A stretch of DNA of 64,000 nt, taken from NCBI GenBank assembly GCA_001801685.1, contig MGYJ01000026.1, positions 62,001 to 126,000 on the forward strand, in the 5' to 3' direction. The notes below the pieces were generated by a model. That model did not search any database. It had not been told where the DNA came from and saw only the letters and a list, made by a program, of their open reading frames with translations. Numbering within the stretch: position 1 is the stretch's first letter; each line of letters begins with the position of its first letter. Below are positions 1 through 64,000 of this stretch, in pieces. This stretch comes from Gammaproteobacteria bacterium RIFCSPHIGHO2_12_FULL_63_22. GTDB lineage: Bacteria > Pseudomonadota > Gammaproteobacteria > Xanthomonadales > Xanthomonadaceae. Made by a program: the position numbers and the translations under genes.

Positions 1-788
1 AGGCCCGGGCGCTGGCGGAAATTGCTGGCGACCCAGCCTTCGGGTGTCTTCACCGAAATGCCGATGCCATTGTCTTCGCACACATACAGCACGGGCGCGG
101 GAAGTTGCTGGTAAGCGGTCCAGGCGGCCGCGTTGAAGGCGGTCTGTGCCGTGGCATGGTTGCTGGACGCGTCGCCGAACGAACAGATGGCGATCGAGTC
201 GGCTGGAATCGGCAAGCGATGGCCGACGCGGCGCGCTTGTTCGATCGCCACCGCCGTGCCGAGCGCCTTGGGAAGGTGCGACGCGATGGTGGAAGTCTGC
301 GGCAAGACCCACAATGGCTTGCTGCCCCAGACCTTGTGCCGGCCGCCGGAAATCGGATCTTCCTTGCTGGCCGCGAAGCTCAGCGCGGAATCCATGATCG
401 GATCCATGCCCGGCAACTTGCGGAAACGCTCGGCCATGAAACCGCCGGAACGATAATGCAGGAAGGCGGGGTCGGTATGCCGTGCGAGCCGCGCGACCAT
501 CGCATTGCCCTCGTGCCCCGAAGAACCGATCGTGTAGAAGACCTTCTGTTGCACGCGCAACACGCGCGCCATCAAGTCCAGGTGGCGAGACACCAACTGC
601 GACTCGAACAGTTCCAGGAAGTCCGCCGCGGTGCACTCGCTGCCGGGAAGCACCGGCGCATCCGGTGCCGGCTTGCGCGAAGGCCGGCCATTCCAGCCAC
701 GCACGAACTCCTGGAAGTTTTCATCGCAGACCTGCGCCCGGTTGACGTTCTTCTGGCGCGCGGGGATGACGGATACGGGGGCGGACAT
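1..788 (-). CDS. 2-oxoacid dehydrogenase E1 component (partial, runs off left edge)
   Basis: The gene starts with ATG at 788 and is cut by the window edge after about 262 codons. The visible part is the alpha-type, thiamine-diphosphate-binding half of an E1 enzyme, which decarboxylates a branched-chain or related 2-oxo acid and hands the acyl group to a lipoyl E2. Supporting motifs are FYTIGSSGHEG near residue 84, HYRSGG near 111, and the ThDP motif running from GDASSN (205-210) to EDN (238-240). It begins 50 bp after a glutathione transferase on the same strand, behind gcdH, which fits a catabolic operon. Some Xanthomonadales carry a fused alpha/beta E1 of about 750 residues; whether this gene is fused cannot be seen here. 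Confidence 0.85.
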   Translation of the reverse strand, partial: MSAPVSVIPARQKNVNRAQVCDENFQEFVRGWNGRPSRKPAPDAPVLPGSECTAADFLELFESQLVSRHLDLMARVLRVQQKVFYTIGSSGHEGNAMVARLARHTDPAFLHYRSGGFMAERFRKLPGMDPIMDSALSFAASKEDPISGGRHKVWGSKPLWVLPQTSTIASHLPKALGTAVAIEQARRVGHRLPIPADSIAICSFGDASSNHATAQTAFNAAAWTAYQQLPAPVLYVCEDNGIGISVKTPEGWVASNFRQRPG

Positions 789-838
789 TGTTGATTCCAG
801 GGATTCGAATGGGTCGGGGATGCAGCCAGCGGATGCGA

Positions 839-1447
839 TCAGTAACGGTGTGGCACGAAACCGGGCGTCGCTTCGACCCGCGTCAGCCAACCGCGAACGG
901 CTGGATAGGAGGCAAGATCAAAGCCGCCCCGGTGGGCTTCATGCGTGTAGGCGTAAAGCGCGATGTCGGCCACGGAGTAGCCCGTATCGACGAAAAACGG
1001 CTGTCCGGCCAAGTGCCTTTCCATCACGTCCAGCGCCTGGTATCCGCGTTCTCGAAGGCGCGGCAATTCCGCGCGGCGCGCGCTGTCTTCCGGCAGCCAT
1101 CCCATGATGAAGCGCGCGACGGCGATGTAGGGTTCGTGGCTGTATTGCTCGAAGAACATCCACTGCAGGGCCTGCGCCCGCTGCCAGGGGTCCGATGGCA
1201 ACAGCGGCGAGCCCTCAGCCAGGAAACACAGGATGGCGTTCGATTCGGCGAGCACGCGGCCATCGGCGAGTTCGAGCAGCGGCACCTTGCCATTTGGATT
1301 TTTCGCAAGGTATCCGGGCGTACGTGTTTCGCCGGCCGCGCTATTGACCTCGACCCAGCGATAAGGCCGGCCGGTCTGCTCGAGGACCAACTGCACCTTG
1401 AAGCAGTTGCCCGAGGCCTTCATGCCGTAGACCGTCACCGCGTCCAT
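839..1447 (-). CDS. Glutathione S-transferase family protein
   Basis: A 202-residue cytosolic GST. The N-terminal thioredoxin-like domain (about 1-78) carries NPNGKVPLLEL with the cis-proline and then the ESNAILCFLAEG glutathione-binding turn; the rest is the helical C-terminal domain ending VRGWLTRVEATPGF. The start is ATG at 1447, because the upstream acetyltransferase stop overlaps it as TGATG, which suggests translational coupling; a longer reading frame exists but runs through the neighbour. The substrate is unknown. Its place between gcdH and the E1 gene suggests a role in detoxifying or processing a catabolic intermediate, but this is inference. Confidence 0.85.
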   Translation of the reverse strand: MDAVTVYGMKASGNCFKVQLVLEQTGRPYRWVEVNSAAGETRTPGYLAKNPNGKVPLLELADGRVLAESNAILCFLAEGSPLLPSDPWQRAQALQWMFFEQYSHEPYIAVARFIMGWLPEDSARRAELPRLRERGYQALDVMERHLAGQPFFVDTGYSVADIALYAYTHEAHRGGFDLASYPAVRGWLTRVEATPGFVPHRY

Positions 1448-1998
1448 CACTTCGTCACTCCCGCGCGGCGCGCCAGCCATTTCTCGCGGCTCTGCGACCA
1501 GATATCGATTGGTTCGTTCTCGAAGGGCGCCGGCAGCTTGCCGGGCCCGCTGTTGCACGCGCCCAATCGTCGAGCCAAGGCCTGCGAGGCGATGTTGTCG
1601 GGATGGATGGAGTGGATCACGGTGGTCCATCCCAGGTGTTCGAAGGCCCAGTCCACGGCCGCCAGTCCGGCTTCCGTCGCGAAGCCCTGGCCCTGTGCGG
1701 AGCGGTCAAGCGCCCATCCCACTTCAGTGCCGGGCCAACCTTCCGGTTGCCAGGGGCCCAATTGGCCCAGCCAGCGCCCACTGGTTTTTTCGATGATCGA
1801 GAACATCGCAAAGCCCTGCAGCAGCCACGCACCGGGCATCTGCAGGAATTTGCGCCACGCCGCAGCACGCGGCAGCGTGCCGCCGATGAAGCGCATGTTG
1901 TCCTCGTCGGTGTTCATCGCCGCGAACGCGTCGAAGTCCGACGATTGTGGAACGCGCAGGATCAGGCGTTCGGTCTCGAGTACAGGTCCCTCGAACAT
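1447..1998 (-). CDS. GNAT family N-acetyltransferase (RimJ/RimL-like)
   Basis: A 183-residue acetyltransferase of the RimJ/RimL subgroup. It opens with LETERLILRVPQSSDF, typical of the subgroup, and has the acetyl-CoA pyrophosphate loop as RSAQGQGFATEA near residues 103-114, followed by the conserved NIASQALARRLG helix. The target, a protein N-terminus or a small amine, cannot be told. The gene starts 29 bp after gcdH ends and its stop codon overlaps the start of the GST gene by one base, so the three are very probably co-transcribed. Confidence 0.85.
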   Translation of the reverse strand: MFEGPVLETERLILRVPQSSDFDAFAAMNTDEDNMRFIGGTLPRAAAWRKFLQMPGAWLLQGFAMFSIIEKTSGRWLGQLGPWQPEGWPGTEVGWALDRSAQGQGFATEAGLAAVDWAFEHLGWTTVIHSIHPDNIASQALARRLGACNSGPGKLPAPFENEPIDIWSQSREKWLARRAGVTK

Positions 1999-2027
1999 GT
2001 TGCAGCCCTCCCCGGCCCCAGCGCGAT

Positions 2028-3191
2028 TCAGAACGCGTTGATGCCCGTTACTTCCCGGCCGATCACCAACTGGTGCACGGTCTCGGTGCCTTCATAGGTG
2101 ATGACGGACTCGAGGTTCAGCGCATGCCGGATCGGCGGATATTCGGTGGTGATGCCGGCGCCACCGAGGATGTCGCGCGCCTCGCGCGAAATATCCAGGG
2201 CCATTCGCACGTTGTTCCACTTGGCCAGCGAAACCTGCGCCGGCTGCATCGCGCCCGCGTCCTTCAATCGTCCGAGCTGCAAGGAAAGCAACTGCGCCAG
2301 CGTGATGCGTCGAGCCATGTCGGCGAGCTTCAGCTGCACGGCCTGCGTGGCTGCGATGGGGCGATTGAACAGGATGCGCGACTTGGAATATTCCAGCGCG
2401 CACTGGTAACTGGAAATGGCCGCGCCGATCGGGCCCCAGGTAATGCCGTAGCGCGCTTGCGTCAGGCAGCCCAGCGGTCCCTTCAAGCCCTTGACGTTGG
2501 GCAGGCGCTGGCTGTCGGGTACGCGCACGTTGTCGAAGAACAGCGCGGACGTGACCGAAGCGCGCAGGCTCATCTTCTTGTGGACTTCCTGCGCGGCAAA
2601 ACCAGGCGTGCCCTTGTCGATCAGGAAGCCCTGGATGCCCTCGTCGGTCTGCGCCCAGACGATGGCGACATCGGCCAGGTTGCCGTTGGTGATCCACATC
2701 TTGGCGCCGTTGATGACCCAGTCGTCGCCGTCGCGGCGAGCGTTGGTCTTCATGTTGGCCGGGTCGGATCCGCCCTGGGGCTCGGTCAAGCCGAAACACC
2801 CGATGACCTCGCCGCGCGCCATGCGCGGCAGGTAGCGTTCGCGTTGTTCCTCGGAGCCATAGGCGTAGATCGGATACATGCAGAGCGAACTCTGCACCGA
2901 CACGAAGCTGCGGATTCCCGAATCGCCTCGCTCGAGTTCCTGGCAGATCAGGCCGTAGCTGACTGAGTTCAGGCCGGCGCAACCGTATTTTTCCGGCAGC
3001 GAGGAACCGAACAGGCCCAGGGCCGCGATTTCCGGAACCAGCTCGGCCGGAAACCGCGCCTGGTCGAAGCAATCGCCGATGATCGGTATCACGCGCTCAT
3101 CGGTGAAGCGCGCCACCGAGTCCTGGATCATGCGCTCCTCGTCGGTAAGCAGGGAGCGGACGTCAAACAGGTCGGTCGGGTTCAGGGCCAT
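2028..3191 (-). CDS. gcdH: Glutaryl-CoA dehydrogenase
   Basis: A 387-residue flavin acyl-CoA dehydrogenase, the normal length for GcdH, which oxidises and decarboxylates glutaryl-CoA to crotonyl-CoA in lysine and tryptophan breakdown. Diagnostic features are ERGDSGIRSFVSVQSSL near residue 88, GCFGLTEPQGGSDP near 131, WITNG near 166, and the catalytic-base region TYEGTETVHQLVIGREVTG close to the C-terminus, where the Glu of YEGTE is the family's catalytic base. The FAD-binding middle and helical C-terminal domains are intact. It is the first gene of a minus-strand cluster continuing with an acetyltransferase, a GST and an E1 gene. Confidence 0.93.
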   Translation of the reverse strand: MALNPTDLFDVRSLLTDEERMIQDSVARFTDERVIPIIGDCFDQARFPAELVPEIAALGLFGSSLPEKYGCAGLNSVSYGLICQELERGDSGIRSFVSVQSSLCMYPIYAYGSEEQRERYLPRMARGEVIGCFGLTEPQGGSDPANMKTNARRDGDDWVINGAKMWITNGNLADVAIVWAQTDEGIQGFLIDKGTPGFAAQEVHKKMSLRASVTSALFFDNVRVPDSQRLPNVKGLKGPLGCLTQARYGITWGPIGAAISSYQCALEYSKSRILFNRPIAATQAVQLKLADMARRITLAQLLSLQLGRLKDAGAMQPAQVSLAKWNNVRMALDISREARDILGGAGITTEYPPIRHALNLESVITYEGTETVHQLVIGREVTGINAF

Positions 3192-3289
3192 CGGGATCGC
3201 CTAGCGGATTGGTTAAACCGCCATTTTAGCCCGAGTGGCCCTGTCGGCGCATGCAGGCGCCGTGGTCAGTTCCGTCGCCGGAACCGGTT

Positions 3290-3982
3290 TCAGCCTCGCT
3301 TGGTACCTGCGGCCGAATCGGTGACGACGATGGCGCCGTCCTTCATCAGCAGCTTTTCACCCGGTTTGGTGTCCATGCGCAGGGTGCCGGTGCGGTCGCG
3401 GTACTGCCAGTCGACGTCATAGCCAATCACGCGTTCGCGCTCGCCCAGCAAAATCTGGTCGCCCGGATTCTTGCTGACGCGCTTGCTCAACATGCGGCCG
3501 TCCAGCTGGTACTGGACCTCGTAACCCACGGTGGTGGATTTCTGGCGGGTCTCGGTGCGGCAGACGCGCTGCGTCTCGTTCGTAACCCGGCCACCCTGGT
3601 GGCGACGATCGACCTCGCGGCCGGCGTAAGCACCGCCTACCACGCCAGCTACCGTGGCGAGCTTGCGCCCGTCACCGCCGCCGACCTGGTTGCCGACCAG
3701 GCCGCCAATGAGCGCGCCGGCAATGGTGCCGTCCTTGTTGCCAAAGCGTTCCGGCTGGCGGACCTGCACCGTCTGGTTGTTGCATACCTGCTGCGGTACA
3801 TCGGTCGTCTGGGTGATGGGGACGACATCGGTCACGTCCGCGTAAATCGGTTCCGTGACCGTGATCGGGTCAGCCCGGACCACCTGCGCGTACTGCGGGC
3901 CGATCAGCCCGGTGCGGTACGCGCCGATTGCCGCGCCGGTACCGAGGATGGCGACGAGCGCCACGACTAGCTTGTTGTTCAT
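3290..3982 (-). CDS. Glycine-zipper 2TM envelope protein
   Basis: A 230-residue protein with an N-terminal hydrophobic signal or anchor (residues 4-22, no lipobox cysteine) and a SlyB/RcnB-like glycine zipper near residues 86-120, seen as GTIAGALIGGLVGNQVGGG then GVVGGAYAGREVDRR. The C-terminal part, with QLDGRMLSKRVSKNPGD, resembles the beta-rich tail of such proteins. The family sits in or on the outer membrane and is linked to envelope integrity, but its molecular role is not settled. Two cysteines (in QVCNN and RVCRTE) flank the zipper and could form a disulfide. It has its own transcription unit with an AGGAG ribosome site just upstream. Confidence 0.8.
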   Translation of the reverse strand: MNNKLVVALVAILGTGAAIGAYRTGLIGPQYAQVVRADPITVTEPIYADVTDVVPITQTTDVPQQVCNNQTVQVRQPERFGNKDGTIAGALIGGLVGNQVGGGDGRKLATVAGVVGGAYAGREVDRRHQGGRVTNETQRVCRTETRQKSTTVGYEVQYQLDGRMLSKRVSKNPGDQILLGERERVIGYDVDWQYRDRTGTLRMDTKPGEKLLMKDGAIVVTDSAAGTKRG

Positions 3983-4112
3983 GGTTGTTCTCCTATTGGA
4001 CGGCCGAGCCGTTCAGCGGAGCGATGATGGCCCCCGCGGCCTGAACGACAGCCAATTCCGCCATGAAGTCGTTCATCCCGCATGGTAGTTTTGCGGTCCT
4101 AGGAGTCCCTCA

Positions 4113-4325
4113 ATGTCCAGTCCCCTGCTCGGCCCCATCCTCGCTTTCGCAGGCCGCCTGCGCTTTCCGACCCTGTTCCTGATAACGGCGGGCCTGTTTC
4201 TTTTCGACGTGCTCGTCCCCGACCTGGTGCCATTCGTCGATGAGATATTGCTGGGGCTGGGAACCCTGATCCTGTCGTCCTGGAAGCGCGGACGCGGAAG
4301 CGACAAGCCGCCGGCGCTCGAGTAG
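4113..4325 (+). CDS. DUF6116-type small membrane protein
   Basis: A 70-residue protein with AGGAG placed eight bases before its ATG. It has a hydrophobic segment (about 18-39) and a second one (about 43-55) ending in a basic tail. The pattern LRFPTLFLITAGLFLFD, then PFVDEILLGLGTLILSSWK, matches from memory the DUF6116 family of small inner-membrane proteins seen in Xanthomonadales. Function unknown. It ends 5 bp before the TatD-family gene and is probably co-transcribed with it. Confidence 0.7.
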   Translation: MSSPLLGPILAFAGRLRFPTLFLITAGLFLFDVLVPDLVPFVDEILLGLGTLILSSWKRGRGSDKPPALE

Positions 4326-4330
4326 CGTCG

Positions 4331-5098
4331 ATGTTTCTGGCGCTGTTCGACAGCCACAGCCACCTGGATGCGCCCGAATTCGACGGCGACCGTGCGGCGG
4401 TCATGCAGCGCGCCCGGGACGCGGGCGTCGCGGAACAACTGGTGCCGGCGGTAGACCACGATTCCTGGCCGAAACTGCGCGAGGTCTGTGCTGCCGACCC
4501 GGGCCTGCACCCCGCCTATGGCCTGCACCCGATGTACCTCGACCGGCATCGGCCCGAGCACCTGCCGGCATTGCGCGAATGGATTGAACGCGAACGTCCC
4601 CGCGCCATCGGCGAGTGCGGGCTGGATTTCTTCGTGGACGGACTCGATCCGGAACAGCAACGCTTCTATCTGCGAAAACAACTCGAGCTTGCGCGGGAGT
4701 TCGACCTGCCCGTCGTCCTGCACGCCCGTCGTGCCGTCGAGGAGATCACTGCCATGCTGCGCGGCATTGGCGGCCTGCGAGGCGTGATCCACAGCTACTC
4801 GGGCAGCGAAGAACAAGCCCGGCAATTGTTCGGGTTGGGCTTCATGCTCGGCATTGGCGGCCCACTTACCTATGACCGGGCGAAACGGCTGCACCGGCTG
4901 GTCGCCGACATGCCGATCGAGTTCCTGCTGCTGGAAACCGACTCGCCCGACCAGCCCGGCTCGATGCATCGCGGCCAGCGCAACGAGCCCGCGCACCTGC
5001 AGTTCGTGCTCGAGACCGTGGCCCGCTTGCGTGGCGCGGACCCCGATGAAATCGCCAGTGCGACCCGCGCCAACGCGAGGCGCTTGCTGCGACTCTAG
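4331..5098 (+). CDS. TatD-family metal-dependent hydrolase (YjjV-like)
   Basis: A 255-residue TIM-barrel deoxyribonuclease of the TatD family. The metal ligands are visible in order: FDSHSHLD near residue 7, GECGLDFF near 97 (the metal-bridging Glu), LHARRA near 133, IHSYSG near 154, and ETDSPDQPG near 204. Family members act as 3'-5' exonucleases or D-aminoacyl-tRNA-related hydrolases, so the physiological substrate is open. The ATG lies 5 bp after the DUF6116 gene. Its stop codon overlaps the stop of the convergent tcdA gene by a few bases. Confidence 0.88.
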   Translation: MFLALFDSHSHLDAPEFDGDRAAVMQRARDAGVAEQLVPAVDHDSWPKLREVCAADPGLHPAYGLHPMYLDRHRPEHLPALREWIERERPRAIGECGLDFFVDGLDPEQQRFYLRKQLELAREFDLPVVLHARRAVEEITAMLRGIGGLRGVIHSYSGSEEQARQLFGLGFMLGIGGPLTYDRAKRLHRLVADMPIEFLLLETDSPDQPGSMHRGQRNEPAHLQFVLETVARLRGADPDEIASATRANARRLLRL

Positions 5099-5901
5099 TC
5101 CTTCGCGGGGGCAGTCGCCGGGCGAAGCAGGATTTCAATCGCCTTGCCCACTGCGGCAAATGCAAAGCTGCCTGTCACGTGCGTCGCCGCGCCCAAACCG
5201 GCGCCGCAATCGAGCTTCATCGCGGCATCCGGCCCCAGCGCGGGTCGCGTCCCGCAAACCGAACCATCTGACTGTGGATAGCGCACGTTTTCGAGCGAGT
5301 ACACAGCGGGCACGCTGAAGTAGCGATCCTTGCTTTTCGGGAAGTTGAAATCGGTGCGCAGCTTTTTCCTCACCAACGCCAGCAAGGCATCGTGCTCGGT
5401 GCGCGACAGGTCGCGTACGCGAATCTGCGTTGCATCGGTCCGGCCACCGGCCGACCCGACCACCACCAGGGGCTGCTTGCGCCGGCGACACCAGGCAATC
5501 AGTTCCACCTTGCTGCGAAAACTGTCGCAGGCATCCAGGACCAGGTCGTAGTCGCGGCCGAGCAGTTCGGACAGGTTGGTCGGCAGCAGGAATTTCGCCA
5601 CCGCTTCCACTTGCACGATGGGGTTGATGGCGAGGCAGCGTTCCGCCAGCACCTCGGCCTTGTTGCGCCCGAACTGGCCGTCCAGCGCATGCAATTGTCG
5701 ATTGGTATTGGACAGGCACACTTCATCGGCATCGATCAACGTCAGCTTGCCCACGCCGCTGCGGACCAGGGATTCCACGGCCCACGATCCCACGCCGCCC
5801 AAGCCCACGACGCAGACGTGCTTGCCGGCCAGGCGCTCCGCGCTGCCGACACCGTAAAGCCGATCGATTCCGGAGAACCGGTCCCGCAGGATTTTTTGCA
5901 T
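5095..5901 (-). CDS. tcdA: tRNA threonylcarbamoyladenosine dehydratase
   Basis: A 268-residue E1-like enzyme, the same length as E. coli TcdA (CsdL), which uses ATP to cyclise t6A37 to ct6A in ANN-decoding tRNAs. The start RFSGIDRLYG is typical, followed by the nucleotide-binding VVGLGGVGSWAVESLVRSG (about 30-48), DADEVCLSNTNRQ (about 56-68) and VLDACDSFRSK. The ATG at 5901 was chosen because the protein then aligns with the family N-terminus; the open frame extends far upstream without family similarity. The gene converges on the TatD gene with a 4-base overlap. Confidence 0.92.
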   Translation of the reverse strand: MQKILRDRFSGIDRLYGVGSAERLAGKHVCVVGLGGVGSWAVESLVRSGVGKLTLIDADEVCLSNTNRQLHALDGQFGRNKAEVLAERCLAINPIVQVEAVAKFLLPTNLSELLGRDYDLVLDACDSFRSKVELIAWCRRRKQPLVVVGSAGGRTDATQIRVRDLSRTEHDALLALVRKKLRTDFNFPKSKDRYFSVPAVYSLENVRYPQSDGSVCGTRPALGPDAAMKLDCGAGLGAATHVTGSFAFAAVGKAIEILLRPATAPAKD

Positions 5902-5994
5902 GCCATATTGTACGGCGGCGCAGGGAATGGCCGGGAGGTGGCCGCCATTCAGCCATTGGTGTTTAAGTTGTCGCCATTGATCAGGGAAACCACC

Positions 5995-6417
5995 ATGCGT
6001 CTTGCCCTTTACGCCGGCCTCCTGGCCTGCGCCGCGCTGGCGGCTTGCACCGGCCCAACCCAGGTTCGCCCGGTCGCGCCGCCCGAACCCGTCGTACGCC
6101 CGGTACCGCCACCCGCAGCCGCGGCGGCGGCCGCAAGACCCTGCACCAGTTGCGGACGTGTCGAGAAAATTGACGTGGTCACCTCGACCGTCGCAACCAA
6201 AGACAAAGCCGTGCTGGGCGGCGTGGTCGGTGGCGTACTCACGCGACCGGCCACCACGCCCGGGGCCACGGCGGGCACCGGCACGCGTAGTTACCGCCTC
6301 ACCATCCGTCTCGATGGCGGCCGTCAACTGCTTGTCACGCAGAAGGTGATATCCCCGAACCTCAAGGTCGGCTCGCGAGTGCGCGTCGAAGGCTCGCGCG
6401 TGATGCTGCTGCGTTGA
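5995..6417 (+). CDS. Predicted outer-membrane lipoprotein with glycine-rich core
   Basis: A 140-residue lipoprotein. The signal peptide ends in the lipobox LAAC, with Cys18 as the lipidation site. A proline/alanine-rich linker (about 25-47) follows, then a CTSCGRVEKIDVV motif and a region AVLGGVVGGVLTRP resembling a half glycine zipper, and a C-terminal beta-rich part ending RVRVEGSRVMLLR. The form is close to SlyB-like lipoproteins such as the larger protein at 3290-3982. The CxxC pair may form a disulfide. Start is ATG at 5995 after AGGGAAA. Function unknown. Confidence 0.75.
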   Translation: MRLALYAGLLACAALAACTGPTQVRPVAPPEPVVRPVPPPAAAAAAARPCTSCGRVEKIDVVTSTVATKDKAVLGGVVGGVLTRPATTPGATAGTGTRSYRLTIRLDGGRQLLVTQKVISPNLKVGSRVRVEGSRVMLLR

Positions 6418-6481
6418 TTGGGGTCGCCGGGCGGCATTTGCACCGCATGCTAACCTTCACAGAAAATCCGGAGCACCCCTG

Positions 6482-6880
6482 ATGCGTTCATTGGTCCTGT
6501 TGCTGGTCGGCCTGCTGGTCGGCGCGCTGTGCACGTTGATTGCGGTCAACGCCCTGAACCGGGGCACCGCCTATCCCAATGCCGTGATGGCCTTGATGGG
6601 CCAGCAGATGAAAGCCATCGACAAGAGCATCAAGCAAAGCCGATGCGCGTCCACTGACCTGACCCCGCGGCTGCAGACCCTGCGCTTCGTGGCCAACGAT
6701 ATCGAGCCGGCCTTCGCCGACATGCAGGATGAGGTGCAGTTCGGCCGCTATGCCGCCGACCTTCGCGCCGCGTCGGATGCTGCCCTGATGACACCGCCCG
6801 CCAGTTGCGCCGCGGCGTCGGCCGCGCTGTCGAACCTGAAGAAATCCTGCGACAGCTGCCACCGGGACTACAAGGGCTGA
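6482..6880 (+). CDS. Small membrane-anchored monohaem c-type cytochrome (cytochrome c'-like)
   Basis: A 132-residue protein with one N-terminal hydrophobic segment (about 3-25) that can act as signal anchor, a helical body, and a single haem c site, CDSCH, six residues before the C-terminus. A C-terminal CxxCH after a four-helix-like body is the arrangement of class II cytochromes (cytochrome c'/c556 type). Residue Met39 or Met43 in the first helix could be the sixth ligand if it is a c556-like electron carrier. The electron partner is unknown; the flanking genes give no clear redox operon. Confidence 0.72.
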   Translation: MRSLVLLLVGLLVGALCTLIAVNALNRGTAYPNAVMALMGQQMKAIDKSIKQSRCASTDLTPRLQTLRFVANDIEPAFADMQDEVQFGRYAADLRAASDAALMTPPASCAAASAALSNLKKSCDSCHRDYKG

Positions 6881-6992
6881 CGCCCGCAGGGCAGTTCGTG
6901 CGGCAGCGCAACATGCGAACTGGCTCACAATTGGCTATGGTCGGGAGGCCCGCGGCACTGCGGGCTTTCTTGCCACCATTTGGGGAGTCTGC

Positions 6993-8108
6993 ATGACCCG
7001 TATTGTCCGCAACATCGTGTTGGCGACCGCACTGGTCGCCGCCACCGGTACCGCTTTCGCCGCCCGCCAGGGCGAGGAATCCATCGTTCGCAACCCGCTC
7101 GCCATCAGCATGCTCGCTGACAGCAGCAGCGCCCAGGCCTTCATGGGCCAGATCGATTTCAAGATCACCAACAACAGTCGCGACGTCCTCAAGGTTCCCT
7201 ACTGGCAGCTGCCGGGCGCAAGCGAAGAAAGCAAGCTGTTCCAGGTCTATCGCAACGGCAAGGTCGCCACCTACCTCGGCCCGATGATCAAGCGTCCCGC
7301 GCCGACCGAATCCGACTACGTCGTGTTCCAGCCGTACGAGACCAAGGTGTTCTCGGTGGATCTGAGCAAGAGCTACGACATGGGCGAGACCGGTGAATAC
7401 ACGGTCAGCTTCGCGTCCGTGCTCCAGGGCGCCAGGACCGGCAAAGGCCACCGGGTCGCAGACAGCATGGGCCGCATGGCCAGCCTGAAGTCCGCCACGC
7501 TGAAGTTGTGGGTCGATGCCGACAATGCACTCAAGTCCCTGAAGGTTGATGTCAGCGCCAAGGGCAAGCCGGGCTCCGGCGGCACCAACGTCAACGGCGT
7601 GACCTACGTGGGTTGCAGCTCGACGCAGATCAGCGGCGCAGGCGCAGGCGTCACGCAGGCTCGTGCGTATACCGAAAATGCCAAGGGCTACTTGAACGGC
7701 AACAACCAGGGTCCGCGCTACACGACCTGGATGGGCGCCTACACCAGCAGCCGTTACAACACGGTCACCGGCAACTTCGTGAAGATCGATTCGGCCATGG
7801 ACCAGTCCGGCGGCCAGATCAAGATCAACTGCGGCTGCAACCAGAACTACTACGCCTACGTCTATCCGACCAAGCCGTACGAGATCTTCGTGTGCAAGGC
7901 CTTCTGGTCTGCAAGCACGTCGGGCACCGACTCCAAGGCCGGCACCCTGATCCACGAGATGAGCCATTTCAACATCGTCGCCGGCACGGATGACGTGGTG
8001 TACGGCCAGTCGGGCGCGAAGAGCCTCGCCATCTCGAACCCGGACCAGGCGATCCAGAACGCCGACAGCCACGAGTACTTCGCGGAAAACACCCCGTTCC
8101 AGAACTAA
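6993..8108 (+). CDS. Secreted M35-family (deuterolysin-type) zinc metallopeptidase
   Basis: A 371-residue exported protease. A signal peptide ends near AFA-AR (about residue 23). Residues 30-180 form a beta-rich domain with TNNSRDVLKVPYW, and the catalytic domain has the aspzincin signature: HEMSHF near residue 321 supplying two zinc histidines and the Glu base, followed by GTDDVVYG about ten residues on, whose Asp is the third ligand. Several cysteines (CSST, CGCNQ, VCKAF) probably form disulfides. This resembles Aeromonas and Xanthomonadales Lys-specific endopeptidases of the family. It is followed by a strong terminator and appears monocistronic. Confidence 0.88.
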   Translation: MTRIVRNIVLATALVAATGTAFAARQGEESIVRNPLAISMLADSSSAQAFMGQIDFKITNNSRDVLKVPYWQLPGASEESKLFQVYRNGKVATYLGPMIKRPAPTESDYVVFQPYETKVFSVDLSKSYDMGETGEYTVSFASVLQGARTGKGHRVADSMGRMASLKSATLKLWVDADNALKSLKVDVSAKGKPGSGGTNVNGVTYVGCSSTQISGAGAGVTQARAYTENAKGYLNGNNQGPRYTTWMGAYTSSRYNTVTGNFVKIDSAMDQSGGQIKINCGCNQNYYAYVYPTKPYEIFVCKAFWSASTSGTDSKAGTLIHEMSHFNIVAGTDDVVYGQSGAKSLAISNPDQAIQNADSHEYFAENTPFQN

Positions 8109-8123
8109 GGCTCGCGCTCCAGG

Positions 8124-8153
8124 AAAAAAGCCCGCTTCGGCGGGCTTTTTTTT
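8124..8153 (+). terminator. Rho-independent terminator after the M35 peptidase gene
   Basis: A stem GCCCG / CGGGC closed by a CTTCGG-type stable loop is followed by eight T residues and preceded by six A residues, 15 bp after the stop codon. The A-tract makes it potentially bidirectional, but only rightward transcription reaches it here. Confidence 0.9.
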
Positions 8154-8197
8154 CGCCTGCGGTTGGGCGCCGCCAACGAATGACCTATGCTCGACGC

Positions 8198-8689
8198 ATG
8201 GATATCCAAAACATCTTCTACGCCATCGCGGCGCTCCTCATCCTGGCTGGCCTCGCAGGCACCATCCTCCCCGCCCTGCCCGGCCTGCCCCTGATGTTCG
8301 CCGGCATGTTGCTGGCCGCGTGGGCCGGCAAGTTCGCCTTGATCGGACCCTGGACGCTGGGCGTGCTGCTGGTGCTTACGCTGGTGTCGATTGCCGTCGA
8401 TGTCTTCGCCACCGCCATGGGCGCCAAGCGCGTCGGTGCCAGTGGACTGGCCATGCTCGGTGCAGCGATCGGCACCCTGTTGGGTGGCCTCGTCTTCAGC
8501 CTGCCGGGATTGATACTCGGCCCCTTCATCGGCGCGGTCGCCGGTGAAATGCTGCACGGAAAACCGTGGCGGCACGCCTCGCGGGTCGGCGCCGGCACCT
8601 GGATCGGCCTGGCCGTCGGCACCGCGCTGAAACTCGCGCTGGCCTTCGCCATGCTCGGAATCTTCGTGTTCGCGCTGTTCTGGCCCTGA
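8198..8689 (+). CDS. DUF456 family membrane protein
   Basis: A 163-residue hydrophobic protein of the DUF456 family. Segments near residues 5-35, 40-66, 75-105 and 130-160 are membrane-spanning; glycine-rich repeats such as GLAGTILPALPGLPLMFAG and GLVFSLPGLILGPFIGA are the family hallmark. Function unknown. I take the ATG at 8198 (MDIQN); an in-frame ATG at 8180 would add six residues. The gene converges on the large ABC permease gene with an 11-bp gap. Confidence 0.85.
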   Translation: MDIQNIFYAIAALLILAGLAGTILPALPGLPLMFAGMLLAAWAGKFALIGPWTLGVLLVLTLVSIAVDVFATAMGAKRVGASGLAMLGAAIGTLLGGLVFSLPGLILGPFIGAVAGEMLHGKPWRHASRVGAGTWIGLAVGTALKLALAFAMLGIFVFALFWP

Positions 8690-8700
8690 TCGGGCTGCCT

Positions 8701-11205
8701 TCAGTCCTGCAACTCGCGAAGAGTGACCGACGGCGGCGCCGACAGCACGCGGCGCGTCGCCAGCATGCCCGCGGCGATCGCCGCCACCACGCCCAGCGCG
8801 CTGCTGGTAATCACCAACTGCCAGTCTGCCGTCCACGGCAGTTCGAAAACCTGCTTCGCGACCACGCCCGCCAACACCGTCGCGGCGATCGCCGCTGTAA
8901 GCCCGGTCAACAATCCGATCACTGCAAACTCGGTGGCCTGCGCCAGCAGCAACTGGCGTCGGCTGCCGCCGAGCACGCGCATCACTGCGCCTTCAAGCAG
9001 CCGCTCATCCTGCGATGCGGTCACGGAGGCGAGCAACACAAGAATCCCGGCCGCGAGCGAGAAGTAGAACACCGCCTCGACAACGGCCGACACCTGGTCC
9101 ACCGTGCTTCGCACCTGGTCGAGCACCGCATCGATGTCGATCACCGAAAGATTCGGAAAGCGCGACACCAGGCCGTTGCTCAGCGTTGCGGCGGCGGCAG
9201 GCGGTGCATGCACTCCGCCGATATAACTGGCGGGGAATCCTTCCATCGACGCCGGTGAAGCGATGACGAAGAAGTTGGGCTGGAAACTTTCCCAATCCAC
9301 CTTCCGCAGGCTGGTTATCGTGGCCTCGTAGGGTTGGCCTGCGATGTCGAAACCGACCTTGTCGCCAAGCTTCCAGCCGAGGTCGTTCGCCAGTTCCGTT
9401 TCGACCGACAACTCGGGTTGCGCGGGTCCGGCAACGGGCCAGAAATTTCCGGCGGTCACCTGGTTGTCGCTGCGCAGACTGTCGGTGAAGCTGAGGTTGA
9501 ATTCACGCTCGGCCATCCGTCGTGCACGATCACCTCGCGCCGCGAAACTCGCGCCCGTCACCGGCGCGCCATTCATGCTGACCAGGCGGCCACGAACCAT
9601 CGGGAACAGCACCGGCTTGCTCACGCCGACTTGCGCGAGATAGTCGATAACGGGCTGCACCTGTTCGGGTTGCACGTTGATGATGAAGCGATTCGGCGCA
9701 TCCGCCGGCAAGGCCTGCTGCCAGCGCTCCAGCAGGTCTCCGCGCACGAAGGTCAACAGCAACAACACCATGAGTCCGAGGCCGAGCGACGCGATCTGGG
9801 CGACGCTGGCGGCGGGACGACGGCTCACGTTTGCCAGGCCGTAACGCCAGGGGCCCTGCAGGCGGCCGCGCAGCCTGCGCACCAGCACGATCAATCCGTA
9901 GGCGAGCAAGCCGAGCACCGCGAGCGTGCCGGAAATACCAAGCAACATCGCCGTGCCCAGGGTGGCCGAACCGGCCTTCCACCAGAGCAACAAAGCCAGG
10001 CCTGACAAGCCGACCAGCGCCGCCACCCAGGCACTGGGCTCGGCCACGTCCACATCCTTGCGCAGCACGCGCAAGGCCGGCACGCGACGCAAGGCGAGCA
10101 CCGGCGGTACGCCGAAGGCCAGCAATACGGTCAGCCCGACGCCGAAGCCTTCCAGCACGGGACGCCAACCTGCCGAAGGAATCGCCACGCGCAAGGCATC
10201 CGCCAGCCAATTGCCGACGATGGACTGCAGGCCGAGCGCGAGCAGCACGCCGATCGTGCAGCCGGCCAGGCCGAGCAGCAACAATTCGCCGACATGGATG
10301 CCCACCAGCGTGCGCTGGCTGGCGCCCAGGCAGCGCATGACCGCGCTGCCGGCAAGATGCCGGGCGCTGTGCCTGCGTGCCGCCATCGCCACTGCCACGG
10401 CCGCCAGCACCACCGATATCAGCGCAGCGAGGCCGAGGAATCGCCCGGCCCGGTCCATCGCGGCGCGAATTTCCGGCCGTGCGTCCGAAGCGGTTTCCAG
10501 CCGTTGTCCGCGGCCCAGCGATTGCCGGGTGCGCGCCAGGAATTTTTCCACCGCCGCCGGTTCACCCGCGACCACCAGCCGATGGATGATCCGGCTGCCC
10601 GGCTGCACCAATCCGGTGGCAGGCAGGTCGGCGAGGTTGAGGAATACCTTCGGGCCGGTACTGAAATAATTGAGCGAGGCTTCGGGTTCCTGCACGACCA
10701 GCGCCGCCAGGCGCAGGCTGGAGTTGCCGATTCGAATCGGGTCGCCGATCTTCGCGGCGATGGACTGCGCACCGGATCGTGACAGCCAGACCGAGCCGGG
10801 CCGCGGGACCGCGGGCGCTACATATTCCTCGCCGGTTTCGGAATCGACGATCCGGAACGTGCCGCGCAGCGGAAAGCCTTCGCCCAGCGCGCGAATCTCA
10901 CCCATCTTCAAGCTTTCCCCGGCACCGACCATGCTGGGGAACGCGCGCGTCTGCGTCTGGCGCAGGCCAGGCAGATCGGCGTTGGCCAGCATCGCCGCAG
11001 GAATCGGCTCGTCGGCGCGCAGCACCGCATCGCCACCGAGCAAACGATTGGCTTCCATGGACAAGGCGCGTTCGGCGCGATCGGTCAGGAACCCGACCGC
11101 CGTCACCGACATCACGGCCAACACGATGGCGGCCAGCAGTATCCGGACCTCGCCTGCAGCAAGGTCGCGCCGCATCTGGCGCCAGGCGAGCAACAGGATC
11201 TTCAC
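8701..11205 (-). CDS. ABC exporter permease, FtsX/YbbP family
   Basis: An 834-residue permease with two FtsX modules. One transmembrane helix lies at about residues 19-40, three around 255-365, three near 400-480, and the last three in the C-terminal 130 residues, with large periplasmic domains between. This is the YbbP architecture (E. coli about 800 residues), whose partner ATPase YbbA lies beside tesA as it does here. I chose GTG at 11205 because it overlaps the ATPase stop codon as GTGA; an in-frame ATG at 11250 would overlap the ATPase gene by 49 bp. Cargo unknown; lipid or lipoprotein handling is likely for the family. Confidence 0.88.
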   Translation of the reverse strand: MKILLLAWRQMRRDLAAGEVRILLAAIVLAVMSVTAVGFLTDRAERALSMEANRLLGGDAVLRADEPIPAAMLANADLPGLRQTQTRAFPSMVGAGESLKMGEIRALGEGFPLRGTFRIVDSETGEEYVAPAVPRPGSVWLSRSGAQSIAAKIGDPIRIGNSSLRLAALVVQEPEASLNYFSTGPKVFLNLADLPATGLVQPGSRIIHRLVVAGEPAAVEKFLARTRQSLGRGQRLETASDARPEIRAAMDRAGRFLGLAALISVVLAAVAVAMAARRHSARHLAGSAVMRCLGASQRTLVGIHVGELLLLGLAGCTIGVLLALGLQSIVGNWLADALRVAIPSAGWRPVLEGFGVGLTVLLAFGVPPVLALRRVPALRVLRKDVDVAEPSAWVAALVGLSGLALLLWWKAGSATLGTAMLLGISGTLAVLGLLAYGLIVLVRRLRGRLQGPWRYGLANVSRRPAASVAQIASLGLGLMVLLLLTFVRGDLLERWQQALPADAPNRFIINVQPEQVQPVIDYLAQVGVSKPVLFPMVRGRLVSMNGAPVTGASFAARGDRARRMAEREFNLSFTDSLRSDNQVTAGNFWPVAGPAQPELSVETELANDLGWKLGDKVGFDIAGQPYEATITSLRKVDWESFQPNFFVIASPASMEGFPASYIGGVHAPPAAAATLSNGLVSRFPNLSVIDIDAVLDQVRSTVDQVSAVVEAVFYFSLAAGILVLLASVTASQDERLLEGAVMRVLGGSRRQLLLAQATEFAVIGLLTGLTAAIAATVLAGVVAKQVFELPWTADWQLVITSSALGVVAAIAAGMLATRRVLSAPPSVTLRELQD

Positions 11206-11909
11206 GCGGAAACCAGCCGACCGCCCGACAGGCGCAGGATGCGGCCGCAACGTTCGGCAAGCCGCTCGTCATGCGTTACCAGCACCAGTGTAGTGCCGGT
11301 GGTTGCGTTGAGTTCGAACAGCAGGTCGATGACGGCGCGGCCAGTGTCGGTGTCGAGGTTTCCAGTGGGCTCGTCGGCAAACAAAAGCGAAGGCCCGGTA
11401 ACAAAAGCCCTTGCCAACGCGACGCGCTGTTGTTCACCGCCGGACAGTTGCCTCGGATAATGTTCGAGGCGTTCACCCAAACCCACGCGCTCCAGGATGC
11501 GTCGTGCGGGCTGCTGCGTTTCACGGTCGCCTCGCAACTCCAGGGGCAACATGACGTTTTCAAGCGCGGTCAGCGCGGGCAACAACTGGAAACTCTGGAA
11601 CACGAAGCCGACCCGTTCGCCGCGCACTTTTGCGCGTCCGTCTTCGTCCAGCGCGGAAAGCACGATGCCGTCCAGGCTGACCGACCCGGTGCTCGGCGTA
11701 TCCAGGCCGGCGAGCAATGACAGCAGCGTGCTCTTGCCCGAACCTGAAGCCCCGACCACTGCCACGGCCTCGCCAGCGGCGATGCGGAAACTCACGTCTG
11801 CCAGAATGGTCAATTCATGGTCCGGCAGCCGCACCCGCTTGCCCAGGCCGCTGGCCGCCAGTTCGCCAGGGCTTGAAAGCGTCGGCGATGCCGCAATTGA
11901 ATCGATCAT
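11202..11909 (-). CDS. ABC exporter ATP-binding protein (YbbA/LolD-like)
   Basis: A 235-residue ATPase pairing with the overlapping FtsX-type permease. Walker A is GASGSGKST near residue 54, the Q-loop is FVFQSFQLLPALTALENV, the signature is LSGGEQQRVALARA near 149, Walker B LLFADEPTGNLD follows, and the H-loop is LVTHDERLA. This is the MacB/LolD/YbbA clade. The start ATG at 11909 is only 18 bp from the divergent tesA start, so the two genes share a very short intergenic region. Confidence 0.92.
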   Translation of the reverse strand: MIDSIAASPTLSSPGELAASGLGKRVRLPDHELTILADVSFRIAAGEAVAVVGASGSGKSTLLSLLAGLDTPSTGSVSLDGIVLSALDEDGRAKVRGERVGFVFQSFQLLPALTALENVMLPLELRGDRETQQPARRILERVGLGERLEHYPRQLSGGEQQRVALARAFVTGPSLLFADEPTGNLDTDTGRAVIDLLFELNATTGTTLVLVTHDERLAERCGRILRLSGGRLVSA

Positions 11910-11927
11910 GATCGAGGAGCCCAGGGA

Positions 11928-12575
11928 ATGAATAATCTATATGGAGCATGGCAGGCCCGGGTTCAACGGGGCGTCATGGTCTTACTGACGACACTTGCAT
12001 TGTCCGGCGTGGCCGTGGCGGCCCCCTCGCGGACCGTGCTGGTACTCGGCGATTCGCTGTCGGCAGCCTATGGCCTGGCCGCCAACCAGGGCTGGGTGGC
12101 GCTGACGGCGCAGAAGATGCGAACGACGCACCCGAAATGGCGAGTCGTGAACGCCAGCATCAGCGGCGAAACCACGGCAGGCGGCGCAGCCCGGATCGCG
12201 GCGGAACTCAAGCGGACGCGGCCGGCGGTGGTCGTGGTCGAACTGGGCGCCAACGACGGACTGCGCGGCCTGTCCCTGCAACAGACGCGAGCCAACCTCG
12301 ACCGGATCGTCGGTGCGTCCACGCGCTCGGGCGCCCGCGTGCTGATGGTCGGCATGCGCATGCCCCCCAATTTCGGCCCGACCTACACGCAGGGTTTCGA
12401 GAAGAATTACGTTGATCTTTCGAAGCGATACAAGACCGCCTTCCTGCCCTTCCTGCTCGCGCCCATCGCCGCCGAACGCAAGAACTTCCAGGCCGACAAC
12501 ATGCATCCGGTCGCCGCCGCGCAACCGCGCCTGCGCGACCATGTCTGGCCGGCGCTGCAGCCCTTGCTCAAATAA
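11928..12575 (+). CDS. tesA: Arylesterase / acyl-CoA thioesterase I (SGNH hydrolase)
   Basis: A 215-residue periplasmic SGNH hydrolase with a signal peptide (cleavage probably after AVAA, near residue 32). All four SGNH blocks are visible: GDSLSAAYGL with the catalytic Ser, block II Gly in SISGETT, GANDGLRG with the oxyanion Asn, and DNMHP with the catalytic Asp and His. E. coli TesA (thioesterase I/protease I/lysophospholipase L1) has the same motifs and the same divergent ybbA-ybbP neighbours, which supports the assignment. Substrates are likely acyl thioesters, lysophospholipids or aryl esters. Confidence 0.92.
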   Translation: MNNLYGAWQARVQRGVMVLLTTLALSGVAVAAPSRTVLVLGDSLSAAYGLAANQGWVALTAQKMRTTHPKWRVVNASISGETTAGGAARIAAELKRTRPAVVVVELGANDGLRGLSLQQTRANLDRIVGASTRSGARVLMVGMRMPPNFGPTYTQGFEKNYVDLSKRYKTAFLPFLLAPIAAERKNFQADNMHPVAAAQPRLRDHVWPALQPLLK

Positions 12576-12588
12576 GGGACACGTTGCC

Positions 12589-13293
12589 TCAGGCTGCGGG
12601 ATCCAGTTCGCGGATCGCGTCGTAGGTGTGGGTGAAGATGCCCTCGCCGTCCGTCGCCATCAGCCGGACGATCGCACGGGCCAGCGAATCGGCGGGAATC
12701 GCGCGGTAGGGCCGCAGGCGTCCTGCCATCAGCACGTTGGCGAGCGGAGCCAGCCGCTGGAACACTGCCTCCGCGGGCCGGCGCTGCTCGCGGGGACCGA
12801 GCAGCAGACCGGGCTGGAGCAAGTCCAGCCTCTGGAACCCCTTCTTCTCCATGGCATCTTCCACCTCGCCCTTCACGCGGAGATAGAAATTGGCCGACTG
12901 TCGGCTGGCGCCGGCGGAACTGACCAGGATGGCCTGCTTCGCGCCGGCGGTCTGGGCCAGCTGCGCGAGCTTCAGCACGAGTTCGCGATCGACCGCGATG
13001 AAAGCCTCGCGCGATCCGGCCGCCCTGATCGTGCTGCCCAGGCAGCACACATACGCATCGATAGTTCCATCCGCGAACTGGTTGATGGCCTGCTGGATCA
13101 GCTGATCGGATTCCGGCGACGCGAAGTCAACGATCGGTGCCTGGAGCCGTGAGTCCTTGATGGGCAAGCCACGACGCGTCGGCGCAACCACGCGGCCCTT
13201 GAAGCTGGAATCACGCAGCAATTCCCGCAGCACCAGGCCGCCGACCATGCCGGAGGCGCCCGCAAGCAGCACCTTTCGATCGGTCACGCCCAT
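12589..13293 (-). CDS. NAD(P)H-binding atypical short-chain dehydrogenase
   Basis: A 234-residue Rossmann protein. The dinucleotide-binding loop is LLAGASGMVGGLVLREL near residue 9, and the family continues with VCCLGSTIRAAGSREAF, VSSAGAS and a YxxxK-like FYLRVKGEVE. This is the CC3/TIP30-like (HTATIP2-like) atypical SDR group, sometimes annotated as oxidoreductase or epimerase; catalytic activity is unproven. I start at ATG 13293, which overlaps the upstream GST gene by 10 bp, suggesting co-transcription. The longer frame upstream is only a shadow of the GST gene. Confidence 0.82.
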   Translation of the reverse strand: MGVTDRKVLLAGASGMVGGLVLRELLRDSSFKGRVVAPTRRGLPIKDSRLQAPIVDFASPESDQLIQQAINQFADGTIDAYVCCLGSTIRAAGSREAFIAVDRELVLKLAQLAQTAGAKQAILVSSAGASRQSANFYLRVKGEVEDAMEKKGFQRLDLLQPGLLLGPREQRRPAEAVFQRLAPLANVLMAGRLRPYRAIPADSLARAIVRLMATDGEGIFTHTYDAIRELDPAA

Positions 13294-13916
13294 TCGCTCA
13301 GTTGTTCTTCCTCGTAGAGCCGCTTGAACGAGGGGCGCGCCTTCATCGCCGTCGCCATCCGCGCCAGGTTGGGCCATTCGATGGCCTGCTTGGGCAGGTT
13401 GCGCGACCAGCGCATCAACATCGTCAGGTGGAAGTCCGCAGCCGACATCCTGTCGCCGAGCAACCACGGGCCGTTCTTCGCCAGATGCTCGTCGATGGTC
13501 TGCCAGCAGGCCTCGATGCGCTTGCGCGAGCAGTCCTTCACGACATCCACGTTGGCCTCGCCTGCCACCTCGGCGGGGTAATACCAGTTGCGGAACAGCG
13601 GCTGCACCATGTTGGCCAGGTACAGCAGCCACTGGTAGTAACGCGCCCGCTCAATGCTGCCCACAGGCGGCGCGAAGCCCTTGGAGGGATGCGAATCCGC
13701 GAGGTGCATCAGCAGTGCCACGGACTCGGTGAGGGCCTCGCCATCGATGACCAGCGTCGGCACGACGCCGCTTGGATTGAGCTTGAGATAGTCCGGCGAT
13801 TTTTGCTGCTTCGATTCGAAGTCGAGCAGTTTCAGCTCATACGGAAGTTCAAGCTCGATCAGCAGCCAGTGGATGACCAGGCTTGCCGCGCCGGGCGAAT
13901 AATAAAGTGTGTGCAT
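13284..13916 (-). CDS. Glutathione S-transferase family protein
   Basis: A 210-residue GST beginning MHTLYYSPGAASL, where the early Ser/Tyr region holds the glutathione-activating residue. The glutathione-binding elements are LNPSGVVPTLVIDG near residue 47 and ALTESVALLMHLAD near 60. The helical domain ends near residue 205. It is a different subclass from the GST at 839-1447. Its end overlaps the SDR gene by 10 bp, so the pair may act together on a reactive carbonyl or quinone, which is inference only. Confidence 0.87.
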   Translation of the reverse strand: MHTLYYSPGAASLVIHWLLIELELPYELKLLDFESKQQKSPDYLKLNPSGVVPTLVIDGEALTESVALLMHLADSHPSKGFAPPVGSIERARYYQWLLYLANMVQPLFRNWYYPAEVAGEANVDVVKDCSRKRIEACWQTIDEHLAKNGPWLLGDRMSAADFHLTMLMRWSRNLPKQAIEWPNLARMATAMKARPSFKRLYEEEQLSEWA

Positions 13917-13963
13917 CGGTTCCCCGCGATTGGATGACGGCGACGCCGTCGCTGTTGGAAAGC

Positions 13964-15481
13964 TTATTCGACGACCACCGCAATTTTGGCGATGCGCGCC
14001 GCCCAGGCCTTGGGACCCGTCTGGTGCACCGACTCGCCGCGTGAATCCACCGCCACCGTCACCGGCATGTCCTTGACCTCGAACTCGTAGATCGCCTCCA
14101 TGCCCAGGTCAGCGAAGCCGACCACGCGTGAAGACTTGATGGCCTTCGACACCAGGTAGGCTGCGCCGCCCACGGCCATCAGGTAAACCGATTGGTGCTT
14201 GCGGATGGACTCGATGGCAGTCGGGCCGCGTTCGGCCTTGCCGACCATTCCCAGCAGGCCGGTCTGCGCGAGCACCTGCTCGGTGAACTTGTCCATGCGC
14301 GTAGCCGTGGTCGGGCCCGCCGGGCCGATCACTTCATCGCGCACCGCATCCACGGGACCCACGTAGTAGATGAAACGGCCACGCAGATCCACGGGCAAAG
14401 GCTCGCCCCGATCCAGCATCTCGACGATGCGCTTATGCGCGGCATCGCGTCCGGTCAGCAGTTTGCCGTTGAGAAGGATGGTTTCGCCGGGCTGCCACTG
14501 CGTCACATCCTCGGGCTTGATGGAGTCGAGGTCCACGCGCCGGCCCTTCGACGAGTCATAGGTCAGCTTCGGCCAGTCTTCCAGCGAGGGCGGCTCGAGC
14601 GCTACCGGACCGGAGCCATCGAGCACGAAGTGCGCGTGTCGCGTGGCCGCGCAATTGGGAATCATCGCCACGGGAAGATTGGCTGCATGGGTCGGGTAAT
14701 CGAGCACCTTCACGTCGAGCACGGTAGTCAGGCCACCGAGGCCTTGAGCGCCGATGCCGAGTGCATTGACCTTTTCGTACAACTCCAGGCGCAACTCTTC
14801 GGCGCGATTGGACGCGCCACGGGCGATCAGGTCGGTGATGTCGATCGGCTCCATCAGCGCCTCCTTCGCCAGCAGCATGGCCTTCTCGGCCGTGCCGCCG
14901 ATGCCGATGCCCAGCATGCCCGGCGGGCACCAGCCGGCGCCCATGGTCGGCACCGTCTTCAACACCCAGTCGACGATGGAATCAGACGGATTGAGCATGG
15001 CGAATTTCGACTTCGCTTCGGAGCCGCCGCCCTTGGCCGCCACGATCACGTCCACGTTGCCACCCGGCACCACAGTCATGTTCACCACGGCCGGCGTGTT
15101 GTCCTTCGTGTTGCTGCGCTTGCCCGCGGGGTCGGCGAGCACCGAGGCGCGCAGGCGGTTGTCGGGATGGTTGTAGGCGCGACGCACGCCTTCATTCACC
15201 ATTTCCTCGACACCCATCGTCGCATCGTCCCAACGCACGTCCATGCCGATCTTCAGGAAAACGGTGACGATGCCGGTGTCCTGGCAGATCGGCCGGTGGC
15301 CCTCGGCGCACATGCGCGAGTTGATCAGGATCTGGGCGATGGCGTCGCGCGCGGCAGGTGATTCCTCGCGCTCGTACGCTGCCGAAAGGTTCCGGATGTA
15401 ATCAACAGGGTGGTAGTAGCTGATGTACTGCAACGCATCGGCCACGCTGGTGATGAAATCGTCCTGCTTGATGCTTGCCAT
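13964..15481 (-). CDS. Class I (iron-sulfur) fumarate hydratase
   Basis: A 505-residue single-chain class I fumarase, interconverting fumarate and malate in the citric acid cycle. The three [4Fe-4S] cysteines fit RPICQDTG near residue 66, GAGWCPPGM near 188 and IPNCAATRH near 281. The C-terminal beta-part has VGPVDAVRDEVIGPAGPTTATRMD near 380-400. Length and motif order match E. coli FumA/FumB. Such oxygen-labile enzymes are also common targets of copper and superoxide stress. The gene is single, with ATG at 15481 and a GGAG site upstream, and follows uup on the same strand by 34 bp. Confidence 0.93.
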   Translation of the reverse strand: MASIKQDDFITSVADALQYISYYHPVDYIRNLSAAYEREESPAARDAIAQILINSRMCAEGHRPICQDTGIVTVFLKIGMDVRWDDATMGVEEMVNEGVRRAYNHPDNRLRASVLADPAGKRSNTKDNTPAVVNMTVVPGGNVDVIVAAKGGGSEAKSKFAMLNPSDSIVDWVLKTVPTMGAGWCPPGMLGIGIGGTAEKAMLLAKEALMEPIDITDLIARGASNRAEELRLELYEKVNALGIGAQGLGGLTTVLDVKVLDYPTHAANLPVAMIPNCAATRHAHFVLDGSGPVALEPPSLEDWPKLTYDSSKGRRVDLDSIKPEDVTQWQPGETILLNGKLLTGRDAAHKRIVEMLDRGEPLPVDLRGRFIYYVGPVDAVRDEVIGPAGPTTATRMDKFTEQVLAQTGLLGMVGKAERGPTAIESIRKHQSVYLMAVGGAAYLVSKAIKSSRVVGFADLGMEAIYEFEVKDMPVTVAVDSRGESVHQTGPKAWAARIAKIAVVVE

Positions 15482-15515
15482 CGGTGAAGCTCCTGGAATT
15501 ATTGTTCGTGCGGGC

Positions 15516-17396
15516 TCAGTCGAGCTCGCTCCAGCGTGCGTAAGCGGACTCGAGCCGGGACTGCAGCTCGGACAATTGCCTGTTGGCCGCCTGCACTGCC
15601 GCGCTTCCCTCGCGATACAACTCGGGCGAGCTCACCCTTGCCGTTTCAGCCGCCACTTGCGACTCGAGCGTTTCGATCAGCGCCGGCAGTTGTTCGAGCT
15701 CGCGTTGTTCCTTGAAGCCGAGCTTGCGCTTTACCAGCACCGGCGGCGGTGCAGCAGCGGGCGCCTCGCGCGGAACCTGGGGCGTCAGCTTCGGCGCTAC
15801 CCCGGCGACAACCGCCGCCGGCCGCTGGCGCTGCCAGTCGCTGTACCCGCCGACGTAGTCGCCTACCCGGCCATTGCCTTCCATCACCAACGAACTGGTC
15901 ACCACGTTATCGAGGAATGCGCGATCGTGTGACACCAGGATCAGGGTTCCCGGATAGTCGATCAGCAGTTCCTCCAGCAACTCCAGCGTTTCCACGTCCA
16001 GGTCGTTGGTCGGCTCATCCATCACCAGCAGGTTGGACGGACGCGCAAACAGTTTCGCGAGCAGCAAGCGGTTGCGCTCGCCGCCTGACAATTTGGTAAT
16101 GGGCGCGAGTGCGCGGTCCGGACTGAAAAGGAAGTCCTGCAGGTAGCCCATGACGTGCTTGCGGCCGCCGTTGATGTCGATGAACTCCCGGCCTTCGGAG
16201 ACATTGTCGAGGGCGTTCCAGTCCTCCCTGAGCGCCCCGCGCAATTGGTCGAAAAAGGCGATCTCCAGGTTGCTGCCGCGCATGATCTCGCCCGACTGCG
16301 GCTGCAGGTCGCCGAGCAGCAACTTCAACAACGTGGTCTTGCCCGAGCCATTGGGTCCGATCAGCCCGATCTTGTCGCCACGCTGGATGACCGTACTGAA
16401 GTCCCGAACCAGCACGCGGTCGCCGAAGGCGAAATTGACGTGCTTGGCCTCGAAGATCTTCTTGCCGGACTTGGCGGCGGTGGCGGCGGCCAGGTTGACA
16501 TTGCCGGCCTGCTCGCGGCGTTCGCTGCGTTCGCGGCGCATTGCCTTCAGGGCGGTGACGCGTCCCTCGTTGCGGGTGCGCCGCGCCTTGATGCCCTGCC
16601 GGATCCAGACTTCTTCCTGGGCCAGCTTCTTGTCGAACAGGATGTTGGCCTGGCTTTCGGCGTGCAGCCGCTCTTCGCGCCGACGCAGGTAATTTTCGTA
16701 ATCGCCGGGCCAGCTCGTCACCTGGCCGCGGTCGATTTCAATGATCCGCGTCGCCAGGTTGCGCAGGAATGCGCGGTCATGCGTCACGAAGACCACGCTG
16801 CCGGCGAAGTTCTTCAAAAACTCTTCCAGCCAGGCGATCGATTCGATGTCGAGATGGTTGGTCGGCTCATCGAGCAGCAGCAGGTCTGGCGCGGCGACCA
16901 GCGCCTGCGCCAACAGCACGCGGCGCTTCATGCCGCCCGACAGCGCCGAGAATTCCGTGTCTTCGGGCAGGTCGAGTTTGCTGATCACTTCCTCGACGCG
17001 TTGTTCCAGCTGCCAGCCCTGGCCTTCGTCGATCAGCGCCTGCACGCGACCGAGCTCGTCCATGTCCATGTCGTCGCCGTCATGCAGCAGGTGGTGGTAA
17101 CGGGCCAGGTGCGACCCGAGCTCGCCCAATCCGAGGGCGACCACGTCGAAGACCGTGCCTTCGAGCAGTTTGGGTACTTCCTGCGACAGCCCGGCGATGC
17201 GGCTGCCGAAGCTGCGCACTTCGCCGTCGTCGGCATGGATCTCGCCCGACATCAAGCGCATCAGCGTGGACTTGCCCGCGCCGTTGCGACCGACGATGCA
17301 GACGCGTTCGTTGGGTTCGATGCTGAGGTTGACCTGCTGGAGCAGGAGCGGGCCGCCGACGCTGAAGTCGACGTTCTGGAATACGATCAATGACAT
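15516..17396 (-). CDS. uup: ABC-F ATPase Uup
   Basis: A 626-residue soluble protein with two ABC ATPase domains. The first has Walker A GRNGAGKST near residue 37 and signature LSGGMKRRVLLA; the second has GPNGSGKTT near 345 and LSGGERNRLLLA. A linker with many Arg/Glu (ALKAMRRERSERREQ) separates them, and the C-terminal 80 residues form the coiled-coil DNA-binding domain typical of Uup (E. coli 635 residues). ABC-F proteins act on the ribosome; Uup also affects transposon precise excision and replication intermediates. Confidence 0.93.
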   Translation of the reverse strand: MSLIVFQNVDFSVGGPLLLQQVNLSIEPNERVCIVGRNGAGKSTLMRLMSGEIHADDGEVRSFGSRIAGLSQEVPKLLEGTVFDVVALGLGELGSHLARYHHLLHDGDDMDMDELGRVQALIDEGQGWQLEQRVEEVISKLDLPEDTEFSALSGGMKRRVLLAQALVAAPDLLLLDEPTNHLDIESIAWLEEFLKNFAGSVVFVTHDRAFLRNLATRIIEIDRGQVTSWPGDYENYLRRREERLHAESQANILFDKKLAQEEVWIRQGIKARRTRNEGRVTALKAMRRERSERREQAGNVNLAAATAAKSGKKIFEAKHVNFAFGDRVLVRDFSTVIQRGDKIGLIGPNGSGKTTLLKLLLGDLQPQSGEIMRGSNLEIAFFDQLRGALREDWNALDNVSEGREFIDINGGRKHVMGYLQDFLFSPDRALAPITKLSGGERNRLLLAKLFARPSNLLVMDEPTNDLDVETLELLEELLIDYPGTLILVSHDRAFLDNVVTSSLVMEGNGRVGDYVGGYSDWQRQRPAAVVAGVAPKLTPQVPREAPAAAPPPVLVKRKLGFKEQRELEQLPALIETLESQVAAETARVSSPELYREGSAAVQAANRQLSELQSRLESAYARWSELD

Positions 17397-17495
17397 CCGC
17401 CCATTTTACCCGCACAGGGCTGTACCGCGCGGTGTCCGCATCAATCTGTGCGCCAGCCGAACTTCACTGCCGCTGCCAGACGCTAGACTCAGGGC

Positions 17496-19022
17496 ATGGA
17501 CACCCGGGCGGAAAAGCTCTGGCAACGCGGCATGGTCCACTTCCGTCAGGGGAACATGGAAGCCGCGAAAGCCAATTTCGAAGCGTTCCTGGCCCGCGAG
17601 CCGGGATCGGGGCCGGGCCATTTCCGACTTTCGATGGCCGAAGCGCGGCGTGGTCGTTATGCGGCCGCCCTTGCCTATGCGCACAGGGCGCTCGAAATCG
17701 ACCCCGACCGGGTAGAGACCCTCGCCCATCTCGCTCGCTGCCACCTGGGCGCGGGCCAGCCCGAACGCGCCCGCACCCGCGCCACCCAAGCCTTGTCGAT
17801 GCCGCGCGACAATCCGGTTGTACTCGACTCGCTGGGCGTCGTGATGACCCGCCTGGACGAACAGTCGCTCGCGCTCGAACTGTTCGACCAGGCGATCGCC
17901 CTTGCGCCTGGGCAGGCATCGATGCATTTCAACCGCGCGATGGCCAGGAAACAGTTCGGAATGGCGGAAGCGGCCGAACAGGACCTGGAAACCTGCCTGT
18001 CGCTTCAGCCCTCGCACGCCAAGGCGCACTGGATGCTGGCCGGGCTGCGCACACAGGACCTGGTGGGCAACCACCTGGTCCGGCTGCGGCGGCAGCTGGA
18101 CGGCGCGCGCGATGGCGATCAGGAGCTGATCGCGCTCTCCCTGTTCAAGGAACTCGACGACCTGGCCGATACCGCGGAGGCCAGTCGCGCCCTCGCCCGT
18201 GGCATTGCGGCGCGTGGTCCCCGCGCAAGCGCCGCAGGCCACGACCAGGCGGCGCTGGTGGATGCATTGGTCTCCCGCTGCACTGACAAGTTCGTGCGCC
18301 CGCGCGAAGGTTCGCGCGCCGAGCACGGCCCGGTATTCATCGTCGGCATGCCGCGCTCCGGCGTGGGACTGTTGGGCAGCTTGCTGTCGCGGCATCCCAA
18401 GGTTTTCCATCTGGGCAGCCAGTCGCCTTTCTCGCGGTTGCTCATGTCGGAAGTTGGCAGCCAATCAACGCGCGCCCTGGCGGCCGCCGACATCGATTCG
18501 GCGGGCAAGCTCGATTTCGAAGCGCTCGGTGCGCGTTACCTTTCGGAAGTGGTTCCGGCCGGGGCGCGCAACGCCATGGTGTGCGAAAGCCAGCCGCTGA
18601 ACTACCTTCAAGCGGGCTTCATTGCGCGAGCCCTTCCCGGCGCGCGTTTCCTGCACGTCAGCCGCGACCCGGTGGACAACTGCGTTTCCATCCTCGGCCA
18701 CGCGGGTGGCGACGCCAGTATTCCCAGCCACGATCCGGCAGGCTTGGCGGCGTACTACGGCGACTACCTCCGGTTGATGCAGCACTGGCACGACGTCCTG
18801 CCCGGGCGAATCATGGATGTCAGCTACGAAAGCCTGGTGGACAAGCCCGAGATGATCCTGCGCGTGGTCTGTTCGTTCCTCGGCATCCGCTACGCCTCGT
18901 CCCTGCGACTGGGGCTGCAACTGCACCAGCGCAGCCTGGGTCGCGGCCGGCGCTACCTGCCGCAACTGCCGCTGCTCGAATCAGGACTGGCGCCGCTTTC
19001 GCGCAAATCACGCAGCGCCTGA
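17496..19022 (+). CDS. TPR-sulfotransferase fusion protein
   Basis: A 508-residue protein. Residues 1-190 are tetratricopeptide repeats, seen in EKLWQRGMVHFRQGN, HFRLSMAEARRG and DNPVVLDSLGVVMTRLD. From about residue 275 a sulfotransferase domain begins with the PAPS 5'-phosphosulfate loop IVGMPRSGVGLLGSLL, and the 3'-phosphate motif is FLHVSRDPVDNCVSI near 387. This TPR-sulfotransferase form is frequent in proteobacteria, acceptor usually unknown. The usual PRSGTTL is PRSGVGL here, so the residue normally holding the sulfate is changed. ATG at 17496 lies 99 bp from the divergent uup start. Confidence 0.85.
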   Translation: MDTRAEKLWQRGMVHFRQGNMEAAKANFEAFLAREPGSGPGHFRLSMAEARRGRYAAALAYAHRALEIDPDRVETLAHLARCHLGAGQPERARTRATQALSMPRDNPVVLDSLGVVMTRLDEQSLALELFDQAIALAPGQASMHFNRAMARKQFGMAEAAEQDLETCLSLQPSHAKAHWMLAGLRTQDLVGNHLVRLRRQLDGARDGDQELIALSLFKELDDLADTAEASRALARGIAARGPRASAAGHDQAALVDALVSRCTDKFVRPREGSRAEHGPVFIVGMPRSGVGLLGSLLSRHPKVFHLGSQSPFSRLLMSEVGSQSTRALAAADIDSAGKLDFEALGARYLSEVVPAGARNAMVCESQPLNYLQAGFIARALPGARFLHVSRDPVDNCVSILGHAGGDASIPSHDPAGLAAYYGDYLRLMQHWHDVLPGRIMDVSYESLVDKPEMILRVVCSFLGIRYASSLRLGLQLHQRSLGRGRRYLPQLPLLESGLAPLSRKSRSA

Positions 19023-19067
19023 GCTCTTGGCCTAAGATTCCCGGAGTCCAGCCGGGAAGACTGCCGC

Positions 19068-21152
19068 ATGCGTACTTCGAGTTTTCGGGCCTGCCCGCTG
19101 TGTGAAGCCATTTGCGGGTTGGAGATGCAATTCGAAGACGGCCAGATGGTCGCCATCCGTGGCGACGACGCCGACCCCTTCAGCCGCGGCCATGTCTGTC
19201 CGAAGGGCAACGCGATACTCGACCTGGAAGCAGACCCCGACCGCCTGACCTCGCCAGTGCGCAAAGTGGACGGCGAGTGGCAACCCATTGGCTGGGACGA
19301 GGCATTCGCGCTGGCAGGACGCAGGCTTGCCGACGTGCAGAAGGAACACGGGCCCGCCGCGGTCGCCGCCTACCTGGGCAATCCGAACGTGCATCACTTC
19401 GGCCACATCGCCTACCTGCCGTCCCTGCTGCGCCTGCTGCGCACGCCCAACCTCTACAGCGCGTCCTCCGTGGACCAATGGCCGCACCAGTTCGTCAATG
19501 CCTTGATGTTCGGCCACCAGTTCCTGTTGCCGATTCCCGACATCGATCGCACCGATTACCTGCTGATGATCGGCGCGAATCCCGTCGCTTCGAATGGCAG
19601 CCTGATGACGGCGCCCGGCATTCCCCGCCGAATAAAGGAACTCACTGCGCGCGGCAAGTTGGTCGTGATCGATCCGCGCCGTACGGAAACCGCGGAACTC
19701 GCCAGCGAACACCACTTCATCCGCCCCGGAAGCGATGGCATGTTCCTGGTGTCGTTCGTGCAGGCGCTGATGCGCCAGGGCCCCGCGCGAACTGCGCATT
19801 ACGAGGGAAAAATCGCCGGCCTGGACGATGCCTTGAAAGCCATCGCCGAAGTGGATTGCAGCGACGTCCTCGACGTCACCGGCATCGATGCCGACACCGT
19901 CGGCCGATTGGCCGCGGAGTTCTACGCCGCGCCCAGTGCAGTGGCCTATGGGCGAATGGGTGTTTCCGTGCAGCGCTTCGGCACGCTTTGCCAATGGCTG
20001 CTGCAGATAGCAAACCTGTACACGGGAAACCTCGACCGCGAAGGCGGCGCGCTGGTGAACGAGGCGGCGATTCCAATCACCGGCCCTGGCACCAGCAGCG
20101 GCCATCGGGGACGCTGGAAGAGTCGCGTCCGCGGGCTGCCGGAGTTCGCCGGTGAATTGCCGGTAGCCGTGCTGGCCGAAGAAATGCAGACACCCGGCGA
20201 AGGCCAGGTCCGCGCGCTGCTGACCGTCGCTGGCAATCCGGTGCTTTCAACGCCCGATGGTCGCAACCTCGATGCCGCGATCGATGCACTGGAATTCATG
20301 GTGTCGATCGATTTCTACATCAACGAAACCACGCGCCACGCCGACCTGATCCTGCCGCCGGCCTCGCCACTCACGCAGTACCACTACGACCTCATCTTCA
20401 ACGCCTTCGCGGTGCGGCGGGTCGCACGCATCAATGTTCCCCTGCGCGAACGCAACGAAGGCGAGCGCGCCGACTGGGAAATCGTCAACGGCATCGCTGC
20501 CGCCTATGCCGAAGCCAGTGGCAAGCCATGGCAAGCGCTGCCTCCGCCAAAGACCATGATTGCCGCCGGACTCGCGAAAGGCAGCAGTGGGCTTGCGCTG
20601 GCGGACCTGGAAGCCGCGCCGCACGGGCTCGACCTCGGCCCGCTTCGCCCTTCCCTGTTGTCGCGTCTCGAAACCGCCAGCGGCATGATCGAAGCCGCTC
20701 CGCAGGCAATGCTGGACGAACTGCAAACACTTCGCGATGGACTCGCTGAAGCCGAGCCGCAAAGGCCGCTGCGCCTGATCGGCCGCCGTGATGCACGCAG
20801 CAACAATTCCTGGATGCATAACGCACAGCGACTGGTGAAGGGAAAAACGCGGCACCACCTGCTTATGCATCCGACCGACCTGGCTTCACGCAAGATCGAA
20901 AGTGGCGCCCGGGTCCGGGTGCGCTCGCGCGTGGGCGTGATCGAAACGGAAGTGATCGCCAGCGAGCAGATGATGCCCGGCGCCATCTGCCTGCCGCACG
21001 GATTCGGCCATGGCCTGGAAGGCGTGCGCCTGGCGCGCGCGAGCCAGGTCGCTGGCGCCAGCTACAACGACCTGTCGGACGCGATGTCGCTGGACGGCGC
21101 CTGCGGCAACGCCGCGTTGAACGGGCTCGCCGTGGAAGTCGAGCCCGCCTGA
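19068..21152 (+). CDS. Molybdopterin oxidoreductase (DMSO reductase superfamily)
   Basis: A 694-residue catalytic-type subunit. The N-terminal [4Fe-4S] motif is C9-x2-C12-x3-C16-x27-C44, then the usual GWDEAF start of the molybdenum domain. The C-terminal cofactor-binding domain has LLMHPTDLASRKIESGARV and QVAGASYNDLSDAMSLDGACGNAALNG split by short segments. The Mo-ligand loop, around YSASSVDQWPHQ (about 129-140), has serines but no Cys or Sec, so it is not an ordinary formate dehydrogenase or Nap-type nitrate reductase. No Tat signal is visible, so a cytoplasmic location is likely. No small subunit or electron-transfer gene adjoins it. Substrate unknown. Confidence 0.83.
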   Translation: MRTSSFRACPLCEAICGLEMQFEDGQMVAIRGDDADPFSRGHVCPKGNAILDLEADPDRLTSPVRKVDGEWQPIGWDEAFALAGRRLADVQKEHGPAAVAAYLGNPNVHHFGHIAYLPSLLRLLRTPNLYSASSVDQWPHQFVNALMFGHQFLLPIPDIDRTDYLLMIGANPVASNGSLMTAPGIPRRIKELTARGKLVVIDPRRTETAELASEHHFIRPGSDGMFLVSFVQALMRQGPARTAHYEGKIAGLDDALKAIAEVDCSDVLDVTGIDADTVGRLAAEFYAAPSAVAYGRMGVSVQRFGTLCQWLLQIANLYTGNLDREGGALVNEAAIPITGPGTSSGHRGRWKSRVRGLPEFAGELPVAVLAEEMQTPGEGQVRALLTVAGNPVLSTPDGRNLDAAIDALEFMVSIDFYINETTRHADLILPPASPLTQYHYDLIFNAFAVRRVARINVPLRERNEGERADWEIVNGIAAAYAEASGKPWQALPPPKTMIAAGLAKGSSGLALADLEAAPHGLDLGPLRPSLLSRLETASGMIEAAPQAMLDELQTLRDGLAEAEPQRPLRLIGRRDARSNNSWMHNAQRLVKGKTRHHLLMHPTDLASRKIESGARVRVRSRVGVIETEVIASEQMMPGAICLPHGFGHGLEGVRLARASQVAGASYNDLSDAMSLDGACGNAALNGLAVEVEPA

Positions 21153-21159
21153 TCGGGCA

Positions 21160-22194
21160 TTATTCCTCGACCGGCCGCAGTTCCATGTCGAGGATGACTT
21201 TGCCTTGCGCGTGGCCGGACATGAGGTAGTCGAAGGCCGCCACCGCATCGCTGAAATCAAAGACGCGATCCACCACGGGCCTGACCTCGCCGGAATCCAC
21301 GAGATGTGCAATCGCCTGCAACTGGGCGCCGTTGGACTCGGTGAGGTAGCGAAAGTAGCGGGCATTTCCAGCGCGCGCCGCGGCGTGGACCCGGCGCGAC
21401 ATCAACTGCATCACAGTGCGCACGACCAGGTTCCGGCCAAATTTCGCGATCATCTCCCGATCCGGCGGTCCCGCGACGCTGACCACGCAGCCACCTGGCT
21501 TCAACACGCGGAACGCCTTGAGCGTGTGCCCGCCCCCCAGCGTGTCGAAGACGATGTCGTAAACGCGGCCACGGCCCGCATAGTCTTCGCGGTCGTAGGC
21601 AATGACGTCGTGTGCGCCATGCGCACGCACGCGCTCGACATTGCGCGAACTGGTGGTCGAATCCACCTGCAGGCCCAGCCACCTTGCGTACTGGATGGCG
21701 AAACTGCCCAGTCCGCCGGACCCGGCATGGATCAGGATGCGCTGGCCGGGTCGCGCCTGCGCGCGGTCCACCAGGCCCTGCACGGTGGTCAACGCGACCA
21801 GTGGCAGCGACGCGGCGCCGACGACGCTGGTGCGTACCGGCGACATTGCCACGAAGGCTTCAGGCTGCACCGTGTATTGGGCGAAGGCGCCCAGCGTGTC
21901 GCGGCTGGCGCGAACGAAAACCCGATCGCCAAGCTTGAACTGGCTGGCCCCGGGGCCGACTGCATCGACGATTCCGCTGGCATCGAAACCGAGCGTCACC
22001 GGAAATGACAGCGCCTGCACGCGACGCAGCTCGCCGCGCAGCAGCTTGAAATCAATGGGGTTGAGGCTTGCCGCCCCTACCCGCAATCGCAACTCACCTG
22101 TTCCGGGCTCCGGCAGCGGCACCGACACCAGGCGCAGGCAATCCTTGGGGCTGCCGTAGCCTACGGCCTGCCACGCAAGCATTGCCTGCGTCAT
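21160..22194 (-). CDS. Zinc-independent MDR-family NADP-dependent oxidoreductase
   Basis: A 344-residue medium-chain reductase of the quinone oxidoreductase type. The GroES-like domain has LRVGAASLNPIDFKLLRGEL near residue 38 and LGFDASGIVDAVGPGA near 68. The Rossmann domain has IHAGSGGLGSFAIQYARWLG near 155, in place of the usual AGAGGVG. The structural and catalytic zinc ligands of classical alcohol dehydrogenases are absent. Substrates could be quinones, enones or acrylyl-type compounds. It converges on the molybdopterin gene with a 7-bp gap and begins 8 bp after slyD ends. Confidence 0.87.
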   Translation of the reverse strand: MTQAMLAWQAVGYGSPKDCLRLVSVPLPEPGTGELRLRVGAASLNPIDFKLLRGELRRVQALSFPVTLGFDASGIVDAVGPGASQFKLGDRVFVRASRDTLGAFAQYTVQPEAFVAMSPVRTSVVGAASLPLVALTTVQGLVDRAQARPGQRILIHAGSGGLGSFAIQYARWLGLQVDSTTSSRNVERVRAHGAHDVIAYDREDYAGRGRVYDIVFDTLGGGHTLKAFRVLKPGGCVVSVAGPPDREMIAKFGRNLVVRTVMQLMSRRVHAAARAGNARYFRYLTESNGAQLQAIAHLVDSGEVRPVVDRVFDFSDAVAAFDYLMSGHAQGKVILDMELRPVEE

Positions 22195-22203
22195 TGCACG
22201 GCG

Positions 22204-22686
22204 TCAGTGATGATGACCACCCGGGCCATGCACGTGGCCGTGGGTCAGCTCTTCCAGGCTGGCATCGCGCACCTCGGTCACTTCAATAGCGAAATGCAGG
22301 GTCTGGCCGGCCAGCGGATGGTTGCCGTCCACGGTCACTTCGTCGCCGTCGATCTTGGCAATGGCGACTGACATCGGGCCCTGCGGGGTCTGCGCCTGGA
22401 ATTCCATACCGACTTCAAGCGTGTCCACGCCCTGGAAGGCTTCGCGCGGCACGACCTGGATCATCATCGGGTTGGGCATGCCGTAGCCCTCTTCCGGGGC
22501 GACGACCACGTTGAAGACATCGCCCTGCTGCTTGCCCGACATCTCCTTTTCCAGGCCCGGCACGATATTGCCGGCGCCATGCAGGTAGCTCAGCGGCGCA
22601 CGGCCGTCGGAGCTGTCGATTACCTTGCCGGCGGCGTCGGTAAGGGTGTAGTGGAAGGTCGCGACGGTGCGCTCGCCGATTTGCAT
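22204..22686 (-). CDS. slyD: FKBP-type peptidyl-prolyl isomerase SlyD
   Basis: A 160-residue SlyD. The FKBP part carries YTLTDAAGKVIDSSDGRAPL and GNIVPGLEKEMSGK, the IF insert domain is around FNVVVAPEEGYGMPNP to DGNHPLAGQTLHF, and the C-terminus is a short His-rich tail with HGHVHGPGGHHH. SlyD is a cytoplasmic chaperone-isomerase that delivers nickel to hydrogenases in E. coli; the tail here is much shorter and holds fewer ligands. ATG at 22686 was chosen because the longer frame reads through the fpr promoter region. Confidence 0.93.
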   Translation of the reverse strand: MQIGERTVATFHYTLTDAAGKVIDSSDGRAPLSYLHGAGNIVPGLEKEMSGKQQGDVFNVVVAPEEGYGMPNPMMIQVVPREAFQGVDTLEVGMEFQAQTPQGPMSVAIAKIDGDEVTVDGNHPLAGQTLHFAIEVTEVRDASLEELTHGHVHGPGGHHH

Positions 22687-22824
22687 GATGGGATCTCGAG
22701 AGGAAGGGATGGGCGCCGGCTGGGCGCGAACGCGGATTATAAAACAGGCCCGGCCGGGACACACTCCAGCGCACTGGTGAGACAATAGCCGTTCAGGCGC
22801 GCTGCGCCCTCGCCAGATCCCCAC

Positions 22825-23604
22825 ATGTCCGCTGCCTACATCACCGAAACCGTGCTGGACGTCCGCCACTGGACGCCCGACTACTTCAGCTTCACGACGG
22901 CGCGCGACGACGGCTTCCGTTTCGACAACGGCCAGTTCGTGATGATCGGCCTGGAAGTGGATGGCAAGCCGCTGATGCGGGCCTACTCGATCGCCAGCGC
23001 CAACTGGGAAGAACAGCTCGAGTTCTTCAGCATCAAGGTGCCGCATGGCCCCTTGACCTCGCGCCTGCAGCACATCCGGGCCGGCGATACGATCCTGCTC
23101 AGCCGCAAGCCGACCGGCACCTTGCTGATCAGCGACTTGCTGCCGGGCCGGAACCTTTACCTGCTGAGCACGGGAACAGGCCTGGCGCCTTTCCTGGCCA
23201 TCATCAAGGACCCGGAGACCTACGAGCGTTTCGACAAGGTCATCCTCACGCATGGCGTGCGCGCCGTGGCCGACCTCGCCTATGCCGACTACATCCGTCG
23301 CGAATTGCCGCAACACGAATTCCTGGGCGAACAGATCCGCGAAAAGCTGCTGTATTACCCGGCAGTCAGCCGCGAGGCCCACGAGCACCAGGGACGCCTT
23401 ACCGATCTGATGGAAAGCGGCCGCATGCAGGCCGACCTGGGCCTGCCCACGATCGATCCTGCGCAAGACCGCTTCATGATCTGTGGCAGTCCATCCATGC
23501 TCGCCGACTTCCGCCGCATCCTCGACGCGCGCGGCTTCGGCGCCGCGCCGCGCATCGGCACGCCGGGTCACTATGTGTTCGAACGGGCGTTCGTCGAAAA
23601 ATGA
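22825..23604 (+). CDS. fpr: Ferredoxin--NADP(+) reductase
   Basis: A 259-residue FAD enzyme moving electrons between NADPH and ferredoxin or flavodoxin. The FAD site is RAYSIASANW near residue 52, the pyrophosphate site KVPHGPLTSRL near 72, the NADP site STGTGLAPFLAI near 115, and FMICGSPSMLADF near 220. The C-terminus GHYVFERAFVEK is the form of the Pseudomonas/Azotobacter FPR subclass, where the final residues lie at the nicotinamide pocket. Overlapping ATGA couples it to the following acetyltransferase gene, and slyD is divergent. Confidence 0.93.
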   Translation: MSAAYITETVLDVRHWTPDYFSFTTARDDGFRFDNGQFVMIGLEVDGKPLMRAYSIASANWEEQLEFFSIKVPHGPLTSRLQHIRAGDTILLSRKPTGTLLISDLLPGRNLYLLSTGTGLAPFLAIIKDPETYERFDKVILTHGVRAVADLAYADYIRRELPQHEFLGEQIREKLLYYPAVSREAHEHQGRLTDLMESGRMQADLGLPTIDPAQDRFMICGSPSMLADFRRILDARGFGAAPRIGTPGHYVFERAFVEK

Positions 23605-24131
23605 GTGGGCTCGCGCTCGACTTCCGATTGGCGGAGCCGGCTGATGCCGCAGCGCTCGGCGGGTTCATGGCACGCAACTTCGTGGCGGCTTACGGGCATT
23701 GCTCGACGCCGGAAAACATCCAGGCTGCCATCCACGAACATTATGGCGAGGCCGCGCAGCTTCGGCAGATCCAGGATCCGTCACGCTGGAACCTGATCGC
23801 GCTGCATGGCGATCAATGGGTCGGTCACGCGCAGATCAAGTCCGGTGGCGACGTGCCTGATGGCGTGACGGCGCGGCCTGCCATCGAGCTCAGCCGCTTC
23901 TATGTGGACACCGCATTCCATGGCCGATCGATCGCGCAGGCGATGATGGAAATGGTGAAGTCCCGGGCCCGCGAGCTCGGTGCGCGTTCGATCTTCCTGA
24001 GCGTGTGGCAGGAGCAACCGCAAGCCATCCGCTTCTACACCAAGGAAGGTTTCACGATCGCCGGTACGCTGGTGTTCGTTGTGGGCAATGATCCCAAGGA
24101 CGATTGGCTGATGGTCCACACCCTGGATTGA
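23601..24131 (+). CDS. GNAT family N-acetyltransferase
   Basis: A 176-residue GNAT protein starting LDFRLAEPADAAALGGFM. The fold is complete: the ELSRFYVDTAFHGRSIAQAMM strand-loop-helix near residue 97 contains the acetyl-CoA loop, in a weak form (HGRSIA for the usual RGxGxG), and IFLSVWQEQPQAIRFYTKEGF near 132 is the conserved C-terminal motif. The start ATG overlaps the fpr stop as ATGA. Similar proteins acetylate amino compounds or protein N-termini; the substrate is unknown. Confidence 0.85.
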   Translation: MSGLALDFRLAEPADAAALGGFMARNFVAAYGHCSTPENIQAAIHEHYGEAAQLRQIQDPSRWNLIALHGDQWVGHAQIKSGGDVPDGVTARPAIELSRFYVDTAFHGRSIAQAMMEMVKSRARELGARSIFLSVWQEQPQAIRFYTKEGFTIAGTLVFVVGNDPKDDWLMVHTLD

Positions 24132-24189
24132 TGTCTGTTCCTGTCGACGGGTTCGGCGTTATCCTTGCCCCGACCACCAGGGGACATCG

Positions 24190-24723
24190 ATGAAGCTTTC
24201 GTTTGCCGCGCTATGCCTGTCGCTGCTTCTAGCCATGCCTGCCCTGGCGAAACTCGAGGTCGGCGTAACGCCGCCCGACCTGCTCGGCAACACGCCGAAG
24301 AAGGACGAGATCCGCATCAGCCAGTTCAAGGGCACCGTGGTCGTGGTCACTTTCTGGGCGTCCTGGTGCGGCCCGTGCCGTCGCGAACTTCCGGTGCTCG
24401 ACGCATTGCAGAAAGCCGCCGGCGACAAGGTCCGCATCATCGCGGTCAATGTCGAAGACACGCCCGAGGACTACCGCATCATTCGCAAGCAGATGAAGGG
24501 CAGCGCGCTGACCTTCACCCACGACCGTCGTGGCACCATCGCCAAGGGCTACGCGGTGAATTCCTACCCCAATCTCTACGTGATCGACCAGGCGGGAATC
24601 ATCAGCGCGGTGCACGTGGGCTTCGACGACAATTCCCTGCTGGAAATCGTCGACGACATCAACAAGTTGCTGGTTTCGCCGCCCCGCGTCGCGGCGCCGG
24701 CGGCAGGCGCCGGCAAGGCTTGA
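24190..24723 (+). CDS. Periplasmic TlpA-like thiol-disulfide oxidoreductase
   Basis: A 177-residue exported thioredoxin-fold protein. The signal peptide ends near ALAKL (about 18), and the active site is WASWCGPCRRELPVL near residue 56, with cis-Pro region YPNLYVIDQAG near 125. TlpA/ResA proteins reduce cysteines in the periplasm, for example for cytochrome c haem sites or copper sites. The C-terminal tail is Ala/Pro-rich. It converges on the glutathione peroxidase gene with a one-base gap between stop codons. Confidence 0.88.
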   Translation: MKLSFAALCLSLLLAMPALAKLEVGVTPPDLLGNTPKKDEIRISQFKGTVVVVTFWASWCGPCRRELPVLDALQKAAGDKVRIIAVNVEDTPEDYRIIRKQMKGSALTFTHDRRGTIAKGYAVNSYPNLYVIDQAGIISAVHVGFDDNSLLEIVDDINKLLVSPPRVAAPAAGAGKA

Positions 24724-24724
24724 A

Positions 24725-25204
24725 TCAGAGGACCGAAGCCAGGTCCTTCTCGATTTTTTCCGGCGTATCGGTGGGTGCGTAGCGCTTCACCACGCGGCCG
24801 TTCTTGTCGATCAGGAACTTCGTGAAGTTCCACTTGATCGACTCCATGCCCAGCAGGCCGGGCTTTTCCTTCTTCAGCCACTTCCACAGCGGATGCGCCG
24901 AGCCGCCGTTGACTTCCACTTTTTCGTAAAGTGGAAAGCTGACGTCGTAATTCAGTGAACAGAAATTGCGGATTTCATCCGCGTCGCCCGGCTCCTGGTG
25001 GCCGAACTGGTCGCACGGGAAACCGAGCACCACCAGTCCCTGGTCCTTGTAGGTCTCCCAGAGTTTTTCCAGGCCCGTGTATTGCGGCGTGAACCCGCAC
25101 TTGGATGCGGTGTTGACCACCAGCATCGCCTTGCCCTTGTAGTCGGCCAGCGGCTGGTCCTGGCCGTCCAGGGTCTTGGCGGAAAAATCGTAGGCAGTAG
25201 TCAT
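24725..25204 (-). CDS. Glutathione peroxidase family protein
   Basis: A 159-residue peroxidase of the BtuE type. The active-site Cys is in NTASKCGFTPQY near residue 36, followed by FPCDQFGHQEPG with the conserved Gln near 68, and WNFTKFLID with the catalytic Trp and Asn near 127. The protein uses a cysteine, not selenocysteine. I chose ATG 25204 (MTTAYDF), which begins at the family start. A frame starting at 25228 would add eight residues without support. It probably removes peroxides using thioredoxin or glutathione. Confidence 0.9.
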   Translation of the reverse strand: MTTAYDFSAKTLDGQDQPLADYKGKAMLVVNTASKCGFTPQYTGLEKLWETYKDQGLVVLGFPCDQFGHQEPGDADEIRNFCSLNYDVSFPLYEKVEVNGGSAHPLWKWLKKEKPGLLGMESIKWNFTKFLIDKNGRVVKRYAPTDTPEKIEKDLASVL

Positions 25205-25258
25205 GTCGGGCTCCGGAAGAATCAACACCAGCCAGCATCGGCCAAGCCGCCGGCAGCG

Positions 25259-26569
25259 TCAATGCGCCGCCGGGTCCCTGTCGCCGACCAACACGATATC
25301 GGCCGGTGGTCCCGCAGCCAGCGCGGCGTGCATGGTCGCGTCATCGCGCTTGCCTTCCCATCGGGCGATGAACATCGTGGCGACGCCATTGCCGATGATG
25401 TTGGTGATGGCGCGGGCCTCGGACATGAAGCGGTCCACGCCCAGGATCAGCGCGACGCCCTCCACGGGCACCTTGCCGCTGAGCGCGCCCAGCGTCGCCG
25501 CCAGCGTGATGAAGCCTGAACCGGTTACGCCGGCCGCGCCCTTGGAGGTCAGCAGCAGCACGCCGAGCAACACCAGCTGGTCGCCCATGCTCAGTTCGAC
25601 ACCCAGGGCCTGCGCGATGAAGATCGCCGCCATGGTCAGGTAGATGCAGGTGCCATCCAGGTTGAAGGAGTAGCCCGTCGGCACGACAAGTCCAACCACG
25701 CTGCGGTCGCAGCCGAGTTCCTCCAGGCGCTGGATCAGGCGCGGCAGCGCCGATTCGGACGACGACGTGCCCAGCACCAGCATCAGTTCGGCGCGGATGT
25801 AGACCAGGAATCGCCACAGCGAGAATCCGGACAGGCGCGCCACCAGGCCCAGCACCACCACCACGAACAACAGGCAGGTCAGGTACACCGCCGCCATCAG
25901 CCAACCCAGCGAGACCAGGGTGCCGACGCCGTACTTGCCTACGGTAAAGGCCATCGCACCGAACGCACCGATCGGCGCGGCCTTCATGATCAGGTGCACG
26001 ATGCCGAAGAAGACGCCGCCGATTTCGTCCAGCCCGTCCAGGACCTTTCGCCCGGCGCTGCCCGCGTGCGTGAGTGCAATGCCGAACACCAGCGACACCA
26101 GCAGCACCTGCAACAGGTTGCCTTCGGTGAAGGCAGAGATGAAAGTGCGCGGGATGATGTCGAGCACGAAGCCGACCACGCCGCCGCTGGATTCCGCCTT
26201 CTGCTGGTATTGGGCAACCGCCGAGGCATCCAGCGTCGCCGGGTCGATGTTCATGCCGACGCCCGGCTTGACCACGTTGGCCACGACCAGGCCGATCACC
26301 AGTGCGATCGTGGTCAGGACTTCGAAATAAATAAGTGCGCGGACGCCGATGCGCCCCACGTGCTTGAGGTCGCCCATCCGTGCGATGCCGACCACGACCG
26401 TCAGGAATATCACCGGGCCGATGATCATCTTCACCAGCGCGATGAATCCATCGCCCAGTGGCTTCATCTTTTCGCCGAGGCCGGGCTCGAACACGCCGAG
26501 CGACACGCCGGCGACGATGGCCACCAGCACCTGCACGTAAAGCGATTTCCACCAAGCCTTGCGCATCAA
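25259..26569 (-). CDS. Dicarboxylate/amino acid:cation symporter (DAACS family)
   Basis: A 436-residue inner-membrane transporter of the DctA/GltP family. It has eight hydrophobic segments plus re-entrant loops. Diagnostic parts are the serine-rich hairpin tip [17 protein letters not shown] near residue 275, the [15 protein letters not shown] motif near 310, and [14 protein letters not shown] near 360 with the substrate-binding Gly/Ser. C4-dicarboxylates are the likely substrate, since the motif [12 protein letters not shown]-like region ([14 protein letters not shown]) is of DctA type. Single gene, ATG at 26569. Confidence 0.9.
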
Positions 26570-26650
26570 TCAGCCCTCCCCGGCCAGTCTACGGAGCGTA
26601 TCGCAATCCGAAACGCTGCTGCGAATCTTGCGTACGCGGCGTTGGCACAT

Positions 26651-26684
26651 AAAAAAAGCCCCGAGTGTTTCCACTCGGGGCTTT
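26651..26684 (-). terminator. Rho-independent terminator of the cold-shock gene
   Basis: Read on the minus strand, a stem AAGCCCCGAGTG / CACTCGGGGCTT with a four-base loop is followed by seven T residues. It lies 24 bp beyond the cold-shock stop codon. The opposite face has a short A/T context and could weakly serve the other strand. Confidence 0.9.
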
Positions 26685-26707
26685 CTCAACTCGCGTTAGC
26701 GAATGAC

Positions 26708-26917
26708 TTAGGCGATCTGTACCGCGTCAGCCTGCAGGCCTTTCTGGCCCTTGACGACGGTGAACGTCACTTTCTGGCCTTCCTGGAGCGACTTGAAGCC
26801 GCTGCCCTGGATGGAACGGAAATGGACGAACAGGTCCTCGCCGCTTTCCGGCGTGATGAAACCAAAACCCTTGGCATCATTGAACCACTTGACAGTACCG
26901 CTCTGGCGATCCGACAT
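26708..26917 (-). CDS. Cold-shock protein, CspA family
   Basis: A 69-residue single CSD protein, the usual length. RNP1 is KGFGFITP and RNP2 is DLFVHFRSI, with [11 protein letters not shown] at the start; these aromatic residues bind single-stranded RNA and DNA. The ATG is preceded by AAGGAG. The 228-bp region upstream, up to the TonB receptor end, is long and AT-rich compared with its surroundings, as expected for cold-shock leader RNAs, though I cannot identify a cold box. The gene ends in its own terminator. Confidence 0.93.
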
Positions 26918-27109
26918 AACTAACTCCTTGGAACTTTACGATTTTCGCGACCCGGAACATCCGGGCCCAGACTGAGGTTGCAGGGAGCAAGCTTGGCGAA
27001 ACGATGTAGCGGATCGGTTGGATCTACCGCACCGGGCCACAATTCACAGTGACCCTGGCAAACACAGTGTCGCGACCATACACCGTTCTGACGGGGAACG
27101 CTAGTCTCT

Positions 27110-27149
27110 CTGAACGCCGGTTCAGGTTGGAATCCTGAACGGCGTTCAG
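27110..27149. repeat. Long inverted repeat at the end of the TonB receptor gene
   Basis: A 16-base left arm (27110-27125) and 15-base right arm (27135-27149) with one bulged base form a stem around a 9-base loop; both arms contain CTGAACG-type sequence and TTCAG. It begins inside the receptor stop codon. There is no clear T-run on either side, so it may stabilise the transcript 3' end, act as a terminator with poor T-tract, or bind a protein. Confidence 0.7.
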
Positions 27150-29407
27150 AATTTACCCTTGAACTCCACGCCAAAGGTTCGCGGCTCATTGACCACGCCG
27201 GTCAGGTTGTTGAAGTCGATGCCGTAGATCAGCTGCTCCTCGTTGGTGATGTTGCGACCGAACACCGCCACCTCGCGATCGCCATCGGCCCAGTTGTAGC
27301 CCACCCGCAGGCCGCCTTCCAGCAGGGGCTTGCCGTGGAACTCCGCAGATTCATACAGGAAGTAGTTGATTTCGCTGCGGTAGGACCAGTCGGTGAAGGC
27401 GAAGAACTCGCCGCGCGCCAGCGGCACGGCGTAGCGGGCGGTGAAATTGTGGATCCACTTCGGCGCCTGCGGCAGGCGATTGCCGTCGATGGAGTAGATG
27501 CCAGAGCCGGGTGGGACCTCGGGGTCGGTCACGTCGCAGCCACCGCCGCAGCCCTGTGTGAACAAGTTCGGATCGTTGATCTCGGTGTCGTTGAGGCTGG
27601 TGCCCCAGGTGACCAACAGGTTCTCGCCCAGGTAGGCATCGAAGTCGAGCTCGAAGCCCCTGCCCTCGGTGCGCCTGGCGTTGATCAGCTGGTTGAAGTT
27701 GGCCGCGCCACCCACCGCCGTCAACTGCTGGTTGTAGACGGTGTAGTCGAACGCCGTCAGCGACACGCGTGCACGCTTCTCGAACAGGTCGGCCTTGATG
27801 CCGATCTCGCGCGACAGCACGGTTTCGGAATCAGCGGTCGATATCGAATCGCCGAACAACAGGCGACCCTGGATGCTGGGCGCGCGGAAGCCGTTGGCGA
27901 TGCGCGCATACACATTCACGTCTTCGCTCGCCGCCCAGGTCGCGCTGACGTCCCAACTGGTGTCGGTGGCGTCGGTGCTGGTGGACAGCTGTCCGATAAA
28001 GGTCGGCGAGAACGGCGGTGCCTGCAGGCGGTTGGCCACGAAGTCCTTCTGGTCATCGGTGTAGCGCACGCCGGCGCGCAGCTTCAGGGACTCGGTCAGG
28101 TCGTAATCGCCCGAGAGGTAGATAGCCCAGGCCTTGGTCTGCTGTTCCTGCGTGGCGAAACCATTTTGCGGACGGCCGGGTGACAGCGAGTCGTAGTTGT
28201 AGCTGTCGATGGTGAAGTCTTCATCGAAGTAATACAGGCCGGCCTGCCAGTCGAAGCGACCCCACTCGTTGGATTGCAGGCGGAATTCCTGGCTGAACTG
28301 GCGGTGCGACGGCATGCCGTCTGCCGATTCGGCCGCGAACGGGATGAAGCCCGGACCCGAGGTCGGAAGGAAGAACGCGCCATAGCCGCCATCGATGTCG
28401 CCACGGCTGATCGTGTCGACGCTTTCATAGCCAGTGATGGAGAACAGGCTGGTGCTGCCGAAGTTCCAGGTCAGGCGCGCGTTGCCGCCGATCTGGTCGA
28501 GCTTCTGGTAGTTGTCGCCGTCGATCGAGATTTCATCGCGCTCGAAACCGGGCACCAGTTCATTGTCGCCCGGCGTGATGATGTTGGCGCGGAACAAGCG
28601 TGCGGTGCCATCCAGATGACGGGTATGCACGTTGAGCAGTGCTTCGAAATCTTCGCTGGGCTTGATCAGGAACTGCAGGCGCGCGGCATATTCCTCGTAA
28701 CCCTCCAGCGCATCGTCCTCACCGGTGAAGGTGTTGTCCACCCAGTCGGCGCGACGCTGGTAGATGCCGGAGAAGCGCGCGGACACGGTGTCCGACAGGG
28801 CGCCCGTCACTGCGCCTTCGATGTTGGTGGTGCCGAAGGTGCCGTAGGAAATGCGGCCGTAGCCGCCGAATTCGGATTCCGGACGCGCGGAGTCGAACTT
28901 GACCACGCCCGCGGGCGAGTTGCGGCCGAACTGCGTGCCCTGTGGGCCGCGCAGCAATTCAATCTGGTCCAGGTCGAATACCGGGAAGCCCTTGAGGATC
29001 GCGTTTTCCTGGACCACGTCGTCATACACCAGCGACACCGGCTGCGATGCATTCAAGTCGAAATCGGTGTTGCCGAGCCCGCGGATATAGAAGCGCGGAA
29101 AAGCGCGGCCGAACGAGGATTCGATCTGCAGGCTGGGCAGTCGGCCGGCCAGGAACTTCACGTCTTCGCCACCGGAGCGCAGCACGTCGAGTTTCTCGCC
29201 GCTGATGGCGGTGATGGACACCGGCACGTCCTGGATATCTTCCACGCGACGTTCGGCGGTCACCTTGACAGCCTCCAGCGTGGTCGGCTTGGCCGGTTCG
29301 GCAGGCTTGTCGGCCTCCTGCGCGAAGGCGAAGCTGGAGGGAAGCGCGAGGACGATGGCCAGGGCCAGCAAATCAGGACGAAGCGAAGCGAACTTGGTGC
29401 GAGCCAT
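27146..29407 (-). CDS. TonB-dependent receptor
   Basis: A 753-residue outer-membrane active transporter. The signal peptide ends near FAFAQ (about 30). A TonB-box-like segment TLEAVKVTAERR (about 43-54) precedes the plug domain with PVSITAISGEKL, FYIRGLGNTDFD, and IELLRGPQGTQFGRNSPAGVV. The 22-strand barrel ends with FGVEFKGKF, the terminal Phe expected for BAM recognition. Long loop insertions and a CGGGC motif near residue 615 are present. It belongs to the Caulobacter/Xanthomonas type of large receptors; the ligand cannot be told. A membrane LytTR regulator lies 32 bp upstream on the same strand. Confidence 0.93.
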   Translation of the reverse strand: MARTKFASLRPDLLALAIVLALPSSFAFAQEADKPAEPAKPTTLEAVKVTAERRVEDIQDVPVSITAISGEKLDVLRSGGEDVKFLAGRLPSLQIESSFGRAFPRFYIRGLGNTDFDLNASQPVSLVYDDVVQENAILKGFPVFDLDQIELLRGPQGTQFGRNSPAGVVKFDSARPESEFGGYGRISYGTFGTTNIEGAVTGALSDTVSARFSGIYQRRADWVDNTFTGEDDALEGYEEYAARLQFLIKPSEDFEALLNVHTRHLDGTARLFRANIITPGDNELVPGFERDEISIDGDNYQKLDQIGGNARLTWNFGSTSLFSITGYESVDTISRGDIDGGYGAFFLPTSGPGFIPFAAESADGMPSHRQFSQEFRLQSNEWGRFDWQAGLYYFDEDFTIDSYNYDSLSPGRPQNGFATQEQQTKAWAIYLSGDYDLTESLKLRAGVRYTDDQKDFVANRLQAPPFSPTFIGQLSTSTDATDTSWDVSATWAASEDVNVYARIANGFRAPSIQGRLLFGDSISTADSETVLSREIGIKADLFEKRARVSLTAFDYTVYNQQLTAVGGAANFNQLINARRTEGRGFELDFDAYLGENLLVTWGTSLNDTEINDPNLFTQGCGGGCDVTDPEVPPGSGIYSIDGNRLPQAPKWIHNFTARYAVPLARGEFFAFTDWSYRSEINYFLYESAEFHGKPLLEGGLRVGYNWADGDREVAVFGRNITNEEQLIYGIDFNNLTGVVNEPRTFGVEFKGKF

Positions 29408-29439
29408 GGGGGTTCCCGGGGGTTATGAACCCGTTAATT

Positions 29440-30315
29440 CTAGTCGCCCTGGCCGGCCCCTCGCAATGCGGATCGATAGCGTCGGCTGCACGGAACGGGG
29501 CTGCCGTCCCGCATCACCAGTCGGGCGTCTCCCGACTCCAGGGGCTGGATTTCGAGCACCTGGTCCAGGTTGACCATGAAACTGCGGTGCACCCGGATGA
29601 AACGCGCCGGATCCAGCCGCGGCTCGATGGCCGCCATCGTGATGCGCAAGGGATAGTCGTGGCCACGAACCCGCAGGTTGACGTAGTTGCCCGAGGCCTG
29701 AAGCCACTCGATGTCGTTGGCGGAAACCAGGAACTCCTTGCCCAGCTTGCGCACCAGGAAGCGGTCCGGCCGCTCGACCGGTTCCACGGGCAAGCCCTCG
29801 TCCGGCGCCACCAGCAGGCGTGCCTCGCCTTGCAAGCGCAGCAACAGCAGCCGATATAGCCCGACCGTCAGGAGGATGCCGGCATAGGTCTGGCTGTCTT
29901 TAATGAATTCGTAGGCAAGCTCCCGCGGCCAGTTTCCGAAGTCATAGTCGCCACCCATCGCCGCGTAGGCAATCTCGCGCAGGCCCACCATGGCAAGCAC
30001 ATGCACTACCGAAAACAGGATGGCCCCAGGCACATGCCAGGGCAGGCTGCGGCGCAAGGTGCCGAAGTGGAGCGGAAAGCGTCGCTCGAAGGCGATCACC
30101 GCCGGCACGAGGGCCAGCAGCACCAGGTTGCTCGACCATTCCCAGACCACCGGTTCCCAGGCCGCGAACTTCAGGTGCACGCGGCTGACGTCGAGGTTGA
30201 CGATGACGCTGTTGACCACCGCCGCAAACAGGTAATTGAGCACCCAGAAGCCGACCTCGAACCAGCGGCGCCAGGGCAGGTAGCGTTTCAGCAGGTCTTG
30301 GGACGGATCGGGCAT
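29440..30315 (-). CDS. Membrane-bound LytTR-type transcriptional regulator
   Basis: A 291-residue protein with four predicted transmembrane segments in its first half (about 20-40, 53-75, 83-112, 140-166) and a LytTR DNA-binding domain at about 185-285, seen in FLVRKLGKEFLVSANDIEWLQ, ASGNYVNLRVRGHDYPLR and RFIRVHRSFMVNLDQV. No response-regulator receiver domain is present, so it probably senses through its membrane part. I start at ATG 30315; the longer frame adds 20 residues. It lies directly before the TonB receptor gene (32 bp), so it may autoregulate a regulator-receptor operon; this is inference from position. Confidence 0.85.
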   Translation of the reverse strand: MPDPSQDLLKRYLPWRRWFEVGFWVLNYLFAAVVNSVIVNLDVSRVHLKFAAWEPVVWEWSSNLVLLALVPAVIAFERRFPLHFGTLRRSLPWHVPGAILFSVVHVLAMVGLREIAYAAMGGDYDFGNWPRELAYEFIKDSQTYAGILLTVGLYRLLLLRLQGEARLLVAPDEGLPVEPVERPDRFLVRKLGKEFLVSANDIEWLQASGNYVNLRVRGHDYPLRITMAAIEPRLDPARFIRVHRSFMVNLDQVLEIQPLESGDARLVMRDGSPVPCSRRYRSALRGAGQGD

Positions 30316-30465
30316 CGCGCATTCTAGCCATCGCTGGGCTTGCGCCGATCCCTTTTCGTCCCTCGCTTCCACCATTCGTCACTGCCACCGACCCAGACAC
30401 CCCCTGGCGGTATCCGCCCTCCGGCGAGGAACGCAATCTTGCGGCCACCCCAGCCGGAGATCCCC

Positions 30466-31668
30466 ATGGAACCACGCCGCCACGACCTGGACGCGCTGCG
30501 CGCCCTCGCCTTCGCCCTGCTCATCGCCTACCACCTGTGCATGCTGTACGTGCTCGACTGGGACTGGCATATCAAGAGCAGCTATCTGGCCGAGTGGCTG
30601 CAATGGCCGATGCTGTTCGTCAATCGCTGGCGCATGGACCTGATCTTCCTGATCTCGGGTGTTGCGGCCGCCTTCCTGCTCAAGCCCGGCAAGGCCTGGA
30701 CCTTCCTTCACCAGCGCAACAAGCGACTGCTGATCCCGCTGGTGTTCGGCTGCCTGGTCATCGTGCCCATCCAGCCCTACGTCCAGGGCATCGGTACCGG
30801 TGCGGTGCAGCCAGGTTTCATCAAGTTCCTGGGCGATTACTTCAGCGGCGGGCCGTGGCCCGTCGACGCCTTCGACGGCTGGGAGGACAGTTTCACCTGG
30901 AACCACCTTTGGTACCTGGCCTACCTCTGGATGTACACCGCCGCGCTTGCGATGCTGAGCCCCCTGTTGAACTCGCGCCCAGGCCTGGCACTGCGCGCCA
31001 GGCTTACCGCCCTGCGCGGCCCCTGGCTGATGATCCTGCCTGCCCTGCCGCTGCTCGCCTACACGCTGCTGTTGCAGGTTCGTTTCCCGGACCGCGGCGA
31101 TTTCGTGCACGACTGGTATCGCAATGCGATGTACTTCACCGTGTTCGTCTACGGCTACCTGATCGCGAAGGACGATGGCTTCTGGGCGGAAGCACTGCGG
31201 CTGCGCAAGGCCAGCTTGCTGGGCGCGCTCGCCTGCGTCGTGCCCTACCTTGCATTGGTGGCCACCCTTCCCGACGACCTGCCCTACTGGCAGCAGGCCA
31301 CGGTGTGGACGCTGCGCAACCTGTATGTATGGATGATGCTGCTCGCCATCCTCGGCTGGTCGCATGCCTTGTTGAACAAGCCCTTTCGCTGGCTGCCGTG
31401 GGCGAAGGAGGCGGTCTATCCCTGGTACCTGCTGCACCAGAGCCTGATCGTGCTGCTGGCCTATTGGCTGGTGCCGCTACGACTGGGCGGCACGCTGGAA
31501 GCGAGCCTCGTGCTGGCGGGAACCATCGCTGGATGTTGGCTGGTCTTCGCCGCCGTACGTCGGATCCGCTGGCTGCGGCCCTTGTTCGGGCTCAAGCCTT
31601 CAGCGGGAAAAGGACCAGCTGACCATCCGCCCGTCGCGATACGGCATCACGCCGTGGAAGGGTCGTAG
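30466..31668 (+). CDS. Acyltransferase family (OpgC-like) integral membrane protein
   Basis: A 400-residue protein of the acyltransferase-3 superfamily, with about ten transmembrane helices. The start RRHDLDALRALAFALLIAYHLCMLY holds the conserved Arg and catalytic-type His, split here for brevity: RRHDLDALRA at 3 and AYHLCMLY at 20. Later elements are WRMDLIFLISGVAAAFLL and WYLLHQSLIVLLAYWL. The group includes OpgC, which succinylates periplasmic glucans, and O-antigen acetylases. ATG 30466 follows GGAGA; the longer frame starts in non-coding sequence. It overlaps the convergent Nudix gene by 69 bp. Confidence 0.87.
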   Translation: MEPRRHDLDALRALAFALLIAYHLCMLYVLDWDWHIKSSYLAEWLQWPMLFVNRWRMDLIFLISGVAAAFLLKPGKAWTFLHQRNKRLLIPLVFGCLVIVPIQPYVQGIGTGAVQPGFIKFLGDYFSGGPWPVDAFDGWEDSFTWNHLWYLAYLWMYTAALAMLSPLLNSRPGLALRARLTALRGPWLMILPALPLLAYTLLLQVRFPDRGDFVHDWYRNAMYFTVFVYGYLIAKDDGFWAEALRLRKASLLGALACVVPYLALVATLPDDLPYWQQATVWTLRNLYVWMMLLAILGWSHALLNKPFRWLPWAKEAVYPWYLLHQSLIVLLAYWLVPLRLGGTLEASLVLAGTIAGCWLVFAAVRRIRWLRPLFGLKPSAGKGPADHPPVAIRHHAVEGS

Positions 31669-32085
31669 GTCCGCATCGAAAACCAGGGGCAGGAAATGCC
31701 GGTCGCCCTCCCACAGGGGGAGCGCGGCCACGGCGTCCAGCGCCACCCATTCCAGGTTGCCTTCGGGGTTTTTGGTGAAGGGCTCGCCCGAGAATGTTTC
31801 GATCAGGAAGATGAAACCCAGCCAGTCCTCGCCGTTCTTGCCGAAGCCCGGCCAGCTGATGGTGCCGCGCATCTGCATGGCTTCGCAGTGGATGCCGGCC
31901 TCTTCCAAGATTTCGCGACGCATCCCGGCCAACACGTCTTCATCGGCCTCGACCTTGCCACCCAGGCCGTTGTACTTGCCCAGGTGCTGGTCCTCGGCGC
32001 GGGCATTGCGATGCACCAGCAACACGCGCTGGCGGTCGGGTGAGAGCACATAGCCCAGTGTGGCGACGATCGGGCAATAAGGCAT
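31600..32085 (-). CDS. Nudix hydrolase (MutT-like)
   Basis: A 161-residue Nudix protein. The Nudix box runs from GGKVEADED (about 43) to REILEEAGI (about 58), giving the GX5EX7REUXEEXGU consensus with the metal-binding Glu residues. The start CPIVATLGYVL and the WPGFGKNGEDWLGFIFLIETF region resemble 8-oxo-dGTP diphosphatases of the MTH1/MutT type. The exact nucleotide is unproven. Its 3' end overlaps the acyltransferase gene by 69 bp tail to tail. Confidence 0.9.
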   Translation of the reverse strand: MPYCPIVATLGYVLSPDRQRVLLVHRNARAEDQHLGKYNGLGGKVEADEDVLAGMRREILEEAGIHCEAMQMRGTISWPGFGKNGEDWLGFIFLIETFSGEPFTKNPEGNLEWVALDAVAALPLWEGDRHFLPLVFDADLRPFHGVMPYRDGRMVSWSFSR

Positions 32086-32175
32086 GGCAGGCTCGCTTCA
32101 GTAGTCGCGCAGGGTACCCGAGTGGCAGTAACATCAGCCAGCGGCATCCACCAACGATTCCAGGGAGAAAAGACC

Positions 32176-32274
32176 ATGGCCAAGGGCATGGAGCAGAAAA
32201 AGGAAGCGAAGAAGAAACCGACCAAGTCCCTCAAGGAAAAGCGCGCCGACAAGGCCGCCAAGAAGGGCAAGTAA
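32176..32274 (+). CDS. Small lysine-rich protein (32 residues)
   Basis: A 32-residue protein, half of it Lys/Arg, beginning MAKGMEQKKEAKKKPTKSL and ending in KAAKKGK. The ATG is preceded by AGGGAGAAAAG. It shows a helical, highly basic character with no hydrophobic segment, so nucleic-acid or ribosome association is plausible but unproven. Small lysine-rich proteins of this look are common in Xanthomonadales. A GC-rich hairpin follows the stop codon. It is too short for most gene finders. Confidence 0.65.
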   Translation: MAKGMEQKKEAKKKPTKSLKEKRADKAAKKGK

Positions 32275-32278
32275 GTCC

Positions 32279-32324
32279 CGCCGGCGGGGCGGGCCCTGCC
32301 CGCCCCCGGCAATTGGCCGTTTTT
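32279..32324 (+). terminator. Putative terminator after the lysine-rich small gene
   Basis: A very GC-rich stem (GGGGCGGGC / GCCCGCCCC with outer CCGG pairs) around a three-base loop lies 5 bp after the stop codon. The T-run (five T) comes about ten bases later, so the terminator form is imperfect. Confidence 0.5.
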
Positions 32325-32377
32325 CCGGTGTTTGCCGCGGGCTTGGACTAGAATGGAGGCCATTGTCAGGAACTCCC

Positions 32378-32542
32378 ATGGCCAAGCCCAACTACCAGTT
32401 CGAAAAACGCCAGCGCGATATCGCCAAGAAGAAGAAGCAGGACGAAAAGCGGCAGCGCAAGCTGACCAAGGATCCTTCCGAAGAAGGAAGTGAGCCCGGC
32501 GACGCACCTGACGCGACGGTTGAACCCACCCCTGAAAGCTGA
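32378..32542 (+). CDS. Small charged protein (54 residues)
   Basis: A 54-residue protein with a basic N-terminal half, MAKPNYQFEKRQRDIAKKKK and further QDEKRQRKLTK, and an acidic, proline-rich C-terminal half ending TPES. It resembles short conserved coiled-coil-like proteins of proteobacteria annotated as hypothetical. The 3' third overlaps the start of the following flavoprotein gene, whose GTG at 32490 lies inside it in another frame. Its function is unknown, but its similarity in character to the 32-residue protein upstream is notable. Confidence 0.68.
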   Translation: MAKPNYQFEKRQRDIAKKKKQDEKRQRKLTKDPSEEGSEPGDAPDATVEPTPES

Positions 32543-33788
32543 TTTTCCCGATTGCCCCGGCGTCGTCGTCGTCGGCGGCGGACCCGCAGGGCTGATGGCC
32601 GCAGAGGCTGCGCTCGATGCCGGCCAACCCGTGGACCTGTTCGAAGCCAAGGGCTCGGTTGGCCGCAAGTTCCTGATCGCGGGCAAGGGCGGCCTGAACC
32701 TCACTCATTCCGAATCGCCGGACCGCTTCCATGGTCGATACGGTGCGCGTGCAGGCGTGGTGGCGGGCTGGTTGCATCAATTCGACAATGACGCCTTGCG
32801 CGAATGGGCGCGGTCGCTCGGCGTCGAAACTTTCGTCGGAAGTTCCGGCCGGGTATTTCCCGCGGACATGAAGGCAGCGCCGCTGTTGCGCGCCTGGGTG
32901 CGACGCCTGCGCGAAGGCGGCGTCCGCTTCCATGTCCGCCATCGCTGCACCGGATTCGATGCGGGGGGCGCACTTGTTTTCGAAACTCCAGAAGGCGCGT
33001 TACGCGTGCATGCAGGGGCGACCGTACTCGCACTGGGTGGCGGCAGCTGGCCGCAGCTGGGTTCCGATGGCGCCTGGACCCAGTGGCTTGCGGCGCAAGG
33101 CGTGCAAGTGCATCCATTGACGCCTGCCAATTGTGGTTTCGACATCCCGTGGACCGAACACTTCAGCAGCCGCCATGCCGGCGCCCCCGTCAAACCTGCG
33201 TGGCTCAGCCTGACGGTCGGCGACGCCGACACCGTCCGGAGGCAGGGCGAGTTCGTCATCACCGCCACGGGCATCGAAGGCAGCCTGGTCTATGCCTTGT
33301 CCGGGCGTATCCGCGACGCGCTGGCAAGGCATGAGCCCTTTCGCCTTGAACTCGACCTCGCGCCGGAAAAGAGCATCGCCTGGGTCAGGCAGCAACTTTC
33401 ACTGCCGTCCAAGGGTCGATCACTGAGCGAACAATTGCGGCGACGGCTTGGCATTTCCGGCGTCGAGGCTGCATTGCTGCACGAGATCGTGCCCCGGCCC
33501 GACATGAAAGACCCCGCGGTCCTGGCGCAATGGATCAAGGCCCTGCCCTTGCAGCCCCTGCGGCCAAGGCCCATCGAAGAAGCGATCAGCAGCGCCGGCG
33601 GCGTCAGCATCGAAGCACTGGATCCGGGGTTGATGTCGCGCAATATCCCCGGCCTGTTCTGCGCCGGCGAGATGCTCGATTGGGAAGCCCCCACCGGCGG
33701 ATATCTGTTGGCGGCGAGTTTCGCCAGCGGACGACGCGCCGGCGAAAACGCGGCGAAGTGGATCAGCGAAAAATCCTCGCGAGCCTGA
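32490..33788 (+). CDS. NAD(P)/FAD-dependent oxidoreductase, TIGR03862/HI0933-like
   Basis: A 432-residue flavoprotein of the HI0933/BaiN-like group. The FAD-binding Rossmann motif is VVVVGGGPAGLMAAEAALDAG near residue 25, split here as VVVVGGGPAGLMAAE, followed by GRKFLIAGKGGLNLTHSE. The C-terminal FAD motif is IPGLFCAGEMLDWEAPTGGY near 388. The start is uncertain: GTG 32490 or TTG 32520 both precede the Rossmann strand, and neither has a well-placed ribosome site. The natural substrate is unknown for most of the family. Confidence 0.87.
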   Translation: MSPATHLTRRLNPPLKADFPDCPGVVVVGGGPAGLMAAEAALDAGQPVDLFEAKGSVGRKFLIAGKGGLNLTHSESPDRFHGRYGARAGVVAGWLHQFDNDALREWARSLGVETFVGSSGRVFPADMKAAPLLRAWVRRLREGGVRFHVRHRCTGFDAGGALVFETPEGALRVHAGATVLALGGGSWPQLGSDGAWTQWLAAQGVQVHPLTPANCGFDIPWTEHFSSRHAGAPVKPAWLSLTVGDADTVRRQGEFVITATGIEGSLVYALSGRIRDALARHEPFRLELDLAPEKSIAWVRQQLSLPSKGRSLSEQLRRRLGISGVEAALLHEIVPRPDMKDPAVLAQWIKALPLQPLRPRPIEEAISSAGGVSIEALDPGLMSRNIPGLFCAGEMLDWEAPTGGYLLAASFASGRRAGENAAKWISEKSSRA

Positions 33789-33931
33789 ATGAAACTGTGA
33801 CGGGCCTTCCGCTTCGTCAAGGGATATGGTGAAATCGGGTCGCTTTCGCCCTGGCAGCACCGCACGTGCTGCGCTCCACGCCCCCCGGCCAGGTTCCAAG
33901 ACACCACCAGATTCAGCCCGAGGGAAGATCC

Positions 33932-34186
33932 ATGCCGAGTTCCGAAATTGAGCGTCGCAAGTCCCAGCGTGAGCTCTCAAGCGTCCTGAAACGCGAGCTC
34001 AACGAAGCACAACTCACGACGCTGCAAGGTCTTGAACAGTTTGGCTGGGAATTGAAGTTCGTCCGACGCAAACCATTCCAGACGCCCATCGCGGTGGTGT
34101 TCGATGGTGACCGCAAGAATTTCGCAGTGCTCGAAGTCGATGGAAGCCTGAACGAAAATCCCGGCTTCGAAATTCGCCAGTCCTGA
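33932..34186 (+). CDS. Conserved hypothetical protein (84 residues)
   Basis: An 84-residue soluble protein without recognised motifs. It has a charged helical start, SEIERRKSQRELSSVLKREL, then a small alpha/beta part, QFGWELKFVRRKPFQTPIAV and FDGDRKNFAVLEVDGSL. The ATG at 33932 follows AGGGAAG. It is followed after 17 bp by the yceH-like gene and is probably co-transcribed with it. Small proteins of this kind are conserved in Xanthomonadales as far as I can recall, function unknown. Confidence 0.72.
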   Translation: MPSSEIERRKSQRELSSVLKRELNEAQLTTLQGLEQFGWELKFVRRKPFQTPIAVVFDGDRKNFAVLEVDGSLNENPGFEIRQS

Positions 34187-34203
34187 ACGCCGAGGACTCC
34201 CGA

Positions 34204-34881
34204 TTGCACGAGTCTCCCCAGGATTCCCCTACCGTCGCGGCTTCCCTCGCGCTGGTCGATGCGATTGAAGCGCGCATCCTCGGTTCGCTGATTGAAAAAG
34301 AAGCGACCACGCCGGAAGCCTATCCGCTGACCGCCAATGCGTTGCTGCTGGCCTGCAACCAGAAGAACAATCGCGACCCGGTGCTTGAACTCGAACCAGG
34401 TGAAGTCGGCCATGCCTTGCGCGTGATGGAAGAACGCGGCCTGGTGCGATCCGTGCACGGCGCGCGCGCGCAACGCTACGAGCATCGTTTCAACCAGAGC
34501 TGGTCGGTCACCCTCAAGCAGCAGGCCATCCTTTCGGTGATGCTGCTGCGGGGACCGCAGACCGTCGCCGAACTGTTGAATCGTTGTGAGCGCCTGCAGG
34601 CCTTCGCCGACACCGAGGAAGTCCGCCTGGCGCTCGACCGCCTGATGCAGCGCAACCCTGCCCTGGTGATCAAGCTGGGACGGCAATCAGGCCAGCGCGA
34701 AGACCGCTACATGCATTTGTTGTGCGGACCAGTGGACGAAGCCGCCTTCGCTACGTCGGCACGCCCATCGTCCGGCGAGCGCGCCGATCCCAGCGACATC
34801 GAGAGCCGCCTGGAATCCCTGGAAGCACGCGTCGCGGAACTCGAAGCGGAACTGCAGCAGCTGCGCCAAACCGACACCTGA
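34204..34881 (+). CDS. YceH family protein (DUF480)
   Basis: A 225-residue protein of the YceH family, with two winged-helix-like domains. Hallmarks are ARILGSLIEKEATTPEAYPL near residue 22, LLACNQKNNRDPV near 48, and RGPQTVAELLNRCERL near 117. The C-terminal part is a coiled coil (ESRLESLEARVAELEAEL). It uses TTG at 34204 as start, supported by GAGGA seven bases upstream and by the family's usual length. Function is unknown; it may bind DNA. Confidence 0.9.
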   Translation: MHESPQDSPTVAASLALVDAIEARILGSLIEKEATTPEAYPLTANALLLACNQKNNRDPVLELEPGEVGHALRVMEERGLVRSVHGARAQRYEHRFNQSWSVTLKQQAILSVMLLRGPQTVAELLNRCERLQAFADTEEVRLALDRLMQRNPALVIKLGRQSGQREDRYMHLLCGPVDEAAFATSARPSSGERADPSDIESRLESLEARVAELEAELQQLRQTDT

Positions 34882-34890
34882 GACTTCGAC

Positions 34891-36261
34891 TTACTTCCGG
34901 ACCCGGAAGCTGCGACCCTTGATTTTTCCGGCGCGCAATTTTTCCATTGCCTTCTGCGCATGCGAGCGCTTGACCGCGACATAAGTGCGCGTGGCGAAGG
35001 TATCGATCTTGCCAACGACGTCCGCCGGCAATCCGGCCTCGCCCGTCAGCGCGCCCATGATGTCACCAGGCCGCAACTTGTCCTGGCGTCCGCCATCGAT
35101 GATCAGCGTCACCATCGGCGGCTGCAGCGGCGCCGAACGGCTACCACCGGCAAGATTCAAACGACCCCAGGTCGCCGCGCTGCCCTGCGCAGCTTCGATG
35201 GCCGGAATCCGGCCGATTTCCACGGAAGCGCACAGGTGGATCGCCAGGCCCTTGCTACCGGCGCGGCCCGTGCGACCAATGCGATGGATGTGGATTTCCG
35301 GATCGGACGGCAGTTCATAACTGAACACTGCGGGCAGATCCTTGATATCGAGACCGCGCGCGGCGACATCGGTCGCCACCAGTACCGAACAGCTGCGGTT
35401 GGCGAAACGCACCAGCACTTCGTCGCGGTCGCGTTGTTCCAGGTCGCCACTCAGCGCCAGCACGGAAAATCCGCGCTTTTCGAGCTCGCCCGCCACGTCT
35501 TGCGTATCGCGGCGCGTGTTGCAGAACACCAGCGCCGATTCGGGCCGATGCTGGCCGAGCAGGAAGGCCAGCGCCTCGGTCTTGCGCGTGCGTTCGACTT
35601 CGTAGAAGACCTGTTCGATCTCTTCATCGCCGAGCAGGCTTTCGACGGTCACTTCCATCGGATCGCGCTGCACGCGTCGGCTGATGGCGCGGATCTCGTC
35701 GGAATACGTCGCAGAGAACAACATCGTCTGGCGTTCGGCCGGCAGTTGCGCGATCACGTCGGCGATGGCGTCGCCAAAGCCCATGTCCAGCATCCTGTCG
35801 GCTTCGTCCAGGACCAGAGCCTGCACCTTTTCCAGGGTCAGGTGGCCCTTGTCCAGCAGTTCGAGGATGCGGCCCGGCGTGCCCACCACGATGTGCGGCT
35901 CGTGCACCAGCGAGGCAATCTGCGGCCGCAGCGAGATGCCGCCGCACAGGGTCAGCAGTTTGATGTTCGGAATGAATCGCGCCAGCCGGCGCAGTTCCTT
36001 GCTGACCTGGTCGGCCAGCTCACGGGTCGGGCACAGCACCAGGCACTGCACGCGGCTGATGGAAGGATCCAGGCGCGACAGCAGGCCCAGCCCGAACGCT
36101 GCGGTCTTGCCGCTGCCGGTCTTGGCCTGTGCGATGACGTCCCTGCCCTGCAGCACCCAAGGCAGGCTGGCGGCCTGGATCGGGGTCATTTCTTCGTAGG
36201 CGAGGGCCTGCAGGCCCTGCTGCAAGGCGGGTGAAAGCTCGAGTTCGGAAAAGCTGCTCAT
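34891..36261 (-). CDS. dbpA: ATP-dependent RNA helicase DbpA
   Basis: A 456-residue DEAD-box helicase. Q-motif and motif I are TPIQAASLPWVL and AKTGSGKTAA, motif II is LDEADRMLDMG, motif III SATYS, and motif VI HRIGRTGRAG. The C-terminal DbpA RNA-binding domain (from about residue 380, with TLIIDGGRQDKLRPGDI and RTYVAVKRSHA) recognises hairpin 92 of 23S rRNA in E. coli. It acts in assembly of the large ribosomal subunit. The ATG lies 30 bp after the rhomboid stop codon on the opposite reading order, so both are read leftwards from separate starts. Confidence 0.94.
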   Translation of the reverse strand: MSSFSELELSPALQQGLQALAYEEMTPIQAASLPWVLQGRDVIAQAKTGSGKTAAFGLGLLSRLDPSISRVQCLVLCPTRELADQVSKELRRLARFIPNIKLLTLCGGISLRPQIASLVHEPHIVVGTPGRILELLDKGHLTLEKVQALVLDEADRMLDMGFGDAIADVIAQLPAERQTMLFSATYSDEIRAISRRVQRDPMEVTVESLLGDEEIEQVFYEVERTRKTEALAFLLGQHRPESALVFCNTRRDTQDVAGELEKRGFSVLALSGDLEQRDRDEVLVRFANRSCSVLVATDVAARGLDIKDLPAVFSYELPSDPEIHIHRIGRTGRAGSKGLAIHLCASVEIGRIPAIEAAQGSAATWGRLNLAGGSRSAPLQPPMVTLIIDGGRQDKLRPGDIMGALTGEAGLPADVVGKIDTFATRTYVAVKRSHAQKAMEKLRAGKIKGRSFRVRK

Positions 36262-36291
36262 GCGAAATTATCGCATGGATGCCGCGTGGCC

Positions 36292-36903
36292 TCAGCCGAA
36301 GCCAGGGCTGGCCAGCGCGCTCAGGAAGGCAGGAAATATCCGCGGTTCGAGCAATATCGTCACCAGGACACCATAGGCGGCGCCCCACAGGTGCGCGCTG
36401 TGGTTGATCCGGTCGCCGCCCTGGCGATCCGAATAGATGCTGTACGCGACATACAGCACGGCGTAGATGATCGCCGGCATCGGAATGAAGAAGATCAGGA
36501 TGGTGGTCCAGGGCGCGAACAGGATGTAGGCAAACAACACGCCCGACACCGCGCCGGACGCGCCCAGGCTGTAGTAGTTCGAATCATCCTTGTGCTTGAA
36601 GTAGGTGGGCAGGATCGAGGCGACCAGCCCGCCAACGTAGAAGATGGCGAAACCGAAAGGTCCAAGCACCGCGTTGTAGAAGACCTCAATCACCTCGCCG
36701 AAGAAATACAGGGTGATCATGTTGAACAGCAGGTGCATCAGGTCGGCATGGATCAGCCCGTAGCTGACCAGGCGGAAGTATTCCTTCTTCCTGCTGATGG
36801 CCGGCGGCCACAGGATCAGCGCGTCGATCATCTTGGCGTTGTTCATCGCCGTGAAGGACACGGCGCAGGTGATCGCGATCAGGATGAGGGTCGTCGTCAG
36901 CAT
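36292..36903 (-). CDS. Rhomboid family intramembrane serine protease
   Basis: A 203-residue polytopic protein with six hydrophobic segments. The catalytic dyad fits: Ser in SLGASGAVSGVLFAY (GxSG) near residue 113 and His in NHSAHLWGAAYG near residue 173. The HADLMHLLFNMITLYFFGE segment contains the conserved oxyanion-stabilising residues (His and Asn). It likely cuts membrane proteins, with unknown substrates. Its start is 3 bp after the end of the GST-like gene, which reads in the same direction. Confidence 0.9.
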   Translation of the reverse strand: MLTTTLILIAITCAVSFTAMNNAKMIDALILWPPAISRKKEYFRLVSYGLIHADLMHLLFNMITLYFFGEVIEVFYNAVLGPFGFAIFYVGGLVASILPTYFKHKDDSNYYSLGASGAVSGVLFAYILFAPWTTILIFFIPMPAIIYAVLYVAYSIYSDRQGGDRINHSAHLWGAAYGVLVTILLEPRIFPAFLSALASPGFG

Positions 36904-36906
36904 GGT

Positions 36907-37578
36907 TCAGCGCATCAGCTCGTAGGGGCCGCCGCGCTCGAGCGCACGCTGGTAGGCCGGCCGCGCGTGGATGCGGGCCAGGAAATCCATCGACTTGGGC
37001 CGGCTGGCATCCAGCCCGCCGCGCGACGCCGCGGCTTCCAGCGGGAAGCTCATCTGGATATCGGCGCCGCTGAAGTCTTCGCCGGCAAACCAGGTGGACC
37101 GCCCCAGTTCCGCTTCGATGAAGTCCAGGTGCGTCTTGAGTTGCGGCCGGATGAAACGCGCCATCACCTTGTCCACGATGCCGTGCACGATAGGCTTGAT
37201 GAAAAAAGGCGCGGGCGCCTGGCGAACCTTGTTGAAGATCAGGCTCATCAGCAGCGGAGGCATGGCCGAGCCTTCCGCATAGTGCAACCAGTACGTATAA
37301 CGCAGCCGGTCGGCGGAATCGCGCGGCGGCGCCAGCCTGCCGTTGCCATGCCGGTCTATCAGGTATTCGACGATGGCGCCGGATTCGGCGATGGTGTTGT
37401 CGCCATCGCTGATCACCGGCGACTTGCCGAGGGCGTGCACTCGGCGAAGTTCGGGTGGGGCGAGCATCGTTTGCGGATCACGCTTGTAACGTTCGACCTG
37501 GTAGTCGAGGCCCAGTTCCTCGAGCAGCCATAGCACGCGCTGCGACCGCGAGTTGTTGAGATGGTGGACGGTGATCAA
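36907..37578 (-). CDS. Glutathione S-transferase family protein
   Basis: A 223-residue GST. The N-terminus MITVHHLNNSRSQRVLWLLEEL has the Asn/Ser-Arg-Ser type glutathione site of the beta/nu-like groups, followed by LGKSPVISDGDNTIAESGAI near residue 52. The helical domain continues to residue 220. The third GST in the window, only distantly related to the others. It lies just before the rhomboid gene (3 bp gap), so they are co-transcribed. Substrate unknown. Confidence 0.88.
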   Translation of the reverse strand: MITVHHLNNSRSQRVLWLLEELGLDYQVERYKRDPQTMLAPPELRRVHALGKSPVISDGDNTIAESGAIVEYLIDRHGNGRLAPPRDSADRLRYTYWLHYAEGSAMPPLLMSLIFNKVRQAPAPFFIKPIVHGIVDKVMARFIRPQLKTHLDFIEAELGRSTWFAGEDFSGADIQMSFPLEAAASRGGLDASRPKSMDFLARIHARPAYQRALERGGPYELMR

Positions 37579-37617
37579 GCGGGTGCCCCTGCGCGGCGCG
37601 GAATCGCCGGCGACAGT

Positions 37618-38556
37618 CTAGCCTGAGGCCGCCTCGCGCGTCGCCGTCGCACCGGCGACTTCCGGGGAATCCAGAAGCTGCGTGATGACCGCGTCTTTTT
37701 CGATCCACATCGAGTTCACCCAGCGCTGGAAACGAACCCTCGCCGCCGAGTCGTTCTCGTAGCTGATGCCAAGCAGCTCTTCGGGGATGGCGCGCTCGAT
37801 CACCCGGACCCGCACCTCGGGAATGCGCCCCGACACCAGGTCGAGCATGGTCGGGATGCCAGCCGGATAGACAATGGCCACGTCCACCACCGAATGCAGC
37901 GCGCTACCCATCGCGTCCAGCACGAAGGCCACGCCGCCCGCCTTGGGCTTGAGCAGGTGCCTGTACGGGGATGCCTGCCGGGCGTGCTTGGCTGGCGTGA
38001 AGCGCGTGCCTTCGACGAAATTCATCACCGACACCGGCATGCCCTTGAACTTCTCACAGGCACGGCGCGTGGACTCGATGTCCTTGCCGGCCAACTCTGG
38101 ACGCTTGGCCAATTGCTTGCGCGAGTAGCGCTTCATGAAGGGGAAATCCAGCGCCCACCAGGCCAGGCCCAGGAACGGCACCCAGATCAACTGGCTCTTG
38201 AGGAAGAAGCGCAGGAAGGGCATGCGCCGGTTCAACACGGTCTGCAGCACAGTGATGTCCACCCAGCTCTGGTGGTTGGCCAACACCAGGTAATGGCCGT
38301 CATTGCGCAAGCCCTCCAGTCCGTCCACGTGGATCTTGGTCGGAGTGAAGTGGACGACCAGGGCGGCGTTCACCGCAATCCAGCTTTCCGCCAGGCGCAC
38401 CAACAGCACGGCGAAAAAATCACGGGCGGCGCGGACCGGCAGCAGCCACTTCAGGAAGGCCACCACGAACAAGGGCAGCGTGTGCACCACCGTACTGATG
38501 GCGATCAGCGCGATGACAAAGGGTGTCCGGATCGGACCGGGAATCCAGGCAAGCAT
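37618..38556 (-). CDS. 1-acyl-sn-glycerol-3-phosphate-type acyltransferase (YihG-like)
   Basis: A 312-residue membrane acyltransferase of the PlsC family. The catalytic HX4D motif is NHQSWVD near residue 94, and the glycerophosphate-binding FVEGTRFTP near residue 177 follows. There is a hydrophobic N-terminus (about 10-45). Length and form resemble E. coli YihG (310 residues), which acts in phospholipid acyl-chain editing. The gene ends 39 bp before the GST gene on the same strand. Confidence 0.87.
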   Translation of the reverse strand: MLAWIPGPIRTPFVIALIAISTVVHTLPLFVVAFLKWLLPVRAARDFFAVLLVRLAESWIAVNAALVVHFTPTKIHVDGLEGLRNDGHYLVLANHQSWVDITVLQTVLNRRMPFLRFFLKSQLIWVPFLGLAWWALDFPFMKRYSRKQLAKRPELAGKDIESTRRACEKFKGMPVSVMNFVEGTRFTPAKHARQASPYRHLLKPKAGGVAFVLDAMGSALHSVVDVAIVYPAGIPTMLDLVSGRIPEVRVRVIERAIPEELLGISYENDSAARVRFQRWVNSMWIEKDAVITQLLDSPEVAGATATREAASG

Positions 38557-38689
38557 ATGTTACGTATTTTCCCCCAAGCAGCCGTGCAGGGCCAGTACCG
38601 TCGCAACAAAGCCGGTGCCACCCGACCAGGCAAATTTACTTGCCGCCTCCATACCGGCATCATCGACGCTTTCCCATACCGGCCCGGCC

Positions 38690-40462
38690 ATGACCCGAAC
38701 CCTCGTCTTCGCCTGTTTATTGGCTTCTTTCTCGCCCGCCACGATCATGGCCGCAGACAAAGCCCTGTCCACCGTGGCCGAGCGATCCGGATTCAAGCAG
38801 ACCGGCCGATATGACGAAGTGCAGGCGCTCTGCTCGGCGTTCCAGGCGAAATATCCAGAGGCGGTTCGCTGTTTCAGTTTCGGCCGCACGCCCGAGGGCC
38901 GGCCGATGCTTGCGATCGCCGCATCGCGAACGGGCGCGCTCGATGCGACACAAGCCGCTGCGCGCAGCTTGCCCGTGCTGCTCGTCCAGGGCGGCATCCA
39001 TGCCGGTGAGATCGACGGCAAGGACGCGGGCTTCCTGGCGCTGAGGCAGGTGCTCGACGGCAAGGCGGCAAAGGGCGCACTCGACAAGCAGGTGCTGTTG
39101 TTCGTGCCTGTGTTCAACGTGGACGGCCACGAACGCTTTGGCCGATGGAATCGTCCCAACCAGCGCGGTCCGGAACAGATGGGCTGGCGCACCACCGCGC
39201 AGAACCTCAACCTCAATCGCGATTACATGAAGGCCGATGCGCCCGAGATGCAGGCGATGCTGGCGCTGGTGAACGAATGGGATCCATTGGCCTACATCGA
39301 CCTGCACGTTACCGATGGCGCGAAGTTCGAACACGATATTTCGGTGCAGGTCGAGCCGATCCACGCCGGCGACGACGACCTGCGCCAGGCCGGAACCCAG
39401 CTCCGCGATGCCGTGCTGGCCAACCTCAGCGCGCACGGCTCGCTGCCGCTGCCCTTCTATCCTTCTTTCCGTGTCAACGACGACCCCAGCTCGGGCTTCG
39501 AGGATGGTGTTGCACCCCCTCGCTTTTCGACCGGCTATTTCCTGCAGCGCAATCGCTTCGGCATGCTGGTGGAAACCCACTCATGGAAGGACTACCCGAC
39601 CCGCGTGCGGATTACGCGCAACACGGTCGTCGCGGTGATGGAACAGATTGCAGCGCATGGCGGCGATTGGCTTGCGCGCGCGAAGGCTGCAGACGCACGC
39701 TCGGCGAATCTCGGCGGCAAGTCGGTGGCGCTCGATTACCTGGCCAGCGACAAGGTTCGAAACATTGCATTCCGCGGTTACGAATACACGCGCACGCCAT
39801 CGGAAATATCCGGCGCGCTGATGACTCGCTACGACGAATCCCGTCCGCAGGTGTGGACCGTGCCGATCCGCGAGGATGTGCAACCCAAGACTGTGGTCAC
39901 GGCACCGACCGGTGGCTACCTGGTGCCTGCCGCCGATGCCCAGTGGGTCGCCACCAAACTGGCGCAGCACGGGGTGAGCTTCCAGCGAATCGATCATCCC
40001 GTCAGCGCGCGCACGTTCGAGGTATTCCGCACACCCGGCGCCAGCTTCATGGCGCAGTCGGTGGAAGGCAGGCAGCGAACCACCCTGCCGGGAAACTGGA
40101 CGAGCGAAACCCGCGCGCTCGGCGCCGGGGCGCTGTACATCCCCATCAACCAGCCCGGTGCGCGACTGGTGATGGGGCTGCTGGAACCGCAGGCGCCTGA
40201 TTCCCTGGCTGCCTGGGGCGAATTCAACAACGCATTCGAGCAGAAGGAATACATGGAGGACTACGTCGCCGAGGACGTAGCCCGCGATCAACTCGCCGCC
40301 GATCCGGCGCTGGCCGCGGAATTCGCTGCAAAATTGCGCGACGATCCGGAGTTTGCGAAGAACCCGTCCGCCCGACTGCAATTCTTCGCGCGTCGGCATT
40401 CTTCCTGGGACGAGCGCTTCAACCTCTATCCGGTGCTGCGTACGGCTGCCGCCCCCGACTGA
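38690..40462 (+). CDS. Secreted M14-family zinc carboxypeptidase
   Basis: A 590-residue peptidase with a signal peptide ending near ATIMAA (about 22). Zinc ligands are visible as GGIHAGEIDGKD near residue 99 (HxxE) and DLHVTDGAKF near 203 (His), with the catalytic Glu probably in LVETHSWKDY near 290. The substrate-binding arginine region is VNLNRDYM. The remaining 300 residues form a long C-terminal region. I start at ATG 38690; the open frame reaches further upstream but through the promoter. Peptide or amide substrates are unknown. Confidence 0.87.
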   Translation: MTRTLVFACLLASFSPATIMAADKALSTVAERSGFKQTGRYDEVQALCSAFQAKYPEAVRCFSFGRTPEGRPMLAIAASRTGALDATQAAARSLPVLLVQGGIHAGEIDGKDAGFLALRQVLDGKAAKGALDKQVLLFVPVFNVDGHERFGRWNRPNQRGPEQMGWRTTAQNLNLNRDYMKADAPEMQAMLALVNEWDPLAYIDLHVTDGAKFEHDISVQVEPIHAGDDDLRQAGTQLRDAVLANLSAHGSLPLPFYPSFRVNDDPSSGFEDGVAPPRFSTGYFLQRNRFGMLVETHSWKDYPTRVRITRNTVVAVMEQIAAHGGDWLARAKAADARSANLGGKSVALDYLASDKVRNIAFRGYEYTRTPSEISGALMTRYDESRPQVWTVPIREDVQPKTVVTAPTGGYLVPAADAQWVATKLAQHGVSFQRIDHPVSARTFEVFRTPGASFMAQSVEGRQRTTLPGNWTSETRALGAGALYIPINQPGARLVMGLLEPQAPDSLAAWGEFNNAFEQKEYMEDYVAEDVARDQLAADPALAAEFAAKLRDDPEFAKNPSARLQFFARRHSSWDERFNLYPVLRTAAAPD

Positions 40463-40497
40463 TCCGGGGCGGAGCTATCTCGCCGGCTGCGGAGCGA

Positions 40498-40923
40498 CTA
40501 GACGTCGGTCGAAACTTCGCGCACGACTTCGGCAGTCGTGGATGCGCTGGCACTGCGCACCACGTCGGCCAGGGAAACGATGCCGATCACGCCGCCCTGG
40601 TCGTTCACGACCGGCACGCGACGGATCTTGTTCGACTCCATCACTTCACAGCAGGTTTCCAGGCTGGCGTCGGCATCCACCGACACGCAAGGCGTGGTCA
40701 TGCAGTCGCTGGCCTTGGCATCCGCCGAGTTCTTGCCCGCCGCCACGATCCGGGTGGCGATGTCTCGGTCGGTGATCACACCGGCCAGCTTGCGGCTCAG
40801 CATGTCCTCGACCACGGGGATTTCGCCGCAGTCGTTGTCCACCATCAGGCGGGCCACTTCGGTCAGCGAAGAATTGGGCGTGCAGCACGCCGGGTTTTCA
40901 GTCATCACGGTCGATACGGTCAT
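40498..40923 (-). CDS. Paired CBS-domain protein, cysteine-rich
   Basis: A 141-residue stand-alone two-CBS protein, starting TVMTENPACCTPNSSL and ending VVREVSTDV. Each CBS unit has the EIPVVEDMLSRKLAGVITDRDI or RRVPVVNDQGGVIGIVSLADV form that binds adenosyl ligands. ATG 40923 has AGGAG seven bases upstream; a start at 40944 would lose this site. Seven cysteines (two CC pairs) are unusual for this family. Target protein unknown. Confidence 0.85.
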   Translation of the reverse strand: MTVSTVMTENPACCTPNSSLTEVARLMVDNDCGEIPVVEDMLSRKLAGVITDRDIATRIVAAGKNSADAKASDCMTTPCVSVDADASLETCCEVMESNKIRRVPVVNDQGGVIGIVSLADVVRSASASTTAEVVREVSTDV

Positions 40924-41060
40924 GGGTTTCTCCTGGGCATCCATTGCCTGCCACAGCTTGGTTGCAGGACGATGCGAGACTCTGTGCGACAGCGCACACA
41001 GGCAGTAAATCCGAGAAGCGCGTTTGCCCTGGCTTCAGCCTGGCCCGCCGCAGCGACGGT

Positions 41061-42065
41061 TCATCCGGCCCGATCGACGACCGTGCGGTTGCGCCCTTCG
41101 TTCTTGGCCTGGTACAGCGCGGCGTCGGCGCGGGCAAGCCAGGCCTGCCAGTCTTCATCCGGGCGCAGTGCCGCGGCGCCGATGGACACGGTCACGGCGG
41201 CGCCGCGACAGCTCAACTCCGCGGCTACCCGCCGACGCAGGTTTTCATCGATGTGGTGCAGGGACTCGTCGTTGGTTGCGGGCATCAGCAGCACGAACTC
41301 CTCGCCGCCGAAGCGAAAACAGCGATCGACCTTGCGCGTGCACTGGCGCACCAGCTCGGCGAAGGCGATCAACACCTCGTCGCCCGCTTCGTGCCCGTGC
41401 TCGTCGTTGATGCGCTTGAAGTGGTCGAGGTCGAGCATGGCCAGGCCGAAGTGCGCATTGCCCCGACGGTATTCTTCAATGGCGATGCTCAACTCCTGCT
41501 CCATGGCGCGCCGGTTCTGCATTCCGGTCAGCGAATCCAGCGTTGCCAGTTCCTGCAACTCGCGGCGCTGGCTTTCGGTGCGCGAGGCGAATACGAAGGC
41601 GATGAGGGCGGACACGCTCGCCGTTACCAGGAAGATGGCCAACTGCGCCGACGATTCGTAGGCTTTCCCCTGCACGGTCAAGGCGACCAGGGCGAAGGCC
41701 GTCATTATCGCGGCATGGACTCGGTTGATCAGCAGGAAGTTGCCGAGCAGGGCTGGATACATCCAGAACAATCCAGGCGGGCCGAGCACCGAAGCGCTGA
41801 CCAGGCAGGCGGCCGTGTTGATCATCGCCAGGACGAAGGTCGTGCGTTGCCGATTGCCGCCCCGCCAGACGATCGCGACGGCCAGGCAAATCAGGGCGAC
41901 GATGGCCAGGTCGATCAAACCGGCGAACGTGTTGCCGGTGGCGAATCGGTAGATGGCGAAGGGCGTGATGCCGAAGACCGCGCAAGCACAGAAGGACGTG
42001 ATGATCGCCAGGTCGTAATCGGTGCGCAGGCGCTGCCACTGCGAATTCCACCAGTGCCTGATCAT
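41061..42065 (-). CDS. Diguanylate cyclase (GGDEF), membrane-anchored
   Basis: A 334-residue protein with six hydrophobic segments (residues about 20-165) followed by a GGDEF domain. The active site is RFGGEEFVLL, and the product-inhibition I-site RKVD lies five residues before it, so both catalysis and feedback look intact. The domain starts at ATLDSLTGMQNRRAME and ends at ALYQAKNEGRNRTVV. It makes c-di-GMP. The start is ATG 42065; the longer frame is not protein-like. The neighbouring gene upstream is a degenerate c-di-GMP-type protein (42151-43830). Confidence 0.92.
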   Translation of the reverse strand: MIRHWWNSQWQRLRTDYDLAIITSFCACAVFGITPFAIYRFATGNTFAGLIDLAIVALICLAVAIVWRGGNRQRTTFVLAMINTAACLVSASVLGPPGLFWMYPALLGNFLLINRVHAAIMTAFALVALTVQGKAYESSAQLAIFLVTASVSALIAFVFASRTESQRRELQELATLDSLTGMQNRRAMEQELSIAIEEYRRGNAHFGLAMLDLDHFKRINDEHGHEAGDEVLIAFAELVRQCTRKVDRCFRFGGEEFVLLMPATNDESLHHIDENLRRRVAAELSCRGAAVTVSIGAAALRPDEDWQAWLARADAALYQAKNEGRNRTVVDRAG

Positions 42066-42150
42066 TGCGCCAACCTGTCGACATCCGGGCCAAGTGCCCT
42101 TGCCGTTGCCATCGTCGTGCCCTCCGCTCGACGAGCCGAGTATGCCCCGA

Positions 42151-43830
42151 CTAAACCCCGATTTGGGTGAATTCGTAGTCGAGGCGCGGGCCACCCGCGG
42201 CCAGCGCATCGCCCTGCACGTAGCCCACCTTCAAGTCGAACAATCGCGTGACGGCATCCACACTTTGCACCCCGTCAACGATCAGGCCGCGACCGCTGGC
42301 GTGCCAGGGGCCGAGCAACTCATTGAAGCGGACGGGCGCCACGCTTTCGATTGCCGCCATCGGCAGGCGCAACAGGCCCGCAGGAAACCGCTGCAATTGC
42401 CCGATCCGCGCGAGGTCACCGGACTGGTCGGCAATTGCGATGACGATGCCGTGGTCCTCCAGGCGTTGCACGACACGCACGAGTTCAGGCCGGCCCAGCG
42501 CCATGTCCGCATCGAACTCGATGATCAGCCCATCCGAGCTTGCCTTCCGACGTCGGACTTCCGCATCCAGCCAGACCAGTTGCGCGTCGTTCACCGTGGC
42601 CAGGTCCACTGGCACCAGCACGCGAGTCGCGCGCCCGCGGGCACGTTCCTGCTCGATCGCCTCGAAGGCGCTGAACAGGCTCATCCGGTCGATCATCGCC
42701 AGCGCGCCCGCGTCGCGCGCCAGGCTGAGGTATTCACGCCGGGTAACGCCTGCCAGCGGAGCGCGGTAATCGCGAAGTTTTGCATCCAGTGAATACAGGC
42801 CGGCGAGTTCCCCCTGCAGGGGCAGCACGGGCTGGAATTCAATCAAGACATTGTCGCCAGCCACCGCTTCCTTCACCCACTCGCGGATGATCAAGACGCG
42901 CTCCGGGGGCAATGAGCCATGGTCCCGGCTGAGCACGCCATCGAAACGATTGCCGCCCAGTCGGTGGGCGATGGCCTGCGCGGCATAGGCGGAAGCGAAC
43001 CAGCGATCGGGGTCGCCGACATCGCTGCCCGAGGGCGTGAGCGCCACGCCGACCGAAAGCGTCAAACGCTCGGACTTGCCTCGCACCGTGAAGGGGGTCT
43101 CCGCCACGACCCGACACAATTCAGCAGCCAGCAATTCGACCTGCTCGCGACTATCGCGCACCGCCAGCACGCCGAATCCGAATTCCATCCACAGCGTGTG
43201 CGCGTCCCCCGCCTGCAGCACGGAAGAAAAACGCGAAGCGATCGCTTGCTCGAGATCGAACGCGCCCGATTGCCCCAACGATTCGGCCAGCGCCTTGCCT
43301 TGGTCCACGCGAAGCGCAACCAGCACCTGCCAGGCCTCGCTCGAGCCCTGCAAGGCACCACGCAACTGGGCCAGGAATTCGCCCCGCCTGAGCTGGCCGC
43401 CGCGCCGCGTTGGCTCGTCGGCCTCGGGCACTTGCGACTCCAGCATCGCGGCGCGCACGACTCGCGCGCGGATTGCCGCAGCCAGGATCCCGGGCAGGAT
43501 CGGCATGGACAGGACATCATCGGCGCCGGCGGCCACCGCGTCGTAAGTGGCTGCATCGGCATCCGCCGCCGCGATCACCAGGATAGGCAGCGCTGCCAGA
43601 CCGGCTTGCCTGCGCACCTGCGCCGCGAAGGCCGGCGCACCACTCGATGCCACCACCACCGCGTGGGGGCGCCTGCGGGCGAGGTGCTGCAGCGCGTCCG
43701 ACTGGCCTTCGCACGCGTGCGCACGCATGCCTTGTTCCTCCAGGTAGCTGGCCAACACGCCACGGGTTCTCTCGTCATCCACCACCAGCAGGACGTCTTC
43801 TGCATCGGGCTCGGGGCGGGTCGCGGGCAT
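42151..43830 (-). CDS. REC-like / degenerate GGDEF / degenerate EAL protein
   Basis: A 559-residue protein. Residues about 10-125 look like a receiver domain (VLLVVDDERTRGVLASYLEE), 150-300 like a GGDEF fold with the signature lost (GFGVLAVRD in place of GGDEF), and 310-555 like an EAL domain. The EAL position reads LYSLDAKLRDY, where the catalytic Glu is lost, and the DDFG loop is ADQSGD. It cannot be an ordinary phosphodiesterase; it may be a c-di-GMP receptor or scaffold of the FimX type. ATG 43830 is used; a TTG further up would add seven residues. Confidence 0.85.
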   Translation of the reverse strand: MPATRPEPDAEDVLLVVDDERTRGVLASYLEEQGMRAHACEGQSDALQHLARRRPHAVVVASSGAPAFAAQVRRQAGLAALPILVIAAADADAATYDAVAAGADDVLSMPILPGILAAAIRARVVRAAMLESQVPEADEPTRRGGQLRRGEFLAQLRGALQGSSEAWQVLVALRVDQGKALAESLGQSGAFDLEQAIASRFSSVLQAGDAHTLWMEFGFGVLAVRDSREQVELLAAELCRVVAETPFTVRGKSERLTLSVGVALTPSGSDVGDPDRWFASAYAAQAIAHRLGGNRFDGVLSRDHGSLPPERVLIIREWVKEAVAGDNVLIEFQPVLPLQGELAGLYSLDAKLRDYRAPLAGVTRREYLSLARDAGALAMIDRMSLFSAFEAIEQERARGRATRVLVPVDLATVNDAQLVWLDAEVRRRKASSDGLIIEFDADMALGRPELVRVVQRLEDHGIVIAIADQSGDLARIGQLQRFPAGLLRLPMAAIESVAPVRFNELLGPWHASGRGLIVDGVQSVDAVTRLFDLKVGYVQGDALAAGGPRLDYEFTQIGV

Positions 43831-43931
43831 GGATCGTTCGCTGGGGGGCAAACCTTGAGTCTAGCGGTGGCCATGCGCCCAATGCACGGCCTTAAGTCAC
43901 AGTTCACCCGCCCCCCGCCTACACTCGCGGC

Positions 43932-45890
43932 ATGACTACCTCCAAGCCAGGAAGGCAGGAACGGGTCAGGCGGCTGGAACTGCTGGCTGCGGTTTCCCTC
44001 TTCATCGTGTTGCTGCTGATGCTGTTCGAATGGAACATGCTGCGCGGCCCGATCGAAAGGCGCGTCAGCGCGGCGACCGGTCGCGAGTTCCATATCCACG
44101 GCAACCTCGACGTCGACTTATCCATGAAGCCGAGGGTCACCCTGGGACGAATGACGCTGGCCAACGTGCCGGGCGCCGTGCAGCCGCAGATGGCTACAGT
44201 CGACTCCCTCGACTTCCGCTTCGACCTGCTGAAACTCTTCGCCGGCGATGTCGTGCTTTCCGATGTACTGGTTGGCAAGCCTGACGTACTTCTGGAAAAG
44301 GACGCCAAGGGTCGAGGCAACTGGAGCTTCCCCAGCGGCGATGCCGAGTGGCCCACCATCCAGCAGTTGTCGGTGGATGCCGGGCGCTTGGTATATCGAA
44401 ACCTGCCCAACAAGACCGACATGCAAATCGACTTTGCCAGTGGCGATGCGGCAGGCAGTCGACTCGCGCCACTGATCATCCAGGGCAAGGGACGCTACGC
44501 GGGCAACGAGTTGCAACTGGACGGCCGTGTCGAATCGCCGCTGGAATTGAAGGACGCTGCCAAGCCCTACGAGATCGACCTGAAGGCCCGCGCCGGCGCG
44601 ACCCGAGCGACCGCGAGCGGCGGACTGGTGGGGCCGCTCGCGCTGCGCGATTTCAATCTCGAGTTCGGCCTGTCCGGACCCAACCTGGCCTTGTTGTATC
44701 CATTGATAGGTGTCGCCACGCCCGACACGCCGCCCTACCACCTGAAGGGACGGCTCAGCCGCAAGGGCCGCACCTGGCACTACGACGATTTCGCCGGCAA
44801 GGTCGGCGACAGCGACCTGGCTGGCGATGCCAGCGTCGATCCTTCCGGCGAGCGTCCGTTCCTGCGGGCCGACCTGGTCTCGAAGCGACTCGACTTCGAC
44901 GACCTGGCGGGTTTCGTCGGCGCGCCGCCGCAAACGGACCCGGGCGAAACCGCGTCTGAAGAACAAAAGCTCGAAGCCGCGAAGCTCCACGCCAGTGCCC
45001 GGGTGTTGCCCGACGATGAGTTCAAGCTCGAGAAACTTCGCAACATGGATGCCGACGTGAAGCTGCGTGCGCAGCGCATCAACGCGCCGTCGCTTCCCAT
45101 CGAAGCGATGACCGGGCACCTGTTCGTGGACAACGGCGTGCTGCGCCTCGACCCCTTGGACTTCAAGGTGGCCGGGGGTGAAATCAGCAGCGTCATCAAG
45201 CTCGATGCGCGCGGCAAGGTCATCGCCAGTAGCGCACGGATCCAGGCACGCGGGCTGCAACTTCCCAAGCTGTTCCCCGGCGCCAAGCTGACCGAGGACA
45301 GCACCGGGCGCATCGCCGGCAGCGTGAACCTGGCCGGCAACGGAAACTCCGTGGCGAAGATGCTGGCAACCTCGGATGGCGAGGTCGGCCTGATCATGGG
45401 TAGCGGCCGCATCAGCAACCTGTTGCTTGAATTCGCCGGCATCGATATCGCCGAGGCACTCAAGTTCCTGATCACCGGCGACCGCGTGGTTCCGATCCGG
45501 TGTGCATTCGCCGACTTCGAGGTCAAGCAAGGCGTGATGGAGACGCGGCGCCTCGCGTTCGACACCACCGACACCGTGATCTACGGCGAAGGCAGCGTCA
45601 GCCTGCGTGATGAGAAGCTCGACCTGCGGCTCAAGCCGCAGCCCAAGGACCGAAGTTTCCTGTCGCTGCGTGCGCCGCTGCTGGTCAGTGGCAGTTTCAA
45701 GGATCCGGAGTTCCGGCCCGACTACAAACGCGTGACCTTGCGTGGCGTTGCGGCGGCCGTGCTGGGCAGCATCGCCCCACCCGCCGCGCTGCTCGCGGTG
45801 TTCGAATCAGGACCGGGCAAGGACATTTCCTGCCGGCCCGGCCCGCCAGGGAAAGCCGAAGCAACGGAAGCCGCGAAAGCCGGAAAGTAA
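43932..45890 (+). CDS. AsmA family protein
   Basis: A 652-residue envelope protein with one N-terminal transmembrane anchor (about 19-38) and a long periplasmic body. The AsmA domain is visible in REFHIHGNLDVDLSMKPRVTLG and, at the C-terminus, in LLLEFAGIDIAEALKFLI and VIYGEGSVSLRDEKLDL. The repetitive beta-groove fold suits AsmA-like proteins, which are proposed to carry phospholipid between membranes. The tail is Ala/Lys-rich. The gene starts 101 bp from the divergent degenerate EAL gene. Confidence 0.88.
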   Translation: MTTSKPGRQERVRRLELLAAVSLFIVLLLMLFEWNMLRGPIERRVSAATGREFHIHGNLDVDLSMKPRVTLGRMTLANVPGAVQPQMATVDSLDFRFDLLKLFAGDVVLSDVLVGKPDVLLEKDAKGRGNWSFPSGDAEWPTIQQLSVDAGRLVYRNLPNKTDMQIDFASGDAAGSRLAPLIIQGKGRYAGNELQLDGRVESPLELKDAAKPYEIDLKARAGATRATASGGLVGPLALRDFNLEFGLSGPNLALLYPLIGVATPDTPPYHLKGRLSRKGRTWHYDDFAGKVGDSDLAGDASVDPSGERPFLRADLVSKRLDFDDLAGFVGAPPQTDPGETASEEQKLEAAKLHASARVLPDDEFKLEKLRNMDADVKLRAQRINAPSLPIEAMTGHLFVDNGVLRLDPLDFKVAGGEISSVIKLDARGKVIASSARIQARGLQLPKLFPGAKLTEDSTGRIAGSVNLAGNGNSVAKMLATSDGEVGLIMGSGRISNLLLEFAGIDIAEALKFLITGDRVVPIRCAFADFEVKQGVMETRRLAFDTTDTVIYGEGSVSLRDEKLDLRLKPQPKDRSFLSLRAPLLVSGSFKDPEFRPDYKRVTLRGVAAAVLGSIAPPAALLAVFESGPGKDISCRPGPPGKAEATEAAKAGK

Positions 45891-45897
45891 TCCGACG

Positions 45898-46809
45898 TCA
45901 GTGGCGCGTGGCCGTCCGGGCCCGGACGGCGGCAAGGTGGCCAACCACGGCCTCGGACAGGATCGAAACCAGCCCCGGCGCCAGGTCGTGACCCATGCCG
46001 GGAATGACCTTGAGTTCGGCGCCCGGAATCTTGCGTGCGCAATCCACGCCATGCGGCAGCGGGATCAGCGGATCCGAATCGCCGTGCAGCACCAGGGTCG
46101 GCTTGCCGATGCCACGCAACTGCGATGACCGGTCGCCCGACGCAATGACCGCCAGCAGCTGCCGCGCCGTGCCTTCCGGGTGATAACAACGCTCGACGCC
46201 TATGCGCATCTTCGCGCGCAGCTCGGCATCAGGCGTCGGAAAGCCGGGGCTGCCGATGGCCTTCATCAGCCGCGTGAAGTGCTCGACCAGTTCGTCCGTA
46301 CCGCTGCCCCGCCGAGGTCGTTGCAGCAGCAGGCGAATCACTTTCAGGTCAGCAGGCGGCAGCCGGCGGTCGCCGCTCGACGACATCATCGACACCAGGC
46401 TGAGGCAACGCTTGGGATATTGCGCCGCCATGGTTTGCGCAACCATGCCGCCGAGCGAGGCGCCAACGATGTGCGCGGTTTCGATGCCCAGCGCATCCAG
46501 CACGCCTACCGCATCGGCCGCCATCGAATCGATGCGATACGGCGCCGCCACCGGCAGGCGCAGGAAGTAACGCATCGTCGCCAGTGGCAGGTTGACGCGC
46601 GCGGCGGTGTCGATCTTCTGCGAGAGTCCCACGTCGCGGTTGTCGAATCGAACGACGCGATATCCCGCTTCCACCAGGCTGCGACAGAACGTTTCCGGCC
46701 ACGCCACCAATTGCATGCCCAGGCCCATCACCAACATCACGACCGGGTCGCCCGGACGCCCTAGCACGTCCACTTCGAGCTGGATGCCGTTGGCGCTGAC
46801 CTGCGTCAC
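45898..46809 (-). CDS. Alpha/beta hydrolase
   Basis: A 303-residue hydrolase. The nucleophile elbow is IVGASLGGMVAQ near residue 112, the acid is HGDSDPLIPLPHG near 242, and the base is GMGHDLAPG near 275. The oxyanion strand is VMLVMGLGMQL near residue 24. This is the esterase/haloalkane-like group, substrate unknown. I chose GTG at 46809 because it lies 4 bp after the pilU stop codon, and a longer ATG start at 46869 would overlap pilU by 55 bp. It is probably co-transcribed with pilU. Confidence 0.85.
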   Translation of the reverse strand: MTQVSANGIQLEVDVLGRPGDPVVMLVMGLGMQLVAWPETFCRSLVEAGYRVVRFDNRDVGLSQKIDTAARVNLPLATMRYFLRLPVAAPYRIDSMAADAVGVLDALGIETAHIVGASLGGMVAQTMAAQYPKRCLSLVSMMSSSGDRRLPPADLKVIRLLLQRPRRGSGTDELVEHFTRLMKAIGSPGFPTPDAELRAKMRIGVERCYHPEGTARQLLAVIASGDRSSQLRGIGKPTLVLHGDSDPLIPLPHGVDCARKIPGAELKVIPGMGHDLAPGLVSILSEAVVGHLAAVRARTATRH

Positions 46810-46813
46810 CGGC

Positions 46814-48127
46814 CTATCTTTCTGCCGCCCGGCTCGACAGGGGCGATGCCAGCGCATCGTCCACCTCATGCACGTTGCGCTTCTCGCGCATCTTGGCGAG
46901 CTGTGCTTCCTCGAGTTCGCGCCGGCGTTCTTCCTGCCGCAGAAGTTCCTGTCGACGAATCTCCCGCAATTCCTCGGCGGTGGGTTCTTCCTGCATGGTC
47001 AGGGCTGCGCCGGCTGCCATGGGCGGCTCGCCGCGCGAGCTCTTGAGCTTGATGTTGAGCCGAAGCTCGTTGGCCGAATCGGCATTGCGGATTGCCTCTT
47101 CGTAGGAAATGCGATTCTCGTTGTAGAGCTCGAACAGGGCCCAGTCGAAGGTGCGCATGCCCAACTCGCGGGACTTGTTCATCACCGCCTTCAACTCGTT
47201 GAACTCGCCCCTGAAGATCTTCTCGGCAATGGTCGGCGTGTTGATCAGTACTTCGATCGCGGCCACCCTGCCCTTGCCATCCTCGGTACGGACCAGGCGT
47301 TGCGACACGATGGCGCGCAGGTTGGCGGACAGGTCCATCAGCAACTGGGTACGACGTTCTTCCGGGAAGAAGTTGATGATGCGCTCGATGGTCTGGCTGG
47401 CGCTGTTGGCATGCAGCGTACTCAGGCAAAGGTGGCCGGTTTCCGCGAAGGCTATGGCGTGTTCCATCGTTTCGGCATCGCGTACCTCGCCGATCAGGAT
47501 CACGTCCGGCGCCTGGCGCAGCGTGTTCTTGAGCGCGTGGTGCCACGAATGCGTGTCCACGCCGACTTCGCGGTGCGTAATCAGCGAATTCTTGGACTGA
47601 TGCGCGTACTCGACCGGGTCCTCGATGGTGATGATGTGTCCGGCCGACGTGCGGTTGCGGTGGTCGATCATCGCAGCCAGCGACGTGGACTTGCCCGAAC
47701 CGGTGCCGCCCACCACCAGCACCAGGCCGCGCTTGTTCATCACGACTTCCTTCAATACCTCGGGAAGGCGCAGTTTTTCGAAGTTCGGAATCTCGGCGGC
47801 GATGGTTCGCAGCACCATGCCGACATGCTGCTGCTGCATGAAGACATTGACACGGAAACGGGACAGGCCCTGCACCGCGATGGCGAAGTTGCATTCGAAG
47901 TCGCGCGCGAATTCCTGGCGCTGGCTTTCGTTCATCATCGCGCTGGCGAGTTCGCGGGTGACCTCGCCGTTGAGCTTCTGCGCGATCAGCGGCTTCATGC
48001 CGCCATTGAGCTTGATGCTGGGCGGAAAGTCGTGGGCGATGAACAAGTCCGAGCCGCCGGCCTGGCTCATGGCGGCCAGCAGCTTGTGCATGTAGGCGCG
48101 GGCTTGTTCTTCGTTCAAGACAGCCAT
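46814..48127 (-). CDS. pilU: Type IV pilus accessory retraction ATPase PilU
   Basis: A 437-residue PilT/PilU-family ATPase. Walker A is VVGGTGSGKSTSLAAMID near residue 136, the Asp box IITIEDPVEYAHQ, Walker B ILIGEVRDAETMEHAI and the His box ETGHLCLSTLHANSA. The opening LLAAMSQAGGSDLFIAHDFPPS is of PilU rather than PilT type. PilU works with PilT in pilus retraction and twitching. The last 70 residues are an Arg/Glu-rich coiled-coil tail beyond the usual length (about 380). pilT is not visible nearby. Confidence 0.9.
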   Translation of the reverse strand: MAVLNEEQARAYMHKLLAAMSQAGGSDLFIAHDFPPSIKLNGGMKPLIAQKLNGEVTRELASAMMNESQRQEFARDFECNFAIAVQGLSRFRVNVFMQQQHVGMVLRTIAAEIPNFEKLRLPEVLKEVVMNKRGLVLVVGGTGSGKSTSLAAMIDHRNRTSAGHIITIEDPVEYAHQSKNSLITHREVGVDTHSWHHALKNTLRQAPDVILIGEVRDAETMEHAIAFAETGHLCLSTLHANSASQTIERIINFFPEERRTQLLMDLSANLRAIVSQRLVRTEDGKGRVAAIEVLINTPTIAEKIFRGEFNELKAVMNKSRELGMRTFDWALFELYNENRISYEEAIRNADSANELRLNIKLKSSRGEPPMAAGAALTMQEEPTAEELREIRRQELLRQEERRRELEEAQLAKMREKRNVHEVDDALASPLSSRAAER

Positions 48128-48213
48128 CGGTGGTTCCGTGTAAGTGCCACGGATTGTGCCACCGGGGCAGCCCGGCGATGCATCGGTAGTTGTACCGATG
48201 CTACTGCGTCACA

Positions 48214-49581
48214 TTATTTGGGGATATCGGCGGCCGGCAGGCCGCGGCGCACCGCGTACGTGTTCAGCATCGGCAGCAGGGCGTCCTGGCAGCCTGGCAG
48301 CGCCTCGGCGCAGAAACTCATCGCCGTATAGCTGCTTCCCGGATACAACTTGGGGTTGGGCGCGGCGCCCGCCTCCAGCAGTGCCTGCAGGATCGGCCGC
48401 TTGCGCTCGTAGAAACCCGGGCCCTGGCGCACCAGGAAGGCCAGCGCGGTCGACCCGGAACATTCGGCATCCACGGCCGCGCCTGCCGCCAGGGCCTCAC
48501 GCACCCGCTCGACATCGAGCAGTTGGGTGGCGCGACACAGGCCGGTCAATCCGTCGCTGCCGCGTTCATCGGCATCCTTCACACCGGCCACGAACGGGCG
48601 CAGCGCCGACAGGTCGTGGTATTTGCGAATTCGGCCGGCCAGGGGAACGAGGTTGCCATTCACTTGGGCGCTTGCCTTGGCGACGAGGTCCGCATTTCGG
48701 GTTGACGGCGCCGGGTCTATTTTCGCGGCGTCAAGCAACCAGGTTTCAGCCATCAGCAGGCGCGCAAATGATTGCGCTTCCGGCGTCGCGGAAGATTCTG
48801 CGATCACCGACTGCAGGTGCGTGCGGGCTTCGCCGGTCTTGCCGCTCTCCTCGGCGAGCAGGCGGGCGAGGTTGTTGGCCTTGTCCCAACGCGGCGTCTG
48901 CGATTCGAATCGCAATGATTCGCGAAGCGCGGCTTCCTTCTGTCCCAGGTCCAGCGCAGTGATGTAAAGCAGGGTTACCTGCGCTGTCTCGCGCAGGTCC
49001 GGTGGCAGTGCATCGTCGCGCAACACCTGGAACAGTTCACCCACGCCCTTGCCCTTGGGTTCGTCCAGTGCATTCACTCGCAACAACTGGAATGCAGCGC
49101 GAAGATCACCTGGCTGGCTTGCGGACGCCTCGACAAGCAACGCCCGCGACTGCACGCGTTGTTCGCGGTCCAGCAGCAGGCCCGCCTGCAGGACGCGTGC
49201 GGCATGCATGCCAGGCTGCGCCTCCAGCAGCGCCTGCAGCTTGCGCTCGGCTACTTCGCCCTCGCCCGCCAACGCGTCGGAACGCGCGTCCAGGTAAGCG
49301 AGTTCGGCATCTTCAGGGTCTTCTGCGATAAGGGCGCCCAGGCTCGCGCGCGCCGTAAGCAGGCATTCGCCGAGGCCCATCTGCGCATTGATCCGGCGCG
49401 CCTGCGCGGATTTCAGCGATGGCGTGTCGACGAGCTTCTTCCCGAAGAAGGTCACGGCTGCATCAGGCTGTACCTGTGAACAACTGGCAGGCGCGTCCTG
49501 CGCAAAGGCAACTGGCGGCATGCCCAGGGCAAGCAGGCAGAGGGCAAACATTGCCGGGGTGCGAACGGTACAGGCAGACAT
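48214..49581 (-). CDS. Secreted TPR/ankyrin-like repeat protein
   Basis: A 455-residue exported protein with signal peptide ending near AFAQ (about 27). TPR-like helices fill residues 60-250, with EDPEDAELAYLDARSDALAGEGE and AEESGKTGEARTHLQ. The C-terminal part (from about 350) has ankyrin-like units, CRATQLLDVERVREALAAGAAV and RPILQALLEAGAAPNP. Such proteins mediate protein-protein contacts in the periplasm; the partner is unknown. It follows bufC on the same strand by 64 bp, so read-through from the bufferin genes is possible. Confidence 0.78.
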   Translation of the reverse strand: MSACTVRTPAMFALCLLALGMPPVAFAQDAPASCSQVQPDAAVTFFGKKLVDTPSLKSAQARRINAQMGLGECLLTARASLGALIAEDPEDAELAYLDARSDALAGEGEVAERKLQALLEAQPGMHAARVLQAGLLLDREQRVQSRALLVEASASQPGDLRAAFQLLRVNALDEPKGKGVGELFQVLRDDALPPDLRETAQVTLLYITALDLGQKEAALRESLRFESQTPRWDKANNLARLLAEESGKTGEARTHLQSVIAESSATPEAQSFARLLMAETWLLDAAKIDPAPSTRNADLVAKASAQVNGNLVPLAGRIRKYHDLSALRPFVAGVKDADERGSDGLTGLCRATQLLDVERVREALAAGAAVDAECSGSTALAFLVRQGPGFYERKRPILQALLEAGAAPNPKLYPGSSYTAMSFCAEALPGCQDALLPMLNTYAVRRGLPAADIPK

Positions 49582-49645
49582 GGGCGGCTCCTTCCACTCG
49601 GGTCGGCGCAGACTATAACAAAGACGTTGCAGCAGCCCGCGCTGG

Positions 49646-50419
49646 CTAGCCGCGGGCGACGCCCGGCGTTATCAGTACAGTCAGGCCCGCAGCCAGGTCG
49701 AACCCGGGAACATGTGCGGCGTGGGTCGCCGCCGGGCCGAGCGACTCACCCTTCGCCAACGCCAACAGGAAATCCGCCACCCCGGGCGACAAGGACATTA
49801 CGCCAACTTCATGCAGCGGTCGCAGCACGAGCACGTCCTCCGCCTGCCCCGCGTCGACCCTCGCCAGCGCCGCGTCGCGCTCGAATTCTTCGTCGTGCTG
49901 GTGGGCTGCCCAAAGCGAGTGCACGGCGAACTGCGAGCGCAGGACCTCGCAGGCCGGGTGCAAGGCGATGCGCAGCTTCGACAGGCCCTCGGCGTCGGCC
50001 ATCAAGGCTTGCAGCGCTCCTGGCAACAGCACCGGCGCGTCCTGGGCGTGATGGGCGCGAACGCGCATTCGTTCCAGGCGCCCGACGTCGGCCAGGTATG
50101 GCAGGCCATGCGCGGGCGGAAACTGTGCGATGAAGTTTGCGAAGCCGTCGCCGTACTCGACCAGCACCGGCGATGCCGGTGGCTCCAACAGTACGTATTC
50201 GCGGGCCATGGCACGGAAGAATTCTTCCCCGACCAATTCCCGGACCACCGGAAATCCGCTGGCGAGGGCCTGGGTCAGCGACGCCATCACGTTGTTGCGA
50301 TACACATCAAAACGTTTCGCGGGGTCCGAGCCGTTCCATGCGCGCAATCCTGCCGGCGTCGCAAGCCTGGCGTCGAGCAGGGCCCGGGCAAATTCGGACT
50401 GCGACGGAACTCCGGTCAT
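49646..50419 (-). CDS. bufC: BufC-type partner protein (DUF2063, HvfC/BufC family)
   Basis: A 257-residue cytoplasmic protein of the DUF2063 family, with the N-terminal YRNNVMASLTQALASGFPVVRELVGEEFF (split: FDVYRNNVMASL near 37 and FPVVRELVGEEFFRAM near 55) typical for HvfC/BufC proteins, and a C-terminal half with winged-helix-like character. Such partners bind the peptide precursor leader and present it to the MNIO enzyme. ATG 50419 overlaps the bufB stop as ATGA. The long upstream frame is a shadow of bufB. Together with bufA and bufB it makes a full bufferin cassette. Confidence 0.87.
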   Translation of the reverse strand: MTGVPSQSEFARALLDARLATPAGLRAWNGSDPAKRFDVYRNNVMASLTQALASGFPVVRELVGEEFFRAMAREYVLLEPPASPVLVEYGDGFANFIAQFPPAHGLPYLADVGRLERMRVRAHHAQDAPVLLPGALQALMADAEGLSKLRIALHPACEVLRSQFAVHSLWAAHQHDEEFERDAALARVDAGQAEDVLVLRPLHEVGVMSLSPGVADFLLALAKGESLGPAATHAAHVPGFDLAAGLTVLITPGVARG

Positions 50420-51249
50420 GCGGCGTGCTGCCGTTGTGCATCCAGCAGGCGCTGCGCCTGCGATGCCTGGTCGCGCAACACGGCATACGCGGGCACGTCG
50501 TTGTCCCATTCGATCAAGGTCGGCAAGGGCCCGGTTGATGCCAGCGCGCGCGCATACAAGCTCCAGACGGCGTCGGCAACCGGACTGCCATGGCTGTCGA
50601 TCAGCAATGGCGAGCCGCCTGCATCGCTGTCCACGGCATGGCCGGAAAGGTGGAACTGCCTCGCGGCATGCAGTGGCAGCGAGGCAAGGTAGGCGGCCGG
50701 ATCGCGGCCGTGATTGATGCTGCTGACGTACGCATTGTTGACGTCGAGCAACAATCCACAGCCGGTGCGCTGCACCACCAGGCCCATGAACTCGCCTTCC
50801 GCGATAGAGCTGGCGCAGAACTCGACGTAGGTCGCGGGATTTTCCAGCAGGATCTGGCGACCGAAGCGCGACTGCAGCTGTTCGACATGTTGGCAAACGC
50901 GATCCAGCGAGGCCTCGTCATAGACCAGCGGCAACAGGTCGTTGAAGTTGTTCAATCCGTGGCTGGACCAGGCCAGGTGTTCGGAGAAGGAATCCGGCTG
51001 GTAGCGTTCGATCAGCGCGGCGATGCGCTCGACATGGCGGGCATCGAGCGGGGCTTCACCACCGATCGAAAGTCCCACGCCATGCAGCGACAAGGGAAAA
51101 TGATCCCGCAGCGCACGCAGGCTCGCATGCGGCTCGCCGCCGGCGCCAAGGAAATTTTCCGCATGCACTTCGATGAAAGCTGGCGGATGCGGATCCGCCA
51201 GCAGTGACGCGTAGTGCTGTGGTTTGGGCGCGATGCCCGCCCCCATCAC
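50416..51249 (-). CDS. bufB: MNIO-family RiPP oxidase BufB (DUF692)
   Basis: A 277-residue TIM-barrel multinuclear non-haem iron oxidase. Family ligand stretches appear in order: FIEVHAENFLG, PLSLHGVGLSIGG, FSEHLAWSS, ILLENPATYVE, LLLDVNNAYV, RQFHLSGHAVD, IDSHGSPV and LIEWDND. These His, Glu and Asp residues bind two or three irons. In characterised bufferin systems the enzyme converts cysteines of BufA to thiooxazole-type groups. Start ATG 51249 is 4 bp after bufA; a second Met lies at position 2. Overlap with bufC as ATGA indicates one operon. Confidence 0.93.
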   Translation of the reverse strand: MMGAGIAPKPQHYASLLADPHPPAFIEVHAENFLGAGGEPHASLRALRDHFPLSLHGVGLSIGGEAPLDARHVERIAALIERYQPDSFSEHLAWSSHGLNNFNDLLPLVYDEASLDRVCQHVEQLQSRFGRQILLENPATYVEFCASSIAEGEFMGLVVQRTGCGLLLDVNNAYVSSINHGRDPAAYLASLPLHAARQFHLSGHAVDSDAGGSPLLIDSHGSPVADAVWSLYARALASTGPLPTLIEWDNDVPAYAVLRDQASQAQRLLDAQRQHAA

Positions 51250-51253
51250 CGGC

Positions 51254-51580
51254 TCAGGCCTTCTTGGCTGCAGCCTTCGCCACCTTGAATTCCTTCAACT
51301 GGCCGAAACCCGTGGGCGACGTCGGAGACTTGGTGGTGACGCAGGTGCCGGACGGAACGAGCCGCCAGGCGCTGGGCTGGTAGTCCACCTTGGACGTGCC
51401 CGCGCAGCTGGTACCGGGGCCGGCGGCGCAGTCGTTCTTGCCTGCGAGGGAAACGCCGTAGCACTTCTCCTTGCCCTTGGCGCCCTGTTCCATATGGGCG
51501 CTGGCGTTGGCGGACATGGCGGAACCGAGCGCGGCCACCAGGGCCATGGCGGGAATCATCGAGTGTTTGCGGGAGGTCAT
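51254..51580 (-). CDS. bufA: Bufferin precursor BufA (DUF2282), exported four-Cys RiPP
   Basis: A 108-residue precursor peptide. Residues 1-28 form a cleavable signal peptide (hydrophobic [10 protein letters not shown], cleavage probably ANASA-HM). The mature part carries the four conserved DUF2282 cysteines: Cys40 in KEKCYGV, Cys51 in KNDCAAG, Cys59 in TSCAGTS and Cys80 in PSGTCV. In described bufferins the two central cysteines are oxidised by BufB/BufC and the product binds copper in the periplasm. The tail is Lys/Ala-rich. ATG 51580 has AAGGA nine bases upstream; an ECF-like promoter lies 35-60 bp upstream. Confidence 0.94.
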
Positions 51581-51614
51581 GGTCTTTCCTTGCGTTGGGG
51601 AGTTGGTAAGAGGG

Positions 51615-51640
51615 TTCGTGCGGCGCGTGCGAAAGGTTAC
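51615..51640 (-). promoter_or_regulatory. ECF-sigma-type promoter of bufABC
   Basis: Read on the minus strand: GTAACC (51640-51635), a 16-base spacer, then CGAA (51618-51615). It ends 34 bp before the bufA ATG, giving a leader of about 27 bases. The -35 element overlaps the stop codon of the upstream alpha/beta hydrolase gene. As I recall, this matches the GTAACC-N16-CGAA promoters used by Caulobacter sigma-F, which controls its bufferin genes under metal stress. No sigma factor gene lies in the window. Confidence 0.65.
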
Positions 51641-52530
51641 ATCCGGGGTCCACCGTCGGTGCGACTGCCGGGCGATCGGGTTTCCAGCCATTCAGCCACC
51701 AGCGGCCACAAGGCCGCCTCGGCCGAGGGCCGGAAGAAGCCTGAATGGCCGATGCGAGGCAGGCCGTGGTCGCCAGGGCTGACCAGGCGATAGTCCACCG
51801 CATTGTCGCGGTAGGCGGCGTGAACCATCAGCGAACCCGCCTCGAGCAGCAATTCATCATCGGCGAAGGTCAGCGCCAGCACTGGAAACTTCGCGCTGGC
51901 ATAGGCCTGCCGCGCGTCGGGTTCAGCGCCCAGCAGATAATCCGGCGACAGGCACCAACGTCGCCATTGCCGCATCGCGCCCGTGGGTACGTCACCGATG
52001 ATGCCCAGCGCACCGCCGGGGAAAAAGCCGAACAACGGACACAACACCGGCACCAGGAAATACCACAGCAGGGGCGCCGTCTTTCGGATGGCCGGCGTGT
52101 TGTGGCGCATGGAGCCGCTGCCGACGGCAATGTTCACCAGGCCCGACAACAGCTCGCGCGAGGGCAGCAGGGGCGCGCACTGCCCGCCAAAGCTATGGCC
52201 TATGGCGAACAGGGGCAGTCCCGGGTTTTCGCGGTGGGCCTGCTGCAGCATCGCGTCGTAGTCCCTCGCGCGCCAGTCGTCCAGGCTGCCCGGCGCGCCT
52301 CGGCGCGGGCCGCGCAGCGACTCGCCGGTACCGCGGTAATCAAAGGTGCGCACGGCGTAGCCCTGCCCCGCCAGCCATCGCGCGAAATTCGAATAGAACG
52401 ATTGTGGAATGGCCATGGCCGGCGCAATCACCACCACCGCACGCGCAGCGGCATCTGGGTCGAAGCGATAGCCCGCCAGTTCGTGGCCGTCCGTCGCGTT
52501 GAAGATCCCGGGCTTCACCTGCACGGCCAT
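51637..52530 (-). CDS. Alpha/beta hydrolase (serine aminopeptidase-like)
   Basis: A 297-residue hydrolase, cytoplasmic as no signal is seen. The nucleophile elbow is [12 protein letters not shown] near residue 112; the acid is probably in [11 protein letters not shown] and the base in [13 protein letters not shown]. The [11 protein letters not shown] loop near 66 is typical for the group. ATG 52530 overlaps the stop codon of the YiiX-like gene as TGATG, so the two are translationally coupled; a second ATG at 52548 would add six residues. It is followed 56 bp later by bufA. Substrate unknown. Confidence 0.85.
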
Positions 52531-53315
52531 CACGCCTCCGGCGTCCACAGGGTGGAATCGCCTTCACCCCAGACCAGGCGATGGAAATCGAATCCGCCCT
52601 CGATGCGCGGCTTGATGATGCGGAAGAACGGCGACGTATCGAAATCGCGCGGCATGTACAGGCTGTAGTGCCGGATATGCAGGATCTCCGCGCGCGCCTG
52701 TTGTGCGCCGGGCGACTGCGACTCGTGCAACTCCACTTCCGGCAGGATGGGATAACGAATCGAGTCGAAGGCTTGCGCCAGAAGGGTCGAACAGATGGCG
52801 CGGGTCGGCTCGCCGCTGCCCAGCGCGATCATGCGCCGCTTCATGCTGTCGGGCACGGGTGGCGTGCGGATCAGGTAGCGCGCCAGGTCGAAGACATTCT
52901 TCAGGTCGTAGCTGTAACCCACGCGCGACACCATGTAGGTGACCACGGCGTCGATTTCGGCTTCGCTCAAGCCCACCGGCCTGCAGATGCGCGTGTGCAT
53001 GCTTGAAAACGCACTGAGCGGCACGACGCGCACGCCCTCGACCACGTCCACGTCGCACATCACCTTCGCTTCCTCGCCCTCGCCTGGAGGCCCGAGATGG
53101 TCGCCGATGTACAAGGCCGCATGCGACCAGGTCGATTGGGTGAGGAACTTGATGGCACTGGAAAATCGGCTATTGCCCTCGACCAGCAACACATCGCCCT
53201 TGCGCAGGGTCGCCGCCACTTGCTCGCGCGGGCTGGTCGGCAGGTGCGCCTGTCCTTCCCGCGGACGAGACAGGAATCGCGCCAGTCTTCTACCCACCAT
53301 CCGCAACAGCGACAT
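52530..53315 (-). CDS. YiiX/YebB-like NlpC/P60 family cysteine hydrolase
   Basis: A 261-residue permuted papain-like enzyme. The His of the catalytic pair is in STWSHAALYIGD near residue 64, and the Cys in TRAICSTLLAQAF near 177, the order expected for YiiX. The rest contains GDVLLVEGNSRFSSAIKFLT near 43. Family members hydrolyse amide or ester bonds of lipids or peptidoglycan-like substrates. ATG 53315 follows GAGGGG with an 8-bp spacing; the longer open frame lies in the patatin gene. TGATG coupling to the hydrolase downstream. Confidence 0.85.
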   Translation of the reverse strand: MSLLRMVGRRLARFLSRPREGQAHLPTSPREQVAATLRKGDVLLVEGNSRFSSAIKFLTQSTWSHAALYIGDHLGPPGEGEEAKVMCDVDVVEGVRVVPLSAFSSMHTRICRPVGLSEAEIDAVVTYMVSRVGYSYDLKNVFDLARYLIRTPPVPDSMKRRMIALGSGEPTRAICSTLLAQAFDSIRYPILPEVELHESQSPGAQQARAEILHIRHYSLYMPRDFDTSPFFRIIKPRIEGGFDFHRLVWGEGDSTLWTPEA

Positions 53316-53340
53316 CCAGCGACCCCTCACTTCCAGGCCG

Positions 53341-54525
53341 TCAATTCTGCCACCAACGCGCGTGGAAGAAGCGTCGATGGCTTTGCCTAAGCGCAATGCG
53401 CACCGCATCTTCCCCGGACCGATCCGGATAAGGCCAGTCCAGTGGCGCCAACCCGGAAGGGTCGGTTTCCATGCCATCCACGCAGGAGAAATAACCGTGG
53501 TTCACCAGCACTTCGAATTCGGCCGCGGTGAACTTGTCCAGGTCGGTGCGAATCCGGCTGATCACTTCTTCGCACAATCCCAGGCTGTAACCCTCCGCCC
53601 CGGCATCGGATCGGTCGGCGAGGTTCCAGTACGCGCCTTCGAAGTCCCCGGACCGAAGCCCCCCGAAGAACAATCGTTTGCGCAATGCGGCGGCCTGGTT
53701 GCCGACCACGCTCGCGTACCGCAGCAGGCGCCGGAAAACATGCTCGCCGGCAACGAAGGCGAACGGCGCCCCTGCATCGGAAACCAGCATCTCGCGACAG
53801 GACTTGATGACCGGCTCGGTGCCCAGGTTGTCGTATACACCGCCGTCGCTCAGCTCCACGCGGTCACGCAGGTGGTCGCCATAGGTGCTGCGATGCGAGC
53901 CACCGCTGAAATCCTCGGCCTTGAATGGCAGGCGCAGGGGGCCGAACAGTGGCGGGAAGCAAGCCGATGCCGCCACCGCCGTCGCCAGGCTGATCCGGCC
54001 ATGGCGACGCAGGTAGCCGGTCTGGAAATCGCCACAGCGGCGCCTGGAAAATTCCCAGTTGACGCCGAATGTCAGGTTCGTGGCGCAGAACACGAAGGCC
54101 GGCGATGCAGGCAGGTCGCGCAGTTCGACGCCTTCGAAGATCTTTTCGTAGCGCGCCTGCAGAAGATTGACGCGGGCAGAGGGCCATAACCAGTTCCAGG
54201 CCACCGTCAGCAGAACCGGGGCGCTGCGCAGGTCTTGCCGGGCAACCGCGCGAAAGGGTTCGACTACGTCAGCCTTGAAATCGATTCGCTCGCACCAGTC
54301 GGCGAATCCTTCGCTTTCGTCGCGGCGCCCCCGCAGGTAGCGCGTCGCCAGCCAGGCCGACGCGATGCTGCCGCCGGACACGGCGCTGATGGTGTCGACG
54401 CCGTGCAGGCGACCGGTGGCATGCAGGCGAAGCAGTGCGCCCAGGTGGAACAGCGCAGCGCGATAGCCGCCACCGGACAGGCATAGCGCACGGCCGGTTC
54501 GATTCAGGGTTTCCATGGCGCCCAT
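53341..54525 (-). CDS. Patatin-like phospholipase
   Basis: A 394-residue patatin-fold lipase. The oxyanion motif is LCLSGGGYRAALFHLGALL near residue 14, the nucleophile ISAVSGGSIASA near 46 (a VSGGS variant of GXSXG), and the catalytic Asp is in ELSDGGVYDNLG near 227. No signal peptide is obvious. Two in-frame ATGs (54525, 54516) exist; the ribosome site is unclear. The gene follows cueR after 40 bp and precedes the YiiX-like gene by 25 bp, so it probably belongs to the cueR transcription unit. A link to membrane repair under metal stress is only a guess. Confidence 0.88.
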   Translation of the reverse strand: MGAMETLNRTGRALCLSGGGYRAALFHLGALLRLHATGRLHGVDTISAVSGGSIASAWLATRYLRGRRDESEGFADWCERIDFKADVVEPFRAVARQDLRSAPVLLTVAWNWLWPSARVNLLQARYEKIFEGVELRDLPASPAFVFCATNLTFGVNWEFSRRRCGDFQTGYLRRHGRISLATAVAASACFPPLFGPLRLPFKAEDFSGGSHRSTYGDHLRDRVELSDGGVYDNLGTEPVIKSCREMLVSDAGAPFAFVAGEHVFRRLLRYASVVGNQAAALRKRLFFGGLRSGDFEGAYWNLADRSDAGAEGYSLGLCEEVISRIRTDLDKFTAAEFEVLVNHGYFSCVDGMETDPSGLAPLDWPYPDRSGEDAVRIALRQSHRRFFHARWWQN

Positions 54526-54565
54526 TGTGCGCGCGAGCGTCCCATCGCCTGCGACACGCGCCTGG

Positions 54566-55009
54566 TCACGCGCCGGCCAGGTCGTCCAGGATCGGGCAAT
54601 CCGGGCGCTGGTTACCCTGGCAATGCCGGGCCAGCGATTCCAGGGTCCGCTTCATGGATTGCATCTCTTCAATCCTGCGGTCGAGGTCGAGCACATGGGC
54701 CTGGGCCATCTTCTTGACCTGGGCGCTGGCCCGCGACTGGTCATTCCAGAGCGCCAGCAAGCCCTCGATCTGTTTCATCGAAAACCCAAGGCCGCGCGAT
54801 CGCTTGATGAAGCGGAGGCGATGCAGGTCGGCATCGCCATAGAGTCGGTAGCCGGCGAATGTCCGGCTGGCCGGAGGAATCAATCCGGTCGCTTCGTAGT
54901 GGCGGATCATCTTGGCGCTGATTCCGCTGACCTGCGCCGCCTCGCCGATATTGTGGAAGCCCTGCACTTTTGCGTCGGCCAGTTCCGGCCGTTCGATCCT
55001 GCGCGCCAT
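54566..55009 (-). CDS. cueR: CueR-type copper-sensing MerR regulator
   Basis: A 147-residue MerR-family activator. The winged-helix DNA-binding part runs FHNIGEAAQVSGISAKMIRHYEATGLIPP (split: FHNIGEAAQVSG and MIRHYEATGLIPP) with RTFAGYRLYGDAD following. The dimerisation helix is SMKQIEGLLALWNDQSRASAQVKKMA, cited in halves, with Ser at the position that in CueR excludes divalent metals. The metal loop is CQGNQRPDCPI, the CX7C of Cu(I)/Ag(I) sensors near residue 132-140. ATG 55009 has AGGAG seven bases upstream. The first in-frame extension upstream lies in the promoter and is not used. Confidence 0.93.
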   Translation of the reverse strand: MARRIERPELADAKVQGFHNIGEAAQVSGISAKMIRHYEATGLIPPASRTFAGYRLYGDADLHRLRFIKRSRGLGFSMKQIEGLLALWNDQSRASAQVKKMAQAHVLDLDRRIEEMQSMKRTLESLARHCQGNQRPDCPILDDLAGA

Positions 55010-55044
55010 GTCCTGTCTCCTGGCCTGTCGTGATTCACGGCGCC

Positions 55045-55075
55045 AGCTTAAACCTTCCCATGGGGGCAAGCTCAA
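55045..55075 (-). promoter_or_regulatory. Promoter of cueR with CueR box in a 19-bp spacer
   Basis: Minus-strand -35 TTGAGC (55075-55070) and -10 TAAGCT (55050-55045) are separated by exactly 19 bp. The long spacer and the GGAAGGTT end are, as I recall, those of E. coli copA, controlled by CueR. The box lies between the two elements, so copper-CueR would activate its own gene here. Leader length to ATG is about 30 bases. Confidence 0.8.
55052..55070. repeat. CueR operator copy 1 of a 19-bp direct repeat
   Basis: The sequence ACCTTCCCATGGGGGCAAG occurs here and again at 55084-55102, 32 bp apart (three helical turns). It is an imperfect dyad (CCTT half-sites) of CueR-box type. This copy serves the cueR promoter. 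Confidence 0.85.
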
Positions 55076-55080
55076 CCCGC

Positions 55081-55111
55081 TTGACCTTCCCATGGGGGCA
55101 AGGCCCAGCCT
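55081..55111 (+). promoter_or_regulatory. Promoter of the metallothionein-like gene with CueR box
   Basis: Plus-strand -35 TTGACC (55081-55086), 19-bp spacer, -10 CAGCCT (55106-55111). The -10 is weak, as usual for MerR-activated promoters. The left half TTGACCTTCCC equals, as recalled, the E. coli copA promoter. It lies back to back with the cueR promoter, five bases apart at the -35 elements. About 35 bases remain to the ATG at 55153. Confidence 0.75.
55084..55102. repeat. CueR operator copy 2 of a 19-bp direct repeat
   Basis: Exact second copy of ACCTTCCCATGGGGGCAAG (first at 55052-55070). It occupies the spacer of the rightward promoter. The two copies differ from each other only outside the 19 bp, which argues for selection on the operator. 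Confidence 0.85.
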
Positions 55112-55152
55112 TCGTCCTGCGGCATCCCGCCGCGCCAACCTAAGGAACGAAA

Positions 55153-55284
55153 ATGGGCCTCGAGACCACCAAGATCACCGCCGCCACCGCCGACATGTCG
55201 TGTGGTTATTGCTGTCGCTGCATCGAATGCCAGTGCACTGAATGCCAGTGCTGCGCCTGCGACGGTTGCCGCTGCCCGACCTGA
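55153..55284 (+). CDS. Cysteine-rich metallothionein-like protein (43 residues)
   Basis: A 43-residue protein with 12 cysteines (28 percent), all between residues 17 and 41. They fall at 17, 20, 21, 23, 26, 28, 31, 33, 34, 36, 39 and 41, an ordered array of CxxC, CC and CxC units. The first 16 residues are cysteine-free (ETTKITAATADMS). There is no signal peptide, so a cytoplasmic metal sink is expected. ATG 55153 follows AAGGAA with five bases between. It is divergent from cueR with a CueR box in its promoter, so Cu(I) binding is the best reading. No histidines. Not a member of a family I can name with certainty. Confidence 0.82.
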   Translation: MGLETTKITAATADMSCGYCCRCIECQCTECQCCACDGCRCPT

Positions 55285-55300
55285 TCCGCCGACGCGGATC
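55283..55300. terminator. Hairpin joining the stop codons of two convergent genes
   Basis: A perfect stem GATCCGC / GCGGATC with a four-base loop. Its left arm lies within the metallothionein stop codon and its right arm within the stop codon of the convergent cNMP-binding gene. No T-run follows on either side, so termination is possible but not typical. Confidence 0.55.
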
Positions 55301-56126
55301 AATCCTTCCCGCGCAGCGCCTCTCGCACTTTTGCCTCGGCGCGAAACTCCGCCAGCTCACGCAGCAGGGTTTCGATATTCACTTCGTTCTTCAGGTTGAC
55401 CTTGAAGTCGGTATCGGCGCGGGCGCGGTCCTTCAGGGATTGGCGGTTCTGGCTCATTACGATCAAGGGGCCTTGCAGGCCCACCAGGATCGCCAGCGCC
55501 AGGTTGAAGAACTGGAATGGATAGGGATCGATCGGCAGCTTGATCAGCCAACCGGAATTGACAGCGCACCAGGCAATCGTCAGTGCGATCAGGAAAAGGA
55601 TGAAAGCCCAGCTGCCATTCAACGCCGCGACATTGTCTGCCAGGCGGTCGCTCCAGCTGAGGTTCTTCTCGAATTCCTCGTCCACGTTCTTGGCCGCACG
55701 CGCGGACAACATCGTGTTCGTTTCCCTCAGCCGTTCGCTCAGCGTACGCAGGATCGCCAGCGCCACCTTCGGCCGGTTTTCCAGATAGCCTTCCAGGGTG
55801 CGGCGCTGCAATTCGAGCAGCACCGTTTCGGTCGTGGCCAGGGCGCTGGCGCTGCGCGGTTTTTCGTCGAACAGCGCCAGCTCACCGAAGTATTCGCCGC
55901 GGGCGATGTCCTTCAGCGAGATCCGACGCGAGGCTTCGCCCGGCAGGTGGATGTTGATGTCCCCGCTCTCGACGATGTACATCGAGTCGCCGTTGTCACC
56001 TTGCGAGAACACCATGCTTCCGGCGGCAAATTGCCGCCGTTGCAAGCTGGCGCCCAGCTCGGCGAGGTCGTGGTCGGTCAGGCCTTCGAACAGCTCGATC
56101 GAACGTAGCAGCGGGGTCGGGTCCAC
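55299..56126 (-). CDS. Cyclic-nucleotide-binding domain plus DUF1003 membrane protein
   Basis: A 275-residue protein. Residues 10-125 are a CRP-like cNMP domain, seen in FEGLTDHDLAELGASLQRR, GDNGDSMYIVESGDINIHL and GEYFGELALFDEKPRSASALA (the phosphate-binding cassette). Residues 165-260 form DUF1003 with two hydrophobic helices, NGSWAFILFLIALTIAWCAVN and FQFFNLALAILVGLQGPLIVM, given in parts. The start is GTG 56126, as no ATG gives a full cNMP domain. It ends beside the metallothionein gene, convergent. It may sense a nucleotide at the inner membrane, role unknown. Confidence 0.85.
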   Translation of the reverse strand: MDPTPLLRSIELFEGLTDHDLAELGASLQRRQFAAGSMVFSQGDNGDSMYIVESGDINIHLPGEASRRISLKDIARGEYFGELALFDEKPRSASALATTETVLLELQRRTLEGYLENRPKVALAILRTLSERLRETNTMLSARAAKNVDEEFEKNLSWSDRLADNVAALNGSWAFILFLIALTIAWCAVNSGWLIKLPIDPYPFQFFNLALAILVGLQGPLIVMSQNRQSLKDRARADTDFKVNLKNEVNIETLLRELAEFRAEAKVREALRGKD

Positions 56127-56129
56127 TCC

Positions 56130-57068
56130 CTACTTCTTGGGCGCGAGTTTGTCGTTGAGGACCCAGCCGACGTTGCCGTTCTCGTCCTCGACTTCCCACC
56201 ACATGTCTTCCTTGCCGCCGAGCGGATACACCATCATGCCGCTGTCGAGCGTGCGCACGGTGGAACTGCTCTTCGACGGCGAGCGCTTCATTTCAGCGCT
56301 GGAAATGGCGACGAAACTCTGTCGCGGCGCCGAAGCCACGACGTCGGCGTTCAGGCCACCCATCTGCGTCACCAATTGGCGATACGCATCCAGGAAGGCC
56401 AGGCCGACCACCTTGCCGACATCGGTGCTGGCGTAGGCGCCGCCGCCCGCACCCGCCCAGCCAGCGAAGCCACCCGCGCCCCAGCTGAAGTCGGACTTCT
56501 TGGCGAAGCCTTCGATGTTGTATTCCTCTTCCGACGTGCGCGTATTGACCAGCGAGATGACAGTCTGCGCTTCGACCTTGTTGGTCTTGATACCGCCTGC
56601 CAGGGCGCCCAGGCCGCCGAAGCGGCTGCCGAGCATGCCACCAGCGATGGCGCCTACCGCGCTGCCACCGGAGTTCTGGTTTTGCCCGGCGACGTCGGCC
56701 ACCAGTAGCCAGTCGGCCGACTTGATCTGGCCGCCGCCCACATTGGAGCCGCGCTGCAGGTTGCCTTCACCGGCCAGGGCCTGTTCGCGCTGGATCGCTT
56801 CCATGCCGGCGCCGCGATTGACCAGCTTGAAGCAGCCTGATTTGGAGATGAAGGTCTTCAGCAGGGTGGACGGCGCGCCGAGCTGGTAGGCCTTCCAGCC
56901 CTGCCCATCGCCGTCAACCAGGGCGATGGTGCCCAGAACCTTGCCGCAGACCGGAATTTCGGCAGTCTTGGTCGAGCCTTTGGTGTTCTCGACCTTGGCC
57001 ATGGCGGACATCGACAGTCCCATGGCGACGGCAGCTGCGCAGGCAGCCGCCAAACGTGAAGATTTCAT
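56130..57068 (-). CDS. CsgG/HfaB-like protein with C-terminal SH3 domain
   Basis: A 312-residue exported protein with a signal peptide ending near SAMAK (about 24). The CsgG-like core has LLKTFISKSGCFKLVNRGAGMEAI and ADWLLVADVAGQNQN with a glycine-rich stretch (GSAVGAIAGGMLGSRFGGLGALAGG, split by rules) near 133-158, and the last 70 residues form a bacterial SH3 domain (DSGMMVYPLGGKEDMWWEV and NGNVGWVLNDKLAPK). No lipobox Cys is present, unlike classical CsgG pores. It begins 4 bp after the cNMP gene in reading order and may share its transcript. Function unknown. Confidence 0.8.
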   Translation of the reverse strand: MKSSRLAAACAAAVAMGLSMSAMAKVENTKGSTKTAEIPVCGKVLGTIALVDGDGQGWKAYQLGAPSTLLKTFISKSGCFKLVNRGAGMEAIQREQALAGEGNLQRGSNVGGGQIKSADWLLVADVAGQNQNSGGSAVGAIAGGMLGSRFGGLGALAGGIKTNKVEAQTVISLVNTRTSEEEYNIEGFAKKSDFSWGAGGFAGWAGAGGGAYASTDVGKVVGLAFLDAYRQLVTQMGGLNADVVASAPRQSFVAISSAEMKRSPSKSSSTVRTLDSGMMVYPLGGKEDMWWEVEDENGNVGWVLNDKLAPKK

Positions 57069-57255
57069 TCGGAATTATCCCCTGTTGGATGACACTTTTT
57101 GCACGACGCACGTCCCTTCGGGCACGGTAAACGAAGTGTCCTGAGCCGGCAAGGCCGGAACGCCCTGCCACCGCGACCACGGGCTGGTCGTGACACTTGC
57201 AAGCAGGCGATTACGGGCGTAAAAAAACGAGTCCCGGCTACCGGGAACCGACATC

Positions 57256-58968
57256 ATGAAGCGTCCCATCGCAATCGGATTGGTTATTGCCGTCCTGGCC
57301 GCAGGCGTGCTTTACACGCGGTCACTGCGCAGCCCTGACTCCCCACCGGCAACGCCGGCCGCGCAGGCGCCCCCGCCAGCAGCCGACCAGATCGTCGGCG
57401 CCACCTTGCTCGATGGCCTGGGCAACTATTCGTTCGCCGTCACCAGCAAGCAGCCCGACGTGCAGCGCTGGTTCGACCAAGGCCTGATGCTGACCTTCGG
57501 CTTCAACCACGATGCGGCAGAACGGTCATTCCTGCGCGCCACGCAACTCGATCCCGATTGCGCGATGTGCTGGTGGGGCGCATCGCTGGTGCTCGGGCCG
57601 CATGTCAACGCGGCCATGGATCCGGCGAATAACCCGAAAGCCTGGTCGCGCCTGCAAAAGGCGGTGAACCTGGCCAGTGGCGCGACCCCGCGCGAGCAAG
57701 GTTTCATCACCGCGCTGACGGCGCGCTACAGCGAGACGCCTGGCGAAGATCGCCGCCCCCTGGATGTTGCCTACGCCGCGGCCATGGGCAAGCTGGCGGC
57801 GCAGTATCCCGACGACCTGGATGCGGCCGTGATGCATGCAGAAGCGATGATGGACTTGCAGCCCTGGGATTATTACGACGAAAAACTGCAGCCCAAGGGC
57901 AGCACGGCGGAAGTGGTCTCAACGCTGGAATCGGTGCTCAAGCGGAATCCGGACCATCCCGGCGCACTGCATCTGTACGTGCATGCCGTCGAGGCCTCGG
58001 CCGATCCTGCGCGCGGCGTCGCTGCAGCCGATCGCCTGCGCACGCTGATCCCCGGGTCGGGCCACCTGGTGCACATGCCCGCGCACATCTATTCGCGGGT
58101 CGGCCGGTGGCACGACGCGGTGCTGGCCAACCAGATCGCCATCAAGGCCGATGACGCCTATCTCGCCATCTGCCGTGGCAACGTCCAGGGTGTCTATCCG
58201 CTGGGTTACGTGCCGCACAATCATCACTTCCTGTGGTTTGCGTCCAGCATGGAAGGCTCGAGCGCCGTCGCGAAAGAGGCCGCGGGCCACACCGCCGACC
58301 GAACCAATCTTCCCGACCTGATGCGGCAACCGGGTTTCGCCGGACTGCAGCATTACTGGATGACGCCCTGGTTCTATCGCGTCCGCTTCGGGCGTTGGGA
58401 TGAGATCCGCGGCCAGCCCAACCCCGCAACCGACCTGCCCTATGTCACCGCCATCTGGAATTACGCCCAGGGCGTGGCCGCCGTTCGCGGCGGGCAGCTG
58501 GGCGAGGCGGACAAATACCTTGCCGCGCTGGCAGCCATTGCCGAAGATCCCGCTCTCACCAAACTGATGGTGTGGGATCGCTATCCGCTGTCGCATTCAG
58601 CGCGCATCGCTGCGCGCAGCCTGCGCGCGGACATCGCCGCCGCCCGCGGCGACTTCAAGACCGCTATCGCACAACTGCGCGAGGCGGTCGAAATCGAGGA
58701 TTCGATTCCCTATGACGAACCTCCCGGCTGGCATTCGCCGGTGCGACATGCCCTGGGTGAAACGCTGCTGGCCGCCGGCAAGCCGGCAGATGCCGAGGCG
58801 GTGTACCAGCAAGAGTTGCAGCGCAATCCGGAAAATGGCTGGTCGCTGTTCGGGCTGGCGCGGGCGATGCGCGCACAGGGTCGCGAGAAGGACGCTCTCG
58901 CTGTCGATCAACGCTTCAAGGCTGCCTGGCAACATGCAGATGTAAGTCTGGTTGCCTCGAGGTTCTAG
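57256..58968 (+). CDS. Tetratricopeptide repeat protein, membrane-anchored
   Basis: A 570-residue protein with one N-terminal hydrophobic segment (about 5-22), then a Pro/Ala linker, and TPR units in the body: WFDQGLMLTFGFNHDAAERSF near 72, DCAMCWWGASLVLGPHVNAAM near 99 and GALHLYVHAVEAS near 236. The motifs CAMCWWG and GHLVHMPAHIYSRVGRW recur in a conserved bacterial family of unknown function, whose Cys and His could bind metal. The C-terminal TPR ends near residue 560. The next gene (cfa) begins 13 bp later and they form an operon. Confidence 0.82.
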   Translation: MKRPIAIGLVIAVLAAGVLYTRSLRSPDSPPATPAAQAPPPAADQIVGATLLDGLGNYSFAVTSKQPDVQRWFDQGLMLTFGFNHDAAERSFLRATQLDPDCAMCWWGASLVLGPHVNAAMDPANNPKAWSRLQKAVNLASGATPREQGFITALTARYSETPGEDRRPLDVAYAAAMGKLAAQYPDDLDAAVMHAEAMMDLQPWDYYDEKLQPKGSTAEVVSTLESVLKRNPDHPGALHLYVHAVEASADPARGVAAADRLRTLIPGSGHLVHMPAHIYSRVGRWHDAVLANQIAIKADDAYLAICRGNVQGVYPLGYVPHNHHFLWFASSMEGSSAVAKEAAGHTADRTNLPDLMRQPGFAGLQHYWMTPWFYRVRFGRWDEIRGQPNPATDLPYVTAIWNYAQGVAAVRGGQLGEADKYLAALAAIAEDPALTKLMVWDRYPLSHSARIAARSLRADIAAARGDFKTAIAQLREAVEIEDSIPYDEPPGWHSPVRHALGETLLAAGKPADAEAVYQQELQRNPENGWSLFGLARAMRAQGREKDALAVDQRFKAAWQHADVSLVASRF

Positions 58969-58981
58969 ACGGAGGACGGCC

Positions 58982-60145
58982 ATGGCCATCGGACATGCCA
59001 CGCTGGAACGCCACCACACCGGGCCGTTCCGGCACCGGGTGGAACGCCTGCTGGGCCAGGCGGACGTGCGAATCGGAGGGCCACGCCCCTGGGACATGCA
59101 AGTCCACGATGACCGCGTGTTCACCCGGCTGCTTGCGCTGGGTTCGCTGGGCCTGGGCGAGAGCTACATGGACGGCGACTGGGATGCGAGTTCGCTGGAC
59201 GGTCTGCTGTTCCGCCTGCTGGACGCACGAGTGGACGAGCACGTGAGCGGCATCGCGGCGATCTTCGACGCGGTTCGTGCGCGCCTGGTGAACCTGCAGA
59301 CGCCGCAGCGCAGCACCCAGGTGGCGCGTCGTCACTACGACCTGGGCAACGACCTGTACCGCGCCATGCTCGGGCCGCGAATGATCTACAGCTGCGGCTA
59401 TTGGCGATCGCCGCAAGGCGCGGTGGCGTTCGACCTGGACACTGCGCAGGAAGCAAAGCTCGACCTGGTCTGTCGCAAGCTCGGGCTGCAGCGTGGCCAG
59501 CGCGTACTGGACATCGGCTGCGGCTGGGGCGGCGCACTGCGTTACGCGGCGGAACGATTCGGCGTCACCGGCGTCGGGCTGACCATCTCGCGCGAACAGG
59601 CCGAGCATGCCAAGCGCGTGTGCGCGGGCCTGCCGATTGAAATCCGCCTGCAGGATTACCGGGAAATCGACGAGCCCTTCGACCATGTCTTCTCGATCGG
59701 CATGTTCGAACACGTGGGCGTGCGCAACTATCGTCGCTACTTCGAGTCGGTGCGCCGCTGCCTCTCGCCCGATGGCCTGTTCCTGCTTCACAGCATCGGC
59801 CGCGACGCATCGGGCCACCGGACCGATCCATGGATCGGGCGTTACATCTTCCCCAACTCGATGCTGCCTTCCGCCGCCCAGGTGACCCGATCGTTCGAAG
59901 GCATGTTCGTGCTGGAGGACTGGCACAACTTCGGCGCCGACTACGACCTCACCCTGCAAGCATGGCGACGCAATGTCGAGAAAGCCTGGCCTGGGCTGGA
60001 TGCTGGTTACGACGAACGTTTCCGCCGCATGTGGCGCTACTACCTGTGTGCATCCATGGCGGTATTCCGCAGCCGGCGCGCGCACCTTTGGCAAATGGTG
60101 CTGTCACCGCGGGGCGTACCGGGCGGCTACGTCGCGCCGCGCTGA
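58982..60145 (+). CDS. cfa: Cyclopropane-fatty-acyl-phospholipid synthase
   Basis: A 387-residue enzyme, E. coli Cfa being 382. The SAM-binding motif is VLDIGCGWGGALRYAAE near residue 170, preceded by VARRHYDLGNDLYRAMLGPRMIYSCGYW-type region near 113-140, and IGMFEHVGVRNYRRYFE near 243. It adds a methylene bridge to unsaturated acyl chains of membrane phospholipids. The usual active-site Cys (YYLNACAGAF in E. coli) is changed to YYLCASMAVF here. ATG 58982 is set by GGAGGA five bases upstream. It follows the TPR gene by 13 bp. Confidence 0.9.
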   Translation: MAIGHATLERHHTGPFRHRVERLLGQADVRIGGPRPWDMQVHDDRVFTRLLALGSLGLGESYMDGDWDASSLDGLLFRLLDARVDEHVSGIAAIFDAVRARLVNLQTPQRSTQVARRHYDLGNDLYRAMLGPRMIYSCGYWRSPQGAVAFDLDTAQEAKLDLVCRKLGLQRGQRVLDIGCGWGGALRYAAERFGVTGVGLTISREQAEHAKRVCAGLPIEIRLQDYREIDEPFDHVFSIGMFEHVGVRNYRRYFESVRRCLSPDGLFLLHSIGRDASGHRTDPWIGRYIFPNSMLPSAAQVTRSFEGMFVLEDWHNFGADYDLTLQAWRRNVEKAWPGLDAGYDERFRRMWRYYLCASMAVFRSRRAHLWQMVLSPRGVPGGYVAPR

Positions 60146-60158
60146 TTCTCCGGCAGCT

Positions 60159-61799
60159 TCATTCCTGCCAGGCGCGTTCAATCAGGTGGTCGACCGGCGC
60201 CGATAGAGGAAGCGTACCGAAGGCCAGGCCACGGCGCATGCCCAGCCTGCTCTCGCAGAATGCATCGGCGAGGACGGCATCGCCAGCGCGCACCAGGATG
60301 GACGCCTGCAGTGCCAGCGCCATCCGTTCGGCCAGCCATCGCGACCGGGCCTCGAGCATCGTCGCGTCCGAATCGAGCATCGCCGCCAGCGAATTTCGTT
60401 CCGCATCGAGCAAGGCATGTCCGCCCGATGCGGAGGCGAGTTCATCGAAGAATGCCTGGCGGCAGGCCGGCTCGCGTTGCAGGGCACGCAGAACGTCAAG
60501 GCACTGGATGTTGCCGCTGCCTTCCCAGATGGAGTTCAAGGGCGCCTGCCTGAGCAGTCGCGGCAGTGTCGTGTCTTCCACGTAGCCGATGCCGCCCAGG
60601 CACTCCTGCGCTTCATTGACGAAGGGCGTGGCGCGTTTGCAGACCCAGTACTTGCCCAGCGCGGTGGTCAGCCTTGCCAGCGCCGCCTCGCTTTCCGATC
60701 GCCCGCTGCCGTCCACGGCCCGCGCCACGCGAAAGGTCAGCGCAGTGGCGGCTTCCGATTCCAGTGCAAGGTCTGCCAGTACGTTTTTCATCAAGGGCTG
60801 CTGCACCAACGCGCGACCGAACGCGTGGCGATGGCGGACATGATGCAAGGCCTGCACCAGCGACTGCCGCATCAGGGCCGACGAACCGATCAGGCAGTCC
60901 TGCCGTGTCAACGCCACCATCTGCAGGATGGTCGCGATGCCTCGGCCTTCCTCACCCACGGGCCATGCGAGCGCCCCTTCGAATTCGACTTCGCAACTGG
61001 CGTTGCTCCAGTCGCCCAACTTGTCCTTCAGTCGCTGGATGCGATACGCGTTGCGCGATCCATCGGGCGCAAAGCGCGGCAGCAGGAAGCAGGTCAGCCC
61101 GCCCGGCGCCTGCGCCAGCACCAGGAAGCCGTCGCACATCGGCGCCGACAGAAACCATTTGTGCCCCACCAGTGAATACATTCCATCGGCGTTCGGCGTG
61201 GCGACGGTGGTGTTGCTGCGCACGTCCGAGCCACCCTGCTTCTCGGTCATGCCCATGCCGATGGTATTGCCGGGTTTGTCCCATGCCGGCGAATGGCTGC
61301 CGTCGTAGTCGGTCGCGACGATGCGCGGCAGCCACTCGCGGGCAAGTTCCGCCGAATGCTGCAGCGCGGGGACGCAGGAATAGGTCATGGTCAGCGGGCA
61401 ACTGGTGCCCTGGTCGGCCTGGTGGTGCAGGTACATCAAGGCTGCGCGCGCGACATGCGCGCCGGTCTCGTCGCGATTGCGCCATGCGAAGCCAGTGATG
61501 CCGTGCCCCACGCCCAAGGCCATCAGCGCGTGGTAGGCCGGATGGAATTCAATTTCGTCCACGCGGCGACCGTAGGCGTCGAAGGGTTTGAATTGCGGCC
61601 GATGCCGGTTGGCCAATTCGCCCAGCGCCATCATCTCGCCCCCGGCCAGCACGCCGTAGGCCTGGATCGCGGGCACCGCCCAGTCAGCGCCTTCCCGCGT
61701 CAGTGCCTCGCGCAATGGCAGGTCGGTGCGATAGGCATCGTAGGACGGCAGCGCGGGCGGCTGGTTTTCCACCGTGTGCGTCGGCTGGATCGTGTTCAC
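60159..61799 (-). CDS. aidB: AidB-like acyl-CoA dehydrogenase
   Basis: A 546-residue acyl-CoA dehydrogenase family protein of AidB length. FAD and domain features are visible as GMTEKQGGSDVRSNTTVA near residue 183, YSLVGHKWFLSAPMCDG near 212, and the C-terminal ALQASILVRAGDAVLADAF, with RQAPLNSIWEGSGNIQCLDVLR containing the catalytic-type Glu. AidB binds DNA and is induced by alkylating agents in E. coli; its enzyme substrate is not known. GTG 61799 is the start, with GAGGA seven bases upstream. It is convergent with cfa. Confidence 0.9.
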   Translation of the reverse strand: MNTIQPTHTVENQPPALPSYDAYRTDLPLREALTREGADWAVPAIQAYGVLAGGEMMALGELANRHRPQFKPFDAYGRRVDEIEFHPAYHALMALGVGHGITGFAWRNRDETGAHVARAALMYLHHQADQGTSCPLTMTYSCVPALQHSAELAREWLPRIVATDYDGSHSPAWDKPGNTIGMGMTEKQGGSDVRSNTTVATPNADGMYSLVGHKWFLSAPMCDGFLVLAQAPGGLTCFLLPRFAPDGSRNAYRIQRLKDKLGDWSNASCEVEFEGALAWPVGEEGRGIATILQMVALTRQDCLIGSSALMRQSLVQALHHVRHRHAFGRALVQQPLMKNVLADLALESEAATALTFRVARAVDGSGRSESEAALARLTTALGKYWVCKRATPFVNEAQECLGGIGYVEDTTLPRLLRQAPLNSIWEGSGNIQCLDVLRALQREPACRQAFFDELASASGGHALLDAERNSLAAMLDSDATMLEARSRWLAERMALALQASILVRAGDAVLADAFCESRLGMRRGLAFGTLPLSAPVDHLIERAWQE

Positions 61800-61887
61800 G
61801 CGGCATCCTCACTGGCGGAGGACCCTTTTATACCGCAGCGGCCCAGTCCGGGCTTGCACTTCGCTCGCCCTGCCCTAGCATGCAGAC

Positions 61888-63114
61888 ATGATCCGTTTAG
61901 TCTCCATTGCGCTGCTTCTGTTTACTGCCTGCGGGACCGTGCGCGCGGAAGACCTTCCCGTGGACCAGGTGGTGCCGAAGCTCGCGACGCTGGCATCGCC
62001 CGACCAGCAGTACGCACTTTACCTGCCACCGGGCTACTCGCGCAGCCGGCCATGGCCAGTGCTGATCATGCTTGATCCACGCGGTCGCGCCGAGGCGACG
62101 CTGGCCCGTGTGCAGGAGGGCGCGCGCCGCAATGGCTGGATCGTGATGAGTTCCTACCAGAGCCGCAGCGACACACTCGAAAGCGTCACCTTGTTCGCCC
62201 TGCAGGCCTTGCTCGATGAGAGCGACAAGCGCTTTTCCGCCGACCGTCGCCGTTTGTACCTGGCCGGCATGTCCGGGACTGCCAAGACCCTGTGGAAAGT
62301 GGTGAAACCGCTCAAGGGCAGCCTGGCCGGAATGATCGGCTGCGCCGGCGGATACTCGCCCGAACTTCCGCCGCTGACGGATGCCGCGCCGGCCTTCTAT
62401 GGCTGCACCGGCACGCATGATTTCAATCACGGCGAAATGAAGGACCTGGATGCGTCGCTGGACAAGCTGGGCTCGCCGCATCACTTGCTGGAATTCGAGG
62501 GCGGCCATGGCTGGCCGGAGACCGGACTCGATCACGCCATCGACTGGCTGCAGTTGTCGGCCATGAAGACGGGCCTCGCGCCGGCGGACAAGCAATGGAT
62601 TGCAGGGCAATTTTCGGCGGCCAGGCAGGCAGCATTGGCTGCGCCGGACGACTTCCAGCGCGGCCGCGCCCTGCAACGGCTCGCGGCCGATTTCCAAGGC
62701 GTGCACGACATCGGCGACAGTGCCGAGCTCGCGGCGCGCTTGCTCGGCAACCCCGAGGCGCGCGCAGCAGCCGCGCGCGAGGCCCAGTTGCGCGAGGACG
62801 AAAGAAAATACGCGGGTCTGGTCAACGACTGGTTCACCCGCATGCGCGCCCGCTTCCCGGACGGCCGGCCGCAGGACCCGCCACCGAAGCCGCAGAGCCT
62901 CGCCGCCTTGAAAGTCAGGTCGCTGCAAAAACTGGCTGCCGGCGGCGATCGCGAACTGGCCGATTCGGCGGTCCGCCGACTCGAGCTCGCCTTCGCCGCC
63001 TCCAATTCCTACCTGCCCGCCGAAGCGATGCAGCGAAAGGAACCCGGGATCGCCGCCGCGTCGAAAGCCGTGGCAGCGGCAATCTTCCCGGACCGCGCCA
63101 CGCGAGCCGACTAG
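61888..63114 (+). CDS. Secreted alpha/beta-hydrolase (esterase-like)
   Basis: A 408-residue exported protein with signal peptide ending near VRA (about 20). The esterase part includes YLPPGYSRSRPWPVLIMLDPRG near residue 45 and the nucleophile-like LAGMSGTAKTL near 126, with the base in FEGGHGWPETG near 213. The elbow is GMSGT, not the full GXSXG, so activity is likely but not certain. The C-terminal 170 residues are helical, with ARAAAAREAQLREDERKY. It is divergent from aidB with 88 bp between. Confidence 0.72.
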   Translation: MIRLVSIALLLFTACGTVRAEDLPVDQVVPKLATLASPDQQYALYLPPGYSRSRPWPVLIMLDPRGRAEATLARVQEGARRNGWIVMSSYQSRSDTLESVTLFALQALLDESDKRFSADRRRLYLAGMSGTAKTLWKVVKPLKGSLAGMIGCAGGYSPELPPLTDAAPAFYGCTGTHDFNHGEMKDLDASLDKLGSPHHLLEFEGGHGWPETGLDHAIDWLQLSAMKTGLAPADKQWIAGQFSAARQAALAAPDDFQRGRALQRLAADFQGVHDIGDSAELAARLLGNPEARAAAAREAQLREDERKYAGLVNDWFTRMRARFPDGRPQDPPPKPQSLAALKVRSLQKLAAGGDRELADSAVRRLELAFAASNSYLPAEAMQRKEPGIAAASKAVAAAIFPDRATRAD

Positions 63115-63234
63115 GGGCCGTCTTCCCGCCGACCTGGCGCCATTCCGTCGGCGGGCACGGCGTTTCGTCGCAATTGGCTGTCGCCCCGGCGCGCGGCCTC
63201 CTATCCTGTGTGCAGTCCAGAAACCGGCAATCCC

Positions 63235-64000
63235 ATGACCAGTCTATTTTTTGTCTTCCGCCTCGCGTTCGCGTGGTTCATCAGCCTCTTCATGCTGGCC
63301 GTCATCGCGCTGGGAATCAGCGGTGGCCACGGCGAACCGCATTGGAGCTACCTGCTGGCCAGCGCGATCGTGCTCAGCTTCGTCATCACCAGCGCGTTTT
63401 CGCACCTGCGCCGGGTGCGGCTGATCACCGGCCGGGTGGACGCCAGCACCATCTCCAATCGGCAGCGCCGGCAAATCGAGATCCCGTTCGAAGCCGGCGA
63501 ATCCTTCGACCTGCTCGACGCCGCCATCCGCGAATTGCCGGGCACCGAGCAGATCGAAAGCGCCCGCGACAGCCTGCAGGTGAGGGCCAAGGTCAAACGC
63601 TTCGAACCCTACGGCGCGAGCTGGCGCTGGAGCCTGTCACGCATCATCGGACCGAAGCGCAACCAGATCCTGGCCACGGTCACGCCCGGCGACGGCATCG
63701 GCAGCGTCACCCTCATCTGCGAACCCGAAGGCGCCGCGTGGAGCGACTGGTTCCGCGTGGACGACGGCACCAACCTCGAGAACGCCGAAGCCATCACCCG
63801 CGCCATCACGCGGCGCATCGCCGACCGGCGCCGCGGCGAACAGGCCAAGGCCCGGCAGACCGACACCGAAAAGGAACTCACCGTCGCCAGGCTCAGCCTG
63901 CTGCATGCCCAGGTGGAACCGCATTTCCTCTACAACACCTTGGCCAGCGCGCAATACCTGACCCGCAGCGACCCGCAGCGCGCCGACGAGATGCTCGGCA
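63235..64000 (+). CDS. LytS-type sensor histidine kinase (partial, runs off right edge)
   Basis: The start of a histidine kinase of the His_kinase/LytS family. An N-terminal hydrophobic segment (about 3-27) and a second one (about 37-56) lead into a mixed region, then VARLSLLHAQVEPHFLYNTLASAQYL around residue 221-246, given in parts, where the His of EPHFLYNTL is the phosphorylated residue. The gene begins at ATG 63235 and continues past 64000. A LytTR response regulator is expected next to it outside the window. The C-terminal ATPase domain is not visible. Confidence 0.87.
   Translation, partial: MTSLFFVFRLAFAWFISLFMLAVIALGISGGHGEPHWSYLLASAIVLSFVITSAFSHLRRVRLITGRVDASTISNRQRRQIEIPFEAGESFDLLDAAIRELPGTEQIESARDSLQVRAKVKRFEPYGASWRWSLSRIIGPKRNQILATVTPGDGIGSVTLICEPEGAAWSDWFRVDDGTNLENAEAITRAITRRIADRRRGEQAKARQTDTEKELTVARLSLLHAQVEPHFLYNTLASAQYLTRSDPQRADEMLG

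Follow-up and report, generated by a model that had tools for sequence, protein, structure and literature searches.

A twelve-cysteine small protein encoded divergently from cueR, probably a CueR-activated copper metallothionein, in a Xanthomonadaceae genome

The window analyzed here, a stretch of 64,000 nucleotides (64 kb), carries beside a divergent cueR a gene for a 43-residue protein which, judging from its sequence and surroundings, very probably represents a new family of small, cytosolic, CueR-activated Cu(I) metallothioneins. The gene and its CueR were established directly, as were the coding selection on the cysteines, the CueR boxes with their spacing, a hairpin motif in the leader and the arrangement common to the relatives (Table 1). 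An earlier note on this DNA had proposed a CueR-controlled Cu(I) metallothionein. That proposal is now supported by the identity of CueR, the boxes within 19-bp spacers, the 12 Cys of six homologues, whose core Cys codons change at the third position only, and a CueR-type promoter before all six (with a weak box in G128); Cu(I) binding and induction themselves are inferred. The cueR-side box, the 5' hairpin, the lack of copA beside these cueR genes and the bufferin genes described below had not been part of that note. If the reading is right, bacterial metallothioneins would reach the best-studied copper sensor, through a simple swap of output, a sponge for a pump. Among metallothioneins whose regulation is described in the accessible parts of the literature, control (SmtB, BxmR, RicR) is not by a MerR-family activator. 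One promoter and one 43-residue peptide would also make a testable model, and the family could seed the finding of further missed small genes.

Table 1. Features of the metallothionein-cueR locus, in window positions.
Feature	Position	Strand	Basis
Metallothionein-like gene, 43 aa, 12 Cys	55153..55284	+	ORF; core Cys codons fixed at positions 1 and 2 (6 homologues)
Ribosome site AAGGA	55142..55146	+	read from sequence
Stem-loop at predicted transcript 5' end	55118..55134	+	motif in all 6 members
Metallothionein promoter: TTGACC, 19-bp spacer with CueR box, CAGCCT	55081..55111	+	sequence; box 14/14
CueR box 1, CCTTCCC-N5-GGCAAGG	55085..55103	+	sole 14/14 site in 64-kb window
cueR promoter: TTGAGC, 19-bp spacer with second CueR box (55053-55071), TAAGCT	55045..55075	-	box 13/14
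cueR, divergent gene for a Cu(I)-responsive activator of the MerR family	54566..55009	-	TIGR02044 above cut-off; alignment to solved CueR

The reading frame runs from ATG to TGA and encodes MGLETTKITAATADMSCGYCCRCIECQCTECQCCACDGCRCPT, which, together with its ribosome site, bears out the intact small gene claimed before. All 12 Cys fall in residues 17-41, so that the density of 12 in 25 given in the earlier note holds. It lies far above the maximum of 5-6 Cys per stop-free 25-residue stretch reached when the 64 kb was base-shuffled 20 times, and the runner-up in the six frames of the window itself has 8. A signal peptide had been denied, in agreement with the polar residues 1-16 of the window peptide, where the best 10-residue Kyte-Doolittle mean is 0.23 and no hydrophobic stretch was found; a hydrophobic N-terminus is absent from all six members of the family. 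The next gene 3' of the metallothionein gene is on the opposite strand. An 8-bp stem at 55282-55301 overlaps the stop codon (z-score of the stretch -1.5); it has no T-run and no terminator is claimed there.

Relatives were sought with the single sequence in 198 genomes and with a profile in 395 genomes of the same taxonomic family, and further in 299 order, 369 class, 398 phylum and 27 genus genomes, which are overlapping draws. Five were found, in genomes G101, G002, G196, G151 and G128, all of the same family as the window genome, and the finding of the cysteine pattern in them answers the homologue check that had been set beforehand. The protein is thus rare, in 6 of the 395 family genomes with the window genome included, rarity being judged solely on the drawn genomes. 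The profile match in G151 is weak (E 0.0036) and was accepted because the gene is divergent from cueR, while the member in G128 was missed by the first profile and recovered by the second. Beyond the family no match was accepted in the order, class and phylum draws. A candidate of the class search, G704 (E 3.7e-4), has a stop inside the frame and no cueR. Among 42 low-scoring loci from the single-sequence, family-profile, class and genus searches that were checked for cueR, only L038, which is the G151 member, had one, and L018 was set aside as a poly-Cys run. A pattern scan of the whole collection gave at least 119 stretches, mostly readings of poly-Cys repeats, and none of the 9 frames left after filtering had a cueR match or was taken as a member. 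Neither plasmids (window and G101 peptides) nor phages (window peptide) gave a match in a search that masks low complexity and may hide Cys runs.

The members have 39-50 residues, exactly 12 Cys in all six cases and the core CCxCxxCxCxxCxCCxC, and the five relatives are 36-43% identical to the window protein. His is absent from five of the six; the single one, in G151, adjoins the Cys cluster. Since members were found partly through the pattern, the cysteines themselves are expected to agree, and the independent point is that their codons change at the third position only. Pairwise differences at positions 1/2/3 are 0/0/20 of 135 for the nine core Cys codons, as against 62/79/62 of 120 for the eight other core codons. 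The codon-position check proposed earlier hence came out in favor of a coding frame, and this comparison points to selection at the coding level that acts on cysteine and hardly on other residues, as a metallothionein would show. Small size, CxC, CC and CxxC steps and cysteines that stay while the rest drifts, the hallmarks of metallothioneins, are all found here. The same third-position-only change in six genomes, behind CueR-type promoters, speaks against a spurious ORF. The frame is short and no family model matched it; even so, we regard this explanation as next to negligible.

The regulator, which had been called CueR-type and divergent, can be named with more precision. Against the CueR model TIGR02044, which has a cut-off of 147.4, its product reaches 161.2 bits, and it is under every cut-off of ZntR, MerR, CadR-PbrR and the other listed models, as well as under that of PRK10227, a narrower CueR model of the E. 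coli type (102.5 bits, cut-off 244). The alignment to a solved CueR spans residues 20-146 of 147. The equivalents of Ser77, Cys112 and Cys120, which we take to be the copper-site residues in numbering and role, are kept in all 70 CueRs examined, the window's included. CueR-type sensors respond also to Ag(I) and Au(I).

CueR boxes were scored out of 14 by simple self-complementary match to CCTTSCC-N5-GGSAAGG. Only two sites of the 64-kb window reach 12 or more, at 55053 (13/14) and 55085 (14/14), and they lie 32 bases apart between cueR and the metallothionein gene, one for each direction. Lower scores are common (19 sites at 11/14, 115 at 10/14), and across 20 shuffles of the 64 kb a score of 12 turned up 27 times, a score of 13 twice and a score of 14 never. 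The box inside a 19-bp spacer, a feature of the CueR regulon, is present: in the metallothionein promoters of all six members TTGACC is separated by 19 bp from a -10 element, the spacing in G151 being read by hand because two TTGACC overlap. Box scores are 14 in the window genome (G000), 13 in G002 and G101, 12 in G196 and G151 and 10 in G128. On average a shuffled 64 kb contains about 1.4 boxes of 12/14, and since scores of 10/14 and 12/14 arise by chance, it is spacing and position that carry weight in G128, G196 and G151. The gene of G128 is 4.4 kb from cueR, yet it is preceded by TTGACC-19-GAGCCT. In the whole genome, a pattern modelled on the metallothionein promoters and allowing three mismatches matched both window promoters and one palindromic place on contig C68 (on both strands), before a CopA-type ATPase; when the pattern was reversed as a control, one match was obtained. 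At the C68 place (L174, approximately 1484-1520) the palindromic CueR box precedes copA with the -10 only about 7 bases before the ATG, which suggests a leaderless copA transcript.

Directly 3' of the -10, all six members have the stem-loop motif CGGCAnnCnGCCG. In an alignment of their leaders and that of the CopZ-like gene of G005 discussed below, with rows hand-cut to 17 columns (6 distinct rows), 30 of 30 cells pair and two of the five pairs changed on both sides; 2 of 500 shuffles attain the covariation score. Of 36-mers drawn at random from the window, 16% have a 5-bp stem in that place, so the case for the hairpin rests on motif identity and paired changes. The motif is absent from ten other CueR-type promoters (four cueR-side, six others). 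The leader stem-loop probably protects the mRNA.

The setting of cueR was compared at the best 70 of 97 CueR matches, the 27 weakest being omitted. The metallothionein is divergent from cueR at 5 of these 70 loci, and no other 25-residue stretch has more than 8 Cys in the interval reaching from 900 bases ahead of the start of cueR to 1300 past it. At 61 loci copA is directly upstream of cueR (60 by BLAST; L235 by reading of the C-terminal part of the ATPase). None of the 61 has the metallothionein beside cueR, as against five of the nine others, although through shared descent the cases are not independent. The other four of the nine comprise G128, with the metallothionein 4.4 kb off; G070, with copA past the 3' end of cueR; G102, with copA about 2.7 kb away on the other strand; and G005. 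At the G005 locus (L215) the position divergent from cueR is filled not by the metallothionein but by a CopZ-like protein, recognized by eye from its MSCGHC motif and carrying a Cys-rich tail (CCGTC); its gene follows an 11/14 box and has a hairpin of matching type in its leader.

In a CueR tree of 68 rows, from which the long rows L244 and L245 were dropped, the five metallothionein-linked CueRs, of three genera, form one side of a branch with support of 90/90 (not starred), found in 93% of bootstrap trees. A constraint uniting all eleven CueRs from the window's genus was rejected (p 0.0013). The CueR of G128 is placed elsewhere, and a group of all six carriers was not rejected (p 0.25); in an earlier tree of 70 rows the six carriers require 3 changes. 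The simplest reading of these trees would be that the cueR-metallothionein cassette moved or was differentially kept across genera.

Copper ATPases were searched with CopA in 20 genomes (E 1e-40) and with a Cu-ATPase model in 10 (E 1e-20). G101 and G128 have one copper-type ATPase each over the cut-off, a further match of 76 bits in G101 falling short of it, and at these thresholds no CopA-type exporter was found in either genome. The ATPase of G101 is near a gene that, read from the sequence, we take to be CcoG-like, and that of G128 directly before one that, read in the same way, we take to be CcoS-like; given these neighbors, both ATPases look like the type of cbb3 oxidase assembly. CopA-type ATPases exist elsewhere in G002, G151, G196 and the window genome, hence the peptide could fully replace export in two of the six at most. 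The window genome has several copper-type P1B ATPases, and the effect of the gene in its host could therefore be small. In a wider proposal, cueR and the metallothionein gene travel together as a cassette by which CueR is switched from driving export to driving sequestration. The cassette would have taken the place of the cueR-linked CopA pump in some lineages, and the peptide would be the main cytosolic copper defense in G101 and G128, which would have no CopA-type exporter left. We put this forward tentatively, as a possibility that is less likely than not.

Two rival explanations partly overlap with a CueR-activated Cu(I) metallothionein. In one, the CueR-induced metallothionein serves mainly against silver or gold, or binds zinc or cadmium once made. 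This is conceivable, in that CueR-type sensors answer Ag(I) and Au(I), metallothioneins are promiscuous and the G151 member has a His next to its cluster. A Pseudomonas metallothionein has also been studied for zinc homeostasis and cadmium, as the accessible part of PMC7387436 describes. We consider it rather unlikely, as the linked sensor is of the Cu(I) type, with the Ser77 equivalent kept in the six carriers, and five of the six members are without His, unlike the zinc-finger fold described for SmtA homologues (PMC7558416, accessible part). In the other rival the peptide is a chaperone instead of a sink, handing Cu(I) to an exporter or cbb3-assembly ATPase in the role of CopZ. Twelve Cys are more than a single-copper chaperone needs, freely varying non-Cys core residues would be odd in a docking partner, and the lack of a Pfam match means that no HMA domain, as in CopZ-type chaperones, is recognized. 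These points leave a chaperone improbable, even with the CopZ-like protein of G005 occupying the same divergent place and with CopA and copper chaperones described as being under CueR (PMC12193353, accessible part).

A third rival, a Cys-rich leader peptide that senses copper through its own translation and thereby regulates a gene further downstream, would fit the conserved 5' hairpin motif and the situation in G128 (L226, 2103-2557). There the stop codon of the metallothionein gene shares bases with a GTG that may start a DUF3703 gene (PF12487), perhaps with translational coupling. The opposite strand of the next gene in the window, an intrinsic terminator about 30 bases past the stop in G196 (GGAGCCAGA-loop-TCTGGCTCC-T8) and codon-level constraint limited to Cys make it very unlikely. 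DUF3703 itself was dropped as a steady partner: it is present in 4 of 16 genomes, with a single locus (G042) having a 12/14 box, about 460 bases upstream. The window genome has DUF3703 on contig C61, with a CopA-type ATPase roughly 3 kb away.

For the preferred reading, a CueR-activated Cu(I) metallothionein, a mechanism can be outlined. Resting CueR would occupy the over-long (19-bp) promoter. Cu(I), or Ag(I)/Au(I), filling the Cys112/Cys120 site would make CueR distort the DNA, the mode of activation of E. coli CueR, and both the metallothionein gene and cueR would then be transcribed. The short mRNA, from its predicted start, would begin with the stem-loop that probably protects it. In the cytosol, its likely location, the 12-Cys peptide would wrap several Cu(I) in a thiolate cluster and lower free copper. 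CueR points to the inducer, not to the metal that the peptide binds.

Among known systems, the CueR regulon (copA, copZ) has the same regulator and the same promoter with a 19-bp spacer; the output here would be a Cys-rich peptide, not an exporter or folded chaperone. That the Cys pattern had not been recognized earlier is in line with the searches, as none of the six members matched a Pfam or NCBIfam family up to E 10, where HMMER filters may drop weak matches. The member profile had no match among PDB sequences up to E 10. A weak match to a copper-binding protein (E 0.77) appeared in a PDB search; the HMA likeness of the N-terminus concerned, MSCGYC, does not extend to the five other members and was discarded. 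Vertebrate metallothioneins have runs of the type CxCxxCxCxxC, a likeness left as convergence, and convergence is likewise assumed for yeast CUP1 and other eukaryotic Cu-thioneins, copper-switched and with a dense cysteine array, which are alike by description only. The SmtA family contains His, and RicR is a CsoR homologue acting as a repressor.

The accessible parts of the literature allow further comparisons. MymT, the copper metallothionein of mycobacteria, with a predicted capacity of up to six Cu(I) (PMC7558416; PMC10141476) and part of the RicR regulon (PMC10141476), is likewise a tiny Cys-rich protein tied to copper control, under CsoR-type RicR and not, as here, a MerR-family CueR with a 19-bp-spaced promoter; the two are set apart here by description and regulator. 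The window gene most likely acts like MymT in purpose, under another class of regulator. SmtA, BmtA and PmtA are also small thiolate-rich metal binders. SmtA is described with a zinc-finger fold (PMC7558416) and is controlled by SmtB (BxmR also controls a metallothionein; PMC12193353); our six members match no Pfam or NCBIfam model. Zrd of Pseudomonas aeruginosa, a zinc-ribbon protein likened to metallothioneins by its authors (PMC12301328), is a Cys-rich metal protein under a MerR-family activator, CadR, and is unlike the present family in its zinc-ribbon domains, Zn/Cd response and predicted mononuclear sites (PMC12301328). By 2020, just two bacterial metallothioneins had been investigated for their biological function according to PMC7387436, and yeast CUP1 is the only metallothionein mentioned in PMC10187127. 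No metallothionein under CueR was described in the accessible parts of the open-access literature, most subscription papers and all bioRxiv preprints lying outside that scope.

Finally, bufferin genes were observed at 50416-51571 (-) of the window, 3.6 kb from the metallothionein gene, with no CueR box of 12/14 or more near them. They encode a protein like a DUF2282 precursor, with no NCBIfam match, and a BufB maturase (NF050167, 348 bits; cut-off 310). Bufferins are described, in the accessible part of PMC12452194, as chelating excess copper.
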